The notes below the pieces were generated by a model. It saw only the letters and a list, made by a program, of their open reading frames with translations. It was not told the origin of the DNA and searched no databases. Below, piece after piece: positions 1 through 64,000 of a DNA stretch of 64,000 bases. The stretch comes from Kaistella sp. SH40-3 (GTDB taxonomy: Bacteria > Bacteroidota > Bacteroidia > Flavobacteriales > Weeksellaceae), in assembly GCF_030686865.1 (NCBI RefSeq), contig NZ_JAQYUS010000006.1, positions 62,001-126,000 on the forward strand. The letters run 5' to 3'. How positions within the stretch are numbered: the first letter of the stretch is position 1; every line of letters begins with the position of its first letter. Position numbers and translations under genes: made by a program.

Positions 1-189
1 GCAAAAGATGTCGCGACTTCCGTGCAGTCGTCGGTATTTAATTTATCGATTATGATCGCCACTTCACTGGGAGGAATCTTACTTGCCCAGTTTTCACCGA
101 TGAGTTTAATTTATTTAGCCATAGGTTTATCGGTACCAGGCTTGGTCATCTCTTTCTTGTCTAAAAAAAGTCTGGGTTCTGCCTTGTAA
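1..189 (+). CDS. MFS transporter, C-terminal end (partial)
   Basis: This is an open frame entering from the left edge and ending in TAA, giving the last 62 residues of a protein. The residues form two hydrophobic helices joined by a short loop and end in a short basic tail. The stretch AKDVATSVQSSVFNLSIMIA resembles the last helices of DHA1-type major facilitator efflux pumps (AraJ/sugar-efflux-like). That would place it in the inner membrane as a proton-driven exporter. The substrate cannot be told from this end alone. A terminator follows within 20 bases. Confidence 0.6.
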   Translation, partial: AKDVATSVQSSVFNLSIMIATSLGGILLAQFSPMSLIYLAIGLSVPGLVISFLSKKSLGSAL

Positions 190-207
190 TTTTATTCGAC
201 TCAAAAT

Positions 208-244
208 AAAAAAGACTGCTATCTATTTGATAACAGTCTTTTTT
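208..244 (+). terminator. Intrinsic terminator after MFS gene
   Basis: AAAAAAGACTG and CAGTCTTTTTT flank a short loop, with one mismatch in the extended stem and A/T tracts on both sides. It could therefore stop transcription from either direction, including read-through of the leftward amidohydrolase gene. Confidence 0.75.
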
Positions 245-344
245 GGTTTAAGTTTTTGTCGATGTAAGAATCGCTAGATTTAGATTTCCTTTGAAGAAAT
301 AATGTTATTCTTGTGCTTTCCTGAACTGCAACAAGTATTCTTTA

Positions 345-1592
345 TTAAAGATCTAAAGCAATGTTGAATTCCTGTTCTTTTTTGCGAAAAAGGAAGTCGC
401 CGTTTCGGACGGAAGCAAGCACCTCTACTCTTTTTCGAATGGCTTCATATACCGAAGTTTCATTAAGAACAATAAAGTTCGCAGGTTTACCAACATCTAA
501 ACCATAATGATTCTGAATGTTTAAACACGTTGCACCGTTATAAGTAATCAAATCAAAATTACTTGCTATTTCACTCGGCGACATGATCTGCGCTAAATGA
601 ATTCCATTGTCTAGGATATTCATCATATTTCCGTTTCCCATCGGATACCAAGGATCGTTGATGGAATCCTGGGCGAAAGCCACATTAATTCCTTCTTCAA
701 TAAATTCCTTTACTCGCGTTAGACCGCGGCGTTTCGGATAGGTATCCTGACGTCCCTGAAGATAGGCATTCTCGGTTGGACAGGAAATAAAGTTCATCTT
801 ACTTTTCTTGAAAAGATCCATCATTCGGAAGGCATAGGAATTATCTGCTGAACCAAAGGAACAGGTATGACTCGCGGTTGTTCTGGTTCCATAATCTTCC
901 ATCAGCACCAACGCATTGAGCAGTTCTACGAAACGTGAGTTGGGATCATCGGTTTCATCACAGTGAACGTCGATCTGTTTGTCATATTTTAAAGCCAAGT
1001 CTACAATGTCATGAATGGATTTTTCGCCAAATTCCCGGGCCGGCTCATAATGCGGAATTCCACCCACGACATCAGCGCCCATTTTTAGGGCTTCTTCTAC
1101 TAAATCCCGTCCGCCTTTGTAGGTATACATTCCCTGCTGAGGAAAAGCAACGATCTGAATATCGACGGTATCTTTCAGATCCTGTTTCATTTCGAGCATC
1201 GCTTTAAGCGCAGTGAAATTTGGATCGGTAACATCAATATGTGTTCGGATGTGCTGAACTCCCTGAGAAACCTCGTCCTTAATTCCTTTCATTGCGAGTT
1301 TTTTCACACTTTCTACGGTCAGCGTTTCTTTAAATTTTGGCCAAAGTTCAATCGCTTCGAAGAGCGTTCCTGAACCCGCGCCTTCCTGACCCAGTTCAGA
1401 TAAGGTATATACATAATCCAAATGCAGATGTGGATCTACATAAGGCGGCAAAACCAGTTTACCTTTCAAATCGATTTCCTCTTCACAAGATGGAAGGTGA
1501 GTTCCGATGTGCGTAATTTTTCCATTTTCTACGATAATCTCTGTAGCATCGGGATTGCGATAAATTTTCGCATTAAAAAATTTCTTTTTCAT
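345..1592 (-). CDS. Cytosine deaminase-like amidohydrolase
   Basis: The 415-residue protein follows E. coli CodA along its length. The metal site is intact: PHLHLD (H55, H57), VHCDE (H210 with the catalytic E213), SHT (H242) and QDSINDPWYP (D309). The runs IQIVAFPQ, TYPKRRG and DPWYP are typical of this family. Such enzymes are cytosolic and hydrolyse cytosine or a related ring to the keto form plus ammonia, in pyrimidine salvage. One difference matters: the residue after the metal-binding Asp is Ser310, whereas CodA has a second Asp there that lines the substrate pocket. The substrate may therefore be a different cyclic amidine. It stands alone, with no codB-type permease beside it. The ATG sits close to the end of the frame and is the only sensible start. 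Confidence 0.78.
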   Translation of the reverse strand: MKKKFFNAKIYRNPDATEIIVENGKITHIGTHLPSCEEEIDLKGKLVLPPYVDPHLHLDYVYTLSELGQEGAGSGTLFEAIELWPKFKETLTVESVKKLAMKGIKDEVSQGVQHIRTHIDVTDPNFTALKAMLEMKQDLKDTVDIQIVAFPQQGMYTYKGGRDLVEEALKMGADVVGGIPHYEPAREFGEKSIHDIVDLALKYDKQIDVHCDETDDPNSRFVELLNALVLMEDYGTRTTASHTCSFGSADNSYAFRMMDLFKKSKMNFISCPTENAYLQGRQDTYPKRRGLTRVKEFIEEGINVAFAQDSINDPWYPMGNGNMMNILDNGIHLAQIMSPSEIASNFDLITYNGATCLNIQNHYGLDVGKPANFIVLNETSVYEAIRKRVEVLASVRNGDFLFRKKEQEFNIALDL

Positions 1593-1875
1593 AATAAATT
1601 ATTTTAATGTTTCAGATGAATCTCTTTTTTGATCTGTCTATTAAATTACCTGGAAGTTTTAAAAAAAAATCGACCAAGTCAAAAGTTTGATATTCAGATT
1701 ATAAACATCAATAATATAGTGAAAAGAAATATTAATTCCAAATTTATCTATTTGTGAAAGTAGGTTTTGCGTGGCGGAAAAGAATAAAGCACAAAGACAT
1801 CTAAAAAAGATTTTTGAAATGTATTTCTAAATATAAGAGGATTTATAGTTGTGGCAGTTTTTAATTCAATTGAAA

Positions 1876-2346
1876 TTAAAGAAGATGCTTTTCCATTTTA
1901 ATATTGGCTCTGTCATAAAGTCCTTCGTCCATTTTTGTTTCGTTAAAACCATATTTGCGGTAAAGATCAATAGCAGACTGCAATTGGGTGTTGGAATATA
2001 AAATTAAAGTTTTAATTTGTTTTTTTTTCGCGACCTGCAGACAGTGTTCGAGCAAAAGTGTTCCGATTTTATGGCCTTGTGCTTTTTCGGAGACGGCCAT
2101 TTTTCCCAGTTCAAATAGGTTTTCGTCTTTCTTTAATAATGAAGCGGTTCCCACGATTTCGCCATTGAGTTTTGCATAAAAAATAAAACCACCTTTATCT
2201 ATGATTTCTTCTTTTGGATGTGAAAGCGACTGAAGATCGGTTGGTTCCACTTTAAAATATTTTTCGAGCCATTCGTAATTGAGGATTTTGATGGCTTCTT
2301 TCAAGTCGTCTGAATAATCTATTATTTCAATTTTATTTGATGTCAT
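1876..2346 (-). CDS. GNAT family N-acetyltransferase
   Basis: The 156-residue protein has the GNAT fold signature. Beta-4 is followed by the acetyl-CoA loop in VSEKAQGHKIGTLLLEHCL (about residues 86-104, Q-x-x-G-x-G/A type). The C-terminal YRKYGF motif is typical of beta-5/alpha-4. It should transfer an acetyl group from acetyl-CoA to a small amine or an N-terminus. The acceptor cannot be read from the sequence. It is monocistronic and lies head-to-head with the repeat element before rpmI. Confidence 0.75.
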   Translation of the reverse strand: MTSNKIEIIDYSDDLKEAIKILNYEWLEKYFKVEPTDLQSLSHPKEEIIDKGGFIFYAKLNGEIVGTASLLKKDENLFELGKMAVSEKAQGHKIGTLLLEHCLQVAKKKQIKTLILYSNTQLQSAIDLYRKYGFNETKMDEGLYDRANIKMEKHLL

Positions 2347-2479
2347 AATTTTTGGATTCTGAATTTAATTAGTTTCTACGAATTACTACTTGCAAACGTT
2401 CCAACAAAAATAATTTAAAAATGTTGAAAGTTTAAATTCTAAAAATGAGGACTATGGTAGAATAATCTGATTTAATAAT

Positions 2480-2650
2480 AAATCTTGATAGTTGACGTTG
2501 CTTCTGCGTGAGGGATAGAAACGGTTACCCCACAGCAAGCGCTGGGAAAAGCATTGGCGCGACGAGTAGGAGTGGATAGCCCGACCTGAAGGAGGGAATG
2601 GTCTCGTCTTCAGTCGAGATGATAAACGACTGAAGGGCACGCCTAAATAT
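2480..2650. repeat. Interspersed repeat element, copy 1
   Basis: This GC-richer island in the 446-base gap before rpmI contains GGATAGAAACGG, a C-rich hairpin, GAGTGGATAGCCCGAC and a second hairpin (CTTCAGTCGAGATGATAAACGACTGAAG type). Its base composition differs from its surroundings. Copies with the same plan occur at about 22015-22145 and 56905-57005. A spurious frame crosses it on the minus strand, but I see no conserved protein. It looks like one of the repeated non-coding elements scattered in Weeksellaceae genomes. Confidence 0.5.
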
Positions 2651-2676
2651 TTAGTAATATTCGAATACAATATCTT

Positions 2677-2706
2677 TTTGTAATTGACCGAAATTTTGTA
2701 CTTTTG
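2677..2706 (+). promoter_or_regulatory. Promoter of rpmI-rplT
   Basis: TTTG (2677-2680), 18 bases, then TACTTTTG (2699-2706) matches the Bacteroidota housekeeping promoter TTTG-N19-TAnnTTTG. Transcription should start near 2713. That leaves a leader of about 80 nt, which holds a 15-codon frame (2720-2767) starting ATGGAGTGTTCT. Confidence 0.7.
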
Positions 2707-2792
2707 CAGTCTGAAAAACATGGAGTGTTCTGAACAAGATGCTTTGAGTTTGGAAGAAAGACATTGATAACAAATATAAAAGCAGCAAGAAA

Positions 2793-2990
2793 ATGCCAAA
2801 ATTAAAAACGAAATCAGGTGCTAAGAAGCGTTTTAAGCTTACCGGAACCGGAAAGATTAAAAGAAAAGGTGCCTATAAAAGCCACATCTTGACCAAAAAA
2901 GAAACGAAGCAAAAGAGAAATCTTACGCAGACTTCTTATGTTGCAGAAGTGGACAAAAAGAGTGTTTTACGTCAATTAGCTTTAAAGTAG
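2793..2990 (+). CDS. rpmI: 50S ribosomal protein L35
   Basis: The 65-residue basic protein starts [20 protein letters not shown] and contains the L35 signature [15 protein letters not shown]35 is a late-assembly component of the large subunit. It is followed 119 bases later by rplT, the usual partner. infC, which commonly precedes rpmI, is not upstream here: a repeat element and a GNAT gene occupy that place. Expression therefore comes from the promoter at 2677-2706. Confidence 0.97.
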
Positions 2991-3109
2991 TTTTTTATAA
3001 ATCATTCGGTTTATAAGAATTCAACAAATTCAGAAATTTTAACCCTGAAACGGTGCAGAAAAGTGTAATGAAATAATTTACCGCCCTTTTCAAAAAAACA
3101 AATTTAATT

Positions 3110-3454
3110 ATGCCAAGATCAGTAAATGCAGTAGCTTCTAGAGCTCGCAGAAAAAAAGTTATTAAATTGGCCAAAGGTTATTTCGGTAGAAGAAAGAACG
3201 TTTGGACAGTTGCAAAAAATGCCGTACAAAAAGCAATGCAATATGCTTACCGCGGTAGAAAAGAGAAGAAAAGAAACTTCAGATCTCTTTGGATCACGCG
3301 TATTAACGCTGGTGCAAGAGAACACGGTATGTCTTACTCCCAGTTTATGGGCGCTCTTAAAACAAACAACATTGAATTGAACAGAAAAGTTTTAGCTGAT
3401 TTAGCAATGAATCATCCTGAAGCGTTCAAAGCAGTTGTAGATTCAGTAAAATAA
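3110..3454 (+). CDS. rplT: 50S ribosomal protein L20
   Basis: The 114-residue protein starts [20 protein letters not shown] and carries [10 protein letters not shown], typical of L20. It has the long basic N-terminal tail that binds 23S rRNA. L20 is needed for early 50S assembly, and in other bacteria it represses its own operon by binding the mRNA leader. Length is normal. A strong terminator follows at 3482-3510. Confidence 0.97.
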
Positions 3455-3481
3455 ATGTAAAATTTTTTGTTATCAATTATA

Positions 3482-3510
3482 AATCCTAAACGTTTGTTTA
3501 GGATTTTTTT
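3482..3510 (+). terminator. Terminator after rplT
   Basis: A perfect 10-bp stem (AATCCTAAAC / GTTTAGGATT) with a 4-base loop is followed by seven T residues, 27 bases after the rplT stop. Confidence 0.85.
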
Positions 3511-3533
3511 ATATATTTGATAAAAAAAATTAC

Positions 3534-4730
3534 ATGAAAAAGATTCTACTTTCTTCTTTCTTCCTTTTTTCTACATTTGGCTTCTCCCAAAGTTTTATAC
3601 AAGCATATAAGGATAGAGCCACTCAAGTTAAGCAAACAAATATTAATACTATTTTAAATGATTTTGCAGCACTTGGTATAAAAACAACTGGTTCTACATC
3701 AAATAATAATGCGTTGGCCTGGCTAAAAGGTAAATATGCTGAATTTGGCTATGAAAGCACTCAAATCACAGAAAATAAATTCACTTACAGTGGCAAACAA
3801 AGCACTAATCTTATCGTTACAACAACAGGTACAGTTTACCCTACTAAATTTGTAATCATTTGTGGGCATTACGATACTATTAATGGTCCAGGTGTTAATG
3901 ATAATGGTTCTGGAACAGCAGTGATTTTAGAGGCTGCCAGAATATTAAAAAATATCTCAAATGAATATTCCATCAAATTTATCCATTTTTCTGGAGAGGA
4001 GCAAGGTTTACTAGGAAGCAAAGCGTACGTTGATAATGTTGTTAAAGCAACCAATCCCAAAATGGACATTGTTCTTGTACTTAATCTAGATGAAGTTGGT
4101 GGTGTAGCAGGAAAGGTCAATAATCAAATTGTCGCTGAAAAAGACGGAACTCCTACATATCCTGCTGGTGGAATGTACTCTGGTTATCCATCTACCAACA
4201 ATGCTGCTTCTGCTGTAAAAACAACGGAGTTAAAAAATTCGATCTTGAACTATTCCAACATTACTCCTGTAGATGGTTATATTGAACGTTCGGATTATAT
4301 GCCTTTTGAAAAAGAAGGCTATGTTGTAACCGGATTATATGAAGCTAATCAAAGTAACAAGCCGCACACTGCAAGTGATACTTATGTGAATATGGATCCC
4401 GTTTATGTTTATAATGTTGCACAAGGCGTTGTGGGAGCCATACAACATTTTTCTACAGCAGATATGTCCCTCACACTAGGTACAAACGATACCAAGAAAA
4501 ATTTGAAAGACCTAGTAAGTATATTCCCTAACCCAGCAAATGATTTTGTAAATATTGGATTGGAAGGAAAAGGATATGCTACAACTATTTTAGATCTTTC
4601 TGGTAAAGTAGTTCTGCAATCAAAAGATCAACAAAATTTAGACACTTCAAAATTGAAAAATGGGGTGTATATGGTACAGGTTACCACGACTGGTGACAGC
4701 ACCACTAAAAAATTAATCATTAAGAAATAA
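3534..4730 (+). CDS. Secreted M28 family zinc peptidase with T9SS sorting domain
   Basis: The 398-residue protein has a signal peptide (residues 1-19, cleavage near FGFSQ). The M28 aminopeptidase fold follows with its co-catalytic two-zinc site: H112 in GHYD, D123 in GVNDNGSG, the E155-E156 pair in SGEEQG, D186 in LDEVGG and H278 in PHTASD. The last 75 residues (SIFPNPANDFVN to LIIKK) are a type A T9SS sorting domain. The enzyme should be exported by Sec, carried through the outer membrane by type IX secretion, and trim N-terminal residues from peptides outside the cell. It is monocistronic, between two terminators. Confidence 0.9.
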   Translation: MKKILLSSFFLFSTFGFSQSFIQAYKDRATQVKQTNINTILNDFAALGIKTTGSTSNNNALAWLKGKYAEFGYESTQITENKFTYSGKQSTNLIVTTTGTVYPTKFVIICGHYDTINGPGVNDNGSGTAVILEAARILKNISNEYSIKFIHFSGEEQGLLGSKAYVDNVVKATNPKMDIVLVLNLDEVGGVAGKVNNQIVAEKDGTPTYPAGGMYSGYPSTNNAASAVKTTELKNSILNYSNITPVDGYIERSDYMPFEKEGYVVTGLYEANQSNKPHTASDTYVNMDPVYVYNVAQGVVGAIQHFSTADMSLTLGTNDTKKNLKDLVSIFPNPANDFVNIGLEGKGYATTILDLSGKVVLQSKDQQNLDTSKLKNGVYMVQVTTTGDSTTKKLIIKK

Positions 4731-4751
4731 ATTCATTTTTTAAACCTCTTG

Positions 4752-4778
4752 AAAAACCTGACTCAAAGTCAGGTTTTT
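4752..4778. terminator. Bidirectional terminator between M28 gene and his operon
   Basis: AAAACCTGACT / AGTCAGGTTTT with a 3-base loop and A/T tracts on both sides lies between two convergent genes, so it can end both transcripts. Confidence 0.85.
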
Positions 4779-4790
4779 TCCATTTAAACT

Positions 4791-5384
4791 TTATTTCCGG
4801 CTTCTTTCCATCAACACTTCTTCGATTTCCGGTAAAGTAAATGCTTTTGCTTTCAATAAAATTAAAAAGTGATAGAGTAAATCTGCCGCCTCATTTTTAA
4901 ACAAATCGGCATCATCATCTTTTGCTTCGATGACCAATTCTACGGCTTCCTCTCCTACTTTCTGCGCCATTTTATTAATGCCTCTTTGGTACAAATCATA
5001 GGTATAAGAATTTTCAACTTTCTGATCAATTCTTTCGGAAATGGTTTCTTCTAATTCATATAAAAAACCCTTCGAATTTTTATCTTCAAAGCAACTGAAA
5101 GTTCCGGTATGACAAACATTTCCAGCAGGCTTTACCTGAATTAATAAAGCGTCGGAATCACAATCTTCTTTGATATTTTTTACATAAAGGTAATTCTCAG
5201 AGGTTTCTCCTTTTAGCCAAATTCTATTTTTGGTTCGGCTAAAAAAATGAACCCGTCCATCTTTTTGAGTTAATTCTAACGCTTCCTCGTTCATGTATCC
5301 CAACATTAAAACCTGTTGTGTACGGTCATCCTGAATAATTACGGGAATTAAACCATTTCCTTTTTCAAAATCTAATTTCATCAT
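4791..5384 (-). CDS. hisIE: Bifunctional phosphoribosyl-AMP cyclohydrolase / phosphoribosyl-ATP pyrophosphatase
   Basis: The 197-residue protein is a HisI-HisE fusion and catalyses steps 2 and 3 of histidine synthesis. The HisI half (about 1-105) has the metal-binding motifs DCDSDALL and CHTGTFSCF. The HisE half (about 110-197) has the acidic helix motif [14 protein letters not shown] and EAADLLYH. It is the last gene of the operon and overlaps hisF by 4 bases, which suggests coupled translation. The start at MMKLDF is set by that overlap. Confidence 0.95.
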
Positions 5385-6133
5385 CTTATGGATATTTTGT
5401 TTTGTTTTAAATTTTCTTTTAAGTCAACTATTTTTATTTCATTAAAGTGAAAAATACTCGCTGCTAAAGCGCCGGTTACTTTTGTTTCGGTAAAGACTTC
5501 GGTGAAATCCTCCATCTTTCCGGCACCACCAGAAGCGATAATTGGAAGGTGACAAACTTGTGAAACGTTCTGCAGCATTCGGATATCGAAACCATTTTTC
5601 GTACCGTCAAAATCCATTGAAGTCAGCAATAGTTCTCCGGCTCCTAAATCAGCAACTGTTTTCACCCACTCCAAAGTTTTTAGTTGAGTTTGAATTTTCC
5701 CGCCGTTAATGAAAACATAATCTTCACCATTTATATTTTTGGTATCGATGGCAACTACGACGCATTGATTTCCGAATTGTTGCGCTATTTCCCGAACCAA
5801 TTCTGGTCGTCGAACTGCAGCAGAATTGATGGAAACTTTATCGGCACCGGCTTTTAATAAGGCTTCAACATCTTGAGCGGAAGAAATTCCACCGCCAATT
5901 GTAAAAGGAATATTGATTTCTAAACTGAGTTTTTCAACCAGTTCAATTAGAGTCTTTCTTCCTTCTAAAGTCGCCGTAACATCCAAGAAAACCAATTCAT
6001 CTGCGCTGTCATTGACATATTTTTTGGCGAGTTCAACTGGATCTCCGGCAATTCTTAAATCTTCAAACTGAATTCCTTTAACCGTTTTTCCATCTTTAAT
6101 GTCCAAACACGGAATGATTCTTTTTTTCAACAT
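5381..6133 (-). CDS. hisF: Imidazole glycerol phosphate synthase, cyclase subunit
   Basis: The 250-residue (beta/alpha)8 barrel starts [20 protein letters not shown]. The two catalytic aspartates lie in CLDIKDG (D11) and VAIDTKN. Phosphate loops are IGGGIS and ASGGAGKM. With HisH it converts PRFAR plus ammonia into IGP and AICAR. It overlaps hisIE downstream and sits one base from hisA upstream. Confidence 0.97.
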
Positions 6134-6134
6134 T

Positions 6135-6848
6135 TTATAAAAATTTTTGAAGTTCTTTTAAAGTAATTTTCCCTTCGTACAATGCTTTTCCGATAATCGC
6201 TCCAGAACAACCGAGTTCTTTTAAATCATCCAAATCTTTCATCGAGGAAATTCCTCCACTTGCAATTAAAGAGATTTCACATTGACTTAAAATTTCTTTG
6301 TACAACTCGAAAGAAGGTCCTTGCAACATTCCATCTTTTGAAATATCGGTGCACATCACATCCTTAATTCCTTTATTTTGATACGATTGAATAAAGGCAA
6401 TTACATCAAGATCAGAATCTTCTAACCAACCTGAGGTTTTTACTTTTCGGTCTAAACAATCTGCGCCTAAAATTAATTTCTCTGCCCCAAATTCTTTGAT
6501 CCATTCTTCACACATTTCTGGATTTTCTACTGCAATACTTCCAATCGTAATCTGATTTGCTCCAGCATTAAAAGCACTTTCCAAACTTTCCCGTGTTTTA
6601 ATTCCACCGCCGAAATCAATAATCAAATTTGTTTCAGAAGCGAGGATTTCTAAAGTTTTTAAATTTTTAATAGTCTTCGCTTTTGCACCATCCAAATCGA
6701 CCAAATGTAAATATTGAATTCCATTTGTTTCATATTCTTTCGCAATATCGAGTGGGTTTTCGTGGTAGATTTTTTTCGAATTGTAATCTCCTTTTGAAAG
6801 TCGAACACATTTCCCGTCGATAATATCTATGGCTGGAATTATTTTCAT
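6135..6848 (-). CDS. hisA: ProFAR isomerase
   Basis: The 237-residue barrel is related to HisF. It has the catalytic Asp in [13 protein letters not shown] (D8) and a second in [14 protein letters not shown]. Phosphate-binding repeats are DFGGGIK and ASGGISS. It isomerises the 5'-ProFAR aminoaldose to PRFAR, the substrate of HisHF. Length is usual, and it sits 2 bases from hisH. Confidence 0.97.
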
Positions 6849-6850
6849 TA

Positions 6851-7429
6851 TTAAAGTTTTAAGAAGTTTTGAAGAACTAAAGAACCAACATCGCCAGATT
6901 TCTCCGGGTGAAACTGTGTTCCATAAAAATTATCTTTCTGTAAAGTCGCACTGAAAGGTAAAATATAATCACATTCAGAAGTCGTGTTTTCGCCAATCTC
7001 ACAATAATAACTATGAACAAAATAGAAGGTATCGGTTTCTGAAATTCCTTCTAAAAGAGGACCATTCATCTTCTGTAAATTATTCCAGCCCGTGTGAGGA
7101 GCAATATCTGTCGAGGGAAATTTCTTCACTTTTAAATTAAAGATTCCCAAACATTTGGCATTTCCTTCTTCCGAAAAATCGCACAGTAATTGCTGACCCA
7201 AACAGATTCCTAAAAAGGGTTGTTTCAAAGTCGGAATTAATTCATCCAATTTTTTCAGTCTCAAATAATTCATCGCAGTTGACGCTTCTCCAACTCCCGG
7301 AAAAATAACTTTTTCAGCATTTCCAATTTCTTCCGGATTTGAAGTAATCAAAGTTTCATAACCCAACTTTTTTACGGCATTTTCAACGGACTTTACATTT
7401 CCGGCAACGTAATCGATAATCGCAATCAT
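6851..7429 (-). CDS. hisH: Imidazole glycerol phosphate synthase, glutamine amidotransferase subunit
   Basis: The 192-residue class I glutaminase has its triad visible: C76 in [10 protein letters not shown]174 and E176 in QFHPEKSG. It releases ammonia from glutamine and channels it to HisF. It overlaps hisB by 4 bases (ATGA type), so translation is probably coupled. Confidence 0.97.
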
Positions 7430-8520
7430 AATATTCCTTTGGTGCTTGGGATGGAGAAATTATTGTCGTCTCGCTTCACTGCATTCCGTAAAACTTTTGC
7501 AAATGCTTTAAAAATAGATTCAATTTTGTGGTGTTCATTTTCTCCTTCACATTGAATATTGAGATTGCATTTTCCAGTATCTGTGAATGATTTAAAGAAA
7601 TGATAAAACAATTCAGTCGGAACATCACCAATTTTTTCACGTGTAAAATCGACATTCCAAACCAGCCAATTTCTTCCACCAAAATCCAATGCAACTTGTG
7701 CCAAACAATCGTCCATCGGCAAAGCAAAAGCATATCTTTCGATTCCTTTTTTCGATCCTAAACCTTGCTCAAAACAAGTTCCTAAAACCAAAGACGTATC
7801 TTCAATCGTGTGGTGTTCATCAACCTGCAAGTCACCATTTACCAAAACTTCTAAGTCAAAATTCCCGTGTTTTGAAATCTGCTCGAGCATGTGATCAAAG
7901 AAAGCCAAACCAGTCTTAATATTCGATTTTCCGCTTCCGTCGAGATTTAATTCAATTGAAATTTCGGTTTCTTTGGTTTTTCGATTGACTTTCGCTTTTC
8001 GTGGAATTTGTTTTAAATATTTATAAATCTCGTCCCAGTTCTTCGTTGTTAAAGTCGCATCTTCGAAAGTCTTTTCCGCTATAAAAATTGATTGTGTTCC
8101 TAAATTCTTTGCCAACTCAACATCAGTTTTTCGATCACCGATGACGAAGGAATTTTTCAGATCGTAATTGCCGTAAATGTATTTTTGAAGCAATCTGGTT
8201 CTTGGTTTTCGATTGGGAGAATTTTCAGATTCAAAACTGTGATCAATTAAAATATCTGAAAAAACAATATTTTCATTGGCCAAAGTTTTCAGCATTTTCT
8301 CCTGTGGAATTCGGAAATTTTCATCCGGAAAAGAATCGGTTCCCAAACCATCTTGATTCGTAACCATGACCAATTCGTAATCCAACTCCTTCACAATCTT
8401 GGCTAAATTCTGAATCACTTTTGGATAAAATTCTAATTTCTCCAAAGAATCTACTTGTAAATCTGTCGGCGGTTCTATAATTAAAGTTCCGTCGCGGTCG
8501 ATGAATAATACTTTTTTCAT
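7426..8520 (-). CDS. hisB: Bifunctional histidinol-phosphatase / imidazoleglycerol-phosphate dehydratase
   Basis: The 364-residue fusion catalyses two non-consecutive steps. Residues 1-165 are a HAD phosphatase: nucleophile motif FIDRDGTLI (D8, D10), MVTNQDG, and [14 protein letters not shown]. Residues 175-364 are IGP dehydratase with the paired metal motifs HHTIEDT and HHKIES. The fused form resembles the enterobacterial arrangement and is common in Bacteroidota. It overlaps hisC and hisH by 4 bases each. Confidence 0.96.
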
Positions 8521-9548
8521 GATTGGTTTATTTCTGATAATACTTTTAATAATTGTGAATTTTCTTCAGCAGTTCCAACACTAATTCGAAGGCAGTTTTT
8601 TAAATTGGGATGTCTTAAACTTGTCAAAATATTTTTGTCTAATAATTTCTGATAGATCAATTGTGCATCTTCAAATTCAACGAGAAAGAAATTAGCATCG
8701 GAAGGATATATTTTTACGACCTCATTAATTTGATCTAAACCTTCTTTTAATTTTCTCTTTTCTTCCAGAATGAAAGAGATGTTATTTTCGATTTCTTCCA
8801 CTTTATTCAATTTCTCCAAAGCCAATTTTTGACTTTCTGAACTGATATTGTAAGGAGGTTTAAGTTGTATGAACAAACTGGCAATTTCAGGTGAAGATAA
8901 TCCAATTCCAATGCGTAAACCAGCCATTCCAAACGCCTTTGATAAAGTTTTCAGAACAATTAAGTTTGGATATTTATTTAATAAACTAACTGTAGAATCT
9001 TCAGGAGAAAACTCAATATATGCTTCATCGACAACTACAATTCCATTAAAATTTTGAATATAAAATTCTAAATCAGCAATCGAATTTCCCGTTGGATTAT
9101 TCGGTGAACAGAGAAATAAAACTTTGGCCTGACTTTTTGAAACTGTATTTAAAAACCAATCTTTCTCTAATTCAAAATCAGAATTCAGTTCCAGTTTTTC
9201 AACCTGAAGATTATTCATCTTTGCATAAATTTGGTACATCACAAAACTCGGATTCATAATCAGAATGGAATCTTTCGCTGGTTCGCAGAAAATTCGCATC
9301 GTCAAATCAATCAATTCATCGCTACCATTTCCTAAGAATAAATTCTCCGTTTTTGCTAGATTAATTTCAGCCAGTTTCTTTTTTAACTGAATTGGATCAC
9401 CATCGGGATAACGGTTAAATTCACCGAACGGATTTTCATTCGCATCCAAGTAAACCGCTTGTTTATCAATATAAGAATCGCGCAAAGTCTGGTAAGAATT
9501 CACTCCCACTAAATGTGGCCGAATCATTTCATTTAAATTAAATTCCAT
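8517..9548 (-). CDS. hisC: Histidinol-phosphate aminotransferase
   Basis: The 343-residue fold-type I PLP enzyme has K204 in [16 protein letters not shown] as the Schiff-base lysine. Other motifs are DANENPFG near the start, SPNNPTGN for the cofactor site and the C-terminal CLRISVGT with the phosphate-binding Arg. It transaminates imidazole acetol phosphate with glutamate. It overlaps hisD by 11 bases. Confidence 0.96.
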
Positions 9549-10839
9549 TTTGTAAAGATTTTAAGCGCAGTGAAACTGCATTTTTGTGAGCGGTCAAACC
9601 TTCCGCTTCTGCCATAATTTCGATTGTTTTTCCAATATTTTGAAGTCCGATTTTCGAAATTTCCTGAATGGTGATTTTCTTAACAAAACTATCGAGCGAA
9701 ACGCCGCTATAGTTTTTAGCAAAACCGTTGGTTGGCAAAGTGTGATTGGTTCCGCTCGCGTAATCGCCGGCTGATTCCGGCGTGTAATTTCCAAGGAAAA
9801 TAGATCCTGCGTTTGTAATTTTAGAAATATAACTTCTCGGATTTTCGACCGATAAAATTAAATGTTCAGGTGCATAGAAATTACACATTTCAAGGGCTTC
9901 ATCCACAGATTTCAATAAAATACAAAGGCTGTTTTCTAATGCTAATTTTGCAATATCGTTTCGTGGAAGTACAATTAATTGTTTTTCAATTTCATTTAAA
10001 GTTTCATTAAAAGTGATTTCATCCGTCGAAATAAAAACGACTTGCGAATCGGTTCCGTGTTCCGCTTGAGACAATAAATCTGCGGCGCAAAATTCAGGAT
10101 TTGCCGTTTTATCTGCAATCACTAAAACTTCGCTTGGTCCTGCTGGTAAATCGATGGCAACATTATATTCCATCGCCAATTGTTTTGCTTGCGTCACAAA
10201 TTGATTTCCGGGACCGAAGATTTTATCAACTTTAGAAATCGTTTCTGTACCGAAAGTTAATGCAGCAATCGCTTGTGCGCCACCAACTTTGAAAATTTTT
10301 GTAATTCCACACAATTGCGCTGTATATAAAATTGCAGAATTAATCGAACCGTCTTTTTGCGGCGGCGTACAAAGAATAACTTCTTTACAACCCGAAATCT
10401 GAGCAGGAATTCCCAACATTAAAACCGTTGAAAAAAGTGGCGCTGTTCCGCCTGGAATATACAATCCTACTTTTTCAATCGCTCTTGATTCTCGCCAACA
10501 AACAACTCCTTTTGCAGTTTCAATTTCTTGAGAAAGTTCTTTTTGAGCAACGTGAAATTTATAGATATTTTCTTTAGCATGATTGATTGCGGTTTTTAAT
10601 TCTTTTGAAACTTCATTAATTGCAAATTCAATTTCTTTTTCAGAAACCAATAAGTTTTCAATACTAACCTGATCAAATTTTTCCGAGAATTCTTTTAAGG
10701 CAGAATCTCCTTCATTTTTCACTTTCAAGAAAATTTCCTGAACTGTATTTTTTAAATCTTTCTTTTCCAGCGTTGGTCTTTGTAGCAAAGTTTCCCACGT
10801 ATTTTGCGCTGGATATTTAATTATATTTTTCATGATCAA
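9538..10839 (-). CDS. hisD: Histidinol dehydrogenase
   Basis: The 433-residue protein oxidises histidinol to histidine in two NAD-dependent steps. Family motifs are IPGGTAPLFSTVLM, KVGGAQAIAALTFG, FGPGNQFVT, DLPAGPSEVLVIAD, the zinc and catalytic region SQAEHGTDSQ, and GTNHTLPTNGFAK. The frame opens with MIMKN, so initiation could be at either of two ATGs 6 bases apart. It lies 5 bases after hisG. Confidence 0.96.
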   Translation of the reverse strand: MIMKNIIKYPAQNTWETLLQRPTLEKKDLKNTVQEIFLKVKNEGDSALKEFSEKFDQVSIENLLVSEKEIEFAINEVSKELKTAINHAKENIYKFHVAQKELSQEIETAKGVVCWRESRAIEKVGLYIPGGTAPLFSTVLMLGIPAQISGCKEVILCTPPQKDGSINSAILYTAQLCGITKIFKVGGAQAIAALTFGTETISKVDKIFGPGNQFVTQAKQLAMEYNVAIDLPAGPSEVLVIADKTANPEFCAADLLSQAEHGTDSQVVFISTDEITFNETLNEIEKQLIVLPRNDIAKLALENSLCILLKSVDEALEMCNFYAPEHLILSVENPRSYISKITNAGSIFLGNYTPESAGDYASGTNHTLPTNGFAKNYSGVSLDSFVKKITIQEISKIGLQNIGKTIEIMAEAEGLTAHKNAVSLRLKSLQNGI

Positions 10840-10844
10840 TTAAA

Positions 10845-11702
10845 TTACAAAACCATTTTTTCAATTGGAATCACCAAAATTCCTTCGGCTCCAAACTTTT
10901 TCAATTCATCGATAATTTTCCAGAATTCATTCTCGCGAACAACAGAGTGAATACTACTCCATCCAGATTGTGCTAAAGGCAAAACCGTTGGAGATTTCAT
11001 TCCTGGCAAAACCTCGATAATTTTTTCAATAGAATCGTTTGGAGCATTGAGCAGAATGTATTTATTTTCTCTTGAATTAATGACTGCTTGAATCCGGAAA
11101 AGAAAAGATTCAAGAATGATGGAAATATCTTCCGGAATATTTCGGCTGGAAATTAAAACGGCTTCACTCTTTAAAACTTGCTCCACTTCTTTCAATCCGT
11201 TGTGTAACAAAGTACTTCCACTACTAACCAAATCAGCAATGGTATCTGCTAAACCAATGCTTGGAGCGATCTCGACACTTCCGGAAATTTCAACAATTTC
11301 TGCATTGATATTATTTTTATCAAAATAATTTTTAAGGATTGATGGATAAGATGTTGCAATTTTTTTCTGATTGAAAAAACTTAAGTCGGTATATTCCTGG
11401 TCTTTCGGAATTGCGAGTGATAATCGACAGTTTGCAAATCCTAACTTTCGAATTAAATCGACATTTTTGTTTTGTTCCAAAACTTCGTTCTCTCCGATAA
11501 TTCCAATATCTACAATACCTTGTTCTACATATTTTGGAATATCATCATCGCGAAGAAAGAGAATTTCTAAGGGAAAATTGGTGGCTGAATTTTTTAATTT
11601 ACTTTTAAAATCCGGAATTTTAATTCCACATTCCTGCAAAAGTTCTAAGGATTTTTCGCTTAAGCGTCCGGTTTTTTGAAGGGCAATTTTTAATTTGTTC
11701 AT
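10845..11702 (-). CDS. hisG: ATP phosphoribosyltransferase (long form)
   Basis: This is the first enzyme of the pathway and the likely target of histidine feedback inhibition. I place the start at the ATG of MNKLKIALQKTGRLSEKSLE (285 residues). The open frame runs 16 codons further up, but that part lies in the attenuator terminator and has no family similarity. The length, and a C-terminal ACT-like domain (about 210-285, LPLAQSGWSSIHSVV), mark the long HisG form that needs no HisZ. The catalytic domain has SGSTLLHNGL for the PRPP pocket. Confidence 0.95.
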   Translation of the reverse strand: MNKLKIALQKTGRLSEKSLELLQECGIKIPDFKSKLKNSATNFPLEILFLRDDDIPKYVEQGIVDIGIIGENEVLEQNKNVDLIRKLGFANCRLSLAIPKDQEYTDLSFFNQKKIATSYPSILKNYFDKNNINAEIVEISGSVEIAPSIGLADTIADLVSSGSTLLHNGLKEVEQVLKSEAVLISSRNIPEDISIILESFLFRIQAVINSRENKYILLNAPNDSIEKIIEVLPGMKSPTVLPLAQSGWSSIHSVVRENEFWKIIDELKKFGAEGILVIPIEKMVL

Positions 11703-11748
11703 GTCAATTTTGAGATTGGGTCTGAACAAATGCTTTAATTTTGGATAC

Positions 11749-11780
11749 AAAAAAAACCGTCTTTGCTCAGACGGTTTTTT
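11749..11780 (-). terminator. Attenuator terminator of the his operon
   Basis: A perfect 12-bp stem (ACCGTCT / AGACGGT core extended by A/T pairs) with loop 11763-11768 ends, on the minus strand, in a run of at least 8 T residues. It lies between the His-rich leader peptide and hisG. The leader just after the peptide stop (11818-11822) repeats the 3' arm sequence AAAGACG. That copy can pair with the terminator 5' arm (CGTCT) to form an antiterminator. Confidence 0.85.
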
Positions 11781-11822
11781 ATTATTTTATTCATTTAATG
11801 CCATAAATTAATCAACTCGTCT

Positions 11823-11867
11823 TTAGATGAGATGATGATGATGGAATAAAGCGATTGTATTTTTCAT
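11823..11867 (-). CDS. hisL: His operon leader peptide (attenuation sensor)
   Basis: This short frame encodes MKNTIALFHHHHLI (14 residues) with four consecutive histidine codons. It lies about 10 bases after a predicted transcription start and 43 bases before the terminator hairpin. When charged tRNA-His is scarce, a ribosome stalled in the His run should free the antiterminator and let RNA polymerase reach hisG. When histidine is plentiful, the terminator forms. The reading rests on codon content and position; translation has not been shown. Confidence 0.85.
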   Translation of the reverse strand: MKNTIALFHHHHLI

Positions 11868-11882
11868 GTTGTTTTAACTGTG

Positions 11883-11914
11883 CAAATATATCTAATAAAA
11901 AATTGAACCTGCAA
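11883..11914 (-). promoter_or_regulatory. Promoter of the his operon
   Basis: On the minus strand, TTG (11914-11912), 21 bases, then TATATTTG (11890-11883) match the Bacteroidota -33/-7 pattern. The predicted start, near 11876, leaves a very short 5' end before the leader peptide. Confidence 0.6.
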
Positions 11915-11924
11915 GAATTAATTT

Positions 11925-13028
11925 CTATTTAACTATAACTTCTTGATAAACAGCGTATAAATTTTTAGCGATTTCTTCATCATTAAATTTCTGAACAAAT
12001 TTTAAACTTTTTTCTGCTCTGCGATTTCTTTCAGATTCATTATTCCAGAGAAATAAAATCTTGGCTTTTAGGTCTTCGAAACTGTGAGGATTGATGTAAA
12101 CAGAATTCTCGCCACCTGCTTCTGGCAGACAACTGACATTACTTGTAATCACTGGTGTTCCTGAAAAAAGAGATTCGATAACAGGAATTCCGAAACCTTC
12201 AAAAAAACTTGGATAAACGAAAACATCTGCTAATTTATAAACTGCCGCCAATTCTTCCATCGATACATTTTCTAAGAACTGAACTTGATTTTCTAATTTA
12301 TTCTTAACTAAATATTTTTTGACTTTGTTAAAATATTTTGTTTTTTTTCCAATGACGACTAAAGGGATTTCTGCTCCATGAATGGCTTTGACAATATTCA
12401 ATAAATTTTTTCTTTCTTCAATCGTTCCAACATTCAGGATAAATCTTTCAGGAAGATTGTATTTTACTTTAATTGAATTTATAAATTCTTCGCTTTGATT
12501 TTCCTTAAAAACATGATGGCAACCTTGATAAACGACACGAATTTTTTCTTCCGGAACTTTTAAAAACTGAATAATATCCTGCTTGGTCTGTTCAGAAATT
12601 GCGATTATTAAATCGGCTTGTTCTGTGGCTTTTTTGAATTTCCAGAAATGAATTTTACGGTCAAAAAAAGAATAATATTGTGGAAATCTCAGGAAGATTA
12701 AATCGTGAATAGTGACTACTTTCTTAATCGGATTATCGGTCCATTTTAAAGGTAATTCACCAGAAAGTCCGTGGAAGATATCGGCGTTAATCTGTTGTGC
12801 ATCTTTGCCCATTTTAAATTGTCGCGACATTGTTCCTTTTGAAGTTTCAACGAAAGAAACGTTGGGCAAATTCAAAACATCTTTCCCTTTTTCGGATTGC
12901 TCTTTATTTAAAAGCACATATTTATTTTCCGGAAAATAAGTCGCTAAAATCCGAACCAAATCGCGGGAATAGTTTCCTAAACCCGAACTGTTATTGAAAA
13001 ACCGTTTTCCATCAAAAGCAATTCGCAT
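11925..13028 (-). CDS. Glycosyltransferase family 4 (GT-B fold)
   Basis: The 367-residue protein starts MRIAFDGKRFFNNSSGLGNY, with the sugar-acceptor N-domain first. The retaining GT4 signature EGFGIPVIE has E277 and E285, and GTIEERKN is the typical nucleotide-sugar motif. It probably adds a mannose- or glucose-type residue to a surface glycan from a nucleotide sugar, at the cytosolic face. It is the last of three co-directional glycan genes, 1 base from the GT2 gene. The acceptor is unknown. Confidence 0.85.
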   Translation of the reverse strand: MRIAFDGKRFFNNSSGLGNYSRDLVRILATYFPENKYVLLNKEQSEKGKDVLNLPNVSFVETSKGTMSRQFKMGKDAQQINADIFHGLSGELPLKWTDNPIKKVVTIHDLIFLRFPQYYSFFDRKIHFWKFKKATEQADLIIAISEQTKQDIIQFLKVPEEKIRVVYQGCHHVFKENQSEEFINSIKVKYNLPERFILNVGTIEERKNLLNIVKAIHGAEIPLVVIGKKTKYFNKVKKYLVKNKLENQVQFLENVSMEELAAVYKLADVFVYPSFFEGFGIPVIESLFSGTPVITSNVSCLPEAGGENSVYINPHSFEDLKAKILFLWNNESERNRRAEKSLKFVQKFNDEEIAKNLYAVYQEVIVK

Positions 13029-13029
13029 C

Positions 13030-13959
13030 TTAAAAATTTTTAGAACGGATAATATAATTCGGTCTTTCTTTCACCTGTTTGAAAATTTTGCCCAGATACA
13101 TGCCTATAATTCCCAAAATAATCAACTGCAAACCACCGAAGAAAACTACGGTCATAATTAAAGAAGCCCAACCGGAAATTTCAGTTTGTGTGACAAAAGA
13201 ATGAATGACATAAATTACATATCCTAAAACAGCAAATACCGAAAAGATAAATCCAAGATACGCCGCTAAATAAAGAGGTTTCACACTGAAAGCCGTAATC
13301 CCAGTAAAGGCAAAACGAACCATTTTATTGAGGTTATAACTGCTTTCACCCGAGGCTCTTTGTGCGGCGATATAAGGAACGCCGATCTGACGAAAACCTA
13401 CCCAAGTAGATAAACCGCGCAAGAAAATATCGGTTTCGTTCATTTCGCGAACCACGTCAACTACTGAGGAGTCCATCAATCGAAAATCTGAACCACCACC
13501 CTGTACGAGATTTACATCGGAAATAGTGGATAGCAAATGATAAAACAGAATTGACGTTCTTCTTTTGAAAGCCGAGATTTGTTTAGGATAAGTTCGTATC
13601 GTATAAATAATATCGAACCCTTCTTCCCACTTTTTAATCAGGTCGGGAATCAGTTCTGGCGGATGTTGTAAATCAGCATCCATGGAGATTACAGCGTTTC
13701 CGTTAGAGCAATCCATACCGGCTTTTACGGCAGGTTGATGTCCGAAATTGCGGGAGAATTCGATGAATTTTACTTCTTCAAACTGACTTGATAATTCTTC
13801 TAATTTGGCTTGAGTTTGATCGCGACTCCCATCATTTACAAAGATAATTTCGAAAATGTAATTGTCGAGTTTAGCGAAAACTTCTTTGATTCGCTGATGA
13901 ATCAAGGCGACATTGTCTTCTTCGTTATGAGCGGGAATGACGATGGAAATTTTCTTCAC
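13030..13959 (-). CDS. Glycosyltransferase family 2, polyprenyl-phosphate sugar transferase type
   Basis: The 309-residue protein has an N-terminal GT-A domain with SIVIPAHNEEDN, FVNDGSRD and the metal-binding D94-A-D96 in ISMDADLQHP. The QGGGSDFRLMD motif follows. Two membrane helices lie at about 230-255 and 265-290. This is the architecture of DPM1/GtrB enzymes, which load a hexose from a UDP- or GDP-sugar onto undecaprenyl phosphate. The neighbouring GT87 membrane transferase would be a fitting user of the lipid-linked sugar. Confidence 0.85.
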   Translation of the reverse strand: MKKISIVIPAHNEEDNVALIHQRIKEVFAKLDNYIFEIIFVNDGSRDQTQAKLEELSSQFEEVKFIEFSRNFGHQPAVKAGMDCSNGNAVISMDADLQHPPELIPDLIKKWEEGFDIIYTIRTYPKQISAFKRRTSILFYHLLSTISDVNLVQGGGSDFRLMDSSVVDVVREMNETDIFLRGLSTWVGFRQIGVPYIAAQRASGESSYNLNKMVRFAFTGITAFSVKPLYLAAYLGFIFSVFAVLGYVIYVIHSFVTQTEISGWASLIMTVVFFGGLQLIILGIIGMYLGKIFKQVKERPNYIIRSKNF

Positions 13960-13973
13960 TTTTGAAAAATTAA

Positions 13974-15143
13974 TTAATCGAGTTGGTAATCTTTGGCGAA
14001 ATCTTTGGTCAGCAATTCATAAATAACGCGGAACCAAACGATGCAACAAGGTAATGCTTTTAGGGAATATTTCATAATATAATTATCCTTGATGAATTTC
14101 GGAAATAAATCGGAAAAGGAGAAACAGGTTAAAATGATTACGAAAATTAACATTCCGATAATTAAAGGCGATTTTTCTTTTTGCATCAAGAACCAAATCA
14201 TGACTCCAGCCACGGCGATAATGAAAGTTGGAGATTCTGAACCCGAACTAAAAAGCACGATGAATAAAAGTGTTGACGCCAATATCATCAATTGAAACGG
14301 CAGATTTTTATATTGCTTCACTCTTAAATAAGGCAAGCCAAAAAGGGCCATTCCGGGAAGTAAAAATGTAAGATTAGAAATATCAGCATTTCCGGAAACC
14401 CGTCGTACAATTCCCATCAGTGAATAATCCTGGCGATTTCCTAAAACCTGATTGGAAGCATTTTTTTCTGACAACGACTGAAACCAATCGGCATACGATT
14501 GAATCCCAAAATGAGCACTTGAAAGTACCATTGGCAATATCAAAAATAAAATACCAAATCCTGCTAATGATAAGATAAACCTCCATTTATTCTTAATAAA
14601 AAAGAAAGCGGAAAGTCCAGCAATTCCGTATAACTTGACGAAAAATCCTATTAAAATTGAAATGGCTGACTGGGTTTCTTTTCTTTCATAAATGTAGACT
14701 GCGGATAACATTAATAAACCTGTCAGCGCTATATTGAACTGTAAACTCACTGCAGCCGTAATAAATTCCTGCAAACATAACCAGGCGAAAAACGCTTTTT
14801 TAGCGTTAGAAAAAGGAAGTTTATGAATGGCAAAAAGGAACACCAAAGTATTGGCAACATTCCACAAAACCATGCCCAACCAATCTGGCATGATCGCAAA
14901 AGGTGCTATTAAAACACTAAAGAAAACTCCATAATGATTGGAATCAAAATGAACATCTGGATATAAAAGATAAATATTTTTCTCGGCTAAAGTATTGGTA
15001 AAAACATTTTTAAAAATCATGTAATTATTATACTTTTCCGGTCCACCACGATATTTTGTAATGGCTGATAAGATGGTCACAAGAAGATAAATCCCAAAAA
15101 TATATTTGAGATTTGATATGAATTTTAAAAATTTATCTTTCAA
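13974..15143 (-). CDS. Multi-spanning membrane glycosyltransferase, GT87/DUF2029-like
   Basis: The 389-residue protein has about ten hydrophobic segments. A large early periplasmic loop (YRGGPEKYNNYMIF to HFDSNHYGVFF) contains an acidic motif typical of GT-C enzymes. The plan matches the GT87/DUF2029 family, which takes sugars from polyprenyl-phosphate donors on the outer face of the inner membrane. It lies 14 bases upstream of the GT2 gene, so the three form an operon for a surface or lipid-linked glycan. The assignment rests on topology and context more than on one decisive motif. Confidence 0.65.
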   Translation of the reverse strand: MKDKFLKFISNLKYIFGIYLLVTILSAITKYRGGPEKYNNYMIFKNVFTNTLAEKNIYLLYPDVHFDSNHYGVFFSVLIAPFAIMPDWLGMVLWNVANTLVFLFAIHKLPFSNAKKAFFAWLCLQEFITAAVSLQFNIALTGLLMLSAVYIYERKETQSAISILIGFFVKLYGIAGLSAFFFIKNKWRFILSLAGFGILFLILPMVLSSAHFGIQSYADWFQSLSEKNASNQVLGNRQDYSLMGIVRRVSGNADISNLTFLLPGMALFGLPYLRVKQYKNLPFQLMILASTLLFIVLFSSGSESPTFIIAVAGVMIWFLMQKEKSPLIIGMLIFVIILTCFSFSDLFPKFIKDNYIMKYSLKALPCCIVWFRVIYELLTKDFAKDYQLD

Positions 15144-15162
15144 ATTAATGTAGAATTTAAAA

Positions 15163-15972
15163 TTAAACCGCTACATTATTTTCTCTTAAAGCATCATTCA
15201 AAGAGGTTTTCTTATCCGTAGATTCTTTTCTTTGTCCGATGATTAAAGCACAAGGAACCTGAAATTCTCCGGCGGGAAACTGTTTGGTATAACTTCCGGG
15301 GATTACTACCGAACGAGCCGGAACCCTTCCTTTAATTTCAACTGGTGTTTCACCCGTTACATCGATGATTTTTGTAGATGCGGTTAGAACAACATTTGCT
15401 CCTAAAACGGCTTCTCTTTCTACGTGAACGCCTTCTACCACGATACATCTTGAACCAACGAAAACGTTATCTTCAATGATTACCGGTGCTGCTTGCAAAG
15501 GTTCTAAAACCCCTCCAATTCCTACTCCACCACTTAGGTGAACATCTTTTCCGATTTGTGCACAACTTCCTACTGTTGCCCACGTATCGACCATGGTTCC
15601 AGAATCTACATACGCTCCGATATTTACATAAGATGGCATTAAAATTACGCCAGGCGCAATGTACGCACCTTCTCTTGCAACTGCGTGCGGAACAACGCGA
15701 ACACCTTTTTCGGCGTACCCTCTTTTCAAAGGCATTTTGTCGTGAAACTCAAATGGACCCACTTCGATCGTTTCCATTTTCTGAATTGGGAAATACATCA
15801 CGACTGCTTTTTTCACCCATTCATTGACTTTCCAGCCATTATCTGTTGGTTCAGCAACTCTAAGTTCTCCTAAATCCAGTTGACGGATTACTTCGCGGAT
15901 TGCTGTTTTGCTGTCTTCATTCTGTAACAATTCTCTGTTGTCCCAAATATTTTCTATGGTTTGTTGTAACAT
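15163..15972 (-). CDS. dapD: 2,3,4,5-tetrahydropyridine-2,6-dicarboxylate N-succinyltransferase
   Basis: The 269-residue protein is a left-handed beta-helix acyltransferase. Hexapeptide repeats run through GAYIAPGVILMPSYVNIGAYVD-type segments from about residue 100, and GTMVDTWATVGSCAQIG and GGVGIGGVLEP are DapD hallmarks. It succinylates tetrahydrodipicolinate in lysine and meso-diaminopimelate synthesis, so it feeds peptidoglycan. It lies 19 bases before the glycan genes and may be transcribed with them. Confidence 0.96.
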   Translation of the reverse strand: MLQQTIENIWDNRELLQNEDSKTAIREVIRQLDLGELRVAEPTDNGWKVNEWVKKAVVMYFPIQKMETIEVGPFEFHDKMPLKRGYAEKGVRVVPHAVAREGAYIAPGVILMPSYVNIGAYVDSGTMVDTWATVGSCAQIGKDVHLSGGVGIGGVLEPLQAAPVIIEDNVFVGSRCIVVEGVHVEREAVLGANVVLTASTKIIDVTGETPVEIKGRVPARSVVIPGSYTKQFPAGEFQVPCALIIGQRKESTDKKTSLNDALRENNVAV

Positions 15973-15999
15973 ATTTTATCGTTTATTTTTTTATTTGTG

Positions 16000-16130
16000 T
16001 GCTCTTTTGTTGTTAATAAAAATATTTTTTTTAACGCAAAGGCCGCAAAGTTTTTATTATATAATGTTTTTCGTTCGTTTTTTAAGGGCGAAAAGGCGTT
16101 ACACTTAGCAAAGTTCACAATGAAATTCCC
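16000..16130. repeat. Intergenic repeat-like segment
   Basis: The gap between dapD and the lipoprotein gene holds ACGCAAAGGCCGCAAAG and, further on, CTTAGCAAAGTTCACAATG around AT-rich filler. Short direct words (CAAAG, AAGTT) recur. It resembles the AAAGG/CAAAG-rich spacer repeats of this group. No gene is visible. Confidence 0.3.
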
Positions 16131-16181
16131 TTTCTATTAAATAATAGATAATTCCTTTCTGTAATAAAACTGGATACAAAT

Positions 16182-16721
16182 TTACAAAACTCTTCGGGCG
16201 AAAAGATAAGCATTGTTCCAATACTTTTCATTAAGTGATGAAATAATTACACCTTTGGAAGTGGAGGAATGAATGAATTTAACTTCACCATTATTACCGA
16301 TATCATGCACGATTCCAACGTGATTTACTCTCCTACCCCCTGAGGTTGCGAAGAAAACCAAATCTCCGGGTTTTGCCTCTTTAATCGAAATTTCTTTTCC
16401 CTGATTGGATTGATCTTCAGAACGGCGTGGGAGTTTGGTGTCATTCTCATCGAAAACTTTACAAACCAGGCCAGAACAATCAAATCCAGAAGAAGTATTT
16501 CCGGCATATTTGTATGGTGCTCCCAAATATTTCTGAGCATCTTTCAATAATTCATTCACCGTGTTTGAGTTTTTCCCTGAATAATAAGATTCCAAATTTT
16601 TTAAACCTGCTGATTTTACAACAGTCTTGGTGGGAATTGTTCTTTTAACTACCACATTTTTTGAAGAACCACAGGAGATCAAAACTACAGTTGAAAAGAC
16701 AATCAAAAGATATTTTTTCAT
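16182..16721 (-). CDS. NlpC/P60 (C40) cell-wall hydrolase lipoprotein
   Basis: The 179-residue protein has a lipoprotein signal with lipobox VLISC (acylated C17), followed by GSS. The catalytic domain (about 55-179) has C82 in FDCSGLVCKVF, H134 in VNHVGIVHD and H151 in FIHSSTSKG, the papain-like triad of NlpC/P60 endopeptidases. It should cut gamma-D-Glu-diaminopimelate links in peptidoglycan from a membrane anchor. It is single, with a possible -7 box TAATTTTG at 16748-16741. Confidence 0.9.
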   Translation of the reverse strand: MKKYLLIVFSTVVLISCGSSKNVVVKRTIPTKTVVKSAGLKNLESYYSGKNSNTVNELLKDAQKYLGAPYKYAGNTSSGFDCSGLVCKVFDENDTKLPRRSEDQSNQGKEISIKEAKPGDLVFFATSGGRRVNHVGIVHDIGNNGEVKFIHSSTSKGVIISSLNEKYWNNAYLFARRVL

Positions 16722-16740
16722 TTTTATTTTTCAATTTTTT

Positions 16741-16748
16741 CAAAATTA
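16741..16748 (-). promoter_or_regulatory. -7 box of the NlpC/P60 gene
   Basis: TAATTTTG on the minus strand fits TAnnTTTG, 20 bases before the ATG. No good -33 match is seen. Confidence 0.4.
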
Positions 16749-16888
16749 ATGAAAATATTTAAATTTGCGTTTAAATTATTTGAAATTTCCTTTTTTAAAA
16801 GCCTTTCCAGAAGCATTTTTAAGTTATTTCGATTCTACTTTAAAAAAAAGGATTTATATTTAAAATCCCGAAACATCTAAAATTAAAA

Positions 16889-17740
16889 ATGACGTATCAA
16901 GATTATAAAACTTATTTTAAAAAAGAGATTTCCGAAAAGTACACAGATTCTGAAAGTTCAATCCTGTTCGATATTTTCGTGCAACATCTTATGGACTGGA
17001 ATCAATTTGCACTTCGAAAAGCAATGACTGAAAAAGTTGAAAATAAACAATCAAAGGAACTTCAAAATATCATTGATGAGTTAAAAACGGGAAAACCCTA
17101 TCAACAGATTTTAGGTGAAACAGAATTTTACGGTTTAAAGTTTTTCGTTGATGAGCATGTTTTAATTCCTAGACCAGAAACGGAGGAACTTTTGGAACTG
17201 GCAATTGAGAAAATTAAGGCTGGAAGTCGGAAGTCGGAAGCATTTAAAATTCTGGATATTGGAACTGGGTCTGGGATTATTCCGATTGTGTTAAAAAAAC
17301 ATTTTCCGGAAACAGAAGTTTCGGCGATTGATTATTCGGAAAACGCTTTGAAAATGGCACAAAGAAATGCGGAGTTTCATCAGGTTGAAATTAATTTTAT
17401 TCATCAGGATTATTTGAAGGCAAATTTGATTGAGGTTTATGATGTTATTATTTCTAATCCGCCTTATATTGGAATGGAGGAAGAAGATGAGATTGCAGAC
17501 TCGGTAAAAGAATTTGAGCCTAAAATGGCGTTGTTCTCGCCGACGTCAAATGCGTTGATTTTCTACGAAAAGATTGCAGAAGATTGCAAAAATCATTTGG
17601 CTAAAAATGGTTTTGTTTTTCTGGAAATTAATCAGAAGTTGGGTAACGAAACTTTGGAACTTTTTACGGATGTTTTATCAGAAGTGGAATTGATGAAGGA
17701 TTTATCGGGGAATGAGAGGATTGTTTGGGGACGTTTTTGA
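16889..17740 (+). CDS. prmC: Peptide chain release factor N5-glutamine methyltransferase
   Basis: The 283-residue protein has an N-terminal helical domain that binds release factors. A class I methyltransferase domain follows, with LDIGTGSGI (125-129) for SAM binding and N190-P-P-Y in ISNPPYIG, the signature for glutamine methylation. It methylates the GGQ glutamine of RF1 and RF2 in the cytosol. Here it is monocistronic and not next to prfA. Confidence 0.94.
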   Translation: MTYQDYKTYFKKEISEKYTDSESSILFDIFVQHLMDWNQFALRKAMTEKVENKQSKELQNIIDELKTGKPYQQILGETEFYGLKFFVDEHVLIPRPETEELLELAIEKIKAGSRKSEAFKILDIGTGSGIIPIVLKKHFPETEVSAIDYSENALKMAQRNAEFHQVEINFIHQDYLKANLIEVYDVIISNPPYIGMEEEDEIADSVKEFEPKMALFSPTSNALIFYEKIAEDCKNHLAKNGFVFLEINQKLGNETLELFTDVLSEVELMKDLSGNERIVWGRF

Positions 17741-17880
17741 GTGATTGGTTGATTGAGTTATGGAGTTGTTGAAAATTATCAAACTTTCAAGGTTTAGGAG
17801 TTTTGGGAGAGATTACTTTGTCGGTGTTTCTACTTCTCGCAAAGTTGCGAAAGCCTGTTCTCATTGATATTTATAATATT

Positions 17881-18080
17881 CTTAGAGCCTGTTTAAAATT
17901 ATCAAAAAATAATTTTAAACACATTAGTCACATAAGTTTTAGGAAAAAAATACTTTTAAAAGCTCTCATAAGTTTCGAAAATCAAAGATTTTCAACTTTG
18001 TCTTCTAAATATTTTCAAAGCGAAAACTAATTCTTATGTGTCTAATTTGTTTTATTAAAATTTAAACGGACTCTTAAAGT
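17881..18080. mobile_element. MITE-like inverted-repeat element
   Basis: The 348-base gap after prmC holds a 200-base non-coding element with long imperfect inverted ends. The left end, CTTAGAGCCTGTTTAAA, corresponds to the reverse complement of the right end near 18061-18080 (TTTAAACGGACTC). Inside these, ACACATTAGTCACATAAG (17919-17936) pairs with CTTATGTGTCTAATTTGT (18033-18050) at 16 of 18 positions. No transposase is encoded. A small frame across it has no family resemblance. A non-autonomous element moved by a relative elsewhere in the genome is the best reading. Confidence 0.5.
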
Positions 18081-18088
18081 TGGATGAA

Positions 18089-18925
18089 CTAATTTTTTAA
18101 TTTAATATAATTGTTCGCATACCCAAACAAAAAATTATTAACTTGATAAGGAAATTGCTCATACAATGAATTTCCTTCATTGAAAGAAAACCCATTTTTA
18201 AAATCTTTTTGGGCTTCTAAAAGTAAAATTTCACCTTCTTCTTTTTTATTAAGATTTATTAAAGAAAGTGCTTTGTAATATTTGGCATCCGAAAATTTCT
18301 CATACTGTTCTAGTGATTTATTGAGATTGTTTATTGCATTCTGATAATTTCCTTTTTCATATTCTATAATTCCTAAATAAAATAGTTCATAAGGATTTAC
18401 GAAATTATTTTTCTGTCCAAATGCAATTGATTTTTCAATAAACTTTTGGGCTTTGTCAAATTCATTTAACTGCAAATAGCACAATCCTATCCAAAAACTG
18501 TAAGGATGATCCATTATTATTCCGTAGTCACCATTGATTTTCGTTAAATAATTAAACTCTTCCAAAGATTCGGAATAGTTCTTTTGGAAAATACATTTAA
18601 TAAAAGCTCTGTATTCTCGGTAATGATTTGTAGAATCAAGTTCGATGGCTTTATCTAAATATTTCATCCCAAGTTCATATTTTTTTTGCTTAAATAAGGG
18701 CATTGCTTTTTGTTGCCAAAAAAAAGGTTCTTTCGGAAGAATGGCAATTAAAGAATCTAAATAAAGTTGATGTTCTACAGAAAAAAGAGAAACCTTGGCA
18801 TCTTTAGTGACAAGCTCTAAAAAGATTTTCTTTTGCGTTGCATCTAATTCTTTAATCATACTTGAATTTTGAGAAAAAAGTAAGAAAGGAAAGAATAGAG
18901 TTAATAGTTTAAGGGTGATTCTCAT
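18089..18925 (-). CDS. Exported tetratricopeptide-repeat protein
   Basis: The 278-residue protein has an N-terminal signal (about 1-18, LLTLFFPFLLFSQ). It then has at least five TPR-like helix pairs, such as YELGMKYLDKAIELDSTNHY (84-103), GYANNYIK at the end and YEKGNYQNAINNLNKSLEQY. TPR arrays are protein-binding scaffolds. Its partner is unknown. It starts a run of four leftward genes for exported proteins (18089-21725) separated by 58-75, 46 and similar gaps, each probably with its own promoter. Confidence 0.75.
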   Translation of the reverse strand: MRITLKLLTLFFPFLLFSQNSSMIKELDATQKKIFLELVTKDAKVSLFSVEHQLYLDSLIAILPKEPFFWQQKAMPLFKQKKYELGMKYLDKAIELDSTNHYREYRAFIKCIFQKNYSESLEEFNYLTKINGDYGIIMDHPYSFWIGLCYLQLNEFDKAQKFIEKSIAFGQKNNFVNPYELFYLGIIEYEKGNYQNAINNLNKSLEQYEKFSDAKYYKALSLINLNKKEEGEILLLEAQKDFKNGFSFNEGNSLYEQFPYQVNNFLFGYANNYIKLKN

Positions 18926-18983
18926 TAATTTTTGTTTGTAAAAATGTTATAATCATTATATATTTTAAACGGCTTTACAACAC

Positions 18984-19898
18984 TTATAAATAATTTCTAA
19001 AGTAACTAATTATTTCGGTTATCAGATTATTCGTATTATTGTTAATTCCATGATTCGCATCTTCGTAAATTAATAATTTTGTTGAAAATTTATTAGATTT
19101 CAATTTATCAAATAATGCAAAAGCATTTTCCACATTAACTCTTTCATCATTGGCTCCATGAATAATGAAATTTTTCAAGTTCTTATTTTTCAGTAACGGA
19201 ATGGAAAGCAACGATGAGCGTTTATCTAATTCTTTATTCGGTTTTTTTTCAAAATCGGGAATGAGTTCTTTATAAAGCTGAACCATTTCTGGTCTGTCTT
19301 TTTGGTTTAAATCTGCAATTCCGCCGACTGTAATATTCGCCATTATTCTATCCGTTTCTTTCAAGACTAAGAAATTGGTCATAGCACCTCTGCTAACTCC
19401 TAACATGCCAATTTTATTAGCATCAGCATTACTTTGATGATCAATAATTTCTAATAATTTTAGAACATCTCCAATGTCTTTTCCTCCAAATTCATCTTTC
19501 CCTTCACTTCTACCACTTCCGCGTAATTGGGAACCAATAATAATAAAGCCTCTTGCTGCTATTTTAGATAGAAAATCAGTTAGTGTTGATAACGTCACCG
19601 TACCAAACTCTCTGTTACCACCTCGATTAAAAATAATTACCGGATAAGTGCCTTCTGCTTTTGGCTCGATTAAGAAACCTCTTATTTTAAGATTATCAAT
19701 GGAAGAATAATTATATCCATAAATATTTACCGAATCCAGGTATTTATATTCTTCTTTAAAAACCGGTTGTTCGTTTTTATTTTTCGCAGTATATCCTTCA
19801 TGTTTTTCTGTAAATGCCTGTTCAAGATTAACTAACGAATTTTGCGCGCTAAATATTCCGGATATCAATAATAGATAGAGGTAAAATACTTTTCTCAT
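18984..19898 (-). CDS. Secreted alpha/beta hydrolase (prolyl oligopeptidase/dienelactone hydrolase type)
   Basis: The 304-residue protein has a signal peptide (cleavage near IFSAQ) and the hydrolase fold. The oxyanion segment is IFNRGGNREFG, the nucleophile elbow is GVSRGA with S169, an acid residue lies in HGANDERVN and the catalytic His in DANHGINN. It should cut an ester or peptide bond in the periplasm or outside. The substrate is unknown. Confidence 0.8.
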   Translation of the reverse strand: MRKVFYLYLLLISGIFSAQNSLVNLEQAFTEKHEGYTAKNKNEQPVFKEEYKYLDSVNIYGYNYSSIDNLKIRGFLIEPKAEGTYPVIIFNRGGNREFGTVTLSTLTDFLSKIAARGFIIIGSQLRGSGRSEGKDEFGGKDIGDVLKLLEIIDHQSNADANKIGMLGVSRGAMTNFLVLKETDRIMANITVGGIADLNQKDRPEMVQLYKELIPDFEKKPNKELDKRSSLLSIPLLKNKNLKNFIIHGANDERVNVENAFALFDKLKSNKFSTKLLIYEDANHGINNNTNNLITEIISYFRNYL

Positions 19899-19972
19899 TA
19901 GGACTGATAAATTTTTAATAAAGTAAGAGTTAAAGGGACTTTATAAATTGATTTTAAAATAGGTGTTACTAA

Positions 19973-20851
19973 TTATCCAACGATACCAAATCTTTTATTC
20001 TTAAAATCAAGAACTATGATTTTGTCATAAAAGAAATCATTTCCGATAATTCCATCAATGTCTTGTTGTTTAAATCCAAAATAATCTTCGTCTGTGAACC
20101 ATAGTTGTTTTACCATAAAATTATTATTTCCTAACTGAATGTTTTTATTTATGTCAACAGCTCTTAAAATTAATGGATTGTTAAAATTCTTTAAATTGAA
20201 ATTTTCAACAATCTCTTTATTTTCAATAACTTGCTTCATATTTTCTTTATAAGTAATCATTGGAAATATACTCGCCCCACTATCATATAAAAAATAATAA
20301 GTTTTATCATCAATTCTTATAGGTACATGCAATTTGTTATTAATATATTTTGCGTCGACAAATTGTATTTGTTTCAGAAGTTTTCTTTTTAGTTTATCTG
20401 ATACTTCAATCTCTTTTTTAGAAAAATTTATGGTTACATATTTGTCTTTGAATATATCAGAGCCGACCACTCCACAAACTTCACCCTGTTCAAAATTTAA
20501 TAAACCTTGAAGATCATAGTTTTTTATCTCAAAATTATCAATTTTTAAATTTTGATTTTTGACGACAAACATACTATGTCCTGCCGCAAAATCATTAGGT
20601 CTAATTTCCTTAGATTTTATTAACTCTGTTTTTTCAAAACATTTATCATAAATTAAAGTTGTATTTGCACCTAAATCAAATTGAGATCTGTATGTCTGAT
20701 TTTCAATTGTGAAAGGAACACTCATTGCAATTTTGTCAATCAATTTTCCATTAATTGAATCTTTTTCCCAATTAAATGCAATAGTTTGTGATTGAGCATT
20801 TGTCGAAAAAGTGCACAGTAAAATTATTAGAAAAGTAAATTTTGAATTCAT
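19973..20851 (-). CDS. Exported retropepsin-like aspartyl protease
   Basis: The 292-residue protein has a signal peptide (cleavage near TNAQS) and two pepsin/retropepsin-like lobes. The second lobe has the active-site triplet in FLYDSGASIFPM. The first has FDLGANTTLIY, where the usual D-T/S-G is D-L-G, followed by the expected Ala. The IIGNDFFYDKIIVLDF ending is typical of bacterial clan AA proteins. It may be an active single-chain protease or a peptide-binding relative. Confidence 0.7.
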   Translation of the reverse strand: MNSKFTFLIILLCTFSTNAQSQTIAFNWEKDSINGKLIDKIAMSVPFTIENQTYRSQFDLGANTTLIYDKCFEKTELIKSKEIRPNDFAAGHSMFVVKNQNLKIDNFEIKNYDLQGLLNFEQGEVCGVVGSDIFKDKYVTINFSKKEIEVSDKLKRKLLKQIQFVDAKYINNKLHVPIRIDDKTYYFLYDSGASIFPMITYKENMKQVIENKEIVENFNLKNFNNPLILRAVDINKNIQLGNNNFMVKQLWFTDEDYFGFKQQDIDGIIGNDFFYDKIIVLDFKNKRFGIVG

Positions 20852-20897
20852 AAATTATTTTTTTTAATATTATAATTAAATTGGACGATTCTAATAA

Positions 20898-21725
20898 TTA
20901 TCGTAACAAATCAATTTCTAGGATATTATTATCTTTTTTTAACTTGTCTTTTTCTCGCTTAGAAATTTCTAACCAAATTTCAGTCCCTGTTTTCATATTG
21001 CCATTGCGATCGGGTTGGTCGGGAATACTCCCCATTAAATCTGCTGCCGGATTTCCCCGGTATTCTTTAAACTTCTTTTTAAACATATTATAGTCTAACG
21101 ATGGTAAATCTTTTAAACTGACGGAGGAAGGATAGACAAAGTTTGCTGCGGAGTTTTTCACGCCTATTAACTCAAATACATGTTGATCGTTTTCGTCTGC
21201 AACTTTTACAATAAGTCCAGGCAAGCCTCTAAATTTATAAGGTCCATCGGGAAAAGGAATAGCTTTGGTGAAATAGGCAATCCATTTTCTACCTCCAAAA
21301 GTGGTTGTTGCCTTTTGAACTTTATACCCCAGTATTTCGGCAAATTCTGATTCTAATTTCCAGTTAATCTCACGGTCATCTTTTAGTAAATATGATGTTA
21401 TTCCTAAAGTAAGTTTATGATCAAGTATTTTCTCATTTGGATATTTTAAAATTCTGTACGTTGAAATATATTCACTTTGAGTATATCGGGGATCATTGTT
21501 TCCCTTATTTCTTCTATCTAAAAGTGTGGAATCTATTTTCATTTTTTCTAAACTATAAAACTCCGATTGATCTTTGTTAATGTTTAAAATCATTAATTGC
21601 GAAACCTTATTTTTTGTTGCAGTAGAATCTGGTATAAATTGGTATTGATAAGTGAAAGTTTGACTCTGAAAAACTAAATAATTGCTTAGTAAAAAGAGTA
21701 AAGATAAAAGAGATTTTTTCATCAT
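20898..21725 (-). CDS. GLPGLI family protein
   Basis: The 275-residue exported protein (signal about 1-21) carries the family motif RGLPGLIVKV (about residues 165-174) after GPYKF. GLPGLI proteins are widespread in Flavobacteriia, usually beside TonB-dependent receptors or exported proteins. Their biochemical role is not established. No receptor is adjacent here. Confidence 0.88.
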   Translation of the reverse strand: MMKKSLLSLLFLLSNYLVFQSQTFTYQYQFIPDSTATKNKVSQLMILNINKDQSEFYSLEKMKIDSTLLDRRNKGNNDPRYTQSEYISTYRILKYPNEKILDHKLTLGITSYLLKDDREINWKLESEFAEILGYKVQKATTTFGGRKWIAYFTKAIPFPDGPYKFRGLPGLIVKVADENDQHVFELIGVKNSAANFVYPSSVSLKDLPSLDYNMFKKKFKEYRGNPAADLMGSIPDQPDRNGNMKTGTEIWLEISKREKDKLKKDNNILEIDLLR

Positions 21726-22014
21726 ATTTATTAAATGATTTCATTGCAAGATAATGTAAAAATTTATTTCAAAAAGGTTGAACTTAAAGTTGATTTTTCT
21801 ATTGTTTTTGATGGAAAATAGCGTAGGCAAAATGAACGCAGAAAAGTTAAGTTATTGCGTTATTGAAAATTATGAAACCTTCAAAATTTTTAAAATCTTG
21901 AAGGTTTGAGTTTGGATGGAAAAGTTATTTTGTAAATCTGGGTGAGACAAACTGCCCGAACTTATAGCCCCGATTGACTCTGTATTATTTATTTTTTTTA
22001 AAGGAATCGTCGAA

Positions 22015-22145
22015 TCTCATTCTTCGATTTGGAATGGAAATCCTTTTTTCTGTACTTTCGTCTTTAGACCAGAGTGCAGAAAAAAGATTGTAATGGAAAG
22101 CGGGACCGAAATTTCGAAGAAGCGAAAATTTTGTTGCTCCAAAAA
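22015..22145. repeat. Interspersed repeat element, copy 2
   Basis: This lies within the 423-base gap 21726-22148. The pair TGGAAATCCTTTTT and AAAAAAGATTG...GGAAAGCGGGAC surrounds a hairpin, matching the copy at 56905-57005 (GCGGAAATCC, AAAAAAAGATTGGGAGCGG). The rest of the gap has only a small AAACCTTCAA/TTGAAGGTTT hairpin near 21868-21908. No gene is seen. Confidence 0.55.
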
Positions 22146-22148
22146 ACC

Positions 22149-22805
22149 TTAGCCAATCCTCTTTTTCACGAAAACCATATACGCCATATAAATCAACGGC
22201 AGCGCCATGATTCCTAAGTATAATCCGTTATCGATGGCTCTTTCGGGCTGAATAGCAACGGCGTAAACTAAACCGAAAAAAGCACCACCTAAATGGGCGG
22301 CATGTCCAACATTATCGTGCTGTCTTGGATTGAGCATCATGTAAACTGAATAGGCGAAATAGGCGAACCCGAAAAGGTAACCCGGAATTGCAATCGGAAT
22401 AAAGAAGAAGTAAATTCCCAGATCTGGAATCATCGCAATGGATGCAAACAAAATCCCGGAAACTCCACCACTCGCGCCAATCGCTGAATACCAAGATTGA
22501 TTCTTATAAAGATAGAGTGAGAAAATATTTCCTAAAAGGATAGAGCCAAAGTAAACGAGTAGAAATCCGAACGCGCCAAAAACTTCGATAACGATGGGTC
22601 CGAAGAAATACAGCGTCAACATATTGAACATTAAGTGCATTAAGTCGGCGTGTAAAAAACCGGCAGAAATTAAACGCACATATTCTTTGTTACGCAAAAT
22701 TGCACCGACATTGAACTTATATTTTTCGAAAAGTGCGTGATTGCTAAAAGCGATATAACTGATGATTGCGGTTGCGGCAATGATGATCAATAAAACTGGA
22801 CTCAT
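22149..22805 (-). CDS. Rhomboid family intramembrane serine protease
   Basis: The 218-residue protein has six membrane helices. The GASG motif with S112 lies in one helix, and H171 in GHAAHLGGAFFG lies in another, forming the intramembrane Ser-His dyad. HADLMHLMFNM in TM2 supplies the oxyanion residues. It should cleave membrane-anchored proteins within the bilayer. The substrate is unknown. clpS follows upstream 42 bases away on the same strand. Confidence 0.9.
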   Translation of the reverse strand: MSPVLLIIIAATAIISYIAFSNHALFEKYKFNVGAILRNKEYVRLISAGFLHADLMHLMFNMLTLYFFGPIVIEVFGAFGFLLVYFGSILLGNIFSLYLYKNQSWYSAIGASGGVSGILFASIAMIPDLGIYFFFIPIAIPGYLFGFAYFAYSVYMMLNPRQHDNVGHAAHLGGAFFGLVYAVAIQPERAIDNGLYLGIMALPLIYMAYMVFVKKRIG

Positions 22806-22847
22806 ATTATTTTACAAAATAAAAGTTTCGGAGACCGAAACTTTGGT

Positions 22848-23165
22848 TTAAACTAGTTCTGAAGTTAAACTTCGGGAAAGTAACTTTTCGTGCATGGGTT
22901 TTAGTTTTTCTAAACTCCCGGTTTTTACGGTGCATTTGCCTTTGTAATGGACCAAAAATGTACATTGTTCGGCCTGCTCCAAAGTGTGCTCACAAATCTC
23001 GACTAACGCATCGATGACGTAATCAAAGGTATTAACATCATCGTTCCATAAAATTATTTTATAGACTTCGTCTTCTTTTTCTAAGACCGCAACATCTTCT
23101 TCGTATTCGCGCTGCGGATTTTCGTAATCCTTAATATTGGTTGGAATATTATACTGTAAACCCAT
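22848..23165 (-). CDS. clpS: ATP-dependent Clp protease adaptor ClpS
   Basis: The 105-residue protein has a variable N-terminal tail and the ClpS core: YKIILWNDDVNTFDYVIDAL, then EQAEQCTFLVHYKGKC. It recognises N-degrons (bulky N-terminal residues) and delivers proteins to ClpA or ClpC with ClpP. The NDD motif binds the alpha-amino group of the substrate. clpA is not adjacent. Confidence 0.93.
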   Translation of the reverse strand: MGLQYNIPTNIKDYENPQREYEEDVAVLEKEDEVYKIILWNDDVNTFDYVIDALVEICEHTLEQAEQCTFLVHYKGKCTVKTGSLEKLKPMHEKLLSRSLTSELV

Positions 23166-23198
23166 TTTCTTTAATTTTAAAAATGATTATTCTTTAAA

Positions 23199-24557
23199 TT
23201 AAATTTCTCCAATCTCGTTGGTCAAATCACTGTCAATACTTTGCTCTTCGTAGGTTAGTTCTATAAGATCAACGCTTTTATTCTGCATTTTCAGAATTTT
23301 TACGTGGTAATCATTAATGTTGAATTCTTGATTTTCCTCAGGGATATCCTGTAATTCATGTAAGATATATCCGGCTAAAGTATTGTATTCACCATCTTCT
23401 GAAAGTGGAAACATCTTCGGTAAACTTTCATTGATTTCATCTAAAGGTTGTGTCGCCTTTACCCAGAAAACGTTCTCGCCGACTTTGTCAACAATTCTTT
23501 CTTCCTCGTCTTCTTCATCCTGAATCTCCCCTACCAATTCTTCCAAAATATCTTCCAGGGTTACGATTCCTTCCGTTCCACCAAATTCATCGATCACTAC
23601 AGCTAAGTGCTGTTTTTTCTGTTGGAATACTTTCAGCAAATCTGAAATCTTTTTACTTCCTACCACAAAAAACGGATCACGCATTAGTTCTTTCAAATCT
23701 GCATGATTAATCTGGCCTTTTCGCTTTACGTATTCCCGGATGATTTCTTTTGCATAGAATATACCAACAATATTATCAATTGAATTTTCATAAACCGGAA
23801 GTCTGGAATACCCACCTTCCATAATAATGTTAATGATTTCTTCTATTGGTTGCTCAATATCGATTGAAGAGATATTCTGTCTTGGAATCATGATTTGTTT
23901 CGCAGAGTGATCTGTAAAATCGAATGCATTTTTAATAATCTCATAATTCTCTTCTTCAATCGCGCCTGAATCTGCAGACTGCTTCACCAATAATTGCAAT
24001 TCTTCGGTCGAGTGAATTTCCTGATCTGACGCAGGGTGAATTTTGATCAAACGTAAAAAAGCATTAGACATGTGGTTCATCGACCATATGAATGGTTTAA
24101 ATACGGTATAGAAAACACGAAGTGGCATTGCGATAGCCATAACGGTAGGTTCTGCTTTTCTTATTGCAATTGATTTCGGAATTAATTCCCCAAAAACAAT
24201 ATGCATAACCGTAATAATAAGGAAACTTAAGATTAATGAAATTGTTGTAATAGTAGCTTCTGCAACTGCTAATTCGAAATAATGAAAGAGGTTTTCGATT
24301 ACGTGATGCATTGCACTTTCACCAACCCAACCTAAAGCAAGAGATGCTAACGTAATCCCCAGTTGCGTGGCAGAAAGATATTCATCAAGATGCTTAATGA
24401 TGTGTTCTGCTTGTTTCGCCATAGAATCCCCGTCTGCAGCTTTCAACTGAATTTGGGAGTAACGAACTTTAACGATTGAGAATTCTGCGGCTACGAAAAA
24501 ACCATTCAGTAATACTAAGAACACAGCTAATAATAGCTTAATTATGTCAGAATCCAT
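23199..24557 (-). CDS. CNNM/CorC-type hemolysin family transporter
   Basis: The 452-residue protein has a CNNM membrane domain (about 1-195, four hydrophobic segments with VFGELIPKSIAIRKAE). Two CBS domains follow (about 215-335, IMIPRQNISSID and LAVVIDEFGGTEGIVTLEDILEELVGEIQ), then a CorC/HlyC C-terminal domain (about 350-435). Members are linked to magnesium or cobalt efflux; 'hemolysin' is a historical name. It could also be a GldE paralogue, but no gldD or mutY is beside it. Confidence 0.85.
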   Translation of the reverse strand: MDSDIIKLLLAVFLVLLNGFFVAAEFSIVKVRYSQIQLKAADGDSMAKQAEHIIKHLDEYLSATQLGITLASLALGWVGESAMHHVIENLFHYFELAVAEATITTISLILSFLIITVMHIVFGELIPKSIAIRKAEPTVMAIAMPLRVFYTVFKPFIWSMNHMSNAFLRLIKIHPASDQEIHSTEELQLLVKQSADSGAIEEENYEIIKNAFDFTDHSAKQIMIPRQNISSIDIEQPIEEIINIIMEGGYSRLPVYENSIDNIVGIFYAKEIIREYVKRKGQINHADLKELMRDPFFVVGSKKISDLLKVFQQKKQHLAVVIDEFGGTEGIVTLEDILEELVGEIQDEEDEEERIVDKVGENVFWVKATQPLDEINESLPKMFPLSEDGEYNTLAGYILHELQDIPEENQEFNINDYHVKILKMQNKSVDLIELTYEEQSIDSDLTNEIGEI

Positions 24558-24649
24558 TTAGAAATTTAAAAAATATTGCTACAAAGATACGCAAAATTAA
24601 TAATTAAAATTAAAGTATTTTCAACATAAGATATTTATAGAAAAAGAAA

Positions 24650-24673
24650 AACATCTGAAAATCAGATGCTTTG
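24650..24673 (-). terminator. Terminator of the P-domain T9SS gene
   Basis: GCATCTGA/TCAGATGT stem in the minus-strand transcript, followed by a T-rich tract. A decayed copy lies at about 25692-25725. Confidence 0.65.
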
Positions 24674-24691
24674 GATGTAAAATAATGGGGA

Positions 24692-25570
24692 TTACTTTTT
24701 AATAAATTTAATACTTTGTTTTTTCTCTCCGTCTTTGGTAGGAACTAGTAGATACATTCCTGGAGAAAGATTTCGAACATCAACTTGAAAATCTTTAGAG
24801 TTTCTCAAGATATTTTCATTCTTAACCATTTTTCCAGAGGCATCATAAATACCAAGCGACAAAGATTTAAAATCATCTTTCATGTTTAAAAGCAATTGAT
24901 CTTGCACCGGATTTTGTTTTAAAGAAAGTTCATTTCCAAAAACTCCGGCCTCATTACTTTTCATTGTTGCACCATTCCCTATGATCATTTGCCAAGAAGC
25001 GATTGAACTTGGTTCTCCCGTTCCATAGTCATATAAAATCAATCTCCATTCTCCATCCAATTTTTTACCTGGTAAAAAAGCTGCTAAAGTTCCCGGATTA
25101 TGCGTTGGATAGGGTGCATTCCCATAAGTTGGTGCGTAATTTCCAGCTGGTATTGTTGCAGTTGAAAGTATAGAAAAATCGATCAACGTAGTATGGGTAG
25201 AATTAAAACTCAAAATATTTGTACCGGAGAATTTGGAAGAATCTCCACAAGATGTTACTAAATTAGCACCTAATCTACGGATCAATGTAATTGCTTGTCC
25301 TTCAGGATTTATGAGATCTACAGTAACATCTCCTAGCCATTGTGAATTTAAACCTAAATTAATTGTAATTTTGGATGCATCTGAAATTGTACCAACGATA
25401 GGAATATTTATAACTGTCATTTGAACGCCAGGTTGGACATTATACCCGCATCCACCAATTCTGGTTTCTGCTACAGCATCTGCAGTAGGAGTATTATTTT
25501 GATAAGTCTGCGCTTGGGTAAAACTGCACATTACAGTAAAACAAATTACAAGAATGTTGAGCTTTTTCAT
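24692..25570 (-). CDS. Secreted P-domain (proprotein convertase-like) protein with T9SS sorting domain
   Basis: The 292-residue protein has a signal peptide (cleavage near TQAQT). A P/Homo-B beta-sandwich follows at about 40-205, with INLGLNSQWLGDVTVDLINP and the classic LDGEWRLILYDYGTGEPSSIASW. The C-terminal sorting domain (about 215-292) runs NPVQDQLLL, IYDASGKMV, LSPGMYLL and ends SIKFIKK. There is no protease domain, so it is a free-standing P-domain that probably binds or stabilises something at the cell surface. Confidence 0.85.
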   Translation of the reverse strand: MKKLNILVICFTVMCSFTQAQTYQNNTPTADAVAETRIGGCGYNVQPGVQMTVINIPIVGTISDASKITINLGLNSQWLGDVTVDLINPEGQAITLIRRLGANLVTSCGDSSKFSGTNILSFNSTHTTLIDFSILSTATIPAGNYAPTYGNAPYPTHNPGTLAAFLPGKKLDGEWRLILYDYGTGEPSSIASWQMIIGNGATMKSNEAGVFGNELSLKQNPVQDQLLLNMKDDFKSLSLGIYDASGKMVKNENILRNSKDFQVDVRNLSPGMYLLVPTKDGEKKQSIKFIKK

Positions 25571-25738
25571 AATAATTAATTTTTATTTAGAAACAAACAT
25601 ATTCAATTTAATACCTAAAGTTCAAGTATAAACACCTATTTCACAAGGGTTTAAATACGCCAAAATCACAATATTAGTTTGCTGATTATAAAAAAAAGCA
25701 TCTGAAAATCAAATACTTTAATATAAAATGAATGAAGA

Positions 25739-25845
25739 TTACTTTTTAATAAATTTAATAGATTTTTTTCTTTCACCACCTTTTATTGGAACTAAACGGT
25801 ACATTCCCAGGAGAAAGATATCTTACATTAATTGAAAACCCTTAC
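25739..25845 (-). pseudogene. Decayed copy of a T9SS sorting-domain tail
   Basis: On the minus strand this reads LSPG, then after a frame change GMYRLVPIKGGERKKSIKFI, ending KK-stop. It is nearly the tail of the intact gene 24692-25570 (SPGMYLLVPTKDGEKKQSIK). The similarity continues into the 3' flank, where the hairpin word CATCTGAAAATCA also recurs. The rest of the reading frame is missing. The 491-base gap holds no other gene. Confidence 0.7.
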
Positions 25846-26012
25846 TTTTTCTAATAATACTTTTAGTTTTTAAAACAATGAAACTTGCCACTAAAAATTA
25901 AAATTTATTAATAAATATTATGGTAATGAAATCACCTATATGGTTAGTAATAAAGCACTTAATCTGAAAACGAACAACTTTACTACCCCTTCTTATAAAT
26001 AAGACAAAAGAA

Positions 26013-26038
26013 AAAGACCGTGAAAAATCACAGTCTTT
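26013..26038 (-). terminator. Terminator of the atp operon
   Basis: AAAGACTGTGA/TCACGGTCTTT stem with one G-U pair in the minus-strand transcript, followed by a T-rich run, 24 bases after the atpG stop. Confidence 0.8.
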
Positions 26039-26061
26039 ATATTCTTTAAAACAACTTTTTA

Positions 26062-26919
26062 TTAAGAATTCTTCAATGCTTCGGCACCACCCACAATCTC
26101 CAAAATTTCATTGGTAATTGCAGCTTGACGTGCTTTGTTATAGAAGATTTTCAAATCATTTCTTAATGCTTCAGCGTTGTCGGTTGCTTTGTGCATCGCA
26201 GTCATTCTGGCTCCATGTTCAGATGCTACTGAATCTAAAATTGCTTTGTAAACCTGAGTTTTAATCGACTTCGGCATTAACACATCTAAAATTTCCTTGG
26301 CGTTAGGCTCAAAAAGGTAATCTGTATTTGGTGCTTCTGCTTTTTCAGGTAGAGCGATTGGTAAAATCTGTTCTTTCTTTACTTCTTGCGTTGCAGCATT
26401 AATGAACTTATTATAGATTACGTACACTTTATCAAAACTACCTTCGCGGTAATCTCTCATCACGTTTTCTACGAAATTAGAAACGACTTCGAAACTGATT
26501 CCATCAAAAATAGCACTTTGGTTATCGTACACTTTTTTGCTTCTGCGAACCGCATCATAAACTTTTTTACCAACGGTAAGAATTTCTATTTCGTGCTGCG
26601 AATCTGCAATCGAGTTATTCAATTCTTTAATTACAGAAGAGTTAAATGCTCCAGCAAGACCTTTATTAGAAGTAACCACGATGTAAAGAACTTTCTTCAC
26701 TTCTCTTTCTTCGGTGTAGGTAGAAACCCCTTCTAAATCTACTGTAGAACTTACATTTTCAATAATTTCCTGCAACTTCTCTGAGTAAGGTCTCAACATC
26801 ACAATAGCATCGGTTGCTTTCTTTAGTTTCGCTGCCGAAACCATTTTCATCGCACTCGTAATTTGCATTGTGGAAGAGATTGAAGTAATTCTCCCGCGTA
26901 TTTCCTTTAAATTTGCCAT
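26062..26919 (-). CDS. atpG: ATP synthase F1 gamma subunit
   Basis: The 285-residue protein has the conserved N-terminal coiled coil (MANLKEIRGRITSISSTMQITSAMKMVSAAKL) and the C-terminal helix (ASEHGARMTAMHKATDNAEAL...NKARQAAITNEILEIVGGA). Together these form the rotating shaft inside the alpha3-beta3 ring. It is the last gene of this operon. atpD and atpC are absent from the cluster, as is common in Bacteroidota. Confidence 0.97.
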   Translation of the reverse strand: MANLKEIRGRITSISSTMQITSAMKMVSAAKLKKATDAIVMLRPYSEKLQEIIENVSSTVDLEGVSTYTEEREVKKVLYIVVTSNKGLAGAFNSSVIKELNNSIADSQHEIEILTVGKKVYDAVRRSKKVYDNQSAIFDGISFEVVSNFVENVMRDYREGSFDKVYVIYNKFINAATQEVKKEQILPIALPEKAEAPNTDYLFEPNAKEILDVLMPKSIKTQVYKAILDSVASEHGARMTAMHKATDNAEALRNDLKIFYNKARQAAITNEILEIVGGAEALKNS

Positions 26920-26941
26920 TCTTTGAAGTCAATGTTTAAAA

Positions 26942-26976
26942 TTCAGTATTCAAAATTAGAAATCTTGAATACTGAA
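26942..26976. other. Hairpin between atpA and atpG
   Basis: TTCAGTATTCAA and TTGAATACTGAA form a perfect 12-bp stem with an 11-base loop in the 70-base gap. The flank is AT-rich, but no clean T tract follows the stem. It could stabilise upstream mRNA or adjust the subunit ratio. Confidence 0.5.
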
Positions 26977-26989
26977 AATTGAATATTTT

Positions 26990-28567
26990 TTAGTTGTATT
27001 TCGACGCTAATTCGATAGCGGCTTGTTTTAGAATATCTGTAATTCCTTTGTCAATTTTTCCAGATTTAATGGCTGCCATTGTTTCAGGATGTTTTGATCT
27101 TAAGAACGCTACATATTCTATTTGGAATTCTTTCACTTTATTAATAGGAATGTTTCTTAACAAGTTTTCTGTTCCTACATAAATCATCGCAACTTGGCTA
27201 TCCACAGGAAGTGGAGAGTTTACAGGTTGTTTCAAGATTTCCACGTTTCTTTCTCCTTTAGAAATAACTGCTTGAGTTGAAGCATCTAAATCAGAACCAA
27301 ATTTAGCAAACGCTTCAAGTTCTTTATATTGTGCTTGATCTAATTTTAAAGTTCCAGAAACTTTCTTCATTGATTTAATCTGAGCATTACCTCCCACACG
27401 AGATACAGAAATACCTACGTTAATTGCCGGACGAACTCCTGAGTTAAATAAATCTGTTTCCAAGAAAATCTGACCGTCAGTAATCGAAATTACGTTCGTC
27501 GGGATATAAGCAGAAACGTCACCCGCTTGAGTTTCGATAATTGGAAGTGCAGTTAAGGAACCACCACCTTTTATCAAAGGTCTCAATGAATCCGGTAAAT
27601 CGTTCATCTGCGCAGCAATTGTATCATCTTTGATCACTTTCGCTGCTCTCTCCAATAATCTGGAGTGAAGGTAGAAAACGTCTCCTGGATAAGCTTCACG
27701 GCCCGGTGGTCTTCTTAACAATAGAGAAAGTTCACGGTAAGCAACTGCTTGTTTTGATAAATCATCATACACGATTAATGCTGGTCTACCGGTATCACGG
27801 AAAAATTCTCCGATTGCTGCTCCAGCCATTGGTGCATATACCTGCATTGGCGCTGGATCAGCAGCGTTTGCCGCTACAATTACTGTATATGCTAAAGCTC
27901 CTTTATCTTCTAATGTTTTTACGATCTGTGCAACCGTTGAACCTTTTTGTCCAATCGCTACATAGATACAGAATACAGGCTCACCTGCATCATAAAATTC
28001 TCTTTGATTAATGATTGTATCAATTGCAACCACAGTTTTACCTGTTTGACGGTCACCAATGATCAACTCTCTTTGTCCTCTACCAACTGGAATCATTGAA
28101 TCAATCGCAACAATACCTGTTTGTAATGGCTCAGTTACCGGCTGTCTGAAAATTACTCCTGGCGCTTTTCTTTCCAAAGGCATTTCGTAAGTTTCACCTG
28201 TAATTGGTCCTTTACCATCAATAGGGTTTCCTAAAGTATCAACTACTCTACCCAACATTCCTTCCCCAACTTTAATTGATGAAATTCTTTGAGTTCTGTT
28301 CACCGTATCACCTTCTTTGACCAATTTAGATTCACCCAAAAGAGCTACCCCTACATTGTCTTCCGCAAGGTTAAGAACGATTCCTTCAACACCGCTTTGG
28401 AATTTTACCAATTCACCGTACTGAACATTTTCCAAACCGTATACTAAAGCAATACCATCACCGATGGTTAATACCGTTCCTACTTCTTCTACATTCGACT
28501 GCGTCTCGAAGTTGGCTAGTTGTTGTTTAAGAATTGCAGATACTTCTGCTGGATTTATTTCTGCCAT
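26990..28567 (-). CDS. atpA: ATP synthase F1 alpha subunit
   Basis: The 525-residue protein has the Walker A motif [13 protein letters not shown], the [21 protein letters not shown] region and the arginine finger region [12 protein letters not shown]. It forms the non-catalytic nucleotide sites of F1. It lies 18 bases after atpH. Length is slightly above E. coli AtpA (513), as usual here. Confidence 0.98.
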
Positions 28568-28585
28568 TTTATGGTTGTTTTTGTC

Positions 28586-29125
28586 TTAATTTAATTGAAA
28601 TTCTTTGTTCAATCGGCTTAATTTAGATTTTACCGATGCGTCTATTTGTTGATCTCCTACACGTAAAATATATCCGCCCAAAATATCTGGATTGATAATA
28701 GAAGTAACATCAAACTGGTTATCATGATTAACAAGTGTCGTAGACTTCAAAATATTTTTAATATTCTCTTCTGAAAGTGGTGTTGCAGAAGTCAAAGTAA
28801 TTCTCTGCACTCCGTTCATGTCCTCCACTTTATTAACGAATTCTTGACCGATATTGCTCAATTGTCCTTCTCTACCATGTCTGATCACTAATTGAATTAG
28901 ATTTCTAGTCACAGGAGAAAAACTTTTGAAAATCTCATCAGCAACGCTCATTTTTTTCTTCAACTCAATGATTGGAGAATTAAAAAAACTTTGCAAGTCT
29001 TTTGATTTATCTATGGTGTTCACCAAGTCCTTCATTTCACCAAAAACAGAAGTTGTATTTCCTGTCTCCTGGGTAAAATTAAGTAAACCTTGTGCATATC
29101 TTTTTGCAACTTTACTTGTACGCAT
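28586..29125 (-). CDS. atpH: ATP synthase F1 delta subunit
   Basis: The 179-residue protein has the OSCP/delta pattern: KVAKRYAQGLLNFT at the start and NPDILGGYILRVGDQQIDASVKSKLSRL at the end. It links the top of F1 to the b-subunit stalk. It is 1 base from atpF, so translation is probably coupled. Confidence 0.95.
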   Translation of the reverse strand: MRTSKVAKRYAQGLLNFTQETGNTTSVFGEMKDLVNTIDKSKDLQSFFNSPIIELKKKMSVADEIFKSFSPVTRNLIQLVIRHGREGQLSNIGQEFVNKVEDMNGVQRITLTSATPLSEENIKNILKSTTLVNHDNQFDVTSIINPDILGGYILRVGDQQIDASVKSKLSRLNKEFQLN

Positions 29126-29126
29126 A

Positions 29127-29615
29127 CTAGTTTAAGTTAGAAGAATTAAGAATATTAGCAACCAAAGCATCTTGTGCATCGTTGTTGTCTAATTTTTGTT
29201 TCAAAATAGATTCTGCAATGTTTACAGACAAAGCACCGATTTGGCTTTTGATATCCGCAACCGCCGCAGATCTTTCTGCCTGGATGGTTTGTCTCGCCGC
29301 TGCAATCATTTTATCACCTTCAGCCTGAGCAAGTCCTTTTGCTTCTCCTACAATTCTGTCTTTAATATCTCTGGCTTCTTTCAAAATCTGATCACGTTGG
29401 ATTTTTGCCTCACGGATGATGATTTCATTTTCAGCTTTCAAGTTTTCAACTTCTTGTTTCGCCAATTTAGCCTGGTTCAAAGAATCTACAATGGTAACTT
29501 CTCTTTCATTAATTGCAGCCATAATTGGCTTCCAAGCGAATTTTGCCAATAAAAACAAAAGGATTAAAAAGGTTAAAGTCATCCAAAACAATAAGCCAAT
29601 TCCCGGTTCTATCAT
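29127..29615 (-). CDS. atpF: ATP synthase F0 b subunit
   Basis: The 162-residue protein has one N-terminal membrane helix (GLLFWMTLTFLILLFLLAKFAW) and then a long charged helix rich in A/E/K/Q, the dimeric stator stalk. It sits between atpE and atpH as expected. Confidence 0.95.
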   Translation of the reverse strand: MIEPGIGLLFWMTLTFLILLFLLAKFAWKPIMAAINEREVTIVDSLNQAKLAKQEVENLKAENEIIIREAKIQRDQILKEARDIKDRIVGEAKGLAQAEGDKMIAAARQTIQAERSAAVADIKSQIGALSVNIAESILKQKLDNNDAQDALVANILNSSNLN

Positions 29616-29708
29616 AATTGTAATTTTTTGTAATTTTTTTTCTATATGGAATTTAAAAAATTCTTAGCAGAGCCAACCGCGCTGCTAAGAATTGATTTCT
29701 GAGGTTTC

Positions 29709-29930
29709 TTATTTAACGAACGCTCCAAAGATGATCGCGATCAAACCAGCACCCTCGATAAGACCAGCAGCAATAAGCATTGCTCCTTGAATTTTACCTG
29801 CTTGCTCTGGTTGTCTTGCAATAGCATCCATTGCATGTCCACCGATTTTACCAATACCTAGACCAACGCCTAATACTGCTAATCCGATTCCAACGTAAAT
29901 AAGTCCTGTTCCTTGTGAAATGATTTCCAT
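29709..29930 (-). CDS. atpE: ATP synthase F0 c subunit
   Basis: The 73-residue hairpin of two membrane helices has the polar loop ARQPE (residues 38-42) and the ion-binding E59 in GLIEGAGLIA. The residues around E59 are small and apolar, which favours protons over sodium. It forms the rotor ring. Confidence 0.97.
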   Translation of the reverse strand: MEIISQGTGLIYVGIGLAVLGVGLGIGKIGGHAMDAIARQPEQAGKIQGAMLIAAGLIEGAGLIAIIFGAFVK

Positions 29931-29968
29931 AATAAAAAAATATATAGGTTAAAAATATTCTAAGTTAA

Positions 29969-31084
29969 TTAATGTGCTCCTTCGTGTTCGTGTTCCGCTA
30001 CTGCGATTCCAATAAACAAAGCAGAAAGCACAGTAAAAATATATGCCTGTAAAGCTGCTACTAACAATTCCAATACTCCGATAAATAATCCAAGTGGAAC
30101 TGAAGCAAAACCTAAAAGCGGTGTTTTAAAGATAAAGATCAATGACATAATCGCCAATACCATAATGTGTCCTGCAGTAATGTTTGCAAAGAGACGCATC
30201 ATTAAGGCAAAAGGCTTTGTGAAAATTCCAATAATTTCAATCGGAACCATGATCGGGTATAATAATAAAGGTACTGGTGGCATGAAGATGTGTTTCCAAT
30301 AATCCTTGTTTGCACTGAAGATGGTAATCAATAAAGTAATAATTGCTAAAACCGCTGTTGTTGCAATATTCCCAGTCAAGTTATAACCGAACGGCGCGAA
30401 CGGAATCAAACCAAACATATTATTAAACCAAATAAAGAAAAACACAGTCAATAGATAAGGCATGTATTTTTTATACTTTTTCGCTCCAATATTTGGAATC
30501 GCTACCTCATCTCTAATGAAGAGAATAACCGGCTCCATAAATCTACCAAATCCACTAGGAACTAATGATTTTGCATAACCTCTCGCCATTCCAATAAAAA
30601 CAAGAAGCATAAAGAAGATCGAAATAAAAATCGCTGCTACGTTTTTGGTTATTGAAAAATCATAAAAAGAATTTTCTGGTGTATGTTTCCCGCTCATTAC
30701 CGAGAATAACTTCGCTTGTTCTAAACCTTGGGTTGATTTTACAATCCCATTTTCTAACGTATAACCGTCGTGTTCATGACCGTGAGCAATTGCACTCGAC
30801 ATAAACATATGAAGTCCGTTTTTATCTTTAATAATAACTGGTAATGGGATAGAAACATGATGTTCCTCAGGAGTTCCCTCGTTTAAAGTTAAGATATGCC
30901 ACTCATTCGCATCGCTAATGTGGCTCATAATCATCTCCTTCGCGTTGAATTTTTGATTATCATCTACAATTTTTTGTTCTAAAGTTTCCGTAGATGTAGC
31001 TTCAACTTCTTGTTGTGCATAAGTGAAAACACTTGATAGCGTAAGAAATAAAACGAAAAATAAAGAAGAAATTCTCTTGTTCAT
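29969..31084 (-). CDS. atpB: ATP synthase F0 a subunit with N-terminal extension
   Basis: The 371-residue protein is about 100 residues longer than E. coli AtpB. Residues 1-23 look like a cleavable signal peptide (FTYAQ). A periplasmic His/Glu-rich stretch follows (about 24-135). The membrane domain carries the essential Arg in MMRLFANITAGHIM and ends at VAEHEHEGAH. It supplies the proton half-channels. Extended AtpB proteins are typical of Bacteroidota. Confidence 0.95.
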   Translation of the reverse strand: MNKRISSLFFVLFLTLSSVFTYAQQEVEATSTETLEQKIVDDNQKFNAKEMIMSHISDANEWHILTLNEGTPEEHHVSIPLPVIIKDKNGLHMFMSSAIAHGHEHDGYTLENGIVKSTQGLEQAKLFSVMSGKHTPENSFYDFSITKNVAAIFISIFFMLLVFIGMARGYAKSLVPSGFGRFMEPVILFIRDEVAIPNIGAKKYKKYMPYLLTVFFFIWFNNMFGLIPFAPFGYNLTGNIATTAVLAIITLLITIFSANKDYWKHIFMPPVPLLLYPIMVPIEIIGIFTKPFALMMRLFANITAGHIMVLAIMSLIFIFKTPLLGFASVPLGLFIGVLELLVAALQAYIFTVLSALFIGIAVAEHEHEGAH

Positions 31085-31164
31085 AGGTCAAATTTATCGG
31101 TTTGCAAATATATTGAAATTATTAAAACTTACCAATACAAAAAATTGATTTTTATCAGTTATTT

Positions 31165-31434
31165 TCAGGAACGGTTCAATAATCGGATTACTTTGAAATA
31201 TAAGGCGAAAGAAGTCACCAAAAAGATTCCGATTAAGAATAAGAAATTGGTTTGATTCGTCTCTAACTTAATCAACCAATATCCCACCCAAATAATATCT
31301 TTAAAAATATTGATGACAAGAAATAACATGGCAGGATTTTCTGTTTTCATTAAATATTTTTTAAAAATGTAAAAGAGAATTACATTTAAAAATGTCGCAC
31401 AAACCAATAATAAAATTATATTTATAATATCCAT
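31165..31434 (-). CDS. Small membrane protein at the head of the atp operon
   Basis: The 89-residue protein has three hydrophobic helices and ends in a basic tail (FKVIRLLNRS). It lies 80 bases upstream of atpB, where an AtpI/AtpZ-like accessory gene is usually found, and may help assemble the c-ring. I see no sequence motif that proves this. The ATG is only about 5 bases after a -7 box (31446-31439), so either the mRNA is leaderless or initiation is at a later Met. Confidence 0.55.
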   Translation of the reverse strand: MDIINIILLLVCATFLNVILFYIFKKYLMKTENPAMLFLVINIFKDIIWVGYWLIKLETNQTNFLFLIGIFLVTSFALYFKVIRLLNRS

Positions 31435-31438
31435 GGCG

Positions 31439-31446
31439 CAAAAATA
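31439..31446 (-). promoter_or_regulatory. Candidate -7 box upstream of the atp operon
   Basis: TATTTTTG on the minus strand fits TAnnTTTG. The -33 region is weak. Confidence 0.35.
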
Positions 31447-31695
31447 AGCAAGTTTATTATAATTGAACGAAATTCCTTATTTTCTAATTCTACACAATTC
31501 CCAAAAAGAAAAAGGTTTTTAGAAGCAATCAGCAATCAGCAACTTCACACATATTCTTATTTTCTTCTCTTTTAATGAAAGAAAATACTAAACCTCTTAT
31601 ATTTTATACAAAAACACATTAATTATTGATAATATTGTAATATTCACTATTTTAGTTATTTAAATTCTCATTTATCATAAACTAAAATACTGAAT

Positions 31696-32589
31696 ATGCT
31701 AAAGCGAACCATTTTATTAGAGAACAAAACTTCGGTAAGTACGAAAAATCTACAAATCGTCATCCAAACAGAAATGCGGGAAAGCACGATCCCGGCTGAA
31801 GATATTGGTTACTTGGTCATCGATCATCCACAAGTTTTTGTGAGTATTCCTGCAATGAATTTATTGATTGAAAATAATGCAGCAATTGTTGTTTGTGGAA
31901 ACAATCATTTACCGAACGGAATGTTCCTAAACCTCAACAGCCATCACATACAGCAGGAGGTTTTTCGAAACCAGATGGAAGCAAGTTTGCCATTGAAAAA
32001 GCAACTATGGCAACAAACCGCTATGGAAAAAATTAGAAATCAGGGACTATTATTAGAACGAATAACTGGCGAAAAGAATAGTTTTGATTTTATAATGTCC
32101 AAGGTTTTGAGTGGTGACACTTCTAATATGGAAGGAGTTGCTGCCAATATGTACTGGAAAACATTCTTTGAACATTGCGATATTAAAGTTAAAAGAGAAC
32201 GATTTGGAAATTTTCCTAATAATTTCTTGAATTACGGTTATGCAATTTTGCGAGCAGCAACAGCAAGATCTCTATCCGGAAGCGGACTTTTGAATACTTT
32301 AGGAATTCATCACAGAAATAAATACAATGCTTATGCTTTGGCAGATGATATGATGGAACCTTACCGACCGCTGGTTGATGAAAAAGTTTTTGAATTAATT
32401 GCAAAGAGTGATGAGCAAGAACTTACGACCTCAACGAAGGCTGAGTTTCTAAAAATCCTGACGCAAACCGTGTACTTCAACGAAGAGAAAAGTCCATTGA
32501 TGATTGGTCTGCAAAGAAGCGCAAGTTCTTTGCAGCAATGTTTTACTGGAGAAAAGAAGAAAATTAATTATCCAAAATTATGGATCTAA
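31696..32589 (+). CDS. cas1: CRISPR-associated endonuclease Cas1 (type II)
   Basis: The 297-residue protein starts MLKRTILLENKTSVSTKN, a type II Cas1 opening. The active-site region has E146 in NMEGVAANMYW, the H205-H206 pair in LGIHHRNKYNAYALADDMMEPYRP, and the acidic D217-E221 patch. With Cas2 it integrates new spacers at the leader end of the array. It overlaps cas2 by 10 bases. Orientation is opposite to cas9 and convergent with crRNA transcription. Confidence 0.95.
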   Translation: MLKRTILLENKTSVSTKNLQIVIQTEMRESTIPAEDIGYLVIDHPQVFVSIPAMNLLIENNAAIVVCGNNHLPNGMFLNLNSHHIQQEVFRNQMEASLPLKKQLWQQTAMEKIRNQGLLLERITGEKNSFDFIMSKVLSGDTSNMEGVAANMYWKTFFEHCDIKVKRERFGNFPNNFLNYGYAILRAATARSLSGSGLLNTLGIHHRNKYNAYALADDMMEPYRPLVDEKVFELIAKSDEQELTTSTKAEFLKILTQTVYFNEEKSPLMIGLQRSASSLQQCFTGEKKKINYPKLWI

Positions 32590-32909
32590 ATGGTTACCGA
32601 ATTATGTGGATTTTTGTTTTTTTTGACTTACCGACAGAAACTAAAAAAGACCGACATAATGCGTCGAAATTTAGAACCAATTTATTGAAAGACGGTTTTA
32701 ATATGATGCAATATTCTGTGTATATGCGGCATTGCGCCAGTAGCGAAAGTGCAGATGTACACGAAAAGCGGGTTCAACTATTATTACCACCTTTTGGTAA
32801 AGTGAGTGTTTTGCGAATTACGGATAAACAATTTGGAAATATTATGAATTTTTGGGGAAAAGCAGAAGTTCCTAAACCGCCAGGTCCAGTACAATTGGAA
32901 TTATTTTAG
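32580..32909 (+). CDS. cas2: CRISPR-associated protein Cas2
   Basis: The 109-residue ferredoxin-fold protein has the family motif WIFVFFDLPTETKKDR (D16) and YSVYMRHC. It bridges two Cas1 dimers in the spacer-integration complex. Its start lies inside the end of cas1, a clear sign of coupled translation. No csn2 or cas4 follows, which fits subtype II-C. Confidence 0.95.
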   Translation: MDLNGYRIMWIFVFFDLPTETKKDRHNASKFRTNLLKDGFNMMQYSVYMRHCASSESADVHEKRVQLLLPPFGKVSVLRITDKQFGNIMNFWGKAEVPKPPGPVQLELF

Positions 32910-32912
32910 AAT

Positions 32913-32965
32913 AAAAAAAATGCTTCAATCTTGCTTTATCAGTGCAAAAAAGAAGCATTTTTTTT
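32913..32965. terminator. Bidirectional terminator between cas2 and the array
   Basis: AAAATGCTTC (32917-32926) pairs with GAAGCATTTT (32952-32961), with A and T tracts outside. It can stop cas1-cas2 mRNA from running antisense into the array, and pre-crRNA from running into cas2. Confidence 0.75.
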
Positions 32966-33015
32966 AACGATATTTACTTTTAATTCTTTGATTACTAGAA
33001 GGTAGCGAGCCAACT

Positions 33016-33314
33016 AATATCGTCTTTTCTAATCTTTAATCAAACCACAACGATCATTCCTTTGGCGTAATCGTATGCATTAATATCGTCTTTTCTAATC
33101 TTTAATCAAACCACAACGACTTGCGAACCTATCAGCAAAGTATCTGAAATATCGTCTTTTCTAATCTTTAATCAAACCACAACCGGTGTTAAGCGTGAGT
33201 TTAATCTCTGCGAAATATCGTCTTTTCTAATCTTTAATCAAACCACAACTACTGCTTCCGGTAATGGGAAACCTTTGAAATATCGTCTTTTCTAATCTTT
33301 AATCAAACCACAAC
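33016..33314 (-). CRISPR. Type II-C CRISPR array: 5 repeats, 4 spacers
   Basis: Five identical 36-bp repeats start at 33016, 33082, 33148, 33214 and 33279. Spacers are 30, 30, 30 and 29 bp. On the guide strand (minus) the repeat begins GTTGTGGTTTGATTAAAG and ends GACGATATT. Orientation is set by the tracrRNA at 37.4 kb, whose anti-repeat (TTCTAATCTTTAATC, then TTATCACAAT) pairs with the minus-strand repeat and not with its complement. The expected duplex has a lower stem, a two-by-two U-U internal loop and a 15-bp upper stem. The leader is therefore on the high-coordinate side, next to parE. I noticed no spacer matching elsewhere in the window. Confidence 0.97.
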
Positions 33315-33388
33315 GGAAAATCCGTTGCAGAAAATCGGGACGATTTTCCGTTGTGGTTTGGTTGCTTATGACCTTGAAACAACGATGT
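33304..33388. repeat. Inverted copy of the leader-repeat junction
   Basis: CAAACCACAACGGAAAATC (33304-33322) is matched by its exact reverse complement at 33342-33360. The left arm is the last 11 bases of the fifth repeat plus the 8 adjoining bases. The right arm therefore recreates the junction in the opposite orientation. Beyond it, GAAACAACGAT (33376-33386) resembles the far part of the repeat (GAAAAGACGAT), so the right arm may belong to a worn inverted repeat of about 39 bp. Smaller competing hairpins exist at 33311-33327 and 33330-33348. There is no T tract on either strand, so it is not an ordinary terminator. Confidence 0.8.
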
Positions 33389-33401
33389 CAAGGAATGCGT
33401 A

Positions 33402-33674
33402 TTAATAATTCTGTCTACCAATGATCGTAATAATCTCTATTTCATCACGATCAATTTTATAAAAAATACTATCTACACCGCAGACGCAGAATCGATACAG
33501 AGGATTCTGCTTTGCAATAGGAAACATCAACGGGTTTGATGCAATTTTATCAAAACAATCATGCAACATATTAAAATATTTGTCGGCTTGCGTTTGTCCG
33601 AACTTAAACCGCCCATATTCGTAAATTCGCCACAAATCTTCTTTCGCCTCCTGGCTTAAAAAATAGTTATTCAT
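33402..33674 (-). CDS. parE: ParE/RelE-superfamily toxin
   Basis: The 90-residue protein has the ParE pattern: LSQEAKEDLWRIYEYG, then GQTQADKYFNMLHDCFDKIASNP, and a C-terminal beta strand run YKIDRDEIEIITIIGRQNY. ParE toxins poison DNA gyrase, while related RelE toxins cut mRNA. Sequence alone does not separate the two activities here, though the first helices favour ParE. It overlaps the antitoxin gene by 8 bases and reads toward the CRISPR array. Confidence 0.85.
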   Translation of the reverse strand: MNNYFLSQEAKEDLWRIYEYGRFKFGQTQADKYFNMLHDCFDKIASNPLMFPIAKQNPLYRFCVCGVDSIFYKIDRDEIEIITIIGRQNY

Positions 33675-33912
33675 TTGAAAATCTACCTTTAAATTCCGCT
33701 AATAACTCTTCTCTTGTTTGCTTTTTTGCGACGCCACTTTTTTCTCCACGCTCCAGTTTCATAAGCACATAATCATCATAAGCTTCTCGTTCTCTCGCTT
33801 GTTTTATCAAATAATTTACCGCTTCACTTTTACTGTTAAACTCTTCAGCATCAATCTGGTTTTTTAACCATTCATCATTTTGTTTTGCTAATGTAATACT
33901 TTGTCTTGCCAT
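33667..33912 (-). CDS. parD: ParD-like ribbon-helix-helix antitoxin
   Basis: The 81-residue protein begins with a ribbon-helix-helix DNA-binding domain (MARQSITLAKQNDEWLKNQI, NSKSEAVNYLIKQAR). A charged C-terminal tail follows that should wrap the toxin. Antitoxin-first order and an 8-base overlap are typical of parDE. An 18-bp palindrome lies 17 bases upstream and probably is its operator. The gene starts 50 bases after the cas9 stop on the same strand. Confidence 0.85.
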   Translation of the reverse strand: MARQSITLAKQNDEWLKNQIDAEEFNSKSEAVNYLIKQAREREAYDDYVLMKLERGEKSGVAKKQTREELLAEFKGRFSNE

Positions 33913-33928
33913 GATTAATATTTTAATG

Positions 33929-33946
33929 TGGTGTAAATTTACACCA
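33929..33946 (-). promoter_or_regulatory. Operator of the parDE module
   Basis: TGGTGTAAATTTACACCA is a perfect 18-bp palindrome between cas9 and parD. Its size, symmetry and position fit binding by an RHH antitoxin dimer pair for autorepression. Confidence 0.7.
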
Positions 33947-33962
33947 AAAAAAATACAAAATA

Positions 33963-36900
33963 CTATATTTTTTGAATTTTTCCTGAGACTGAAATTGTTA
34001 CTTTTATAACATTATTTGAAACAATCCCTTTGATTCCCATTCTTTTTTCTTCAATTTTATTGTTAACTGATGATGTTATTGCATATCTAAAGGAATAATC
34101 ATTTTGTGAAGTTTTCTGTACACGATACAAATGCTCTTTCAAATGATAATAATCTGGATTTTCCCAATTTATTTCATCATCATTTAATCCTAACAAAAAC
34201 ATATCATTGATTTGCAATGTTGTAATTATTTCTTTGCCATCAAATGGTAATTTATAAACTGGTTCTCCTGTTCTTTTTCTTTCTACAACTGTCCAAAACG
34301 TAATAACATCTTCTTTTAGATTTCCTTTTTCATCCTTATAAATTAAAACGTGGTGATTATTTCTAGGGTTTACCCATTGGTTAAGATTATCTTTCAATTT
34401 TTCTGCACCACTAAAATTTTCTCGCATTCTCACTTTTAAAATTGGAACTGGCTTTCCATTTTGGTTAGGCAAGAAAATTTGTGGTACTTTCATTCCGTTT
34501 TCATCTGCAATAAAAAATGTATTTGCAGGAATTTTATCTTTTACTAAGCCACCTAATTCTTGAATTCTTTTTAAAATTAATTTTCTAGTTGTTTCATCAA
34601 CCACTTTTTCTAATTGTTTTAATGTCGTTAAAGAGTCAATTGGTTTCCGTACATGAAACGCTTCTTCACCATTGAAATTTCTTTTTCCAAAAACAGTTTC
34701 TTTATGCAATTGCCCTCTCGCTGCTACACCAACATTTTTATATTTTTTACCATTTTTTTCTGTAATATGCGTTCTAGTTGTAATATCATTAGATAGTTTC
34801 TTATGAGAAACCAGAATATTTTCTACTGCAATATCGGCGTCACTCACAAAAGATTCCCAAGGCAATGGAAAAATTTTCATTTCATAACTTCTGTTATACC
34901 TGTTCCACTTTGATAATTCCTGAACATAAGATAATTTTGTACAAGCCATTACCAAAGCGTCTATGGCATGATGACGATGATCTTCTCTTGTTTTTACATT
35001 ATCATCATTCAACAAACTGTTTAAACCCCATTTATGACGAAGGTTAGATGTTGCTTGTCCAGGAGAAACAATCACTTTTGTGCAAATTTTTGACAAATAG
35101 TTTTTCGCCTCTTTACTGATATATCGCGTATCATTTAACTGGCGAGAAGAAAAATCATCATCAAATTTTTGTTTTACAAATTGTTTGAATTTATGGTAAG
35201 CATTCGGATATTCTTTGGTGTCATAAAATAATCTTAAGGCTCTTTCTTTTATTGATGCCCAATTTTGTTCGTCACTTCCATAAAATTCGAAAGGTGTTTT
35301 GTCTCCTTTTTTCCTATTTTCATCTGCAAAACAAAGCGTTTTATTTCCAAAACTATCGTTCAAAGAACGACTCCACGGATGAATGTGTTCTATTTGCACC
35401 TCACCAGAAAATAATTGTGAAACAGAAATTGGTTTCCCTGTATACGGACAGGTTTTTTTACATTCTTCCCAAAGTTTATAGAGTAAAATATTATCATGTG
35501 TAATTCGAGTACCCAATTCATTCAACCTATTTTTTACTCGATCATTTTCCCGCTCTAACCTTTGATTATCTTTTCTGATTTTATGACGTTGAGATTTTGA
35601 AATTTTTAAATCCCTAGCCATTTCTACTTTTATCTCGTCAATTTTACCATGTTCACTTATAAGTTCGTTCACTAATTTTCGCAATTCAAATAAAGCAGTG
35701 ATTACAACTGGATTTCTAATGGCTTGAATTTCTTTATCTGCCTCTTTTCCTAAAGGTAATTTTTCTAATAATTCTTGTACATCAATTGAGGCTGAATGAT
35801 GATACAACTTTCTCAATTGCTTTTCTGAAACAGTATAATCCTTTCGCAAAATATCTTTAACAATTTCAATAAAACCACCTTTGTTTTTGGAACGAACTAT
35901 TTCATTAATATTATCAAAGAAGAAATATCTTTTCTCCTCAGACAGATTTTGCCATTCATTGCCAAAAACATTTTTTATTCCTCCTAAAACTACAGCAACA
36001 TCATAAGTGTAACCCATTTTTAGAAACGGTAAAATATTCAAAATTGCTTTTCTACTTAAACTAGCATAGCCATCTTTTACATTAAATTTTGAAATACTTT
36101 CTGCTTGTTCTTCTGTGAAATTCCAATTCTTTAATGCGTATTCTTTCAAATTAGATTTGCTGTCAAAAAAATATAAAACGTGCCAAATATCTTCTTGCTC
36201 TTTTTCGGAAAAATCAAACCATTTTTTACCAAAATATTTTTTGTTTGATAAGTTTGAAATTGTATATGCACCAACTATTTGGTCATCATCTTTATAATTG
36301 AATTTAAACTCAGTACTTTCTTTTCCTATAGATTTTCTTAATTTTTTAAAATCTAATTTTTCCTTTTTAATTGGTAAACACATTAATTCATAAGCAAATT
36401 TCTCCTTCTCTTCTTGCGAAATTTTCTTCCCGTTATACTCCACCGTATTTACCCATTCCCAAACTCTACGTTTTTCATTGGGAATCGCACTGATTGGGCA
36501 TTTAGTTTTGGTAGGTTCAAAAGAACAATTTCCAACTAAATGTTTTTGCGAGCGAAGTGGTCTTTGATGAAATAAAATTCCATCTTCTTTGTAATTATCT
36601 AATTTTCGACCGCCAAACAGCGTTTTTAAATCATCATTAAATTGAGAATAATATTGCTTTTGGTTTTCCCAAATCAATTCAAATTCATCAACATACATTT
36701 TACGAGTTGTATATCTGTTTCTAATTCTTTCTAATCCATCTTGAAACGGCTCATTTTCTTTTGGATAAACCTCAGAAAGATAAGTACCCAAAGTTTTACC
36801 TTCAATATGTTCTTGGGTTTTTGTAATCCCTATTTTTCCTTCTTTTGCGTTTCCTTTAAAAATTATCCCATCATCAGTTCCGCCTTTTCTACTATTGCTT

Positions 36901-37334
36901 AAAAACCCACGTCTTTGAATTAAATGATAAAATATTCTACCAATTTCTCCCAAAGAAAGTTTCTCATTCAATGCTTTTTTACGCAGTTCATAGGGATTTA
37001 ATGAAAACCAAACTGCTAATTTTTCCTCTGGAAATTTTTTTGCTTTTTTCCATTCTCTAAAATCCTTTGAATTTAAAGGACACATCTCATTTTCAGAAAG
37101 TGCTTTTAATAAAATTTGCTTTCTTAATCTTCTTCTAAAAAACTGTCTTCTTACTCCTCTTGCTCCAGTTCTACTTGCATTTTTTGACATTTCTCTCCCT
37201 TCTCCTTCAGCTAAATTATCAACACCCATCGGGAATATTCTACTTCCAATTCCAACTATTTTATTCTCTACATCATCCACTATCGCCCAGCCAATCGAGT
37301 TTGTTCCTAAATCTAAACCTAAAATTTTTGCCAT
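33963..37334 (-). CDS. cas9: CRISPR-associated endonuclease Cas9, subtype II-C
   Basis: The 1123-residue protein is in the compact II-C size class. RuvC-I has D8 (ILGLDLGTNSIGWA). The bridge helix is Arg-rich (SRTGARGVRRQFFRRRLRKQ, 54-73). RuvC-II has E571 in KVEMARDL. HNH spans about 625-690 with H650 in QIEHIHPWS, N664 in FGNK and N673 in DENRKKGD. RuvC-III has H788-H789 and D792 in RHHAIDALVMA. The C-terminal part from about 830 is the wedge and PAM-interacting region. All catalytic residues are present, so it should cut both strands under dual-RNA guidance. The gene starts 93 bases from the tracrRNA start on the other strand and is separated from cas1-cas2 by the array and parDE. Confidence 0.97.
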   Translation of the reverse strand: MAKILGLDLGTNSIGWAIVDDVENKIVGIGSRIFPMGVDNLAEGEGREMSKNASRTGARGVRRQFFRRRLRKQILLKALSENEMCPLNSKDFREWKKAKKFPEEKLAVWFSLNPYELRKKALNEKLSLGEIGRIFYHLIQRRGFLSNSRKGGTDDGIIFKGNAKEGKIGITKTQEHIEGKTLGTYLSEVYPKENEPFQDGLERIRNRYTTRKMYVDEFELIWENQKQYYSQFNDDLKTLFGGRKLDNYKEDGILFHQRPLRSQKHLVGNCSFEPTKTKCPISAIPNEKRRVWEWVNTVEYNGKKISQEEKEKFAYELMCLPIKKEKLDFKKLRKSIGKESTEFKFNYKDDDQIVGAYTISNLSNKKYFGKKWFDFSEKEQEDIWHVLYFFDSKSNLKEYALKNWNFTEEQAESISKFNVKDGYASLSRKAILNILPFLKMGYTYDVAVVLGGIKNVFGNEWQNLSEEKRYFFFDNINEIVRSKNKGGFIEIVKDILRKDYTVSEKQLRKLYHHSASIDVQELLEKLPLGKEADKEIQAIRNPVVITALFELRKLVNELISEHGKIDEIKVEMARDLKISKSQRHKIRKDNQRLERENDRVKNRLNELGTRITHDNILLYKLWEECKKTCPYTGKPISVSQLFSGEVQIEHIHPWSRSLNDSFGNKTLCFADENRKKGDKTPFEFYGSDEQNWASIKERALRLFYDTKEYPNAYHKFKQFVKQKFDDDFSSRQLNDTRYISKEAKNYLSKICTKVIVSPGQATSNLRHKWGLNSLLNDDNVKTREDHRHHAIDALVMACTKLSYVQELSKWNRYNRSYEMKIFPLPWESFVSDADIAVENILVSHKKLSNDITTRTHITEKNGKKYKNVGVAARGQLHKETVFGKRNFNGEEAFHVRKPIDSLTTLKQLEKVVDETTRKLILKRIQELGGLVKDKIPANTFFIADENGMKVPQIFLPNQNGKPVPILKVRMRENFSGAEKLKDNLNQWVNPRNNHHVLIYKDEKGNLKEDVITFWTVVERKRTGEPVYKLPFDGKEIITTLQINDMFLLGLNDDEINWENPDYYHLKEHLYRVQKTSQNDYSFRYAITSSVNNKIEEKRMGIKGIVSNNVIKVTISVSGKIQKI

Positions 37335-37393
37335 GATTACTGTATTTTCAAATATCTTTTAAAAATAGGAAAAATACGGATTGAAAGTTCATA

Positions 37394-37422
37394 TTTGATT
37401 AAAATAATATTTTATATATTTG
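37394..37422 (+). promoter_or_regulatory. tracrRNA promoter
   Basis: TTTG (37394-37397), 17 bases, then TATATTTG (37415-37422) is a close match to the Bacteroidota promoter. The start should fall near 37427. Confidence 0.7.
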
Positions 37423-37462
37423 TGATAAGATAATTTTATTCTAATCTTTAATCTTATCACAA
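37420..37462. repeat. 12-bp inverted repeat spanning tracrRNA promoter and anti-repeat
   Basis: TTGTGATAAGAT (37420-37431) is the exact reverse complement of ATCTTATCACAA (37451-37462). The second arm is the anti-repeat. The first overlaps the -7 box and the start site. The first arm pairs with the anti-repeat better than the CRISPR repeat does at the internal-loop positions. Confidence 0.85.
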
Positions 37463-37519
37463 TAAGGCTATATGCCGTAGATGAAAATCTTTAGTCCTGC
37501 TTCGGTGGGACTTTTTTTA
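37427..37519 (+). ncRNA. tracrRNA
   Basis: The anti-repeat is TTCTAATCTTTAATC (37439-37453), exactly complementary to the CRISPR repeat. TTATCACAAT (37454-37463) closes the lower stem. AAGGC then begins the nexus, GGCTATATGCC, as in other II-C tracrRNAs. A small hairpin AGATGAAAATCT (37480-37491) follows. The terminator is an 8-bp stem with a UUCG loop (37493-37512) and a T tract. It pairs with crRNA for RNase III processing and Cas9 loading. Confidence 0.92.
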
Positions 37520-37646
37520 TTTGTAAATTTCATTTTTGCGAGAAGAATTGAAATTTTTGAATCATTCTATTTAATTCATTGCCAATAGGTCACTTTTGAC
37601 TAGTCCTGAAAAATTAATACAGATTATAGGGTAAAAATAATTAATT

Positions 37647-37679
37647 AACCAAAGCAAAAACGTTTTTGCTTTGGTTTTT
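37647..37679. terminator. 30-bp perfect palindrome, terminator-like
   Basis: AACCAAAGCAAAAAC followed directly by its reverse complement, then a short T run. It lies in the 1.06-kb region between cas9 and ffh and belongs to no obvious gene. It may be the trailing terminator of the transposase fragment (minus strand) or of tracrRNA read-through. Confidence 0.45.
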
Positions 37680-37709
37680 GATTTTGTAAGTTTTCATTTT
37701 CAATAATTC

Positions 37710-37835
37710 CTAGTCGTGCATTTGATTTGGAGTTAGGTAATGATTAGAAAAAGGAGGGCGTATTTCATTGTGAATTTCAATTGATTCATCTACGATTCTT
37801 CTTCTCAATTTAGTTTCCACGTTATTGACTTGTCC
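37710..37835 (-). pseudogene. C-terminal fragment of an IS3-family transposase
   Basis: On the minus strand the frame reads GQVNNVETKLRRRIVDESIE, then IHNEIRPPFSNHYLTPNQMH, D and stop. This matches the rve-integrase C-terminus of IS3-family OrfB proteins. The rest of the gene is gone. At the break, TGTCCTAAAATA...TATACA (37831-37850) faces an inverted TGTATAGTTATTTTAGGAC (about 37925-37943), which looks like the end of another insertion element. Confidence 0.7.
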
Positions 37836-37938
37836 TAAAATAGATATACACAAAAACAAGTGTAAAGTTCATTTAGGATTATCATTTATAAGTGTATAGT
37901 TATATCAGGATTTATTTATTAATCTGTATAGTTATTTT

Positions 37939-38040
37939 AGGACGGGTCACAGGACGGGTCAAGGACGGGTCACCCCAATTTATACTTCATAGATGCTTCA
38001 CGGATACTTCATGGATAAAGCATGGATAGTTCATGAGGAG
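37939..38040. repeat. Short tandem repeats in IS debris
   Basis: AGGACGGGTCA occurs three times in a row (37939, 37951, 37962). It is followed by loose repeats of the type CTTCA-N-GGATA. The word GGATAAAGCATGGAT also occurs near 40689. From here to ffh I see no gene I can support; a 60-codon minus frame at 38130-38312 has no recognisable features. Confidence 0.55.
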
Positions 38041-38370
38041 TTCATTAAAACGGAACTATCAAAAACAAACATTCCACAAAAGAAAGAACTGAAAAATCCC
38101 TTACAAAAGTATAAATTAGCGCTTGACTTTTATAAATTCATTGCGTTGTAAAATTGAATAAAAATAAAAACACTCTTCATCTCTCCCGAAGTTTTGTTAT
38201 CGATCCCAGCAGATATTCTCCGATTTGCAACCACCATTGAAGGCAAAAAACGACCGTAAAGTACAGAAATATCTGCCAAAATAATTAAATTTTCAACAGC
38301 AGATAGAGTCAAAAAGTTCCCAAAAATAAATTTTGCTATTCTGATTTAAAAAAGTCCCTATTATTTTGCT

Positions 38371-38378
38371 TATTTTTG
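38371..38378 (+). promoter_or_regulatory. -7 box of ffh
   Basis: TATTTTTG fits TAnnTTTG, 19 bases before the ATG. The -33 region is poor. Confidence 0.4.
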
Positions 38379-38397
38379 CAATTCTTAAAGATAAATT

Positions 38398-39768
38398 ATG
38401 TTCAATAGCTTACAGGATAAATTAGATAAAGCGCTTCAGAATATTTCGGGGCGTGGTAAAATTTCAGAAATCAACGTTGCCGAAACGGTAAAGGAAATTC
38501 GCCGAGCGTTGGTTGATGCCGACGTTAACTATAAAGTAGCGAAAGACCTCACCAAGCGAGTTCAGGACAAAGCACTCGGTCAAAATGTATTGACCAGTTT
38601 GACGCCGGGACAGTTAATGACCAAAATCGTACATGACGAATTGGTAGAATTAATGGGTTCTACACACGAAGGAATTAATCTTTCGGGTAAACCTAGTGTT
38701 ATCTTAATTGCTGGATTACAAGGTTCCGGTAAAACAACCTTTTCTGGAAAACTAGCGAATTACTTAAAAGAAAAAAGAAATAAAAAACCACTTTTGGTAG
38801 CGTGTGACGTTTACAGACCGGCTGCAATTGAGCAGTTGAAAGTATTAGGATCACAAACAGGAATTCCTGTATATACAGAAGAAGGTGCAGTAAACCCTTC
38901 GTCGATCGCAGAAAACGCTGTTAAGTTTGCCAAAGAAAACGGTCACGACGTAGTAATCGTAGATACCGCAGGACGTTTGGCTGTTGATGAAGCGATGATG
39001 AATGAGATTAAATCCATTCATTATTTCATTAAACCGCAAGAAACGCTTTTCGTAGTCGATTCGATGACGGGACAAGATGCAGTGAATACAGCGAAAGCCT
39101 TTAACGACGCCTTAAATTTTGACGGCGTTGTTCTTACGAAATTAGATGGTGATACCCGAGGTGGTGCTGCACTGACCATTCGTTCGGTAGTTGAAAAACC
39201 GATTAAGTTTATTTCGACCGGAGAAAAGATGGAAGCCTTAGATGTTTTCTATCCGGAAAGAATGGCGGATCGTATCCTAGGAATGGGTGATGTTGTTTCC
39301 TTAGTAGAAAGAGCGCAGGAACAATTTGACGAAGAAGAAGCGAAAAAACTTCATAAAAAAATTGCCAAGAATGAATTTGGTTTTGATGATTTCTTAAAAC
39401 AAATCAATCAGATCAAAAAAATGGGGAATATGAAAGATTTAATGGGTATGATTCCTGGAGTTGGTAAAGCCATTAAAGATGTAGATATTCAAGATGACGC
39501 TTTCAAACATATCGAAGCGATTATTCATTCGATGACTCCTGAAGAAAGAAGAAGACCCTCTATCATCAATACACAAAGAAAAAATCGGATCGCAAGAGGC
39601 GCCGGAAGAAAAATTGAAGATGTAAATGCTTTGATGAAACAATTCGACCAAATGGGAAAAATGATGAAGATGATGCAGGGACCGCAAGGAAAACAAATGA
39701 TGGAAATGATGAGCAAAGGAATGCCAAAAGGAGCAGGAATGCCTGGTGGTAACCTTTTCGGCAGATAA
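38398..39768 (+). CDS. ffh: Signal recognition particle protein Ffh (SRP54)
   Basis: The 456-residue protein has the N domain (1-90) and the G domain, with GLQGSGKTTFSGKLA, DTAGRL, TKLDGDTRGGAAL and the SRP insertion box. The Met-rich M domain (about 325-456) ends MMEMMSKGMPKGAGMPGG. It binds 4.5S RNA and nascent signal sequences and docks to FtsY to target proteins to the membrane. Length is standard. Confidence 0.97.
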   Translation: MFNSLQDKLDKALQNISGRGKISEINVAETVKEIRRALVDADVNYKVAKDLTKRVQDKALGQNVLTSLTPGQLMTKIVHDELVELMGSTHEGINLSGKPSVILIAGLQGSGKTTFSGKLANYLKEKRNKKPLLVACDVYRPAAIEQLKVLGSQTGIPVYTEEGAVNPSSIAENAVKFAKENGHDVVIVDTAGRLAVDEAMMNEIKSIHYFIKPQETLFVVDSMTGQDAVNTAKAFNDALNFDGVVLTKLDGDTRGGAALTIRSVVEKPIKFISTGEKMEALDVFYPERMADRILGMGDVVSLVERAQEQFDEEEAKKLHKKIAKNEFGFDDFLKQINQIKKMGNMKDLMGMIPGVGKAIKDVDIQDDAFKHIEAIIHSMTPEERRRPSIINTQRKNRIARGAGRKIEDVNALMKQFDQMGKMMKMMQGPQGKQMMEMMSKGMPKGAGMPGGNLFGR

Positions 39769-39792
39769 GAGATACACCATACTCTATAAACC

Positions 39793-39824
39793 AATATCCT
39801 GATTTGCTTCAGGATATTTTTTTT
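39793..39824 (+). terminator. Terminator after ffh
   Basis: Perfect 10-bp stem AATATCCTGA/TCAGGATATT with a 6-base loop and a T tract. Confidence 0.85.
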
Positions 39825-39911
39825 GCATATATCTACGCATTTATTAAAACTAGATTTATTTTTAATCGAAAAGAGTGTGTAATGTTATCCAATCTTATAG
39901 TATATTGGCAT

Positions 39912-39943
39912 AAAAAAAACTGTTTCACTTTTATGAAACAGTT
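39912..39943 (-). terminator. Terminator of the beta-barrel gene at 39965
   Basis: AACTGTTTCA/TGAAACAGTT stem, with an eight-base T run on the minus-strand side. Confidence 0.8.
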
Positions 39944-39964
39944 CACTTTTTAAAAAAACAAATT

Positions 39965-40531
39965 TTATTGTTGATCTTTCAAAGCGGCTTGAGCTTTCGA
40001 GTTAGGCAGATAAATCTGGAAGCCAACTCCTAAATAAAGGTTACCCTGGCCGGAAGTATTACCACCGCCTACCAAACCCTGGTATTTTAAAAGTCCTTCT
40101 AAACCTACACTTGGGGTGATGAAATAAGCATATCCTGCCCCAATTCCCAAATCAACTCCGTTGGTAGAGTTACCTGTGCTGGAATTGTTTCCTCCAAACC
40201 CGGCGCTACCCTCTGCGAAAAAAACACCGTTGTTAAGTAAGTTGTCGATTTCGTTGGCACCAAAATAATATCTGGTGAAAGGAGCAGCACTCCAGTCGGT
40301 TTGAGTATCACTTGATCCTTCTGGACTTATTACACTAAGACCAACCTGAGCACCAACGGCCCATCTGTCCTGAATAAAGTAACCTAATTTTGGAGTTAAA
40401 TTCATACTAAACCCATTGGTAAATTTAACATTTGCAACTTGTGAACCAACCATCCAGTTATTTTTTTGCAGTTGTGCGTTGGCTGTAACTCCCATAACAG
40501 CCACGGCTGCTGCGACTAATAATTTTTTCAT
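39965..40531 (-). CDS. Outer membrane beta-barrel protein
   Basis: The 188-residue protein has a signal peptide (about 1-20, VTANAQ) and alternating hydrophobic/polar strands with aromatic ends, such as WAVGAQVGLSVISPEG, TRYYFGAN and LYLGVGFQIYL. This fits an eight-strand OmpA/OmpX-like barrel. No periplasmic domain is seen. The role may be structural or adhesive. It resembles the next gene in plan but not closely in sequence. Confidence 0.75.
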   Translation of the reverse strand: MKKLLVAAAVAVMGVTANAQLQKNNWMVGSQVANVKFTNGFSMNLTPKLGYFIQDRWAVGAQVGLSVISPEGSSDTQTDWSAAPFTRYYFGANEIDNLLNNGVFFAEGSAGFGGNNSSTGNSTNGVDLGIGAGYAYFITPSVGLEGLLKYQGLVGGGNTSGQGNLYLGVGFQIYLPNSKAQAALKDQQ

Positions 40532-41049
40532 AATAATTTTATTTAATGTTTGTTAATTGTTTTAAAAAATGGGTGATGATGTTAAGTTTTTAACAAAAAC
40601 TAAGCCCAAACCTTAATTGAAGGGTTTTTTTTTCACATTTCATTAAAAACTTCTATTAACTGAGGTTACCAAATAGTATTAAAAATTACGTTACAATTGG
40701 ATAAAGCATGGATTGTAGCGCGCTGCTATATGGAAAAAAGAAAATGAGGGAAAGGAAAAAAATTTCAGTATACCATTAGTATATTGAAGCGGAACCTCAA
40801 GCATATAGACAACGAATGGTTAAAGTACCGCCGTGGGATTATTTTTACGAGCCTAAAAATGAAGGAAAAACATAGAGGAGAAATTGAGCGGCTCTATCCT
40901 TCAAAAAAAAAGTGCTGTGATATTTTTAAAATTGACAGGTAGAAATAAATTTTCAACGCAATAATAAGGCAGAACAAGCCCATCACTAAAAACAAAAAAG
41001 GCCGGTAAAAAACCGACCTTCTCATTTGATATGAAAAAATGATAATGTC
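40532..41049. other. Gene-poor gap between two beta-barrel genes
   Basis: This 518-base stretch holds no gene I can support. A plus-strand frame of about 60 codons (about 40765-40945) contains NEWLKYRRGIIF and KEKHRGEIERLYP but has no start codon in a good place. It could be a relic. A GGATAAAGCATGGAT word is shared with 38.0 kb. A terminator for the leftward barrel gene lies at 40998-41020 (AAGGTCGGT/ACCGGCCTT). Confidence 0.4.
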
Positions 41050-41658
41050 TTAGAATTTATAAACCAATCCTAAAGCGATGTTGTTTAAGTCTAAACCAAC
41101 ACTAAAGCTATCTGTAGCTGTAGCACCATCAACATCTGGTTTTACAGAAGAGTAATTAAGAACTCCCCAAGTTGCTTCTACAGCAAAGTTTGGTGAAAGA
41201 AAATAGTTAATCCCTGGCGCGAAAGCGAAGTTAAATCCGTCTGCTTTACTTTCAGTTGAAACATTTCCTGCTTTAAGTGTGTTTTTTGTGTTAGCATAGT
41301 TTGCTGCCAATTCACCAAATACAGAGAATCTAGATGCAGGCATCCAGTAATATCTACCGAATGCACCAACTGCGAAAGTATTATCTTTATCAGATGTTTC
41401 AACAGTTGCTACTGTATTTTTATCATTAGAGCTTGTAAAACCTACTCTTGCTCCAATCGCCATGTTAGAGTTTACAAAATAACCAACGCTTGGCGCGATA
41501 GTAAAGGTATTATTTTTAATATCTCCTGTGGTTTGGTTACTGAATCCTACTGATCCAGTAATGAAAGTATCACCCATGTTAAATCCAACTGTCTCAACTT
41601 CCTGAGCATTCATTCCTGCGAAAAGTGCAACTGCACCTAAAACTGCGAATTTTTTCAT
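41050..41658 (-). CDS. Outer membrane beta-barrel protein
   Basis: I start this at MKKFAVLGAVALFAGMNAQ, which is a good signal peptide. The open frame extends 19 codons further, but that part is not signal-like. The mature part (about 183 residues) has strand motifs such as ITGSVGFSNQT, SVGYFVNSNMAIGARVGF, AFGRYYWMP and a C-terminal NNIALGLVYKF ending in Phe, the usual BAM signal. Substrate or partner unknown. Confidence 0.78.
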   Translation of the reverse strand: MKKFAVLGAVALFAGMNAQEVETVGFNMGDTFITGSVGFSNQTTGDIKNNTFTIAPSVGYFVNSNMAIGARVGFTSSNDKNTVATVETSDKDNTFAVGAFGRYYWMPASRFSVFGELAANYANTKNTLKAGNVSTESKADGFNFAFAPGINYFLSPNFAVEATWGVLNYSSVKPDVDGATATDSFSVGLDLNNIALGLVYKF

Positions 41659-41831
41659 TGTTCTATTTTTAATATTTAGAGCGCAAAAGTAATTAAACAA
41701 ACGTTTAGGAGCCAAGAAAACAGCTTGCGTATCCTTAAAAAATGATTTTTTTCATATTTGCCTTTTTTAGAAAAAAAAAAGTTTTTTCTAAATTAATTTA
41801 TGCTTATTACCACGCCTCTTGTAACGCTCAT

Positions 41832-42791
41832 TTATTCTTCCCGCTGTCTTTTTTCTTCATTACCGTAAGCGTGAATAATTTTCCGAACTACAGGATGTCT
41901 TACTACATCTTCTTCGGTGAGATAGACAAATCCAATTTCATCTACATCAGCAAGAATTCTCATCGATTCTTTTAAACCTGATTTCTGACGCATAGGCAAA
42001 TCAACCTGACTTGGATCTCCGGTAATAATGAATTTTGCGTTCATCCCCATTCGCGTCAGAAACATTTTCATTTGCGCATGCGTTGTATTTTGTGCTTCAT
42101 CCAGAATTACAAACGCTTCATCTAAAGTACGACCTCTCATAAACGCCAGTGGTGCTACTTCGATCACTTTCTTTTCCATAAATCCCTCCAGTTTTTCGTG
42201 CGGAATCATATCCCGAAGTGCATCATACAAAGGCTGCAAATAAGGGTCGAGTTTTTCTTTAAGATCGCCGGGTAGAAAGCCCAAACTCTCCCCTGCTTCA
42301 ACAGCAGGTCTGGTTAAAATAATTCTTTTCACTTCCCGATCCCGCAAGGCTCGAACTGCTAATGCAACACTCGTATAAGTTTTACCCGTTCCTGCAGGTC
42401 CGATTGCAAAAATCATATCTTTCTTTTCAGAAACCTTGACCAGTTTTTTTAAATTGGTGGTTTTGGCTTTAATGATTTTTCCATTAACGCCTTTCACAAT
42501 GATATCCTGATCAAAAACCAACTGCTTTTCGGTTTCGTCTTTTAGGTTCATTAAACTTTCAAAGTCTTTTAAATTGATCGAATTATTTTTAGCGATAAAA
42601 CTCACCACATCATCTAACTTTATTTTCAAAAGATCCAACACTTCCTCAGGCCCCAAAGCAAGAATGAAATGATCTCTTCCCGTAATTTTCAGCGTAGGAA
42701 ATTTCGATTTTAATAAATTAAAATATTGATTATTAACCCCATAAAAAGATTTGGCATCAATTCCTGTAATTTCGTATTTTAGTTCAAACAT
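41832..42791 (-). CDS. PhoH-like ATPase
   Basis: The 319-residue protein has an N-terminal KH-like region (about 1-90) and a P-loop domain with GPAGTGKTYTSVALAV and FVILDEAQNTTHAQMKMFLTRMG. It ends HPVVRKIIHAYGNEE. It belongs to the PhoH/YbeZ group, linked to RNA metabolism and ribosome maturation through YbeY. No ybeY is adjacent here. Confidence 0.9.
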   Translation of the reverse strand: MFELKYEITGIDAKSFYGVNNQYFNLLKSKFPTLKITGRDHFILALGPEEVLDLLKIKLDDVVSFIAKNNSINLKDFESLMNLKDETEKQLVFDQDIIVKGVNGKIIKAKTTNLKKLVKVSEKKDMIFAIGPAGTGKTYTSVALAVRALRDREVKRIILTRPAVEAGESLGFLPGDLKEKLDPYLQPLYDALRDMIPHEKLEGFMEKKVIEVAPLAFMRGRTLDEAFVILDEAQNTTHAQMKMFLTRMGMNAKFIITGDPSQVDLPMRQKSGLKESMRILADVDEIGFVYLTEEDVVRHPVVRKIIHAYGNEEKRQREE

Positions 42792-42894
42792 GTATCAGCG
42801 GTTTTGTGATTGTTATTTTTATTAAAAGTATCATTTTTATTTCAAACAGGTAGCGAAGTTTTCCACAATGATGTTTAAAATATTTTATTTAACC

Positions 42895-42902
42895 TAAATT
42901 TG
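42895..42902 (+). promoter_or_regulatory. -7 box of the SAM hydrolase gene
   Basis: TAAATTTG fits TAnnTTTG, 18 bases before the ATG. Confidence 0.45.
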
Positions 42903-42920
42903 TAATCCTTAAAAAAAGAG

Positions 42921-43748
42921 ATGGCAGTTATTACTTTTACTTCAGATTACGGATTGATAGATCACAGAGTTGCCGCTGTGAAAGGCGCAATTTTAAATTT
43001 AAAGGAAGAGGCTACTATCGTTGACATTACTCATCAAATACAAGCTTACAATCTTTTGCAAACCGCTTATATTGTAAGAAATGCTTATTCTTATTTTCCG
43101 AAAGGAACGGTTCATATTATCTCTGTTGACAGTTTCTATACCAAAGAACGAAAATGTATTTTATATAAAGCCGATGATCATTATTTCATCGCTGCTGATA
43201 ATGGTGTGCTGAGTTTGATTTTTTATGACATTAATCCAGAGGCTGTTTATGAAATCACTTTTAACAACCGTTTTGATGATGAAGTAAGATTTACATCGAC
43301 TGATATTTTTGCACCAGTAGCCGTACATCTTCAAAATGGTGGCTTGCCTGAAGTAATCGGCAGGAAATTCAACACTCCAAAACAACTTTCTTTCCCGCGT
43401 GCAGTCTTTAATGAAAGCGAAAAAATGCTGATTGGTGAAATTATGTATATCGATAATTTTGGGAATGTGGTTTCAAATATCTCTAGGAAAAACTTTGAAA
43501 AAAGCAGTGTTGGTTTTGAAAGTTTTATCGTGAAATTTAGAAATTTAGCATTGTCGAGAATTCATAATCAATATACTGATCTGGTCAATGACTGGCAGAA
43601 TGAACAGGAATTTCATGGCAAAGCTGCTGCAGTTTTTAATGATGCTGGTTTGCTAGAACTTACCATTTATAAAGGAAATGAAGAAAGCGGAGCCAGAAGC
43701 CTTTTCGGCTTACAAGTAGGCGAAAGTATTTACGTTCAATTTCAATAA
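42921..43748 (+). CDS. S-adenosylmethionine hydroxide adenosyltransferase family protein (DUF62)
   Basis: The 275-residue protein opens MAVITFTSDYGLIDHRVAAV, the family's Asp-containing N-terminus (D9). IVDITHQI, DNGVLSLI and GEIMYIDNFGNVVSNI are also typical. Members hydrolyse SAM to adenosine and methionine, and relatives are the fluorinase and chlorinase. The halide-pocket residues were not examined, so hydrolase is the default reading. It is monocistronic. Confidence 0.88.
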   Translation: MAVITFTSDYGLIDHRVAAVKGAILNLKEEATIVDITHQIQAYNLLQTAYIVRNAYSYFPKGTVHIISVDSFYTKERKCILYKADDHYFIAADNGVLSLIFYDINPEAVYEITFNNRFDDEVRFTSTDIFAPVAVHLQNGGLPEVIGRKFNTPKQLSFPRAVFNESEKMLIGEIMYIDNFGNVVSNISRKNFEKSSVGFESFIVKFRNLALSRIHNQYTDLVNDWQNEQEFHGKAAAVFNDAGLLELTIYKGNEESGARSLFGLQVGESIYVQFQ

Positions 43749-43751
43749 AAA

Positions 43752-43778
43752 AAAGCCGACAGTTAAATGTCGGCTTTC
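43752..43778. terminator. Bidirectional terminator between convergent genes
   Basis: Perfect 10-bp stem AAAGCCGACA/TGTCGGCTTT, with an A tract before it and a T-rich tail after it. Confidence 0.8.
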
Positions 43779-43803
43779 CTATTTAGAATTTATTAATACT
43801 GTT

Positions 43804-45972
43804 TTATTTATTAATGATTTTCTTAACCACTGTTTCTTTTGAAGTAACAATGCTCACCATATAAGTTCCTGCAGGTGCATTAGAAAGATCAACTTTCTCC
43901 TGAGAAGACACAGATTTGCTTCCTGTTTTTACTACTTTACCTGAAGCATCAAAAACCTGATAAGACAATACCTGGTCTTTCGCTTTAATAGTAAAGACCC
44001 CTTTATTTGCACTTTCAGAAATAGAAATTCCATTGTTAAGTGAATTTTCATTCGTTGCCAATGTTATACAATCGAAAGTTGCAATCCAGCCTGGAGCAGT
44101 ATTATTATTATCATTAGGGGTAAATCTAAAAGTAATGGCACCAGTAGCATGAGTTGATGTAAAGGGACCTGGAAGATTATCACCACTAATATTTGTTGCA
44201 CCAGCGAATCGAGGTGAAGCGATGTTAGGTCCATCATAAATAATTACATTATCACCACCTTGCTCGGTCGCAAACTGGGTGAAAGTCATTTTTAATTTAT
44301 CCGTAGAATTTGCTGGATAAAAAGTTTTTATGAAAGATTGGTTGTCTAAATAGTTGGCATTCTCGCCACCAGAATCCGTAAATTTCAAACCTGAGCACCA
44401 ATCACCATCGGTTAAAAGAATTTTCTCATACGCAAAAGCTTGCGGGCCTGAACATTCTGCTCCCACTCCTAATAAATAATACGTTCCCTCCTCTAAATTA
44501 TTAAAATTTAGAATTTTAGCGTTCGATACTCCTTCAGAAATTATGGTTCCGTCTGGATTAGAAAGTCTGTATTTCCAACTTGTTCCACTATTATCTGAAA
44601 TGGTTGCTTTTAAAGAGTTTTTAGTAACCTCATTGATTGTAAGTCCAGAAACCGTAACGGTACAAGAAGCAACACAGTCTGTTCCTAAACATCCTGAAGC
44701 CTCAATTCTACTTCTGATTAAGGCACCTGGCTGTTCCCCAAATCCGTTAGCAAAGTTAATTCCTACACTACCTACTAAGTGACAGTAACTCATTATTGTT
44801 CCTCCATCACTTGGCAAATCTCCACTTGGACAAGTTCCATTTCCTGGATTTCCAGATGCTGGTCCGCAACCATCAATTCTGGTATTATCACCATTCCATA
44901 CACAATCGTGAGTATGTGGTGAACCAAGATTGTGACCAATCTCGTGCGTCATTGCTTCGATGTTCCATGAATAAGTTGGAACATTTGAAAAGAAAGAATT
45001 TACACCTGAATAAGAATATTTGTAAGCGCCACACAAAGAATTAACATAAGCGATACTTGTTGTCGCCGGATTTCTTAGTAATTGTGCTACATCTCCGTTA
45101 AAAGTAGTTCTACCCAGTCTGAATTTCCCTAAAATTTCACTAGGTGTTCCAGTATAAGGATCTACCGTAGTCCAAACAAAAACTTCGCTCAACGCAACAG
45201 TAATACCATCATTCTCATACAAAGTAGAAATATTATTGTGCATCGCTGTTACCCAGTTCGTCGTGGTAATAACATTTGAACCATTTTGAGTGTAAGGTCC
45301 GTAACCTGCTTCATAGTAAATCCTCACACAAGTTGACGTTTTTTTAGACGTCATTGTAGATGGATTATATGAAACTGACAGATTTTGATTTTCAACAAGT
45401 TCATCTGATCCGCAAACAAAAGGATTATCTCCTTTTAATTTTACATCATTATAAGAAAGGTAATCCTCAGAATTTTTTGCTTTCCCGATGACAATGTTTC
45501 CTACCTCTTTAATTGAAGTTACCCCCACCACATCATCACCAAAGAAACTAATGGCAACTAATGATTTCTCATCTCCTTTTACAATTCCCTGGTAGTAAAC
45601 CCCTGGTTTATAATCGGTGTATCCTTTGTCCGTATTAATTTTGAAATCCTGAGTGAAGATATTATGCTTCACTAATTCTACAGAAATTTCCTTTCCTTCA
45701 AATGGGAAAGTCATTTCTAAAGCCTCTGGTTTCTCAGAAACTATTCTGCTAATTTCAGACTTATTCAGTTTCATTACGGTAATGTCTTCAGCCGCCGTTT
45801 TGTATACTGTTTGTTTTTGAACAGATCGATCTACCGTAAATAAATCATATCTCACAAAAGATTTTTTTGCAGCTTTAGAATCTCTTACTTTTTGGGCGAT
45901 AGGCTTCAAATCTTGTGCAAACCCAAATCCTAAGAATACGAAACTGAAAAACAATTGGAAAATTTTTCTCAT
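43804..45972 (-). CDS. Secreted reprolysin-like (M12B) metalloprotease with CUB-like and T9SS sorting domains
   Basis: The 722-residue protein has a signal peptide (1-19). A propeptide-like region reaches about residue 200. The zinc protease domain follows (about 210-430), with the long metzincin motif HEIGHNLGSPH (H343, E344, H347, H353). A short fibronectin-like segment and a CUB-like domain (about 530-640, CSGLKFTDSGG to TPGWIATFDC) come next. The sorting domain occupies about 650-722 and ends KETVVKKIINK. It should be exported by T9SS and cut proteins outside the cell. M12B/M43-like assignments are close. Confidence 0.88.
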   Translation of the reverse strand: MRKIFQLFFSFVFLGFGFAQDLKPIAQKVRDSKAAKKSFVRYDLFTVDRSVQKQTVYKTAAEDITVMKLNKSEISRIVSEKPEALEMTFPFEGKEISVELVKHNIFTQDFKINTDKGYTDYKPGVYYQGIVKGDEKSLVAISFFGDDVVGVTSIKEVGNIVIGKAKNSEDYLSYNDVKLKGDNPFVCGSDELVENQNLSVSYNPSTMTSKKTSTCVRIYYEAGYGPYTQNGSNVITTTNWVTAMHNNISTLYENDGITVALSEVFVWTTVDPYTGTPSEILGKFRLGRTTFNGDVAQLLRNPATTSIAYVNSLCGAYKYSYSGVNSFFSNVPTYSWNIEAMTHEIGHNLGSPHTHDCVWNGDNTRIDGCGPASGNPGNGTCPSGDLPSDGGTIMSYCHLVGSVGINFANGFGEQPGALIRSRIEASGCLGTDCVASCTVTVSGLTINEVTKNSLKATISDNSGTSWKYRLSNPDGTIISEGVSNAKILNFNNLEEGTYYLLGVGAECSGPQAFAYEKILLTDGDWCSGLKFTDSGGENANYLDNQSFIKTFYPANSTDKLKMTFTQFATEQGGDNVIIYDGPNIASPRFAGATNISGDNLPGPFTSTHATGAITFRFTPNDNNNTAPGWIATFDCITLATNENSLNNGISISESANKGVFTIKAKDQVLSYQVFDASGKVVKTGSKSVSSQEKVDLSNAPAGTYMVSIVTSKETVVKKIINK

Positions 45973-46100
45973 AATTTTTACTATTTAATTTAATTATTTA
46001 CAAAAAAAACAAAAATAATCCGAATTATATCTATTTGCATGAAATTTAACATTTGAAAAGTCTGCATTTTTCAATTTTCTAAATTGTGAGATAATTCCGT

Positions 46101-46108
46101 TATCTTTG
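46101..46108 (+). promoter_or_regulatory. -7 box of hemJ
   Basis: TATCTTTG fits TAnnTTTG, 16 bases before the ATG. The upstream TTG is closer than usual. Confidence 0.45.
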
Positions 46109-46124
46109 CACTTAAATTTTTCAG

Positions 46125-46670
46125 ATGCTTTATACCATTATCAAAGCCGTTCACATCATTTTCATGGTCAGTTATTTTGCGGGTATTTTTTACCTCGTAA
46201 GACTCTTCGTCTATTATAAAGACACCGATGAATTCGAGGAGCAAAAAAAACTTATTCTTCGTGAACAATATGTCTTCATGGCGCGAAGGCTATGGAATAT
46301 CATTACTGTTCCTGCCGGAGTAATTATGTTGGTTTCAGGTCTAATAATGATTTTCCTTAATTTTGGTTTAATGAAAACGCCTTGGTTTCATTTGAAATTG
46401 ACCTTCTTGGTTGGACTTGCCGTTTACCATTACTGGTGTTGGAAAAAAGTTTTGCAAATTAAAAATCTTCATGGTAACATTCTACCAATTCCAAATATCA
46501 AACTTCGCCAGGCCAATGAAATAGCGACTTTCATTTTATTTCTCGTAGTTTTTACAGTCATTTTAAAATCAATGGTGATTATATTTTGGTGGCAATTAAT
46601 CGTCGGATTTATCGTTCTGGTACTTTTGATTATGACGACCGTGAAATTAGTCAATAAGAAGAAATCTTGA
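46125..46670 (+). CDS. hemJ: Protoporphyrinogen IX oxidase HemJ
   Basis: The 181-residue protein has four membrane helices and the HemJ/UPF0093 motifs KAVHIIFMVSYFAGIFYLVRLFVY and MKTPWFHLKLTFLVGLAVYHYWC. The His in the first helix and a second at HLK are probable heme ligands. It oxidises protoporphyrinogen IX in heme synthesis where HemG and HemY are absent. The gldF gene follows 74 bases on. Confidence 0.9.
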   Translation: MLYTIIKAVHIIFMVSYFAGIFYLVRLFVYYKDTDEFEEQKKLILREQYVFMARRLWNIITVPAGVIMLVSGLIMIFLNFGLMKTPWFHLKLTFLVGLAVYHYWCWKKVLQIKNLHGNILPIPNIKLRQANEIATFILFLVVFTVILKSMVIIFWWQLIVGFIVLVLLIMTTVKLVNKKKS

Positions 46671-46744
46671 TTATGAATAGTCAATGGTGAATGGTGAATT
46701 TTTGCACCTATAACCCAAAACCTATCCCCTACAACCTAAATTAT

Positions 46745-47473
46745 ATGTTTGCAATATTTAAAAAAGAACTTTGGACTTATTTCGGAAACTGGAGCGCCTG
46801 GTTAATTATCGGTGCATTTAGTTTAATAGGAACGCTTTTCTTATTTTTCTTTGAAAATGATTCAAATATTTTCGACATTGGATCGGCAACTTTGCAGAGT
46901 TATTTCGTACTCGTTCCATGGCTTTTGATGTTTATCATTCCAGCAATTTCAATGAAGACTTTAGCAGAAGAACAACAGTCGGGAACATTGAACTGGTTAT
47001 TCTCACAACCGATTAAAATATCGGAAATCATCCTTGGTAAATTCTTATCTGTTTGGTTGGTCGGGATTTTATGTTTGCTGCCTTCGCTCGTTTATTTATA
47101 CACCGTTTATGTTTTAGGCTTTCCAGAAGGAAATATCGATTTAGGCGCAACTTTCGGAAGTTATTTCGGTTTAGTAATTCTAATTGCCGCTTTTTCCGCA
47201 ATTGGAATTTTGGCTTCATCGCTTTCTCAAAAACAAATTATGGCGTATTTGCTAGGCGTCTTCATTTCTTTCTTTTTGTATTTCGGAATCGAACAATTGG
47301 CGAGTTATAAATTGTTGGGTGGCGCAGATTATGTTCTTTCCAATATTGGCTTTTATCAGCATTTCCTGGCCTTTACAAGAGGATTAATCGATACGCGAGA
47401 TATTTTCTATTTCCTTTTAGTGATAGGAATTTGTTTATTCCTGGCCAAAATCTTTGTAGAAAAGAAAAAGTAA
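46745..47473 (+). CDS. gldF: Gliding-motility ABC transporter permease GldF
   Basis: I start this at MFAIFKKELWTYFGNWSAW (242 residues). An upstream extension to 46691 has no membrane or family character. Six hydrophobic segments make it an ABC-2 type permease, with EEQQSGTLNWLFSQPIKISEI as the coupling region. GldF with GldG and the ATPase GldA forms an ABC transporter needed for gliding in Flavobacterium johnsoniae. gldA is not here. Many relatives keep gldFG without obvious gliding. Confidence 0.88.
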   Translation: MFAIFKKELWTYFGNWSAWLIIGAFSLIGTLFLFFFENDSNIFDIGSATLQSYFVLVPWLLMFIIPAISMKTLAEEQQSGTLNWLFSQPIKISEIILGKFLSVWLVGILCLLPSLVYLYTVYVLGFPEGNIDLGATFGSYFGLVILIAAFSAIGILASSLSQKQIMAYLLGVFISFFLYFGIEQLASYKLLGGADYVLSNIGFYQHFLAFTRGLIDTRDIFYFLLVIGICLFLAKIFVEKKK

Positions 47474-47497
47474 TTCAATTTTTTATCGCTTTTAAAA

Positions 47498-49153
47498 ATG
47501 AACAAAAAAAACCTCATCTATAGTATTCTTATCCTCGTTTTATTACTGGGAACTTTCGGGATTTTCTCAAAACGTTTCGATTTAACACAAGAGAAAAGAT
47601 ATACGCTTTCTGCTTCTACCGTTAAAGTTTTGGAATCGGTTAAAAAACCATTGACTTTCAATGTTTATCTTGAAGGTGATTTTCCTGCAAGTTTCCGTCA
47701 GTTGCAAAACGAAACGAAATTTATGTTGGAAGAATTCAGAAAAGTGAATCCAAAAATCGACTATAAATTCATCGATCCGATTAAGACGAAAATGTCAAAA
47801 GATACTTTGGCTGCCATGGGAATGCAACCTTCGATTTTGCCGGATATGAAAGAGGGTAAGATTTCTGAAATCGTGATGTTTCCGTATGCTGCCATTAAAT
47901 ACGGTTCTCATGGAACTGCAATTCCTTTAATCGTTAATTTATCTGGAATTGATGCTTCTGAACAGTTGAGTAAGTCGATTGAAAATTTGGAATATAATTT
48001 TGTTTCCAGCATTAAATCGATAACGGCAGAACGCAAAAAAAATATCGGAATCCTCATCAATCAGGATGAACTTCGTCCAGATGAATTCCGTGGATTTATG
48101 GAAATGGCTTTGGAAAATTATAATGCCGGACCGATTATTCCAAAAAACCAAACTGAACTGACTTACGAAGATGTTCCACAACTTCAGCACATGGATGCTT
48201 TGGTTATCGCGAAACCGAGAAAGGCTTTTACTGAAAATGAAAAAGTAATTATGGATCAATACATTATGAATGGTGGAAAAACCTTGTGGATGATCGATGC
48301 CGTGAATGCAGAAATGGACACTCTTTTTCATGCTAAAAAAATCATGGCTTATCCGATGGATGTTAATTTAACCGATTTCTTTTTTAATTATGGAATTCGA
48401 TTAAATGCCGGATTGGTCAAGGATATGAAAAAATCCGCACTCATTAGAATCGTGTCGGGTGAAGTTGCCGGTAATCCACAATACAGCAGTTTTCTGTGGC
48501 CTTATTTCCCTTTAGGGATTGCTGAAAATAAAAATCCGATTACGAAAAATATCAATCCTGTTAAATTTGAATTTCCGACTTCCATTGATACTTTAGGAAG
48601 AAAAAACATTAAGACCAAAGTTTTGTTTGAATCCAGCGAAAGAACGAATATCAAACAAGTTCCTAATTACGTTGCTCTGGCAGAAATCGTTCGAACTGAT
48701 TCCTTGAGTGAACTCGACAAACCAACTCAACCAAAGATTTATGCGGTGAGTTTAGAAGGAAAGTTTAATTCTGCTTACGCGACCAGAAGTGAAAGAAATA
48801 TTTATCCTAATTTCAAAGCACAAAGTCCAGACAATAAAATGATTATTATCGCTGATGGTGATGTTGCTCGAAATCAAATTTATAAAGGAAACCCTCTCCC
48901 ACTCGGCGAAGATCTATTAACCAAACAATCTTACGGCAACGAACAATTCTTGAGAAACGCTCTCGATTTTCTTTTAGACGATTCTAATTTAATGGAACTA
49001 CGAAACCGAAATATCGAAGCAAGATTACTCGACCGACAAAGAATCGACGAAGAAAAAACTGATTGGCAATGGTTGAATTTACTGCTTCCTTTAGGAATTA
49101 TCGGCCTGTTAGGAGGATTTTTCTATTGGTGGCGAAAGAGAAAATTTGAATAA
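47498..49153 (+). CDS. gldG: Gliding-motility-associated ABC transporter component GldG
   Basis: The 551-residue protein has one N-terminal membrane helix (about 5-24), a large periplasmic domain of the ABC_transp_aux type (YTLSASTVKVLESVKKPL, GGKTLWMIDAVNAEMDTL) and a C-terminal anchor (LNLLLPLGIIGLLGGFFYWW). It is placed 24 bases after gldF, as in other Flavobacteriia. Its ligand is unknown. Confidence 0.9.
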   Translation: MNKKNLIYSILILVLLLGTFGIFSKRFDLTQEKRYTLSASTVKVLESVKKPLTFNVYLEGDFPASFRQLQNETKFMLEEFRKVNPKIDYKFIDPIKTKMSKDTLAAMGMQPSILPDMKEGKISEIVMFPYAAIKYGSHGTAIPLIVNLSGIDASEQLSKSIENLEYNFVSSIKSITAERKKNIGILINQDELRPDEFRGFMEMALENYNAGPIIPKNQTELTYEDVPQLQHMDALVIAKPRKAFTENEKVIMDQYIMNGGKTLWMIDAVNAEMDTLFHAKKIMAYPMDVNLTDFFFNYGIRLNAGLVKDMKKSALIRIVSGEVAGNPQYSSFLWPYFPLGIAENKNPITKNINPVKFEFPTSIDTLGRKNIKTKVLFESSERTNIKQVPNYVALAEIVRTDSLSELDKPTQPKIYAVSLEGKFNSAYATRSERNIYPNFKAQSPDNKMIIIADGDVARNQIYKGNPLPLGEDLLTKQSYGNEQFLRNALDFLLDDSNLMELRNRNIEARLLDRQRIDEEKTDWQWLNLLLPLGIIGLLGGFFYWWRKRKFE

Positions 49154-49156
49154 ATC

Positions 49157-49192
49157 AAAAACCTTCAAGGATACAATCTTGAAGGTTTTTTT
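49157..49192 (+). terminator. Terminator after gldG
   Basis: AACCTTCAAG/CTTGAAGGTT stem followed by eight T residues. Confidence 0.85.
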
Positions 49193-49239
49193 TAAGAGTT
49201 ATGGGAAATATTCCCACTTCTCTTTAAACAACAAACAGT

Positions 49240-50646
49240 TTACTTAACTACGTCATGAGCACTCAACATATTTTTAGGATCCAGGATTTCGTCCAGTTTT
49301 TCTTTTGACAGAATGTTTTGCTCCAATACCAAATCATAAACAGTTTTTCCAGTTTCCATGGCTTGCTTAGCGATTTTGGTACTGGCTTTATAACCGATAT
49401 ATGGATTAAGCGCGGTGACAATTCCGATACTGCTCATCACTGAATTTTTACAAACATCGCGGTTTGCAGTAATTCCATCGATACATTTTGTTCGCAAAGT
49501 ATCCATGGCTCTTTGTAAGTAAATCATTGACTCAACAATCGAGGCACAAAGTACAGGTTCCATCACATTCAGTTGTAATTGTCCGGCTTCTGCAGCAAAA
49601 GTTACCGTCAAATCATTTCCAATTACTTTAAAACAAACTTGATTAACCACTTCTGGAATAACAGGATTTACTTTACCCGGCATAATAGAAGAACCTGGCT
49701 GCATGGCAGGAAGATTAATTTCATTAAGTCCGGCTCTTGGGCCTGAAGATAATAATCTTAAATCATTACAGATCTTAGAAAGTTTCACGGCCAAACGTTT
49801 AAGTACTGAAGAGTAAATTAAATAAGAACCTGTATCCGGCGTCGCTTCTACAAGGTTGGGAGCAGATACAAATGCTTCTCCAGTCAGTTTAGCCAATTTC
49901 TCTGCACAAAGTATAGCATATCCTTGCGGAGCATTAATTCCTGTTCCGATTGCTGTACCGCCCATATTAATTTCTAAAAATAAATTAGAAATGTTATTTA
50001 AAAGAGTAATCTCTTCATCTAAATTTGCTGCAAATGCTCCAAACTCCTGACCCAAAGTCATTGGAACTGCATCTTGCAATTGGGTACGTCCCATTTTAAT
50101 AACATCACTAAACTCCTCTCCTTTTTTTCGGAATGAATTGTTCAGTTCAGCCAAATGCTTTACCAAAATTTGATTCATTCTAATCACAGTAAGTCTAACA
50201 GTAGTAGGATATACATCATTAGTTGACTGCGAAAGATTTAAATGATCGTTCGGATAACAATGCTGATAATCTCCTTTTTCGTAACCCATTATTTCTAAAG
50301 CACGGTTCGCAATAACTTCATTAGCATTCATATTAACCGATGTTCCTGCACCACCCTGAATCATATCTACCGGAAATTGATCGTGGAACTGACCGTCGAT
50401 AATTTCCTGACAAGCCTGAGAAATCGCGGCCATCATTTTATCATCCAAAAGACCCAGTTCATGATTGGTTTGAGCAGCCGCAAGTTTTACATAAGCAATC
50501 GCTTTTACAAACTCTGGGTACTCACCCATTTTGTTACCTGTGATGTAAAAATTGTCTACCGCTCTTTGAGTTTGAACTCCATAATAAGCATCTTTTGGTA
50601 CTTGTAACTCTCCGAGTAAGTCGGACTCTATTCTGTAATTTTTCAT
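49240..50646 (-). CDS. aspA: Aspartate ammonia-lyase
   Basis: The 468-residue protein has the aspartase/fumarase signature loop GSSIMPGKVNPVIPE, with the catalytic Ser in SS. The N-terminal motif is YRIESDLLGELQVPKDAYYGVQTQRA, and GGAGTSVNMNANEVIANRA is also present. The start resembles AspA more than FumC. It splits aspartate to fumarate and ammonia. The porin and dicarboxylate carrier upstream suggest uptake of aspartate and export of fumarate or succinate. Confidence 0.93.
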   Translation of the reverse strand: MKNYRIESDLLGELQVPKDAYYGVQTQRAVDNFYITGNKMGEYPEFVKAIAYVKLAAAQTNHELGLLDDKMMAAISQACQEIIDGQFHDQFPVDMIQGGAGTSVNMNANEVIANRALEIMGYEKGDYQHCYPNDHLNLSQSTNDVYPTTVRLTVIRMNQILVKHLAELNNSFRKKGEEFSDVIKMGRTQLQDAVPMTLGQEFGAFAANLDEEITLLNNISNLFLEINMGGTAIGTGINAPQGYAILCAEKLAKLTGEAFVSAPNLVEATPDTGSYLIYSSVLKRLAVKLSKICNDLRLLSSGPRAGLNEINLPAMQPGSSIMPGKVNPVIPEVVNQVCFKVIGNDLTVTFAAEAGQLQLNVMEPVLCASIVESMIYLQRAMDTLRTKCIDGITANRDVCKNSVMSSIGIVTALNPYIGYKASTKIAKQAMETGKTVYDLVLEQNILSKEKLDEILDPKNMLSAHDVVK

Positions 50647-50755
50647 AATAATGATTTTGAAATATTAATATTTATTTATTTTTAATTTTTGTTAATGTTT
50701 AAATTTAATTTGCTAATGTTTAAACATCTAATAATTTCTTTTTGCTTTCCGTTTT

Positions 50756-51916
50756 TTAGAAGGCTTTAATTCTATACATCACTCCTAAACTAACTCGGTC
50801 AGTGTTATAATCGTGCAAAGAAGGAATCGCTTTAGTATAAACATATTTTCTACCGATATAGGCTAAGAAAATCCGTAAGTCTTGATCTTTAAAGGGTAGA
50901 TATTCAACTCCACCCATGTAACCGTAGGCTTTTCGGAAATCATCATCATAATTCTCTACGTTTTTCACAGACGTGGTTTCATACATTCCTTTAGCGAAAA
51001 TATTCCATTCTGGTTTTGGCTGAAATTCTGCTTTCAAAATCACCGTATTATAGGTAACATCTTGAAATACTTTCTGATTGTTGAGCGCCAACCATTCGGC
51101 TCCATCTTTCGTAGCGATTCCCAATCGGTCTATCTTTTCATCAGCATTCATATAATCTAAAGTTAACTGAAACTGCTTCAGATTATATTTGGTCCCCATG
51201 GTAATCATCGAAGAATAATTATCTTCAGCTTCTGTCTGAATACCGTACGCCCATCTTGTCTGGAACTTTTTGTTGAGAAAACTACCATTCCAATTGACGA
51301 TATAAGCAAGCGGATTGTGAGACTGTTCAATTCCCTGCGCTGATAAATCACCGTAAATATCTTCTAAATAGGAGTTTCTGCTATTGGTGATTTGAAACTG
51401 AAATTCTTGATTTTTAATGGGCGTATAAATAATTGCTCCTCCCATCATACTGTTGTCCATTGCGCTAATAAAATCAGCATATTCGTGAACATTGATTGCA
51501 TTCTGATCAAATTCAAATCCGCCCCAAGCCTGACGCTGTTTCCCAGTTATAATGCTAAATTTATCATTGAATTTATAACCTACATACATATAGTCGGTTG
51601 CTTTACCAATATTATCTAAAGACTGTGGATTGGTAGATCTGTTCAACCTTTGTCTGAAACGATAAAATATTTTATCAGTAAGATTACCTTTAATTTCTAA
51701 TCGAAATTGTCTTGCTTTAAAGGCCATATCTGCTTTTCCATCATCTTCTGTTACAACGTCAAAACTGGACTGTATATGGAAAAAAATGTTGAGTTGATCG
51801 TTGTGTCTTTCCAAAGATCTAATTTTACTATCAGCTTCTGTATTGGTCGGATTATCCTGTGCATAGACGCCTAGAGAGAATAAAGATGCGAGGGCGACTG
51901 TTATATACTTTTTCAT
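50756..51916 (-). CDS. Outer membrane porin
   Basis: The 386-residue protein has a signal peptide (1-19, LGVYAQD). The beta-barrel has many alternating strands, e.g. DKFSIITGKQRQAWGGFEFDQ, and a C-terminal RVSLGVMYRIKAF ending in Phe. It resembles phosphate-selective OprO/OprP-like porins of Bacteroidota. Here the neighbours point to dicarboxylates or amino acids as cargo. It lies 20 bases from the Dcu gene, so the two are probably one operon. Confidence 0.75.
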   Translation of the reverse strand: MKKYITVALASLFSLGVYAQDNPTNTEADSKIRSLERHNDQLNIFFHIQSSFDVVTEDDGKADMAFKARQFRLEIKGNLTDKIFYRFRQRLNRSTNPQSLDNIGKATDYMYVGYKFNDKFSIITGKQRQAWGGFEFDQNAINVHEYADFISAMDNSMMGGAIIYTPIKNQEFQFQITNSRNSYLEDIYGDLSAQGIEQSHNPLAYIVNWNGSFLNKKFQTRWAYGIQTEAEDNYSSMITMGTKYNLKQFQLTLDYMNADEKIDRLGIATKDGAEWLALNNQKVFQDVTYNTVILKAEFQPKPEWNIFAKGMYETTSVKNVENYDDDFRKAYGYMGGVEYLPFKDQDLRIFLAYIGRKYVYTKAIPSLHDYNTDRVSLGVMYRIKAF

Positions 51917-51936
51917 GATGTTTACTATTTAATTAT

Positions 51937-53268
51937 TTACATAAAGCTGATGATGAGATATCCTACAGCAATGGCAACGATGGTTGACACAAATCCTGGA
52001 ATCTGGAAAGAGTGATTGATTACATACTTACCAATTCTGGTGGTACCGGTTCGATCGAAGTTAATTGCGGCGACTACGGTAGGATAATTTGGTAAGAAGA
52101 AATAACCGTTCACTGCTGGGAACATTGCCAGTAAAGCTAGTGGAGGAATTCCTAAAGCTAATCCCAGTGGATAAAGCGTACGAACCGTTGCTGCCTGACT
52201 GAACAATAGAATTGACATTACAAATAAGGCAAAGGCAAATAAGAACGGATAAGTGGTTACAACACTTTGTATATTTTCTTTAAAGAAGGCCAGGTTACCG
52301 TTGAAGAACGTGTCACCCATCCAGGCAATCCCGAAAATTGCGATTACTGCCTGCATTCCTGCGATGAAAATACTGCCGTTTACTGCTTTGGTTACATCAG
52401 CTTTAGCGAAAATTAAAATTAATCCAGCCGTTGACATCATAATGATTTGAATGATTTGAGCCATGGTTACTTTCACGATTTCACCATCAATAAGAAATGA
52501 AGGACGTAAAGTTGGGATGGATCCAAATAAGACTACAGAAAAAACACCGAGTAAGAAAAGAACTACTGCAATCAGTGGTCGTGTACTGTTTACTTCTGCT
52601 GAAATTGCTGTATGATCTTTCGGTGTAATTAAACCTTCTTGTAATCTTTTTAAATAGATAGGATCTTTTTCTAAATCTACTCCTACAAAACTCACTGCTA
52701 AAGCTCCTGCTAAAACACCTATGATTGTTGCTGGTACACAGACCATCAAAATGTCAATCATTTCAATTCCTTGTCCACCTAAAAGTGATGTACTTAATAG
52801 AGCTGCGGTGGCTGCTGAAATAGGACTTGCTGTAATCGCTTGCTGAGAGGCAATCACCGAAATACTCATCGGGCGCTCTGGACGAACTTTACTGTCTGTT
52901 GCAATCTCCGAAATAATCGGTAGTAAAGAGTATGCGATGTGTCCGGTACCTGCTAGAAAGGTAAATACATAACATACAATCGGACCTAGGAAAGTAATTG
53001 ATTCCGGGTTTTTCCGAAGAATTTTTTCAGCGACCTTGACCAGATAATCTAATCCTCCGGCTGACTGAAGTGCTGAAGCTGCAGTAATCACTGCAACAAT
53101 CATTAACATGACTTCGATGGGAGCTTCTCCGGGTGGTACGTTAAATACAAATACCAGGATTGCCATCCCGATCATTCCGAAGATTCCTAAACCGATTCCG
53201 CCAACTTTGGCTCCTACAAATATGGCGGCTAAAACCACTATAAGTTGTAAGTAAACTGCGTATTCCAT
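51937..53268 (-). CDS. C4-dicarboxylate antiporter, DcuA/DcuB family
   Basis: The 443-residue protein has about ten membrane helices. The Dcu motifs are FVFNVPPGEAPIEVMLMIVAVI, FLAGTGHIAYSLLPIISEIA, SVIASQQAITASPISAA and FFLPNYPTVVAAINFDRTGTTRIGKYVINHSF. It exchanges aspartate, malate or fumarate for succinate across the inner membrane. DcuA and DcuB cannot be told apart from this reading. It is the first gene of the leftward group, divergent from a Crp/Fnr regulator. Confidence 0.92.
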   Translation of the reverse strand: MEYAVYLQLIVVLAAIFVGAKVGGIGLGIFGMIGMAILVFVFNVPPGEAPIEVMLMIVAVITAASALQSAGGLDYLVKVAEKILRKNPESITFLGPIVCYVFTFLAGTGHIAYSLLPIISEIATDSKVRPERPMSISVIASQQAITASPISAATAALLSTSLLGGQGIEMIDILMVCVPATIIGVLAGALAVSFVGVDLEKDPIYLKRLQEGLITPKDHTAISAEVNSTRPLIAVVLFLLGVFSVVLFGSIPTLRPSFLIDGEIVKVTMAQIIQIIMMSTAGLILIFAKADVTKAVNGSIFIAGMQAVIAIFGIAWMGDTFFNGNLAFFKENIQSVVTTYPFLFAFALFVMSILLFSQAATVRTLYPLGLALGIPPLALLAMFPAVNGYFFLPNYPTVVAAINFDRTGTTRIGKYVINHSFQIPGFVSTIVAIAVGYLIISFM

Positions 53269-53361
53269 GTGCTTGTTTTTTATTTATGTAAAGGTGCGAT
53301 GGAATAGAATGGATTCAAATTTTTCCGCTGTGCAGTATATTTCAGCACGCGGTTACTTTCG

Positions 53362-53377
53362 TCACATGTCGGTGTGA
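53362..53377. promoter_or_regulatory. Candidate operator between Dcu and the Crp/Fnr gene
   Basis: TCACA-N6-TGTGA is a symmetric half-site pair in the 193-base divergent region. It has the spacing of Crp-family sites with the halves inverted relative to the E. coli consensus. Binding is inferred from position only. Confidence 0.35.
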
Positions 53378-53461
53378 ACATTTCTTTTGTTGATTTATCT
53401 CACCTCACGACTTTTAAATTTTTATTTTAATCAGCGTATATTGCTCCCTTATTAAAAAACG

Positions 53462-54109
53462 ATGATTGTACCCGAAGCCTATTTAGAAAATCCTATTTTT
53501 GATCACTTATCCGATCGCGAAAAGGCGGTTCTGAATGCGAATGCCTCGTTAATGCAATTTGATCAGGAAGAAATGTTTATTAAAAATGAAAGCTTATTGT
53601 TTTCAGTATTTTATATTTACAAAGGAGAGGTGAAAATTAAAGACGATAAGTGTCGTCTAATCGATCTATATGGAGAGACCGATTTTATAGGATTGCGTTA
53701 TTTGTTTAATGATGATCCGGTTTTTTTCTCAGCTTATGGTGTGAAAGGAACCCAGGTTATTCAATTTGAGAAAAATGTTTTCAAAAAATTTGTCACTACC
53801 AATGCAATGTTTCTGGTAGATGTTTATAATGAGTCCTACAACAATATAACCGCGCTCACCAGAAATCTTTTGAGTTACAAAGCCCATAAAATCAATGGTG
53901 CATTGGCAGATTTTCTCTTACATTACAACGACAGAGGTTGTCTGCAATTTTTGAAACAGAAAGAAATCAGCGAAGTTTTAGGCTATTCACGAGAGAATGT
54001 GAATAAATGTTTGAATGAATTTACTTCCGAAGGATACATTAAATTTACCGACGAAAAGATAGAAATTCTTAATGATGAAGGTTTGAAAGCCATTCGGAAA
54101 TTCGGCTAA
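53462..54109 (+). CDS. Crp/Fnr family transcriptional regulator
   Basis: The 215-residue protein has an N-terminal cyclic-nucleotide-binding-like barrel (about 10-120). A dimer helix and a winged helix-turn-helix follow (QKEISEVLGYSRENVNKCLNEF, about 165-186). It lacks the N-terminal cysteine cluster of Fnr, so it does not look like an iron-sulfur oxygen sensor. The effector is unknown. Divergent placement suggests control of the dcu-porin genes. Confidence 0.85.
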   Translation: MIVPEAYLENPIFDHLSDREKAVLNANASLMQFDQEEMFIKNESLLFSVFYIYKGEVKIKDDKCRLIDLYGETDFIGLRYLFNDDPVFFSAYGVKGTQVIQFEKNVFKKFVTTNAMFLVDVYNESYNNITALTRNLLSYKAHKINGALADFLLHYNDRGCLQFLKQKEISEVLGYSRENVNKCLNEFTSEGYIKFTDEKIEILNDEGLKAIRKFG

Positions 54110-54115
54110 GATTGA

Positions 54116-54544
54116 TTAGACATCTTTAATAAAGTCTTCATATTCATAAAATACTCTTTCGAATCCTTCCATTTTTTCTATAAAAAATTCAAAGATTTCC
54201 TGCCACGTATTTTTATTGTAAATCGAAACATTTTCTTTGGTGATCCAAAATCTAGAAATGACTTTGCCGTTTTCTAAAGTATAGAATTCATCTTTGTGAA
54301 TTTCCCCTAATTCCTCTTCTAAAATAGATTCCAACGACCACATTTTCTCGAAATAAGCATTTCGAAAAATCTCATCATTCATTTCTATATCTAAAGAAAC
54401 TTCGGCTTTTTTAGCATCAGCATTAAATTTAAAAGAGAAATCTTTAATCTTGGTATTGTATAAAATCCATTTTCTGGGAAAACTTTTCCCAAAGGCGATC
54501 CAGAATTCTTTTCTTAATTTTTGTGCTTCTTCTTTGCTAAACAT
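54116..54544 (-). CDS. DUF4268-like protein
   Basis: The 142-residue protein is rich in aromatic and acidic residues (REFWIAFGKSFPRKW, FRNAYFEKMWSLESILEEELG, SRFWITKENVSIY). This agrees with the DUF4268 family as I know it, whose function is not established. It has no signal or membrane helix. It ends 6 bases from the convergent regulator gene. Confidence 0.65.
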   Translation of the reverse strand: MFSKEEAQKLRKEFWIAFGKSFPRKWILYNTKIKDFSFKFNADAKKAEVSLDIEMNDEIFRNAYFEKMWSLESILEEELGEIHKDEFYTLENGKVISRFWITKENVSIYNKNTWQEIFEFFIEKMEGFERVFYEYEDFIKDV

Positions 54545-54766
54545 TCCACTGAATTTATGACCTGCGAACTTACTTAAAATATCACATTATAAACAATGCA
54601 GTGGGCAATTTTTAAGGAAAATCGTTTGGCAATTATTTTTCTACCTAAATAAATATTTTCAGTTCTTTCTATTTAAATAAATAATATGCGTGAATTCGTA
54701 GCAAAGTTTGTTGTGTTTAAAACCTTACTTCTCTATCTTCTGAAAAGTTTTACTTAATTTTACATC

Positions 54767-55174
54767 ATGCTTTCTAAAAAATCTCAGTATGCACTCAGAG
54801 CGCTTTCTTTTCTCGTGGAGAAAAAGAATCAAGGACCTGTTTTGATTTCAGATATTGCCAATGAGAAAAAAATTCCGATCAAATTTTTAGAAAACATTCT
54901 TTTGGAACTTAAAAAAGCCGAAATCCTGGATAGCAAAAAAGGAAAAGGTGGCGGCTATTTTTTTAATGCGAATCCGGCTGATGTTTCGCTTGCTACCATC
55001 ATCCGTTTGGTGAATGGTCCGATTGCAATGATTCCTTGTGTGAGTCTTAATTTTCATGAACAATGTCTAAATTGCAATCAGGAACATTGTGGTTTACATG
55101 ATGTCCTGATCGAAGTTCGCGATGCCTCTTTAGCGATTTTAGAAAAGAAGACTTTGCTCGATATTGTAGATTAA
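54767..55174 (+). CDS. Rrf2 family transcriptional regulator
   Basis: The 135-residue protein has the Rrf2 winged helix (KKSQYALRALSFLVE, IPIKFLENILLELKKAEILDS, GKGGGYFF). Four cysteines, C91, C100, C103 and C108, lie in the region where IscR and NsrR hold an iron-sulfur cluster. It is 89 bases before cysH and probably represses the sulfate genes, sensing cysteine, sulfide or cluster status. CymR-like or IscR-like roles are both possible. Confidence 0.88.
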   Translation: MLSKKSQYALRALSFLVEKKNQGPVLISDIANEKKIPIKFLENILLELKKAEILDSKKGKGGGYFFNANPADVSLATIIRLVNGPIAMIPCVSLNFHEQCLNCNQEHCGLHDVLIEVRDASLAILEKKTLLDIVD

Positions 55175-55205
55175 TTCGATCCCTTTTTATTTATTTTAAT
55201 AGTCC

Positions 55206-55242
55206 ACCAATTTGGTAGGATAATAAATTTATTGCAAATTTG
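55206..55242 (+). promoter_or_regulatory. Promoter and operator of the cys operon
   Basis: A -33 TTTG (55211-55214) and a -7 CAAATTTG (55235-55242, one mismatch to TAnnTTTG) are 20 bases apart. The palindrome ACCAATTTGGT (55206-55216) covers the -33 element, and a second, AATAAATTTATT (55222-55233), lies between the boxes. A repressor bound here would block RNA polymerase. Confidence 0.5.
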
Positions 55243-55263
55243 CTGACATTAAATAAAGAAATA

Positions 55264-55959
55264 ATGTTCTCAACAGAAGAAATTCAGCAAATAGAAACCC
55301 TTTCCCTAGAGCAAAGCCTGTTTAAATTGTGCGAGATGATTCCAGACGGAATTGTATTTTCCACTTCTTTAGGACAAGAAGATCAAATCATTACCGATGT
55401 TATTTTTAAAAATAAATTACCCATAAAAGTATTTACATTGGATACGGGAAGATTATTTTACGAACATTATGACCTTCTTTCCAACAACAATTCAAGATAC
55501 AAAATCAAAACAGAAGTCTATTTTCCGGAAGCAGATGATGTTGAAAAATTTGTCAATGAAAAAGGAATTAACGGCTTTTTCCATTCTATAGAAAACAGAA
55601 AAGAATGTTGCTACATCCGAAAAGTAAAACCACTCAATCGTTCTTTGCAAGGAGCAAAAGTTTGGATTACCGGTTTAAGAAGTGAACAATCTGAAAACCG
55701 ACATTCTTTAAAAATGCTGGAATGGGACGAAAGCAGACAACTCTACAAATTTAATCCACTTCTCCACTGGACTTATGATGAAATTTTAAAATACATTGAG
55801 GAACATCAAATTATGGATTTGCCTCTTCATAAAAAAGGGTTCATCAGCGTTGGTTGCAAACCGTGTACAAGAGCAATTGAACCCGGTGAAGATCCGCGTG
55901 CCGGAAGATGGTGGTGGGAAGAATCTCAGAAAGAATGCGGTCTTCATTCAGAAAAATAA
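55264..55959 (+). CDS. cysH: Adenylyl-sulfate (APS) reductase, CysH family
   Basis: I start this at ATG 55264 (MFSTEEIQQIE, 231 residues), not at the upstream TTG. The PAPS/APS reductase fold has SLGQEDQIITD, FTLDTGRL, TGLRSEQSENR and the C-terminal ECGLHSE with the reactive Cys. Two Cys pairs, ECCYIRK and GCKPCTR, are the ligands of the [4Fe-4S] cluster found in APS-reducing enzymes. It yields sulfite with thioredoxin. No APS kinase (cysC) is present, in agreement. Confidence 0.9.
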   Translation: MFSTEEIQQIETLSLEQSLFKLCEMIPDGIVFSTSLGQEDQIITDVIFKNKLPIKVFTLDTGRLFYEHYDLLSNNNSRYKIKTEVYFPEADDVEKFVNEKGINGFFHSIENRKECCYIRKVKPLNRSLQGAKVWITGLRSEQSENRHSLKMLEWDESRQLYKFNPLLHWTYDEILKYIEEHQIMDLPLHKKGFISVGCKPCTRAIEPGEDPRAGRWWWEESQKECGLHSEK

Positions 55960-55977
55960 AAATTCTAAAACTCAATT

Positions 55978-56886
55978 ATGTCAAAATATCATTTAAATGA
56001 TCTGGAGCAATTAGAAGCGGAAAGCATTTATATCATGCGGGAAGTTGCGGCTCAGTTTGAAAAACCTGCACTATTATTCAGCGGTGGAAAAGATTCGATT
56101 ACATTGGTTCATTTGGCGATGAAAGCCTTTGCGCCTATGAAAATCCCTTTTCCTTTAGTTCATATCGACACCGGTCATAATTTCCCGGAAGCCTTGGCGT
56201 ACCGAGATTTTTTAGCCAAAGAAATCGGTGCAGAATTAATTGTCAGGAAAGTGGAAGATACGATTCACAAACAAAAACTGACTGAACCTAAAGGAAAGTT
56301 CGCTTCCAGAAACTGGTTGCAAACGCATACTTTATTAGAAACGATTGAAGAATTCCAATTCGATGCCTGTATTGGTGGAGCGCGACGTGACGAAGAAAAA
56401 GCCAGAGCCAAAGAACGTTTTTTTTCCGTTCGGGATGATTTCGGACAATGGGATCCAAAACTTCAAAGACCGGAATTATGGAAAATCTACAACGGACGAA
56501 TTCACAAAGGTGAAAATGTTCGGGTCTTCCCTATTTCAAACTGGACGGAACTCGATGTTTGGAATTATATTAAAAAAGAAAAAATTCAATTGCCCTCTAT
56601 TTACTTTTCACACGAAAGAGAAGTTTTGGAATATGAAGGTCAGTTAATTGCAGTTTCAGATTTTATTCAAATTGATGAAGATGATGTTATTTCTACAAAA
56701 ACCGTTCGATACAGAACTGTGGGAGATATGACTTGTACGGCAGCGGTAGAAAGTAATGCCGCGACTTTAGATGAAGTTGTTCAGGAAATTACCGCCTCAA
56801 GAATTTCGGAAAGAGGCGAAACCCGAATCGATGATAAAGTGACCGAAGCCGCAATGGAGGATCGTAAGAAAGGCGGATACTTCTAA
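55978..56886 (+). CDS. cysD: Sulfate adenylyltransferase subunit 2
   Basis: The 302-residue protein has the PP-loop SGGKDSITLVHLA, then IDTGHNFPEAL, ACIGGARRDEEKARAKER and FPISNWTELDVWNYI. With the CysN GTPase it makes APS from sulfate and ATP. It lies 18 bases after cysH. The gap to cysN, 153 bases, is unusually wide because a repeat element sits there. Confidence 0.96.
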   Translation: MSKYHLNDLEQLEAESIYIMREVAAQFEKPALLFSGGKDSITLVHLAMKAFAPMKIPFPLVHIDTGHNFPEALAYRDFLAKEIGAELIVRKVEDTIHKQKLTEPKGKFASRNWLQTHTLLETIEEFQFDACIGGARRDEEKARAKERFFSVRDDFGQWDPKLQRPELWKIYNGRIHKGENVRVFPISNWTELDVWNYIKKEKIQLPSIYFSHEREVLEYEGQLIAVSDFIQIDEDDVISTKTVRYRTVGDMTCTAAVESNAATLDEVVQEITASRISERGETRIDDKVTEAAMEDRKKGGYF

Positions 56887-56904
56887 TTAAAAACAAATCG
56901 TTTT

Positions 56905-57005
56905 TAGAACCCTAATTCTGCAGCCCGACTTGAGCGGAAATCCTTTTTTTGTAGGGCAAAAGCGATGGAAAAAAAGATTGGGAGCGGAAGGCGGAGATGC
57001 TGCCC
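56905..57005. repeat. Interspersed repeat element, copy 3
   Basis: GCCCGACTTGAGCGGAAATCC, split by a T run, a loop and AAAAAAAGATTGGGAGCGGAAGGCGG, forms a hairpin-like unit inside the cysD-cysN gap. It shares its plan with the copies at 22.0 kb and 2.5 kb. It is transcribed within the operon and does not look coding. Confidence 0.55.
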
Positions 57006-57039
57006 AAATAAAAACCTTTTAAAGAAAGAAAATAAAGAA

Positions 57040-58278
57040 ATGGATATATTAAGATTAATGACGGCCGGAAGCGTTGATGATGGTAAAAGCACCTTAATTG
57101 GTCGCCTTTTATACGACAGCAAAAGTATTCTGGTCGATCAACTGGAAGTCTTGGAAAAGCAGTCTAAAAATAAAAATTCAGACGGAATTGATTTGGCGAT
57201 TCTTACCGATGGATTGCGTGCAGAAAGAGAACAGGGAATTACGATTGACGTCGCCTACCGATATTTTTCAACACCGAATCGGAAATTTATTATTGCGGAT
57301 GCTCCCGGTCACGTTCAATACACGAGAAACATGATTACCGGCGCGTCTAATTCTGATTTGATGATTATCCTGATCGATGCTCGACAAGGTGTGATTGAGC
57401 AAACCAGAAGACACAGTATTATCGCTTCCCTTTTAAAAATTAAACACATCGTCATTGCGGTGAATAAAATGGATTTGGTTAATTATTCAGAAGAAGTTTT
57501 TGAAAATATTAAAACCGATTATCTGGAAATTGCTAAAAAATTGAACCTCAGCAATATTCAGTTTTTCCCAATCTCTGCTTTAGATGGCGATAATATCGTC
57601 GATCGATCTACGAAAATGCCTTGGTTTAAAGAAAATTCTTTATTAGAATATTTGGAGCAAGTTGAAATCAATAAAGAAATTAATCTGGAAGACACGCGCT
57701 TTCAAGTGCAATTTGTTATTCGTCCGCAAACCGAAGAACTGCATGATTATCGAGGTTATGCCGGCGAAATCGTAAGTGGAATTTACAAGAAAGGTGATCG
57801 TATAAAAGTGCTTCCGCAGAATATAGAAACCACGATTATTAAAGTTGAAACCGGCGGAAAAGAAGTCGATGAAGTTTTCGCACCTCAACCTGCTGTTATT
57901 CATATTGAAGATGATATCGATATTTCACGTGGTGATTATTTTGTTCATGCAGACCAACTTCCGACCGTGGCTAATGAATTTGAAGCGTTAGTTTGTTGGA
58001 TGGATCATAAAGAATTAGTGATCGGGAATAAATATTTTCTGCAGCACAGAAGTAAGTTGATTAAAACGATTATCAAAGAAATTGATTATAAATTAGATGT
58101 CAATTCCTTAGAAAAAACGCCAACTGATTCTGTCAAATTGAATGAAGTCGTAAAAGTTACTTTAAAAACCGCGAGTCCTTTAGTACATGATTCTTTTGAA
58201 AAAAACAAAGGAACAGGAAGTGCGATTTTGGTCGACGAAACAAGCAATTCAACTGTTGGCGCGGTAATGATTCTATAA
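57040..58278 (+). CDS. cysN: Sulfate adenylyltransferase subunit 1 (GTPase)
   Basis: I start this at MDILRLMTAGSVDDGKSTLIG (412 residues). A longer frame reaches 56965, but its extra 25 codons run through the repeat element. G motifs are GSVDDGKST, DAPGHVQYTRNM and NKMDL. An EF-Tu-like domain 2 and 3 follow. It couples GTP hydrolysis to APS formation. There is no fused CysC kinase domain. It ends 3 bases before the next gene. Confidence 0.95.
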   Translation: MDILRLMTAGSVDDGKSTLIGRLLYDSKSILVDQLEVLEKQSKNKNSDGIDLAILTDGLRAEREQGITIDVAYRYFSTPNRKFIIADAPGHVQYTRNMITGASNSDLMIILIDARQGVIEQTRRHSIIASLLKIKHIVIAVNKMDLVNYSEEVFENIKTDYLEIAKKLNLSNIQFFPISALDGDNIVDRSTKMPWFKENSLLEYLEQVEINKEINLEDTRFQVQFVIRPQTEELHDYRGYAGEIVSGIYKKGDRIKVLPQNIETTIIKVETGGKEVDEVFAPQPAVIHIEDDIDISRGDYFVHADQLPTVANEFEALVCWMDHKELVIGNKYFLQHRSKLIKTIIKEIDYKLDVNSLEKTPTDSVKLNEVVKVTLKTASPLVHDSFEKNKGTGSAILVDETSNSTVGAVMIL

Positions 58279-58281
58279 TTC

Positions 58282-59808
58282 ATGAGCGAAGTTCAACCTA
58301 ATAATATGCATCCGTTATTCCTTAATTTGGAAAGGATTCCCGTATTATTGGTTGGACATGATGAATTGATTCTCCAAGCATTAAAACAAATCGTTCGGAA
58401 TTCTATCCATTGTAAAATCAAAATTTTTGATGAAAATAGTTCAGAAGATTTAATTGAATTCTCGAGAGGCAGATCAAACATTACTCTTTTCCCTCGAAAA
58501 ATGGAAGAAGATGATTTACAAGATTTTGCCTTGCTAATAATTTCAACTGAAGATCATGAATACGAAGAACATCTTCTTCAACTTTCTCAAAATAAAAATG
58601 TTCTGATCAATGTCATCGGGAAACCACAAATCAGTGATTTCTCTTTGGTTTCAGTCATTAAAAAAGAAAATATAAAACTGGGAATTTCATCTAATGATTA
58701 TTCGCCAGAAGTTCAGGAAAGAATCAACCGAATTATCGAACACAGCATTCCATCGGACTTGGAGGAGTTTATTGGTAAATTAAAATTCGCCTATAAAAAC
58801 CCTTTGATGAATCGAGAAGATGAACTGAAATCGCTCGACACGATTACGGCTGATTATCTTGATCAGAAACAAAAACATCCTCTCGCCAATTCTGAATTTG
58901 AGAATTTAGAAAAAATAACGAAAGCCGTTCGCCGTCGGTCTAATATCTATCTTGGTATAATCGGCGTCATGGTTTTAATTGGCGTTTTGTCTTATATTCT
59001 TTTTGAATTTCAATTATTCCCGGATATCAATGCATTTCTAAATGCCGACAATCATATTTTTTATAAAATGCTGGCGGTTGGTTTCGTCGCAGAACTGGTT
59101 GTCGGAAGTACGGGAATGGGTTACGGAATTATTTGCACCACGATTCTATTAATGTTGAATATTGCACCACCAATTATTAGCGCAAGTATTCACTCGGCAG
59201 AAACATTTACGTCTGCAGCGGGAAGCATCAGCCATTTCCGCTTAAAGAATGTAAATATGAAACTGGTGAAAGCCTTGGCGCTTCCGGCAATTATTGGTGC
59301 GATTATCGGCGCATTATCTCTTACTTATTTTGGTCAACATTATGCGCATATTGTAAAACCAATTATTTCCTGTTACACTTTATATCTTGGAATTAATATT
59401 TTGCGGAACGCTTTCAAAAATAATAGAAAGAAAAAACGCACTCAGAAATCTAGTCGAAACATCAAAGTTTTAGGATTATTCGGCGGGTTTATCGATTCCT
59501 TTACCGGCGGCGGTTGGGGACCAATGGTTACGGGAAGTTTATTAAAAGACGGCCGAACGCCAAGATACGTGATTGGAAGTTCTACCCTTTCGAAATTTAT
59601 TTTAACCATTACGAGTGCAATTACTTTTGTGATAACAATCGGCATTCAACATTGGAATATAGTTCTCGGTCTTTTAATTGGTGGAATTGTTACCGCACCT
59701 TTTGCAGCAATGCTTACGAGCAAAATTCCGATTAAGAAAATGTTTGTGGTTATTGGGATTCTTATAATTAGTTTGAGTGTTATTTCGATTGTAAAATCGT
59801 TGACTTAG
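58282..59808 (+). CDS. Fusion: degenerate precorrin-2 dehydrogenase-like domain plus TSUP (TauE/SafE) sulfite exporter
   Basis: The 508-residue protein has two parts. Residues 8-165 follow the Met8/CysG-N fold: PLFLNLERIPVLLVGHDELI for the NAD-binding strand, LLIISTEDHEYEEHLLQLSQ, then NVLINVIGKPQISDF. The usual Gly-Gly-Gly turn is VGHDE, so nucleotide binding is probably lost. Residues about 225-508 have eight or nine membrane helices with the TSUP repeats GSTGMGYGIICTTILL and GGFIDSFTGGGWGPM. It ends the sulfate-to-sulfite operon, so it may move sulfite or sulfide, or sense its excess. No sulfite reductase gene follows. Confidence 0.8.
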   Translation: MSEVQPNNMHPLFLNLERIPVLLVGHDELILQALKQIVRNSIHCKIKIFDENSSEDLIEFSRGRSNITLFPRKMEEDDLQDFALLIISTEDHEYEEHLLQLSQNKNVLINVIGKPQISDFSLVSVIKKENIKLGISSNDYSPEVQERINRIIEHSIPSDLEEFIGKLKFAYKNPLMNREDELKSLDTITADYLDQKQKHPLANSEFENLEKITKAVRRRSNIYLGIIGVMVLIGVLSYILFEFQLFPDINAFLNADNHIFYKMLAVGFVAELVVGSTGMGYGIICTTILLMLNIAPPIISASIHSAETFTSAAGSISHFRLKNVNMKLVKALALPAIIGAIIGALSLTYFGQHYAHIVKPIISCYTLYLGINILRNAFKNNRKKKRTQKSSRNIKVLGLFGGFIDSFTGGGWGPMVTGSLLKDGRTPRYVIGSSTLSKFILTITSAITFVITIGIQHWNIVLGLLIGGIVTAPFAAMLTSKIPIKKMFVVIGILIISLSVISIVKSLT

Positions 59809-59814
59809 TTTTTT

Positions 59815-60165
59815 TAACCACACAAGTCACAAAAGTTTTTAATGGCTGAAGTTTTAAATAATGCTGCTGAAAGTTCACAAAACGTCTATTGAAAAGTTAT
59901 TAAACCACAAAAGTCACAAAAGTTTTTAATGGCTGAAGTTTTAAATAATGCTGCTGAAAGTTCACAAAACGTCTATTTAAAAGTTTTTAAACCACAAAAG
60001 TCACAAAAGTTTTTAATGGCTAAACTTTAAAATAATGCTGCTGAAAGTTCACAAAACGTCTATTGAAAAGTTATTTAAACAAAAAGTCACAAAAGTTTTT
60101 AATGGCTGAAGTTTAAAATAACGCTGATGAAAAGTTCACAAAATATTTCTTGAAAATTTTTGACC
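59815..60165 (+). repeat. Tandem array, about 4 units of 87 bp
   Basis: The word GTCACAAAAGTTTTTAATGG recurs at 59826, 59913, 60000 and 60086, a period of 87, 87 and 86. Each unit continues AATAATGCTGCTGAAAGTTC, then ACAAAACGTCTAT. The first two units are nearly identical and the fourth is the most worn. It occupies most of the 542-base gap between the TSUP fusion and kbl. No frame persists through it, so it is non-coding. Confidence 0.9.
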
Positions 60166-60301
60166 GCAGAAAATCCAAAAGGTTTATTTATCAGGACATT
60201 CAAAAGGTTGTAAAAGGTGCTAGGAATAACGCTCTTAATTATTTACATTCTTTTGTACTATTTTTTTCAATTACCTTTTACTTCTTTTGCGGTTAAAATA
60301 T

Positions 60302-60328
60302 AAAAACCTTCCATTACAGAAGGTTTTT
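60302..60328 (-). terminator. Terminator of kbl
   Basis: Perfect 10-bp stem AAAAACCTTC/GAAGGTTTTT with a T run on the minus strand. Confidence 0.8.
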
Positions 60329-60350
60329 AAATATATTTCGGAACAAGTTT

Positions 60351-61544
60351 TTAAATAACTCCTAAATCTTTTCCTACTTTTTCGAAAGCAGCAATCGCTA
60401 TGTCTAACTGTTCTCTGGTATGAGCCGCAGAAAGTTGAACTCTGATTCTGGCTTTTCCTTTTGGCACAACCGGATAAAAGAAGCCGATGACATAAATTCC
60501 TTCATCCATTAATTTTTCCGCCATTTTTTGGGCTAAAGGTGCGTCGTATAACATTACCGGAACAATCGCAGCATCGCCATCAGGAATATCAAAACCTTTG
60601 GCTTTCATTTCTTTTCTGAAGTATTCTGCATTTTCCATTACCTTGTCTCTCAAAGTCGTATCGTCGGAAATCATATCCAACACTTTAATCGCTGCCCCAA
60701 CAATTCCGGGAGCGAGAGAATTCGAGAATAAATAAGGTCTGGAACGCTGTCTCAACATATCGATGATTTCTTTTTTACCGGAAGTAAATCCGCCAAGCGC
60801 GCCGCCTAATGCTTTTCCTAAGGTTGAAGTGATGATATCTACTCTACCCATTACATCGTTTGCTTCGTGAGTTCCACGACCGGTTTTCCCGATAAACCCT
60901 GTAGCGTGAGAATCATCAACCATGACCAAACAATCATATTTTTCTGCTAAATCGCAAAGTCCTTTCAGATCTGCAACAATTCCGTCCATGGAGAAAACTC
61001 CGTCGGTAACGATGATTTTAAAACGGTGATTATTTTTGGAAGCCTCAATTAACTGCTCTTCCAGATCTGCCATATTATTATTTTTGTAACGGTATCTGGC
61101 TGCTTTACACAAACGCACGCCATCAATGATTGAAGCGTGATTTAATTCATCAGAAATAATGGCGTCCTGATCAGTAAACAAAGGTTCGAAAACGCCACCA
61201 TTTGCATCAAAACAAGCAGCATATAAAATCGTGTCTTCTAAGCCTAAAAACTTAGAAATCTTGGCTTCTAATTCTTTGTGAATATCCTGAGTTCCACAAA
61301 TAAAACGGACGGACGATAATCCGTAGCCACGACTTTCGATCATATCCTGTGACGCTTTCATCACTTCGGGATTATTTGATAATCCTAAATAGTTATTCGC
61401 ACAGAAATTCAAAAGAGTTTTTCCGTTGGCTTCAATCACAGCAGATTGCTGTGAAGTAATGATGCGTTCGGTTTTAAACAAACCATCATTTTTAATATTT
61501 TGAAGTTCGTTCTGAAGATTTTCCAGATAATTTTTAGAAATCAT
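60351..61544 (-). CDS. kbl: Glycine C-acetyltransferase (2-amino-3-ketobutyrate CoA ligase)
   Basis: The 397-residue alpha-oxoamine synthase has [38 protein letters not shown] and the PLP-lysine motif [15 protein letters not shown]. It starts [22 protein letters not shown]. It cleaves 2-amino-3-ketobutyrate to glycine and acetyl-CoA in threonine breakdown. tdh is not adjacent. A serine palmitoyltransferase-like role is less likely given the match to Kbl. Confidence 0.93.
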
Positions 61545-61577
61545 ATTTAAATTATTTTGAAACGCTAAAATACGAAA

Positions 61578-61601
61578 AAAAGCACTCTTTCAAGTGCTTT
61601 T
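61578..61601 (-). terminator. Terminator of the M1 peptidase gene
   Basis: AAAAGCACT/AGTGCTTTT stem, with a T run on the minus-strand side, between kbl and the peptidase. Confidence 0.75.
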
Positions 61602-61641
61602 CTAATTTTGTTATTAATAACATAAGGTTACTTCAACGCTT

Positions 61642-63573
61642 TTATTCTTTAATAAATTTCAAATTCTTTTCTGCAATTTTTAAAAGATAAACTCCTTTTG
61701 GAAGGGTATTTACACCAACTGAATTTTTAGCAGAAAGCATTCCTGATTTCACCAATTTACCATCAACACTGAAAATCTCATACGATTCATCTTTAGTAAT
61801 TCCATCTACAGAAAGTTGGTCTTTCACCGGATTGGGATAAATTCTAATCTCATTTTTCGCAGCATCATTTACAGCAAGAATCGAAGTGTCTTTTGTTACT
61901 GTAGAACCTTTGGTAATAATTTGATTTTCATAATTAAATTGAACTGAAGCCACCGTGAAAGTCAATGCTTCGGCAAAATTTTGATTATTTGAATTATTGT
62001 TTAAAACCAAATAAGCAACTTGTCCAGCAGTTCCGTTTACTTTAATAGGCAAAGGCATTTCAAAGAAACTGACGGAAGGATGACTTTGAGTTTGACCCAC
62101 TTTAAATCTCAAAACTTTATCAGCAGTTTGATTCCACTTAATTTGATACGTAGGATATCCCTGACCGTAAATCCAATCGTTGAAGAACTCGGTAAAATCT
62201 TTTCCTGTAGATTGTAAAAATGTATTCTTTAAATCGGTTGTAACTGCGTACTTATAAGCCAAATTGGGTTGGTTATGATAATCTTTTAAAGCCTGATAAA
62301 AAGCAGCATCGCCTAAAATCCATTTCATCATTCTTAAAACAAATCCACCTTTAGAATAACTTAATCTACCATTAAAAACTGCATTGGTATTTCCTAAATT
62401 GGCATCATCAACATAAACACTTCCACCTGCTGAGCCGGTAATATAATTCATTTCTGAAAGTAAATAACTCATAAACTGACTGTTGCTCATGAGCAGTTTT
62501 TCATTGGCAAGGTGTTCACCAAAGGTCGCGAAACCTTCATTAAGCCAGATGTCATTCCAGGCACCACAAGTTACTTTGTCACCAAACCACTGGTGAGCCA
62601 GTTCATGTGCGATAATTCCTTTTCCCCAAGAGCCCATGGATGACATGGTAGAATGTTCCATTCCACCGCCCCAACCGAATTCCATGTGACCGTATTTTTC
62701 ATTTCGATAAGGATATGGGCCAAAATTTTCTTCGAAAACATTCATAATATCTTTGGTCCAATTGATATTCGCCATCGTCGAAGAATTGTTTGCTGTAGAA
62801 GGATAAACATAATTCACAAATGGAAAAGGTGGCGTTCCCATCACATCATTAAACTTCGTGTAATTCGTAATTCCCAAAGCCACTAAATAAGCGGGAATCG
62901 GATAATTGGTTTGCCAAAAAGTTAATTTCTTACTTCCCGGTAAAATCGTTTCAGAAATCAACTTCCCATTTGAAGCGACATTGTACTGAGAAGGAGTGGT
63001 AATTTTTATATCTACTTTTTCTATTTTGTCATTCATACTCTGCTTCGTTGGAAACCATTCCTGTGCGCCATAAGGTTCAGACAGCGTAAATAGAACAGGC
63101 GTGCCACCTTGCGTTTCTACGGTAAAAGCGTCACCTGCACTTCCGAAAGTATCTGGTGCTCCGGAATATTTGATGTACAGGGAATCAATCGTCGCTGAAG
63201 CAAGCGCAGCTGGAAAATCGATTTTTATTTCTTTCGTTGGTAATTGTGTAAACGATAAATTGGTGCCGTGGTATTTCACTTCAGAAACCGTAAGTACATT
63301 TGAAAAATCAAAATAAATACTCGAAATATTTTGATTGGGAATAAAATGATTGGTCACCGTTCCGCTTACATAATATTGTGCAGGATCAAGATTCAGATCT
63401 AACCGCTGATATTTCAAATCATAATTCAATGTGTTGGGATTTACATTATAATTAATCATTTTCGAATAGCGCTGTGCTTCACTTCGCATCATGCTCTTTC
63501 TTTCTGCTTCTTCGTTTTGACCAAAAACATGCGCAAAATAAAGAATTAAGGCAAGTACATAAAATTGCTTCAT
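61642..63573 (-). CDS. Secreted M1 family aminopeptidase with T9SS sorting domain
   Basis: The 643-residue protein has a signal peptide (1-19). The gluzincin site is HELAHQW (H323, E324, H327) plus E346 in LNEGFAT. GGMEH (303-307) stands for the usual GAMEN exopeptidase motif, with His replacing Asn. A C-terminal sorting domain (about 570-643, IRIYPNPVKDQLSVDG to LLKIAEKNLKFIKE) marks export by T9SS. It should remove N-terminal residues from peptides outside the cell. Confidence 0.9.
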   Translation of the reverse strand: MKQFYVLALILYFAHVFGQNEEAERKSMMRSEAQRYSKMINYNVNPNTLNYDLKYQRLDLNLDPAQYYVSGTVTNHFIPNQNISSIYFDFSNVLTVSEVKYHGTNLSFTQLPTKEIKIDFPAALASATIDSLYIKYSGAPDTFGSAGDAFTVETQGGTPVLFTLSEPYGAQEWFPTKQSMNDKIEKVDIKITTPSQYNVASNGKLISETILPGSKKLTFWQTNYPIPAYLVALGITNYTKFNDVMGTPPFPFVNYVYPSTANNSSTMANINWTKDIMNVFEENFGPYPYRNEKYGHMEFGWGGGMEHSTMSSMGSWGKGIIAHELAHQWFGDKVTCGAWNDIWLNEGFATFGEHLANEKLLMSNSQFMSYLLSEMNYITGSAGGSVYVDDANLGNTNAVFNGRLSYSKGGFVLRMMKWILGDAAFYQALKDYHNQPNLAYKYAVTTDLKNTFLQSTGKDFTEFFNDWIYGQGYPTYQIKWNQTADKVLRFKVGQTQSHPSVSFFEMPLPIKVNGTAGQVAYLVLNNNSNNQNFAEALTFTVASVQFNYENQIITKGSTVTKDTSILAVNDAAKNEIRIYPNPVKDQLSVDGITKDESYEIFSVDGKLVKSGMLSAKNSVGVNTLPKGVYLLKIAEKNLKFIKE

Positions 63574-63600
63574 TTATTAAATTATTAGTTTCTAAAGATA

Positions 63601-63628
63601 AAAAAAACCTTCCAATAAATATTGAAAG
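63601..63628 (-). terminator. Terminator of the PBP4-type gene
   Basis: CCTTTCAAT/ATTGGAAGG stem (one G-U pair) then a T run on the minus strand. Confidence 0.75.
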
Positions 63629-63653
63629 GCTATTCTTTTTATGAAATAAAGAT

Positions 63654-64000
63654 TTAGAGATTAAGCGTCGGCTCTAGGATTTGTTCCATTCTGCTTTTAA
63701 CTTGATCTACAGAACCTGCGTAATTATTAATAAGTAACGAGAAAACCAGTGTTTTTCCAGAATTCGTTTTCATATAACCAGCCAAAGTTTTTACTTTATT
63801 TAATGTTCCTGTTTTCGCAAAAATCTGTCCGTTTCCGGTATCATAAAACATTCTTTTCAATGTTCCTGTTTGACCACCAATTGGCAATGATTCCTGGAAT
63901 GTTTTGTAATATTTTTCATTCATCAGATTCGCTAAAAATTTCACCTGAGCAATTGGCGTCACCACATTACTTCTGGAAAGTCCGCTTCCGTCATAGTAAT
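63654..64000 (-). CDS. PBP4-type D-alanyl-D-alanine carboxypeptidase, C-terminal end (partial)
   Basis: The frame runs off the right edge and gives 115 codons. The visible part begins YYDGSGLSRSNVVTPIAQV, holding the SxN motif of the S13 family, then FAKTGTLNKVKTLAGY with the KTG triad box. Members remove the last D-Ala from, or cut cross-links in, peptidoglycan in the periplasm. The nucleophile Ser and signal peptide lie outside the window. Confidence 0.85.
   Translation of the reverse strand, partial: YYDGSGLSRSNVVTPIAQVKFLANLMNEKYYKTFQESLPIGGQTGTLKRMFYDTGNGQIFAKTGTLNKVKTLAGYMKTNSGKTLVFSLLINNYAGSVDQVKSRMEQILEPTLNL

Follow-up and report, generated by a model that had tools for sequence, protein, structure and literature searches.

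The inverted copy that adjoins the CRISPR array of Kaistella sp. SH40-3 probably belongs to a leader-repeat RNA hairpin as its 5′ arm and serves to suppress the formation of extraneous crRNA (ecrRNA) from the first repeat, as judged from sequence comparison and predicted folding. In the window, that is, the whole stretch of 64,000 nucleotides under analysis, 19 bases, consisting of 11 from the first guide-strand repeat and the 8 flanking it, recur inverted 19 bases away; the copy, already described in an earlier note on this DNA, is indeed exact (33304-33322, CAAACCACAACGGAAAATC, versus 33342-33360, GATTTTCCGTTGTGGTTTG). According to the proposed mechanism, transcription from cas9 would read through into the array, with boxA-dependent antitermination helping, and the arm, transcribed just ahead of the first repeat, would fold onto it at once. 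The masked repeat would then not pair with tracrRNA and would stay unused by RNase III and Cas9, so that no spacerless "extraneous" crRNA would be left to compete for Cas9. The same helix would lock the bases that immediately precede the repeat, which would otherwise form the end of the ecrRNA guide.

Organization of the CRISPR-Cas locus

The locus comprises the parts of a type II-C system, namely Cas9 with HNH and RuvC domains, Cas1, Cas2, and a tracrRNA; the Pfam scan of nine ORFs around it has neither csn2 nor cas4 among its matches. Read on the minus strand from downstream to upstream, the order is array, leader, parE (overlapped by a small ORF), and cas9; the tracrRNA lies beyond cas9 on the plus strand. 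The features are as follows.

31696-32589, plus strand: cas1 (Pfam Cas_Cas1)
32580-32909, plus strand: cas2 (Pfam CRISPR_Cas2)
32912-32966, no strand assigned: inverted repeat bordered by A/T runs, situated between the array and cas2 and resembling a terminator on either strand (by eye)
32967-33015, minus strand: cas2-side array flank, AGTTGG... with AATATCGT 41 nt from the last repeat (consensus over 68 arrays)
33016-33314, minus strand: CRISPR array, five repeats of 36 nt and four spacers (repeat reading)
33279-33314, minus strand: first ("extra") guide-strand repeat, with its nt 1-11 (33304-33314) in the hairpin (sequence)
33315-33322, minus strand: 3′ half of the leader-only helix extension, abutting the first repeat; it would also supply the repeat-proximal end of an extraneous guide
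33323-33341, minus strand: loop of the leader-repeat hairpin, containing GATTTTC, which can pair with 33342-33348 (smaller hairpin)
33342-33349, minus strand: 5′ half of the leader-only helix extension (GGAAAATC on the guide strand), pairing with 33315-33322
33350-33360, minus strand: inverted arm, an anti-repeat complementary to nt 1-11 of the first guide-strand repeat (exact inverted copy)
33385-33396, minus strand: boxA-like motif (ATTCCTTGACAT, by resemblance), right behind the parE stop codon
33402-33674, minus strand: parE-type toxin gene, the last gene ahead of the leader (Pfam ParE_toxin)
33667-33912, minus strand: small ORF overlapping parE, probable antitoxin (by position; no Pfam match)
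33963-37334, minus strand: cas9, 1123 aa, in the direction of the array (Pfam HNH_4 and RuvC_III)
37440-37520, plus strand: tracrRNA with anti-repeat (37440-37463), core and its own terminator (sequence)

The ParE-type toxin gene and its partner ORF (33402-33912) lie between cas9 and the array; the pair is missing in G035, the leader of which is otherwise nearly identical. In F. columnare, parDE is likewise located between cas9 and the array (PMC8092290). Three Cas9 proteins that differ strongly from one another, of 1123, 1535, and 1560 aa, occupy this locus in members of a single genus (33963-37334 in the window, 3593-8200 in L038, and 8943-13625 in L037), and in these three loci the Cas1 proteins are 89-97% identical and the tracrRNAs nearly the same. 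From these sequences, it looks as if cas9 had been exchanged as a cassette within the genus. Upstream of the tracrRNA core, at 37419-37463, TTGTGATAAGAT pairs with ATCTTATCACAA in the tracrRNA anti-repeat (12 bp), and the 5′ copy overlaps the promoter-like TATATTTG (TAnnTTTG). The possibility that TTGTGATAAGAT ahead of the anti-repeat forms a natural single guide was set aside, since the 5′ copy overlaps that motif and, by eye, is missing from most of the 54/69 loci with a tracrRNA core. A Flavo-1 RNA at 22016-22111 is the sole Rfam match in the whole window at the gathering score, and the leader hairpin matches no Rfam family at that score. Four spaced copies of AACCACAAAAGTCACAAAAGTTTTTAATGGCTGAAGTTT at 59816-60114, flagged by the array finder, are not CRISPR-like on sight.

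Predicted structure of the leader-repeat hairpin

The complementarity in the window exceeds what base composition provides. The reverse complement of repeat nt 1-11 is matched at 11/11 positions in the flank, a result equalled by 0/200 dinucleotide shuffles, and the strand from 33279 to 33420 folds better than 198/200 shuffles. Furthermore, the arms lengthen to 22 nt with one mismatch (33301-33322 and 33342-33363). The three overlapping hairpins that had been proposed to compete (33304-33360, 33311-33327, and 33330-33348) all exist as sequence, but they are far from equivalent: the long one reaches -30.6 kcal/mol, versus -13.2 kcal/mol for the fold with two short hairpins in the same 72 nt of the guide strand. 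The structure is not a plain terminator, as the earlier note had recognized from the missing T tract; the helix is followed by repeat sequence (GAUUAAAG...), without the U tract of a Rho-independent terminator.

The alternative fold is not peculiar to the window. In 33304-33360 and in 13 other leaders of the class with an arm-to-repeat distance of 33-38 nt, it consists of a GAAAATC/GATTTTC hairpin, kept in 12/14 leaders of this class, and a CAACGG/CCGTTG hairpin, which involves repeat nt 1-4 and is kept in 11/14; variants such as AAAAGCG/CGCTTTT occur. This two-hairpin fold is perhaps a co-transcriptional intermediate. A transcription switch, in which competing hairpins control read-through as an attenuator or terminator, would draw on this conservation in 11-12/14 leaders, but the alternative fold is 17 kcal/mol weaker, a U tract is missing, and in the other two classes the inner part seems, by eye, to be nested or short and not to compete; such a switch is most improbable. 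The earlier suggestion that folding matters here survives in a changed form, with the inverted arm able to pair with the first repeat as RNA.

In the window, the predicted RNA hairpin (-30.6 kcal/mol over 72 nt) is stronger than the tracrRNA:repeat duplex (-26.8 kcal/mol). Being formed in cis and made first, the hairpin would also have a kinetic edge over tracrRNA. The arm was also considered as a tracrRNA anti-repeat itself and rejected: the tracrRNA, with its terminator, sits at 37440-37520, and neither a nexus nor a terminator follows the arm.

Conservation of the inverted arm

The main set was composed of 80 Cas1-clade loci, the best of 127 in named records, together with the window and six further loci, minus two duplicates (L050, the same locus as L045, and L051, the same as L038). 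The resulting 85 loci gave 69 arrays, with 16 loci holding no usable array. Upstream counts refer to 64 arrays, as the contig ends there in five of the 69 (L055, L074, L085, L095, and L129), and counts in the opposite flanks to 63, the flank of L086 being masked with N. An arm was scored when at least 9/11 positions matched the reverse complement of repeat nt 1-11 at most 120 nt upstream of the first repeat. The sister II-C clade, with 47-nt repeats, was represented by 40 loci out of 162 genomes with a Cas1 match, mostly on near-complete contigs, and 35 of these gave an array. A Cas1 search with 8000 hits, 120 of them listed, contributed 14 alignment members and nothing more.

By this measure, the arm is present in 50/64 arrays of the Flavobacterium/Kaistella/Halpernia II-C clade (a set that includes the best 80 of 127 loci), in 0/63 readable opposite flanks of the same clade, and upstream of 0/35 arrays in the sister clade, where one opposite flank out of 35 reaches 9/11 (L162). 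An alignment of related II-C loci, as the earlier note had proposed, finds the arm widely kept, whereas the adjacent 33361-33388 differs between relatives. The faint similarity to a repeat claimed for that stretch does not hold up, its local alignment score being reached by 10% of shuffles. With the arm kept so often, and with no significant repeat similarity beyond it in the window, the suggestion of a relic of a divergent array finds no support.

Folding predictions follow the same distribution. The probability that repeat nt 1-11 pair with the leader averages 0.98 in 48 loci (lowest 0.78). The corresponding means are 0.27 in 16 other loci, 0.46 across 79 internal repeats, and 0.39 among 34 sister-clade arrays. 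High predicted values also occur in some control flanks, namely L060 (0.80) and, in the sister clade, L182 (0.97), L162 (0.87), and L187 (0.82). The 48 loci omit L102 and L127, in which the arm is present and the first repeat interrupted or diverged; loci without the element accordingly number 14 in the arm and repeat-change counts and 16 in the folding and boxA counts.

When 320 genomes of the family were searched at the DNA level, the leader was found in six, including that of the window, and in three of these six, which belong to another genus, the matching part is a segment of 25 nt that extends across the inverted arm. In a sample of 395 genomes of the order, 15 are matched by a covariance model of the element at E <= 0.001. 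All but one of these 15 hits adjoin an array of this repeat, the exception being a weak one (G427, 50 bits) with no such repeat in the locus. Since the window and G227 built the model and other hits may be named loci, this search is a specificity check more than independent evidence. Searches of viral, phage, and plasmid collections gave nothing.

Covariation of the helix

The leaders fall into three classes according to the distance from arm to repeat (22-24, 33-38, and 43-48 nt). In each, the helix runs beyond the repeat into bases that belong to the leader only, as GGAGT/ACTCC, GGAAAATC/GATTTTCC, TGAAAG/CTTTCA, and variants of these. Over the 48 leaders, 312/384 extension positions pair, whereas 2000 partner shuffles gave 245 on average and 272 at most. 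In the 48-row alignment (47 distinct rows), 94.7% of 809 cells pair, versus 32.8-45.4% in slid controls.

The covariation score is 0.143, versus a shuffled mean of 0.076, with 0/500 shuffles as high and slid controls at 0.076 at most; cells changed on both sides number 49, versus a shuffled mean of 20, and occur in the leader-only extension only. Two of the five covariation measures are unremarkable, namely pairs with two-sided change (5; 37/500 shuffles) and further pair types (14; 461/500). As the repeat is nearly invariant, so are the 11 repeat-side pairs, and the two-sided covariation comes from the leader-only extension. RNAalifold alone predicts 13 pairs, with a small covariation term of -0.32.

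Parsimony on a Cas1 tree of 47 loci (L046, which has no Cas1 match, being omitted) counts, for extension pairs 1-8, 7, 1, 0, 7, 8, 5, 1, and 9 two-sided replacements of one pair by another, and 6, 4, 6, 3, 0, 10, 15, and 8 changes by which a pair is gained or lost; swapping of leaders between species would inflate both series. The three leader classes have maybe been exchanged by recombination, so that events and counts are not independent. Collectively, these data indicate that the helix is almost certainly real. It very probably acts as RNA; use of the palindrome at the DNA level is less probable.

Polarity of the array

The terminal repeat differs from the array consensus in 17/64 cases at the first (upstream) end, versus 2/64 at the cas2-side end (Fisher p 3e-4) and 36/1909 for internal repeats; of the two deviant cas2-side repeats, one is an assembly gap of N and the other an insert. 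In the sister clade, the first repeat differs in 22/35 arrays and the cas2-side repeat in 0/35, counts that are approximate because array ends may be off by one degenerate repeat (e.g., L183). Since old repeats decay, the surplus of changes at the upstream end identifies it as the old end of the array. This agrees with reports on relatives. In F. columnare, GTTGT is reported to mark the leader-distal end, with transcription running toward the leader and acquisition at the end away from GTTGT (PMC8092290); in Riemerella, whose 47-bp repeats make it a sister and not a member of the clade, new spacers are said to enter between cas2 and the array (PMC6008519).

The cas2-side flank has a conserved consensus of its own, AGTTGg.ttGTTacCTTCT (68 arrays), and this flank (32967-33015 in the window) is the probable spacer-acquisition leader, as far as its sequence indicates. 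It also bears an inverted copy of the adjoining repeat end, AATATCGT, mostly 41 nt from the last repeat (range 31-42), matched at 7/8 positions or better in 56/68 arrays. As this copy ignores variants of the repeat end (L072, L117, and L122), it possibly represents a fixed DNA signal for Cas1-Cas2. A comparison of 16-mers for shared spacers as a polarity test gave one shared pair, between two arrays.

What the earlier note termed the leader-repeat junction is located upstream with respect to transcription, but this is most likely not the end at which spacers are acquired. The same observations bear on a DNA signal for adaptation, according to which the inverted junction would serve Cas1-Cas2 as a decoy or as a second place of integration, or would be an anchoring palindrome. 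Cas1-Cas2 cut repeat ends, and the repeat-flank junction is copied exactly and inverted, which speaks for such a role. However, the junction lies at the old end, as the first-repeat counts show in both clades; the reported acquisition takes place on the cas2 side in Riemerella (PMC6008519) and away from GTTGT in F. columnare (PMC8092290); the cas2-side flank has its own conserved sequence; the arm-to-repeat distance varies from 22 to 48 nt between species; and the leader-only bases co-vary, changing on both sides of the helix. The proposal of a second or decoy integration site is not borne out, and an adaptation signal of this kind is very unlikely.

First repeats in arrays that lack the arm

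Of the arrays without an arm, 11/14 have a first repeat that deviates from the array consensus, versus 6/50 of those with one (Fisher p 4e-6); three or more differences are seen in 7/14 versus 2/50 (p 2e-4). This distribution is expected if the arm and an altered first repeat are alternative ways of silencing that repeat. In L128, for example, the boxA-like motif runs directly into the second half of the repeat, and both the arm and the 5′ half of the repeat are gone. The correspondence has exceptions: L123 combines an upstream cas9 with an unaltered first repeat and lacks the arm, and in L037, L104, L125, and L126, also without an arm, the difference is a single base, mostly outside the part that adjoins the guide. 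Some of the counted differences are inserts (L072 and L096) or a tracrRNA anti-repeat (L070). First-repeat decay could also result from the loss of the leader instead of replacing it.

Several of these array ends have features of their own. L052 and L070 show no match to the three Cas9 queries, lack the arm, and have a tracrRNA gene at that end, where it abuts the array and runs antisense through the terminal repeat (ATTGTGATAAGATT type; L052 11310-11675 and L070 11325-12011). To judge by sequence, this layout suggests how a terminal repeat can give rise to the anti-repeat of a tracrRNA. A hairpin-like insert (ACAAACACC ... GTGTTTGT) is found in old-end repeats after about repeat nt 10 in L072, L096, L102, and possibly L126 and L127; it is present in several Flavobacterium species and resembles a small mobile or hairpin element that targets the repeat. 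In L046 (9731-9955), the same short insert (CCGAGGAACGAGGTTCGACGAAGTC) interrupts two repeats; the genome concerned (G225) has an array and cas9 but gives no Cas1 match.

Proposed upstream transcription and the boxA-like motif

Transcription from upstream is suggested by the gene order. In 46/48 hairpin loci, cas9 is located upstream and is co-directional with the array; the other two (L063 and L115) hold little upstream DNA and show no match there. The nearest upstream ORF, which ends 71-359 nt ahead of the repeat, is of cas9 size in 29/48 loci and shorter in 18/48, and none was found in 1/48. The motif TAnnTTTG, which we take to be the Bacteroidota -7 promoter motif, occurs in 5/48 leaders, versus upstream of 43/54 tracrRNA cores. 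A leader promoter composed of TTGACA and a -10 element was rejected, as the spacing from TTGACA to the conserved TTAAAC/TAAGCA varies by eye from about 9 to 19 nt. Type II-C arrays are thought to run on repeat-internal promoters, which has been the rule for this subtype so far. The RNA-seq data of F. columnare, amounting to eight reads, are compatible with such promoters (PMC8092290); if they are used, ecrRNA would matter less.

The leaders share a boxA-like motif with the clade consensus GTTC[T/A]TTGACAT, located 55-82 nt ahead of the first repeat in the 48 leaders. At 10/12 positions or more, it is matched in 48/48 hairpin leaders, versus 3/16 others, 15/2400 shuffled leaders, and 2/34 sister-clade flanks. 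The genome of the window carries GATCATTGACATA in its 16S leader, 72 nt upstream of the 16S gene, and the CRISPR motif ATTCCTTGACAT resembles it. Flanks of 16S genes are readable in 7/18 loci, four of them of Kaistella type (GATCATTGACATA) and three of genus g8 (GATCTTTGAAATA); the 16S-leader sequence of genus g8 is a weaker match to the CRISPR motif of its own genus. The CRISPR-leader motif is accordingly named a putative boxA by resemblance only.

The combination of a boxA with a long stem, which is typical of rRNA leaders, also leads to a further interpretation, namely an RNase III processing stem that severs the cas9(-parDE) mRNA from pre-crRNA, with masking of the repeat as a by-product. 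The resemblance of motif and stem to an rRNA leader, the 19 exact pairs in the window (more where the inner hairpin of the TGAAAG class is added), and the cas9-size ORF nearest upstream in 29/48 loci are all consistent with it. However, the GGAGT class pairs over only about 11+5 bp, which is short for RNase III, and the link between a missing arm and first-repeat changes is not predicted by processing. This interpretation is unlikely. It is linked to the preferred reading, in which the hairpin masks the first repeat, by a broader proposal that we put forward tentatively: in this II-C clade, cas9 and the array may constitute one read-through unit with an rRNA-like leader made of boxA and an anti-repeat stem. 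In such a unit, boxA would carry the polymerase across arrays of up to 90 repeats, and the stem would mask the oldest repeat and perhaps let RNase III cut it off.

Comparison with known leader elements

Liao et al. (2022) reportedly described a leader-repeat hairpin in type II-A systems, and Stringer et al. (2020) are said to have described boxA antitermination in CRISPR leaders. According to PMC12080349, leader-repeat hairpins exist in type II-A and none has been identified in II-C; systems of the latter subtype are said to deal with the extra repeat through mutation, through terminators upstream of it, or through guide-trapping hairpins. Similarly, PMC13187072 reports a leader-repeat hairpin for type VI and states that II-C acts by other means.

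The element described here resembles the II-A hairpin in that a leader arm is complementary to the first transcribed repeat (PMC12080349, PMC13187072), in this case in 50/64 arrays. The II-A hairpin interferes with tracrRNA pairing and ecrRNA formation (PMC12080349, PMC13187072), an effect that is here predicted from energies only. Unlike in II-A, the subtype is II-C, the masked repeat is the oldest and not the newest, and the leader sits behind cas9 or parE and bears a boxA-like motif; the element would work like the II-A one but is not one. Since the masked repeat is the oldest, the hairpin, unlike that of II-A, is not expected to favor the newest spacer. Spacer prioritization after the II-A fashion, in which the hairpin speeds maturation of the first crRNA, would fit the shared geometry (PMC12080349, PMC13187072), but in II-C the adjoining spacer is the oldest, as indicated by the repeat changes at the array ends and by PMC12080349, so that no benefit is evident; little probability is assigned to it.

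In type VI-B and its relatives, a leader arm likewise masks the first repeat against ecrRNA (PMC13187072), as is proposed here; that system uses Cas13 without tracrRNA, with the arm competing with an internal repeat hairpin, whereas the present one has Cas9 and a tracrRNA. With the II-C devices against ecrRNA described in PMC12080349, the element shares the problem and the repeat concerned, and altered extra repeats occur here too; it differs from the guide-trapping and terminator devices in that the helix takes in the repeat itself and is followed by no U tract. Guide-trapping helices, described as about 8 bp within the 25-nt ecrRNA guide (PMC12080349), might cover the leader-only half of this helix, in which case some of these loci may already have been counted there unnamed.

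BoxA elements in CRISPR leaders are known, with GTTCTTTAAAA at -58 and -90 used in one study (PMC7862264). The present leaders share a motif of the GTTCTTT type, placed 55-82 nt before the first repeat, but differ from those of PMC7862264 in belonging to Bacteroidota and to II-C, in lying between cas9 or parE and the array, and in joining the putative boxA to a repeat-masking hairpin. In the open-licence literature, searched by titles and the beginnings of abstracts, no report of the element in Flavobacteriia was found.

Biological implications

A conserved, covarying hairpin in dozens of II-C loci of Flavobacteriia would extend the leader-repeat principle to a third group, and would suggest that the need for such a hairpin follows from upstream read-through and not from the site of spacer acquisition. 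It would also call into question the rule that II-C arrays use repeat promoters, and it would account for otherwise puzzling palindromes next to these arrays. If the tentative one-unit proposal is true, the clade departs from the repeat-internal promoters of II-C, and the leader-repeat hairpin would look like a further, separate origin after those in II-A and VI.
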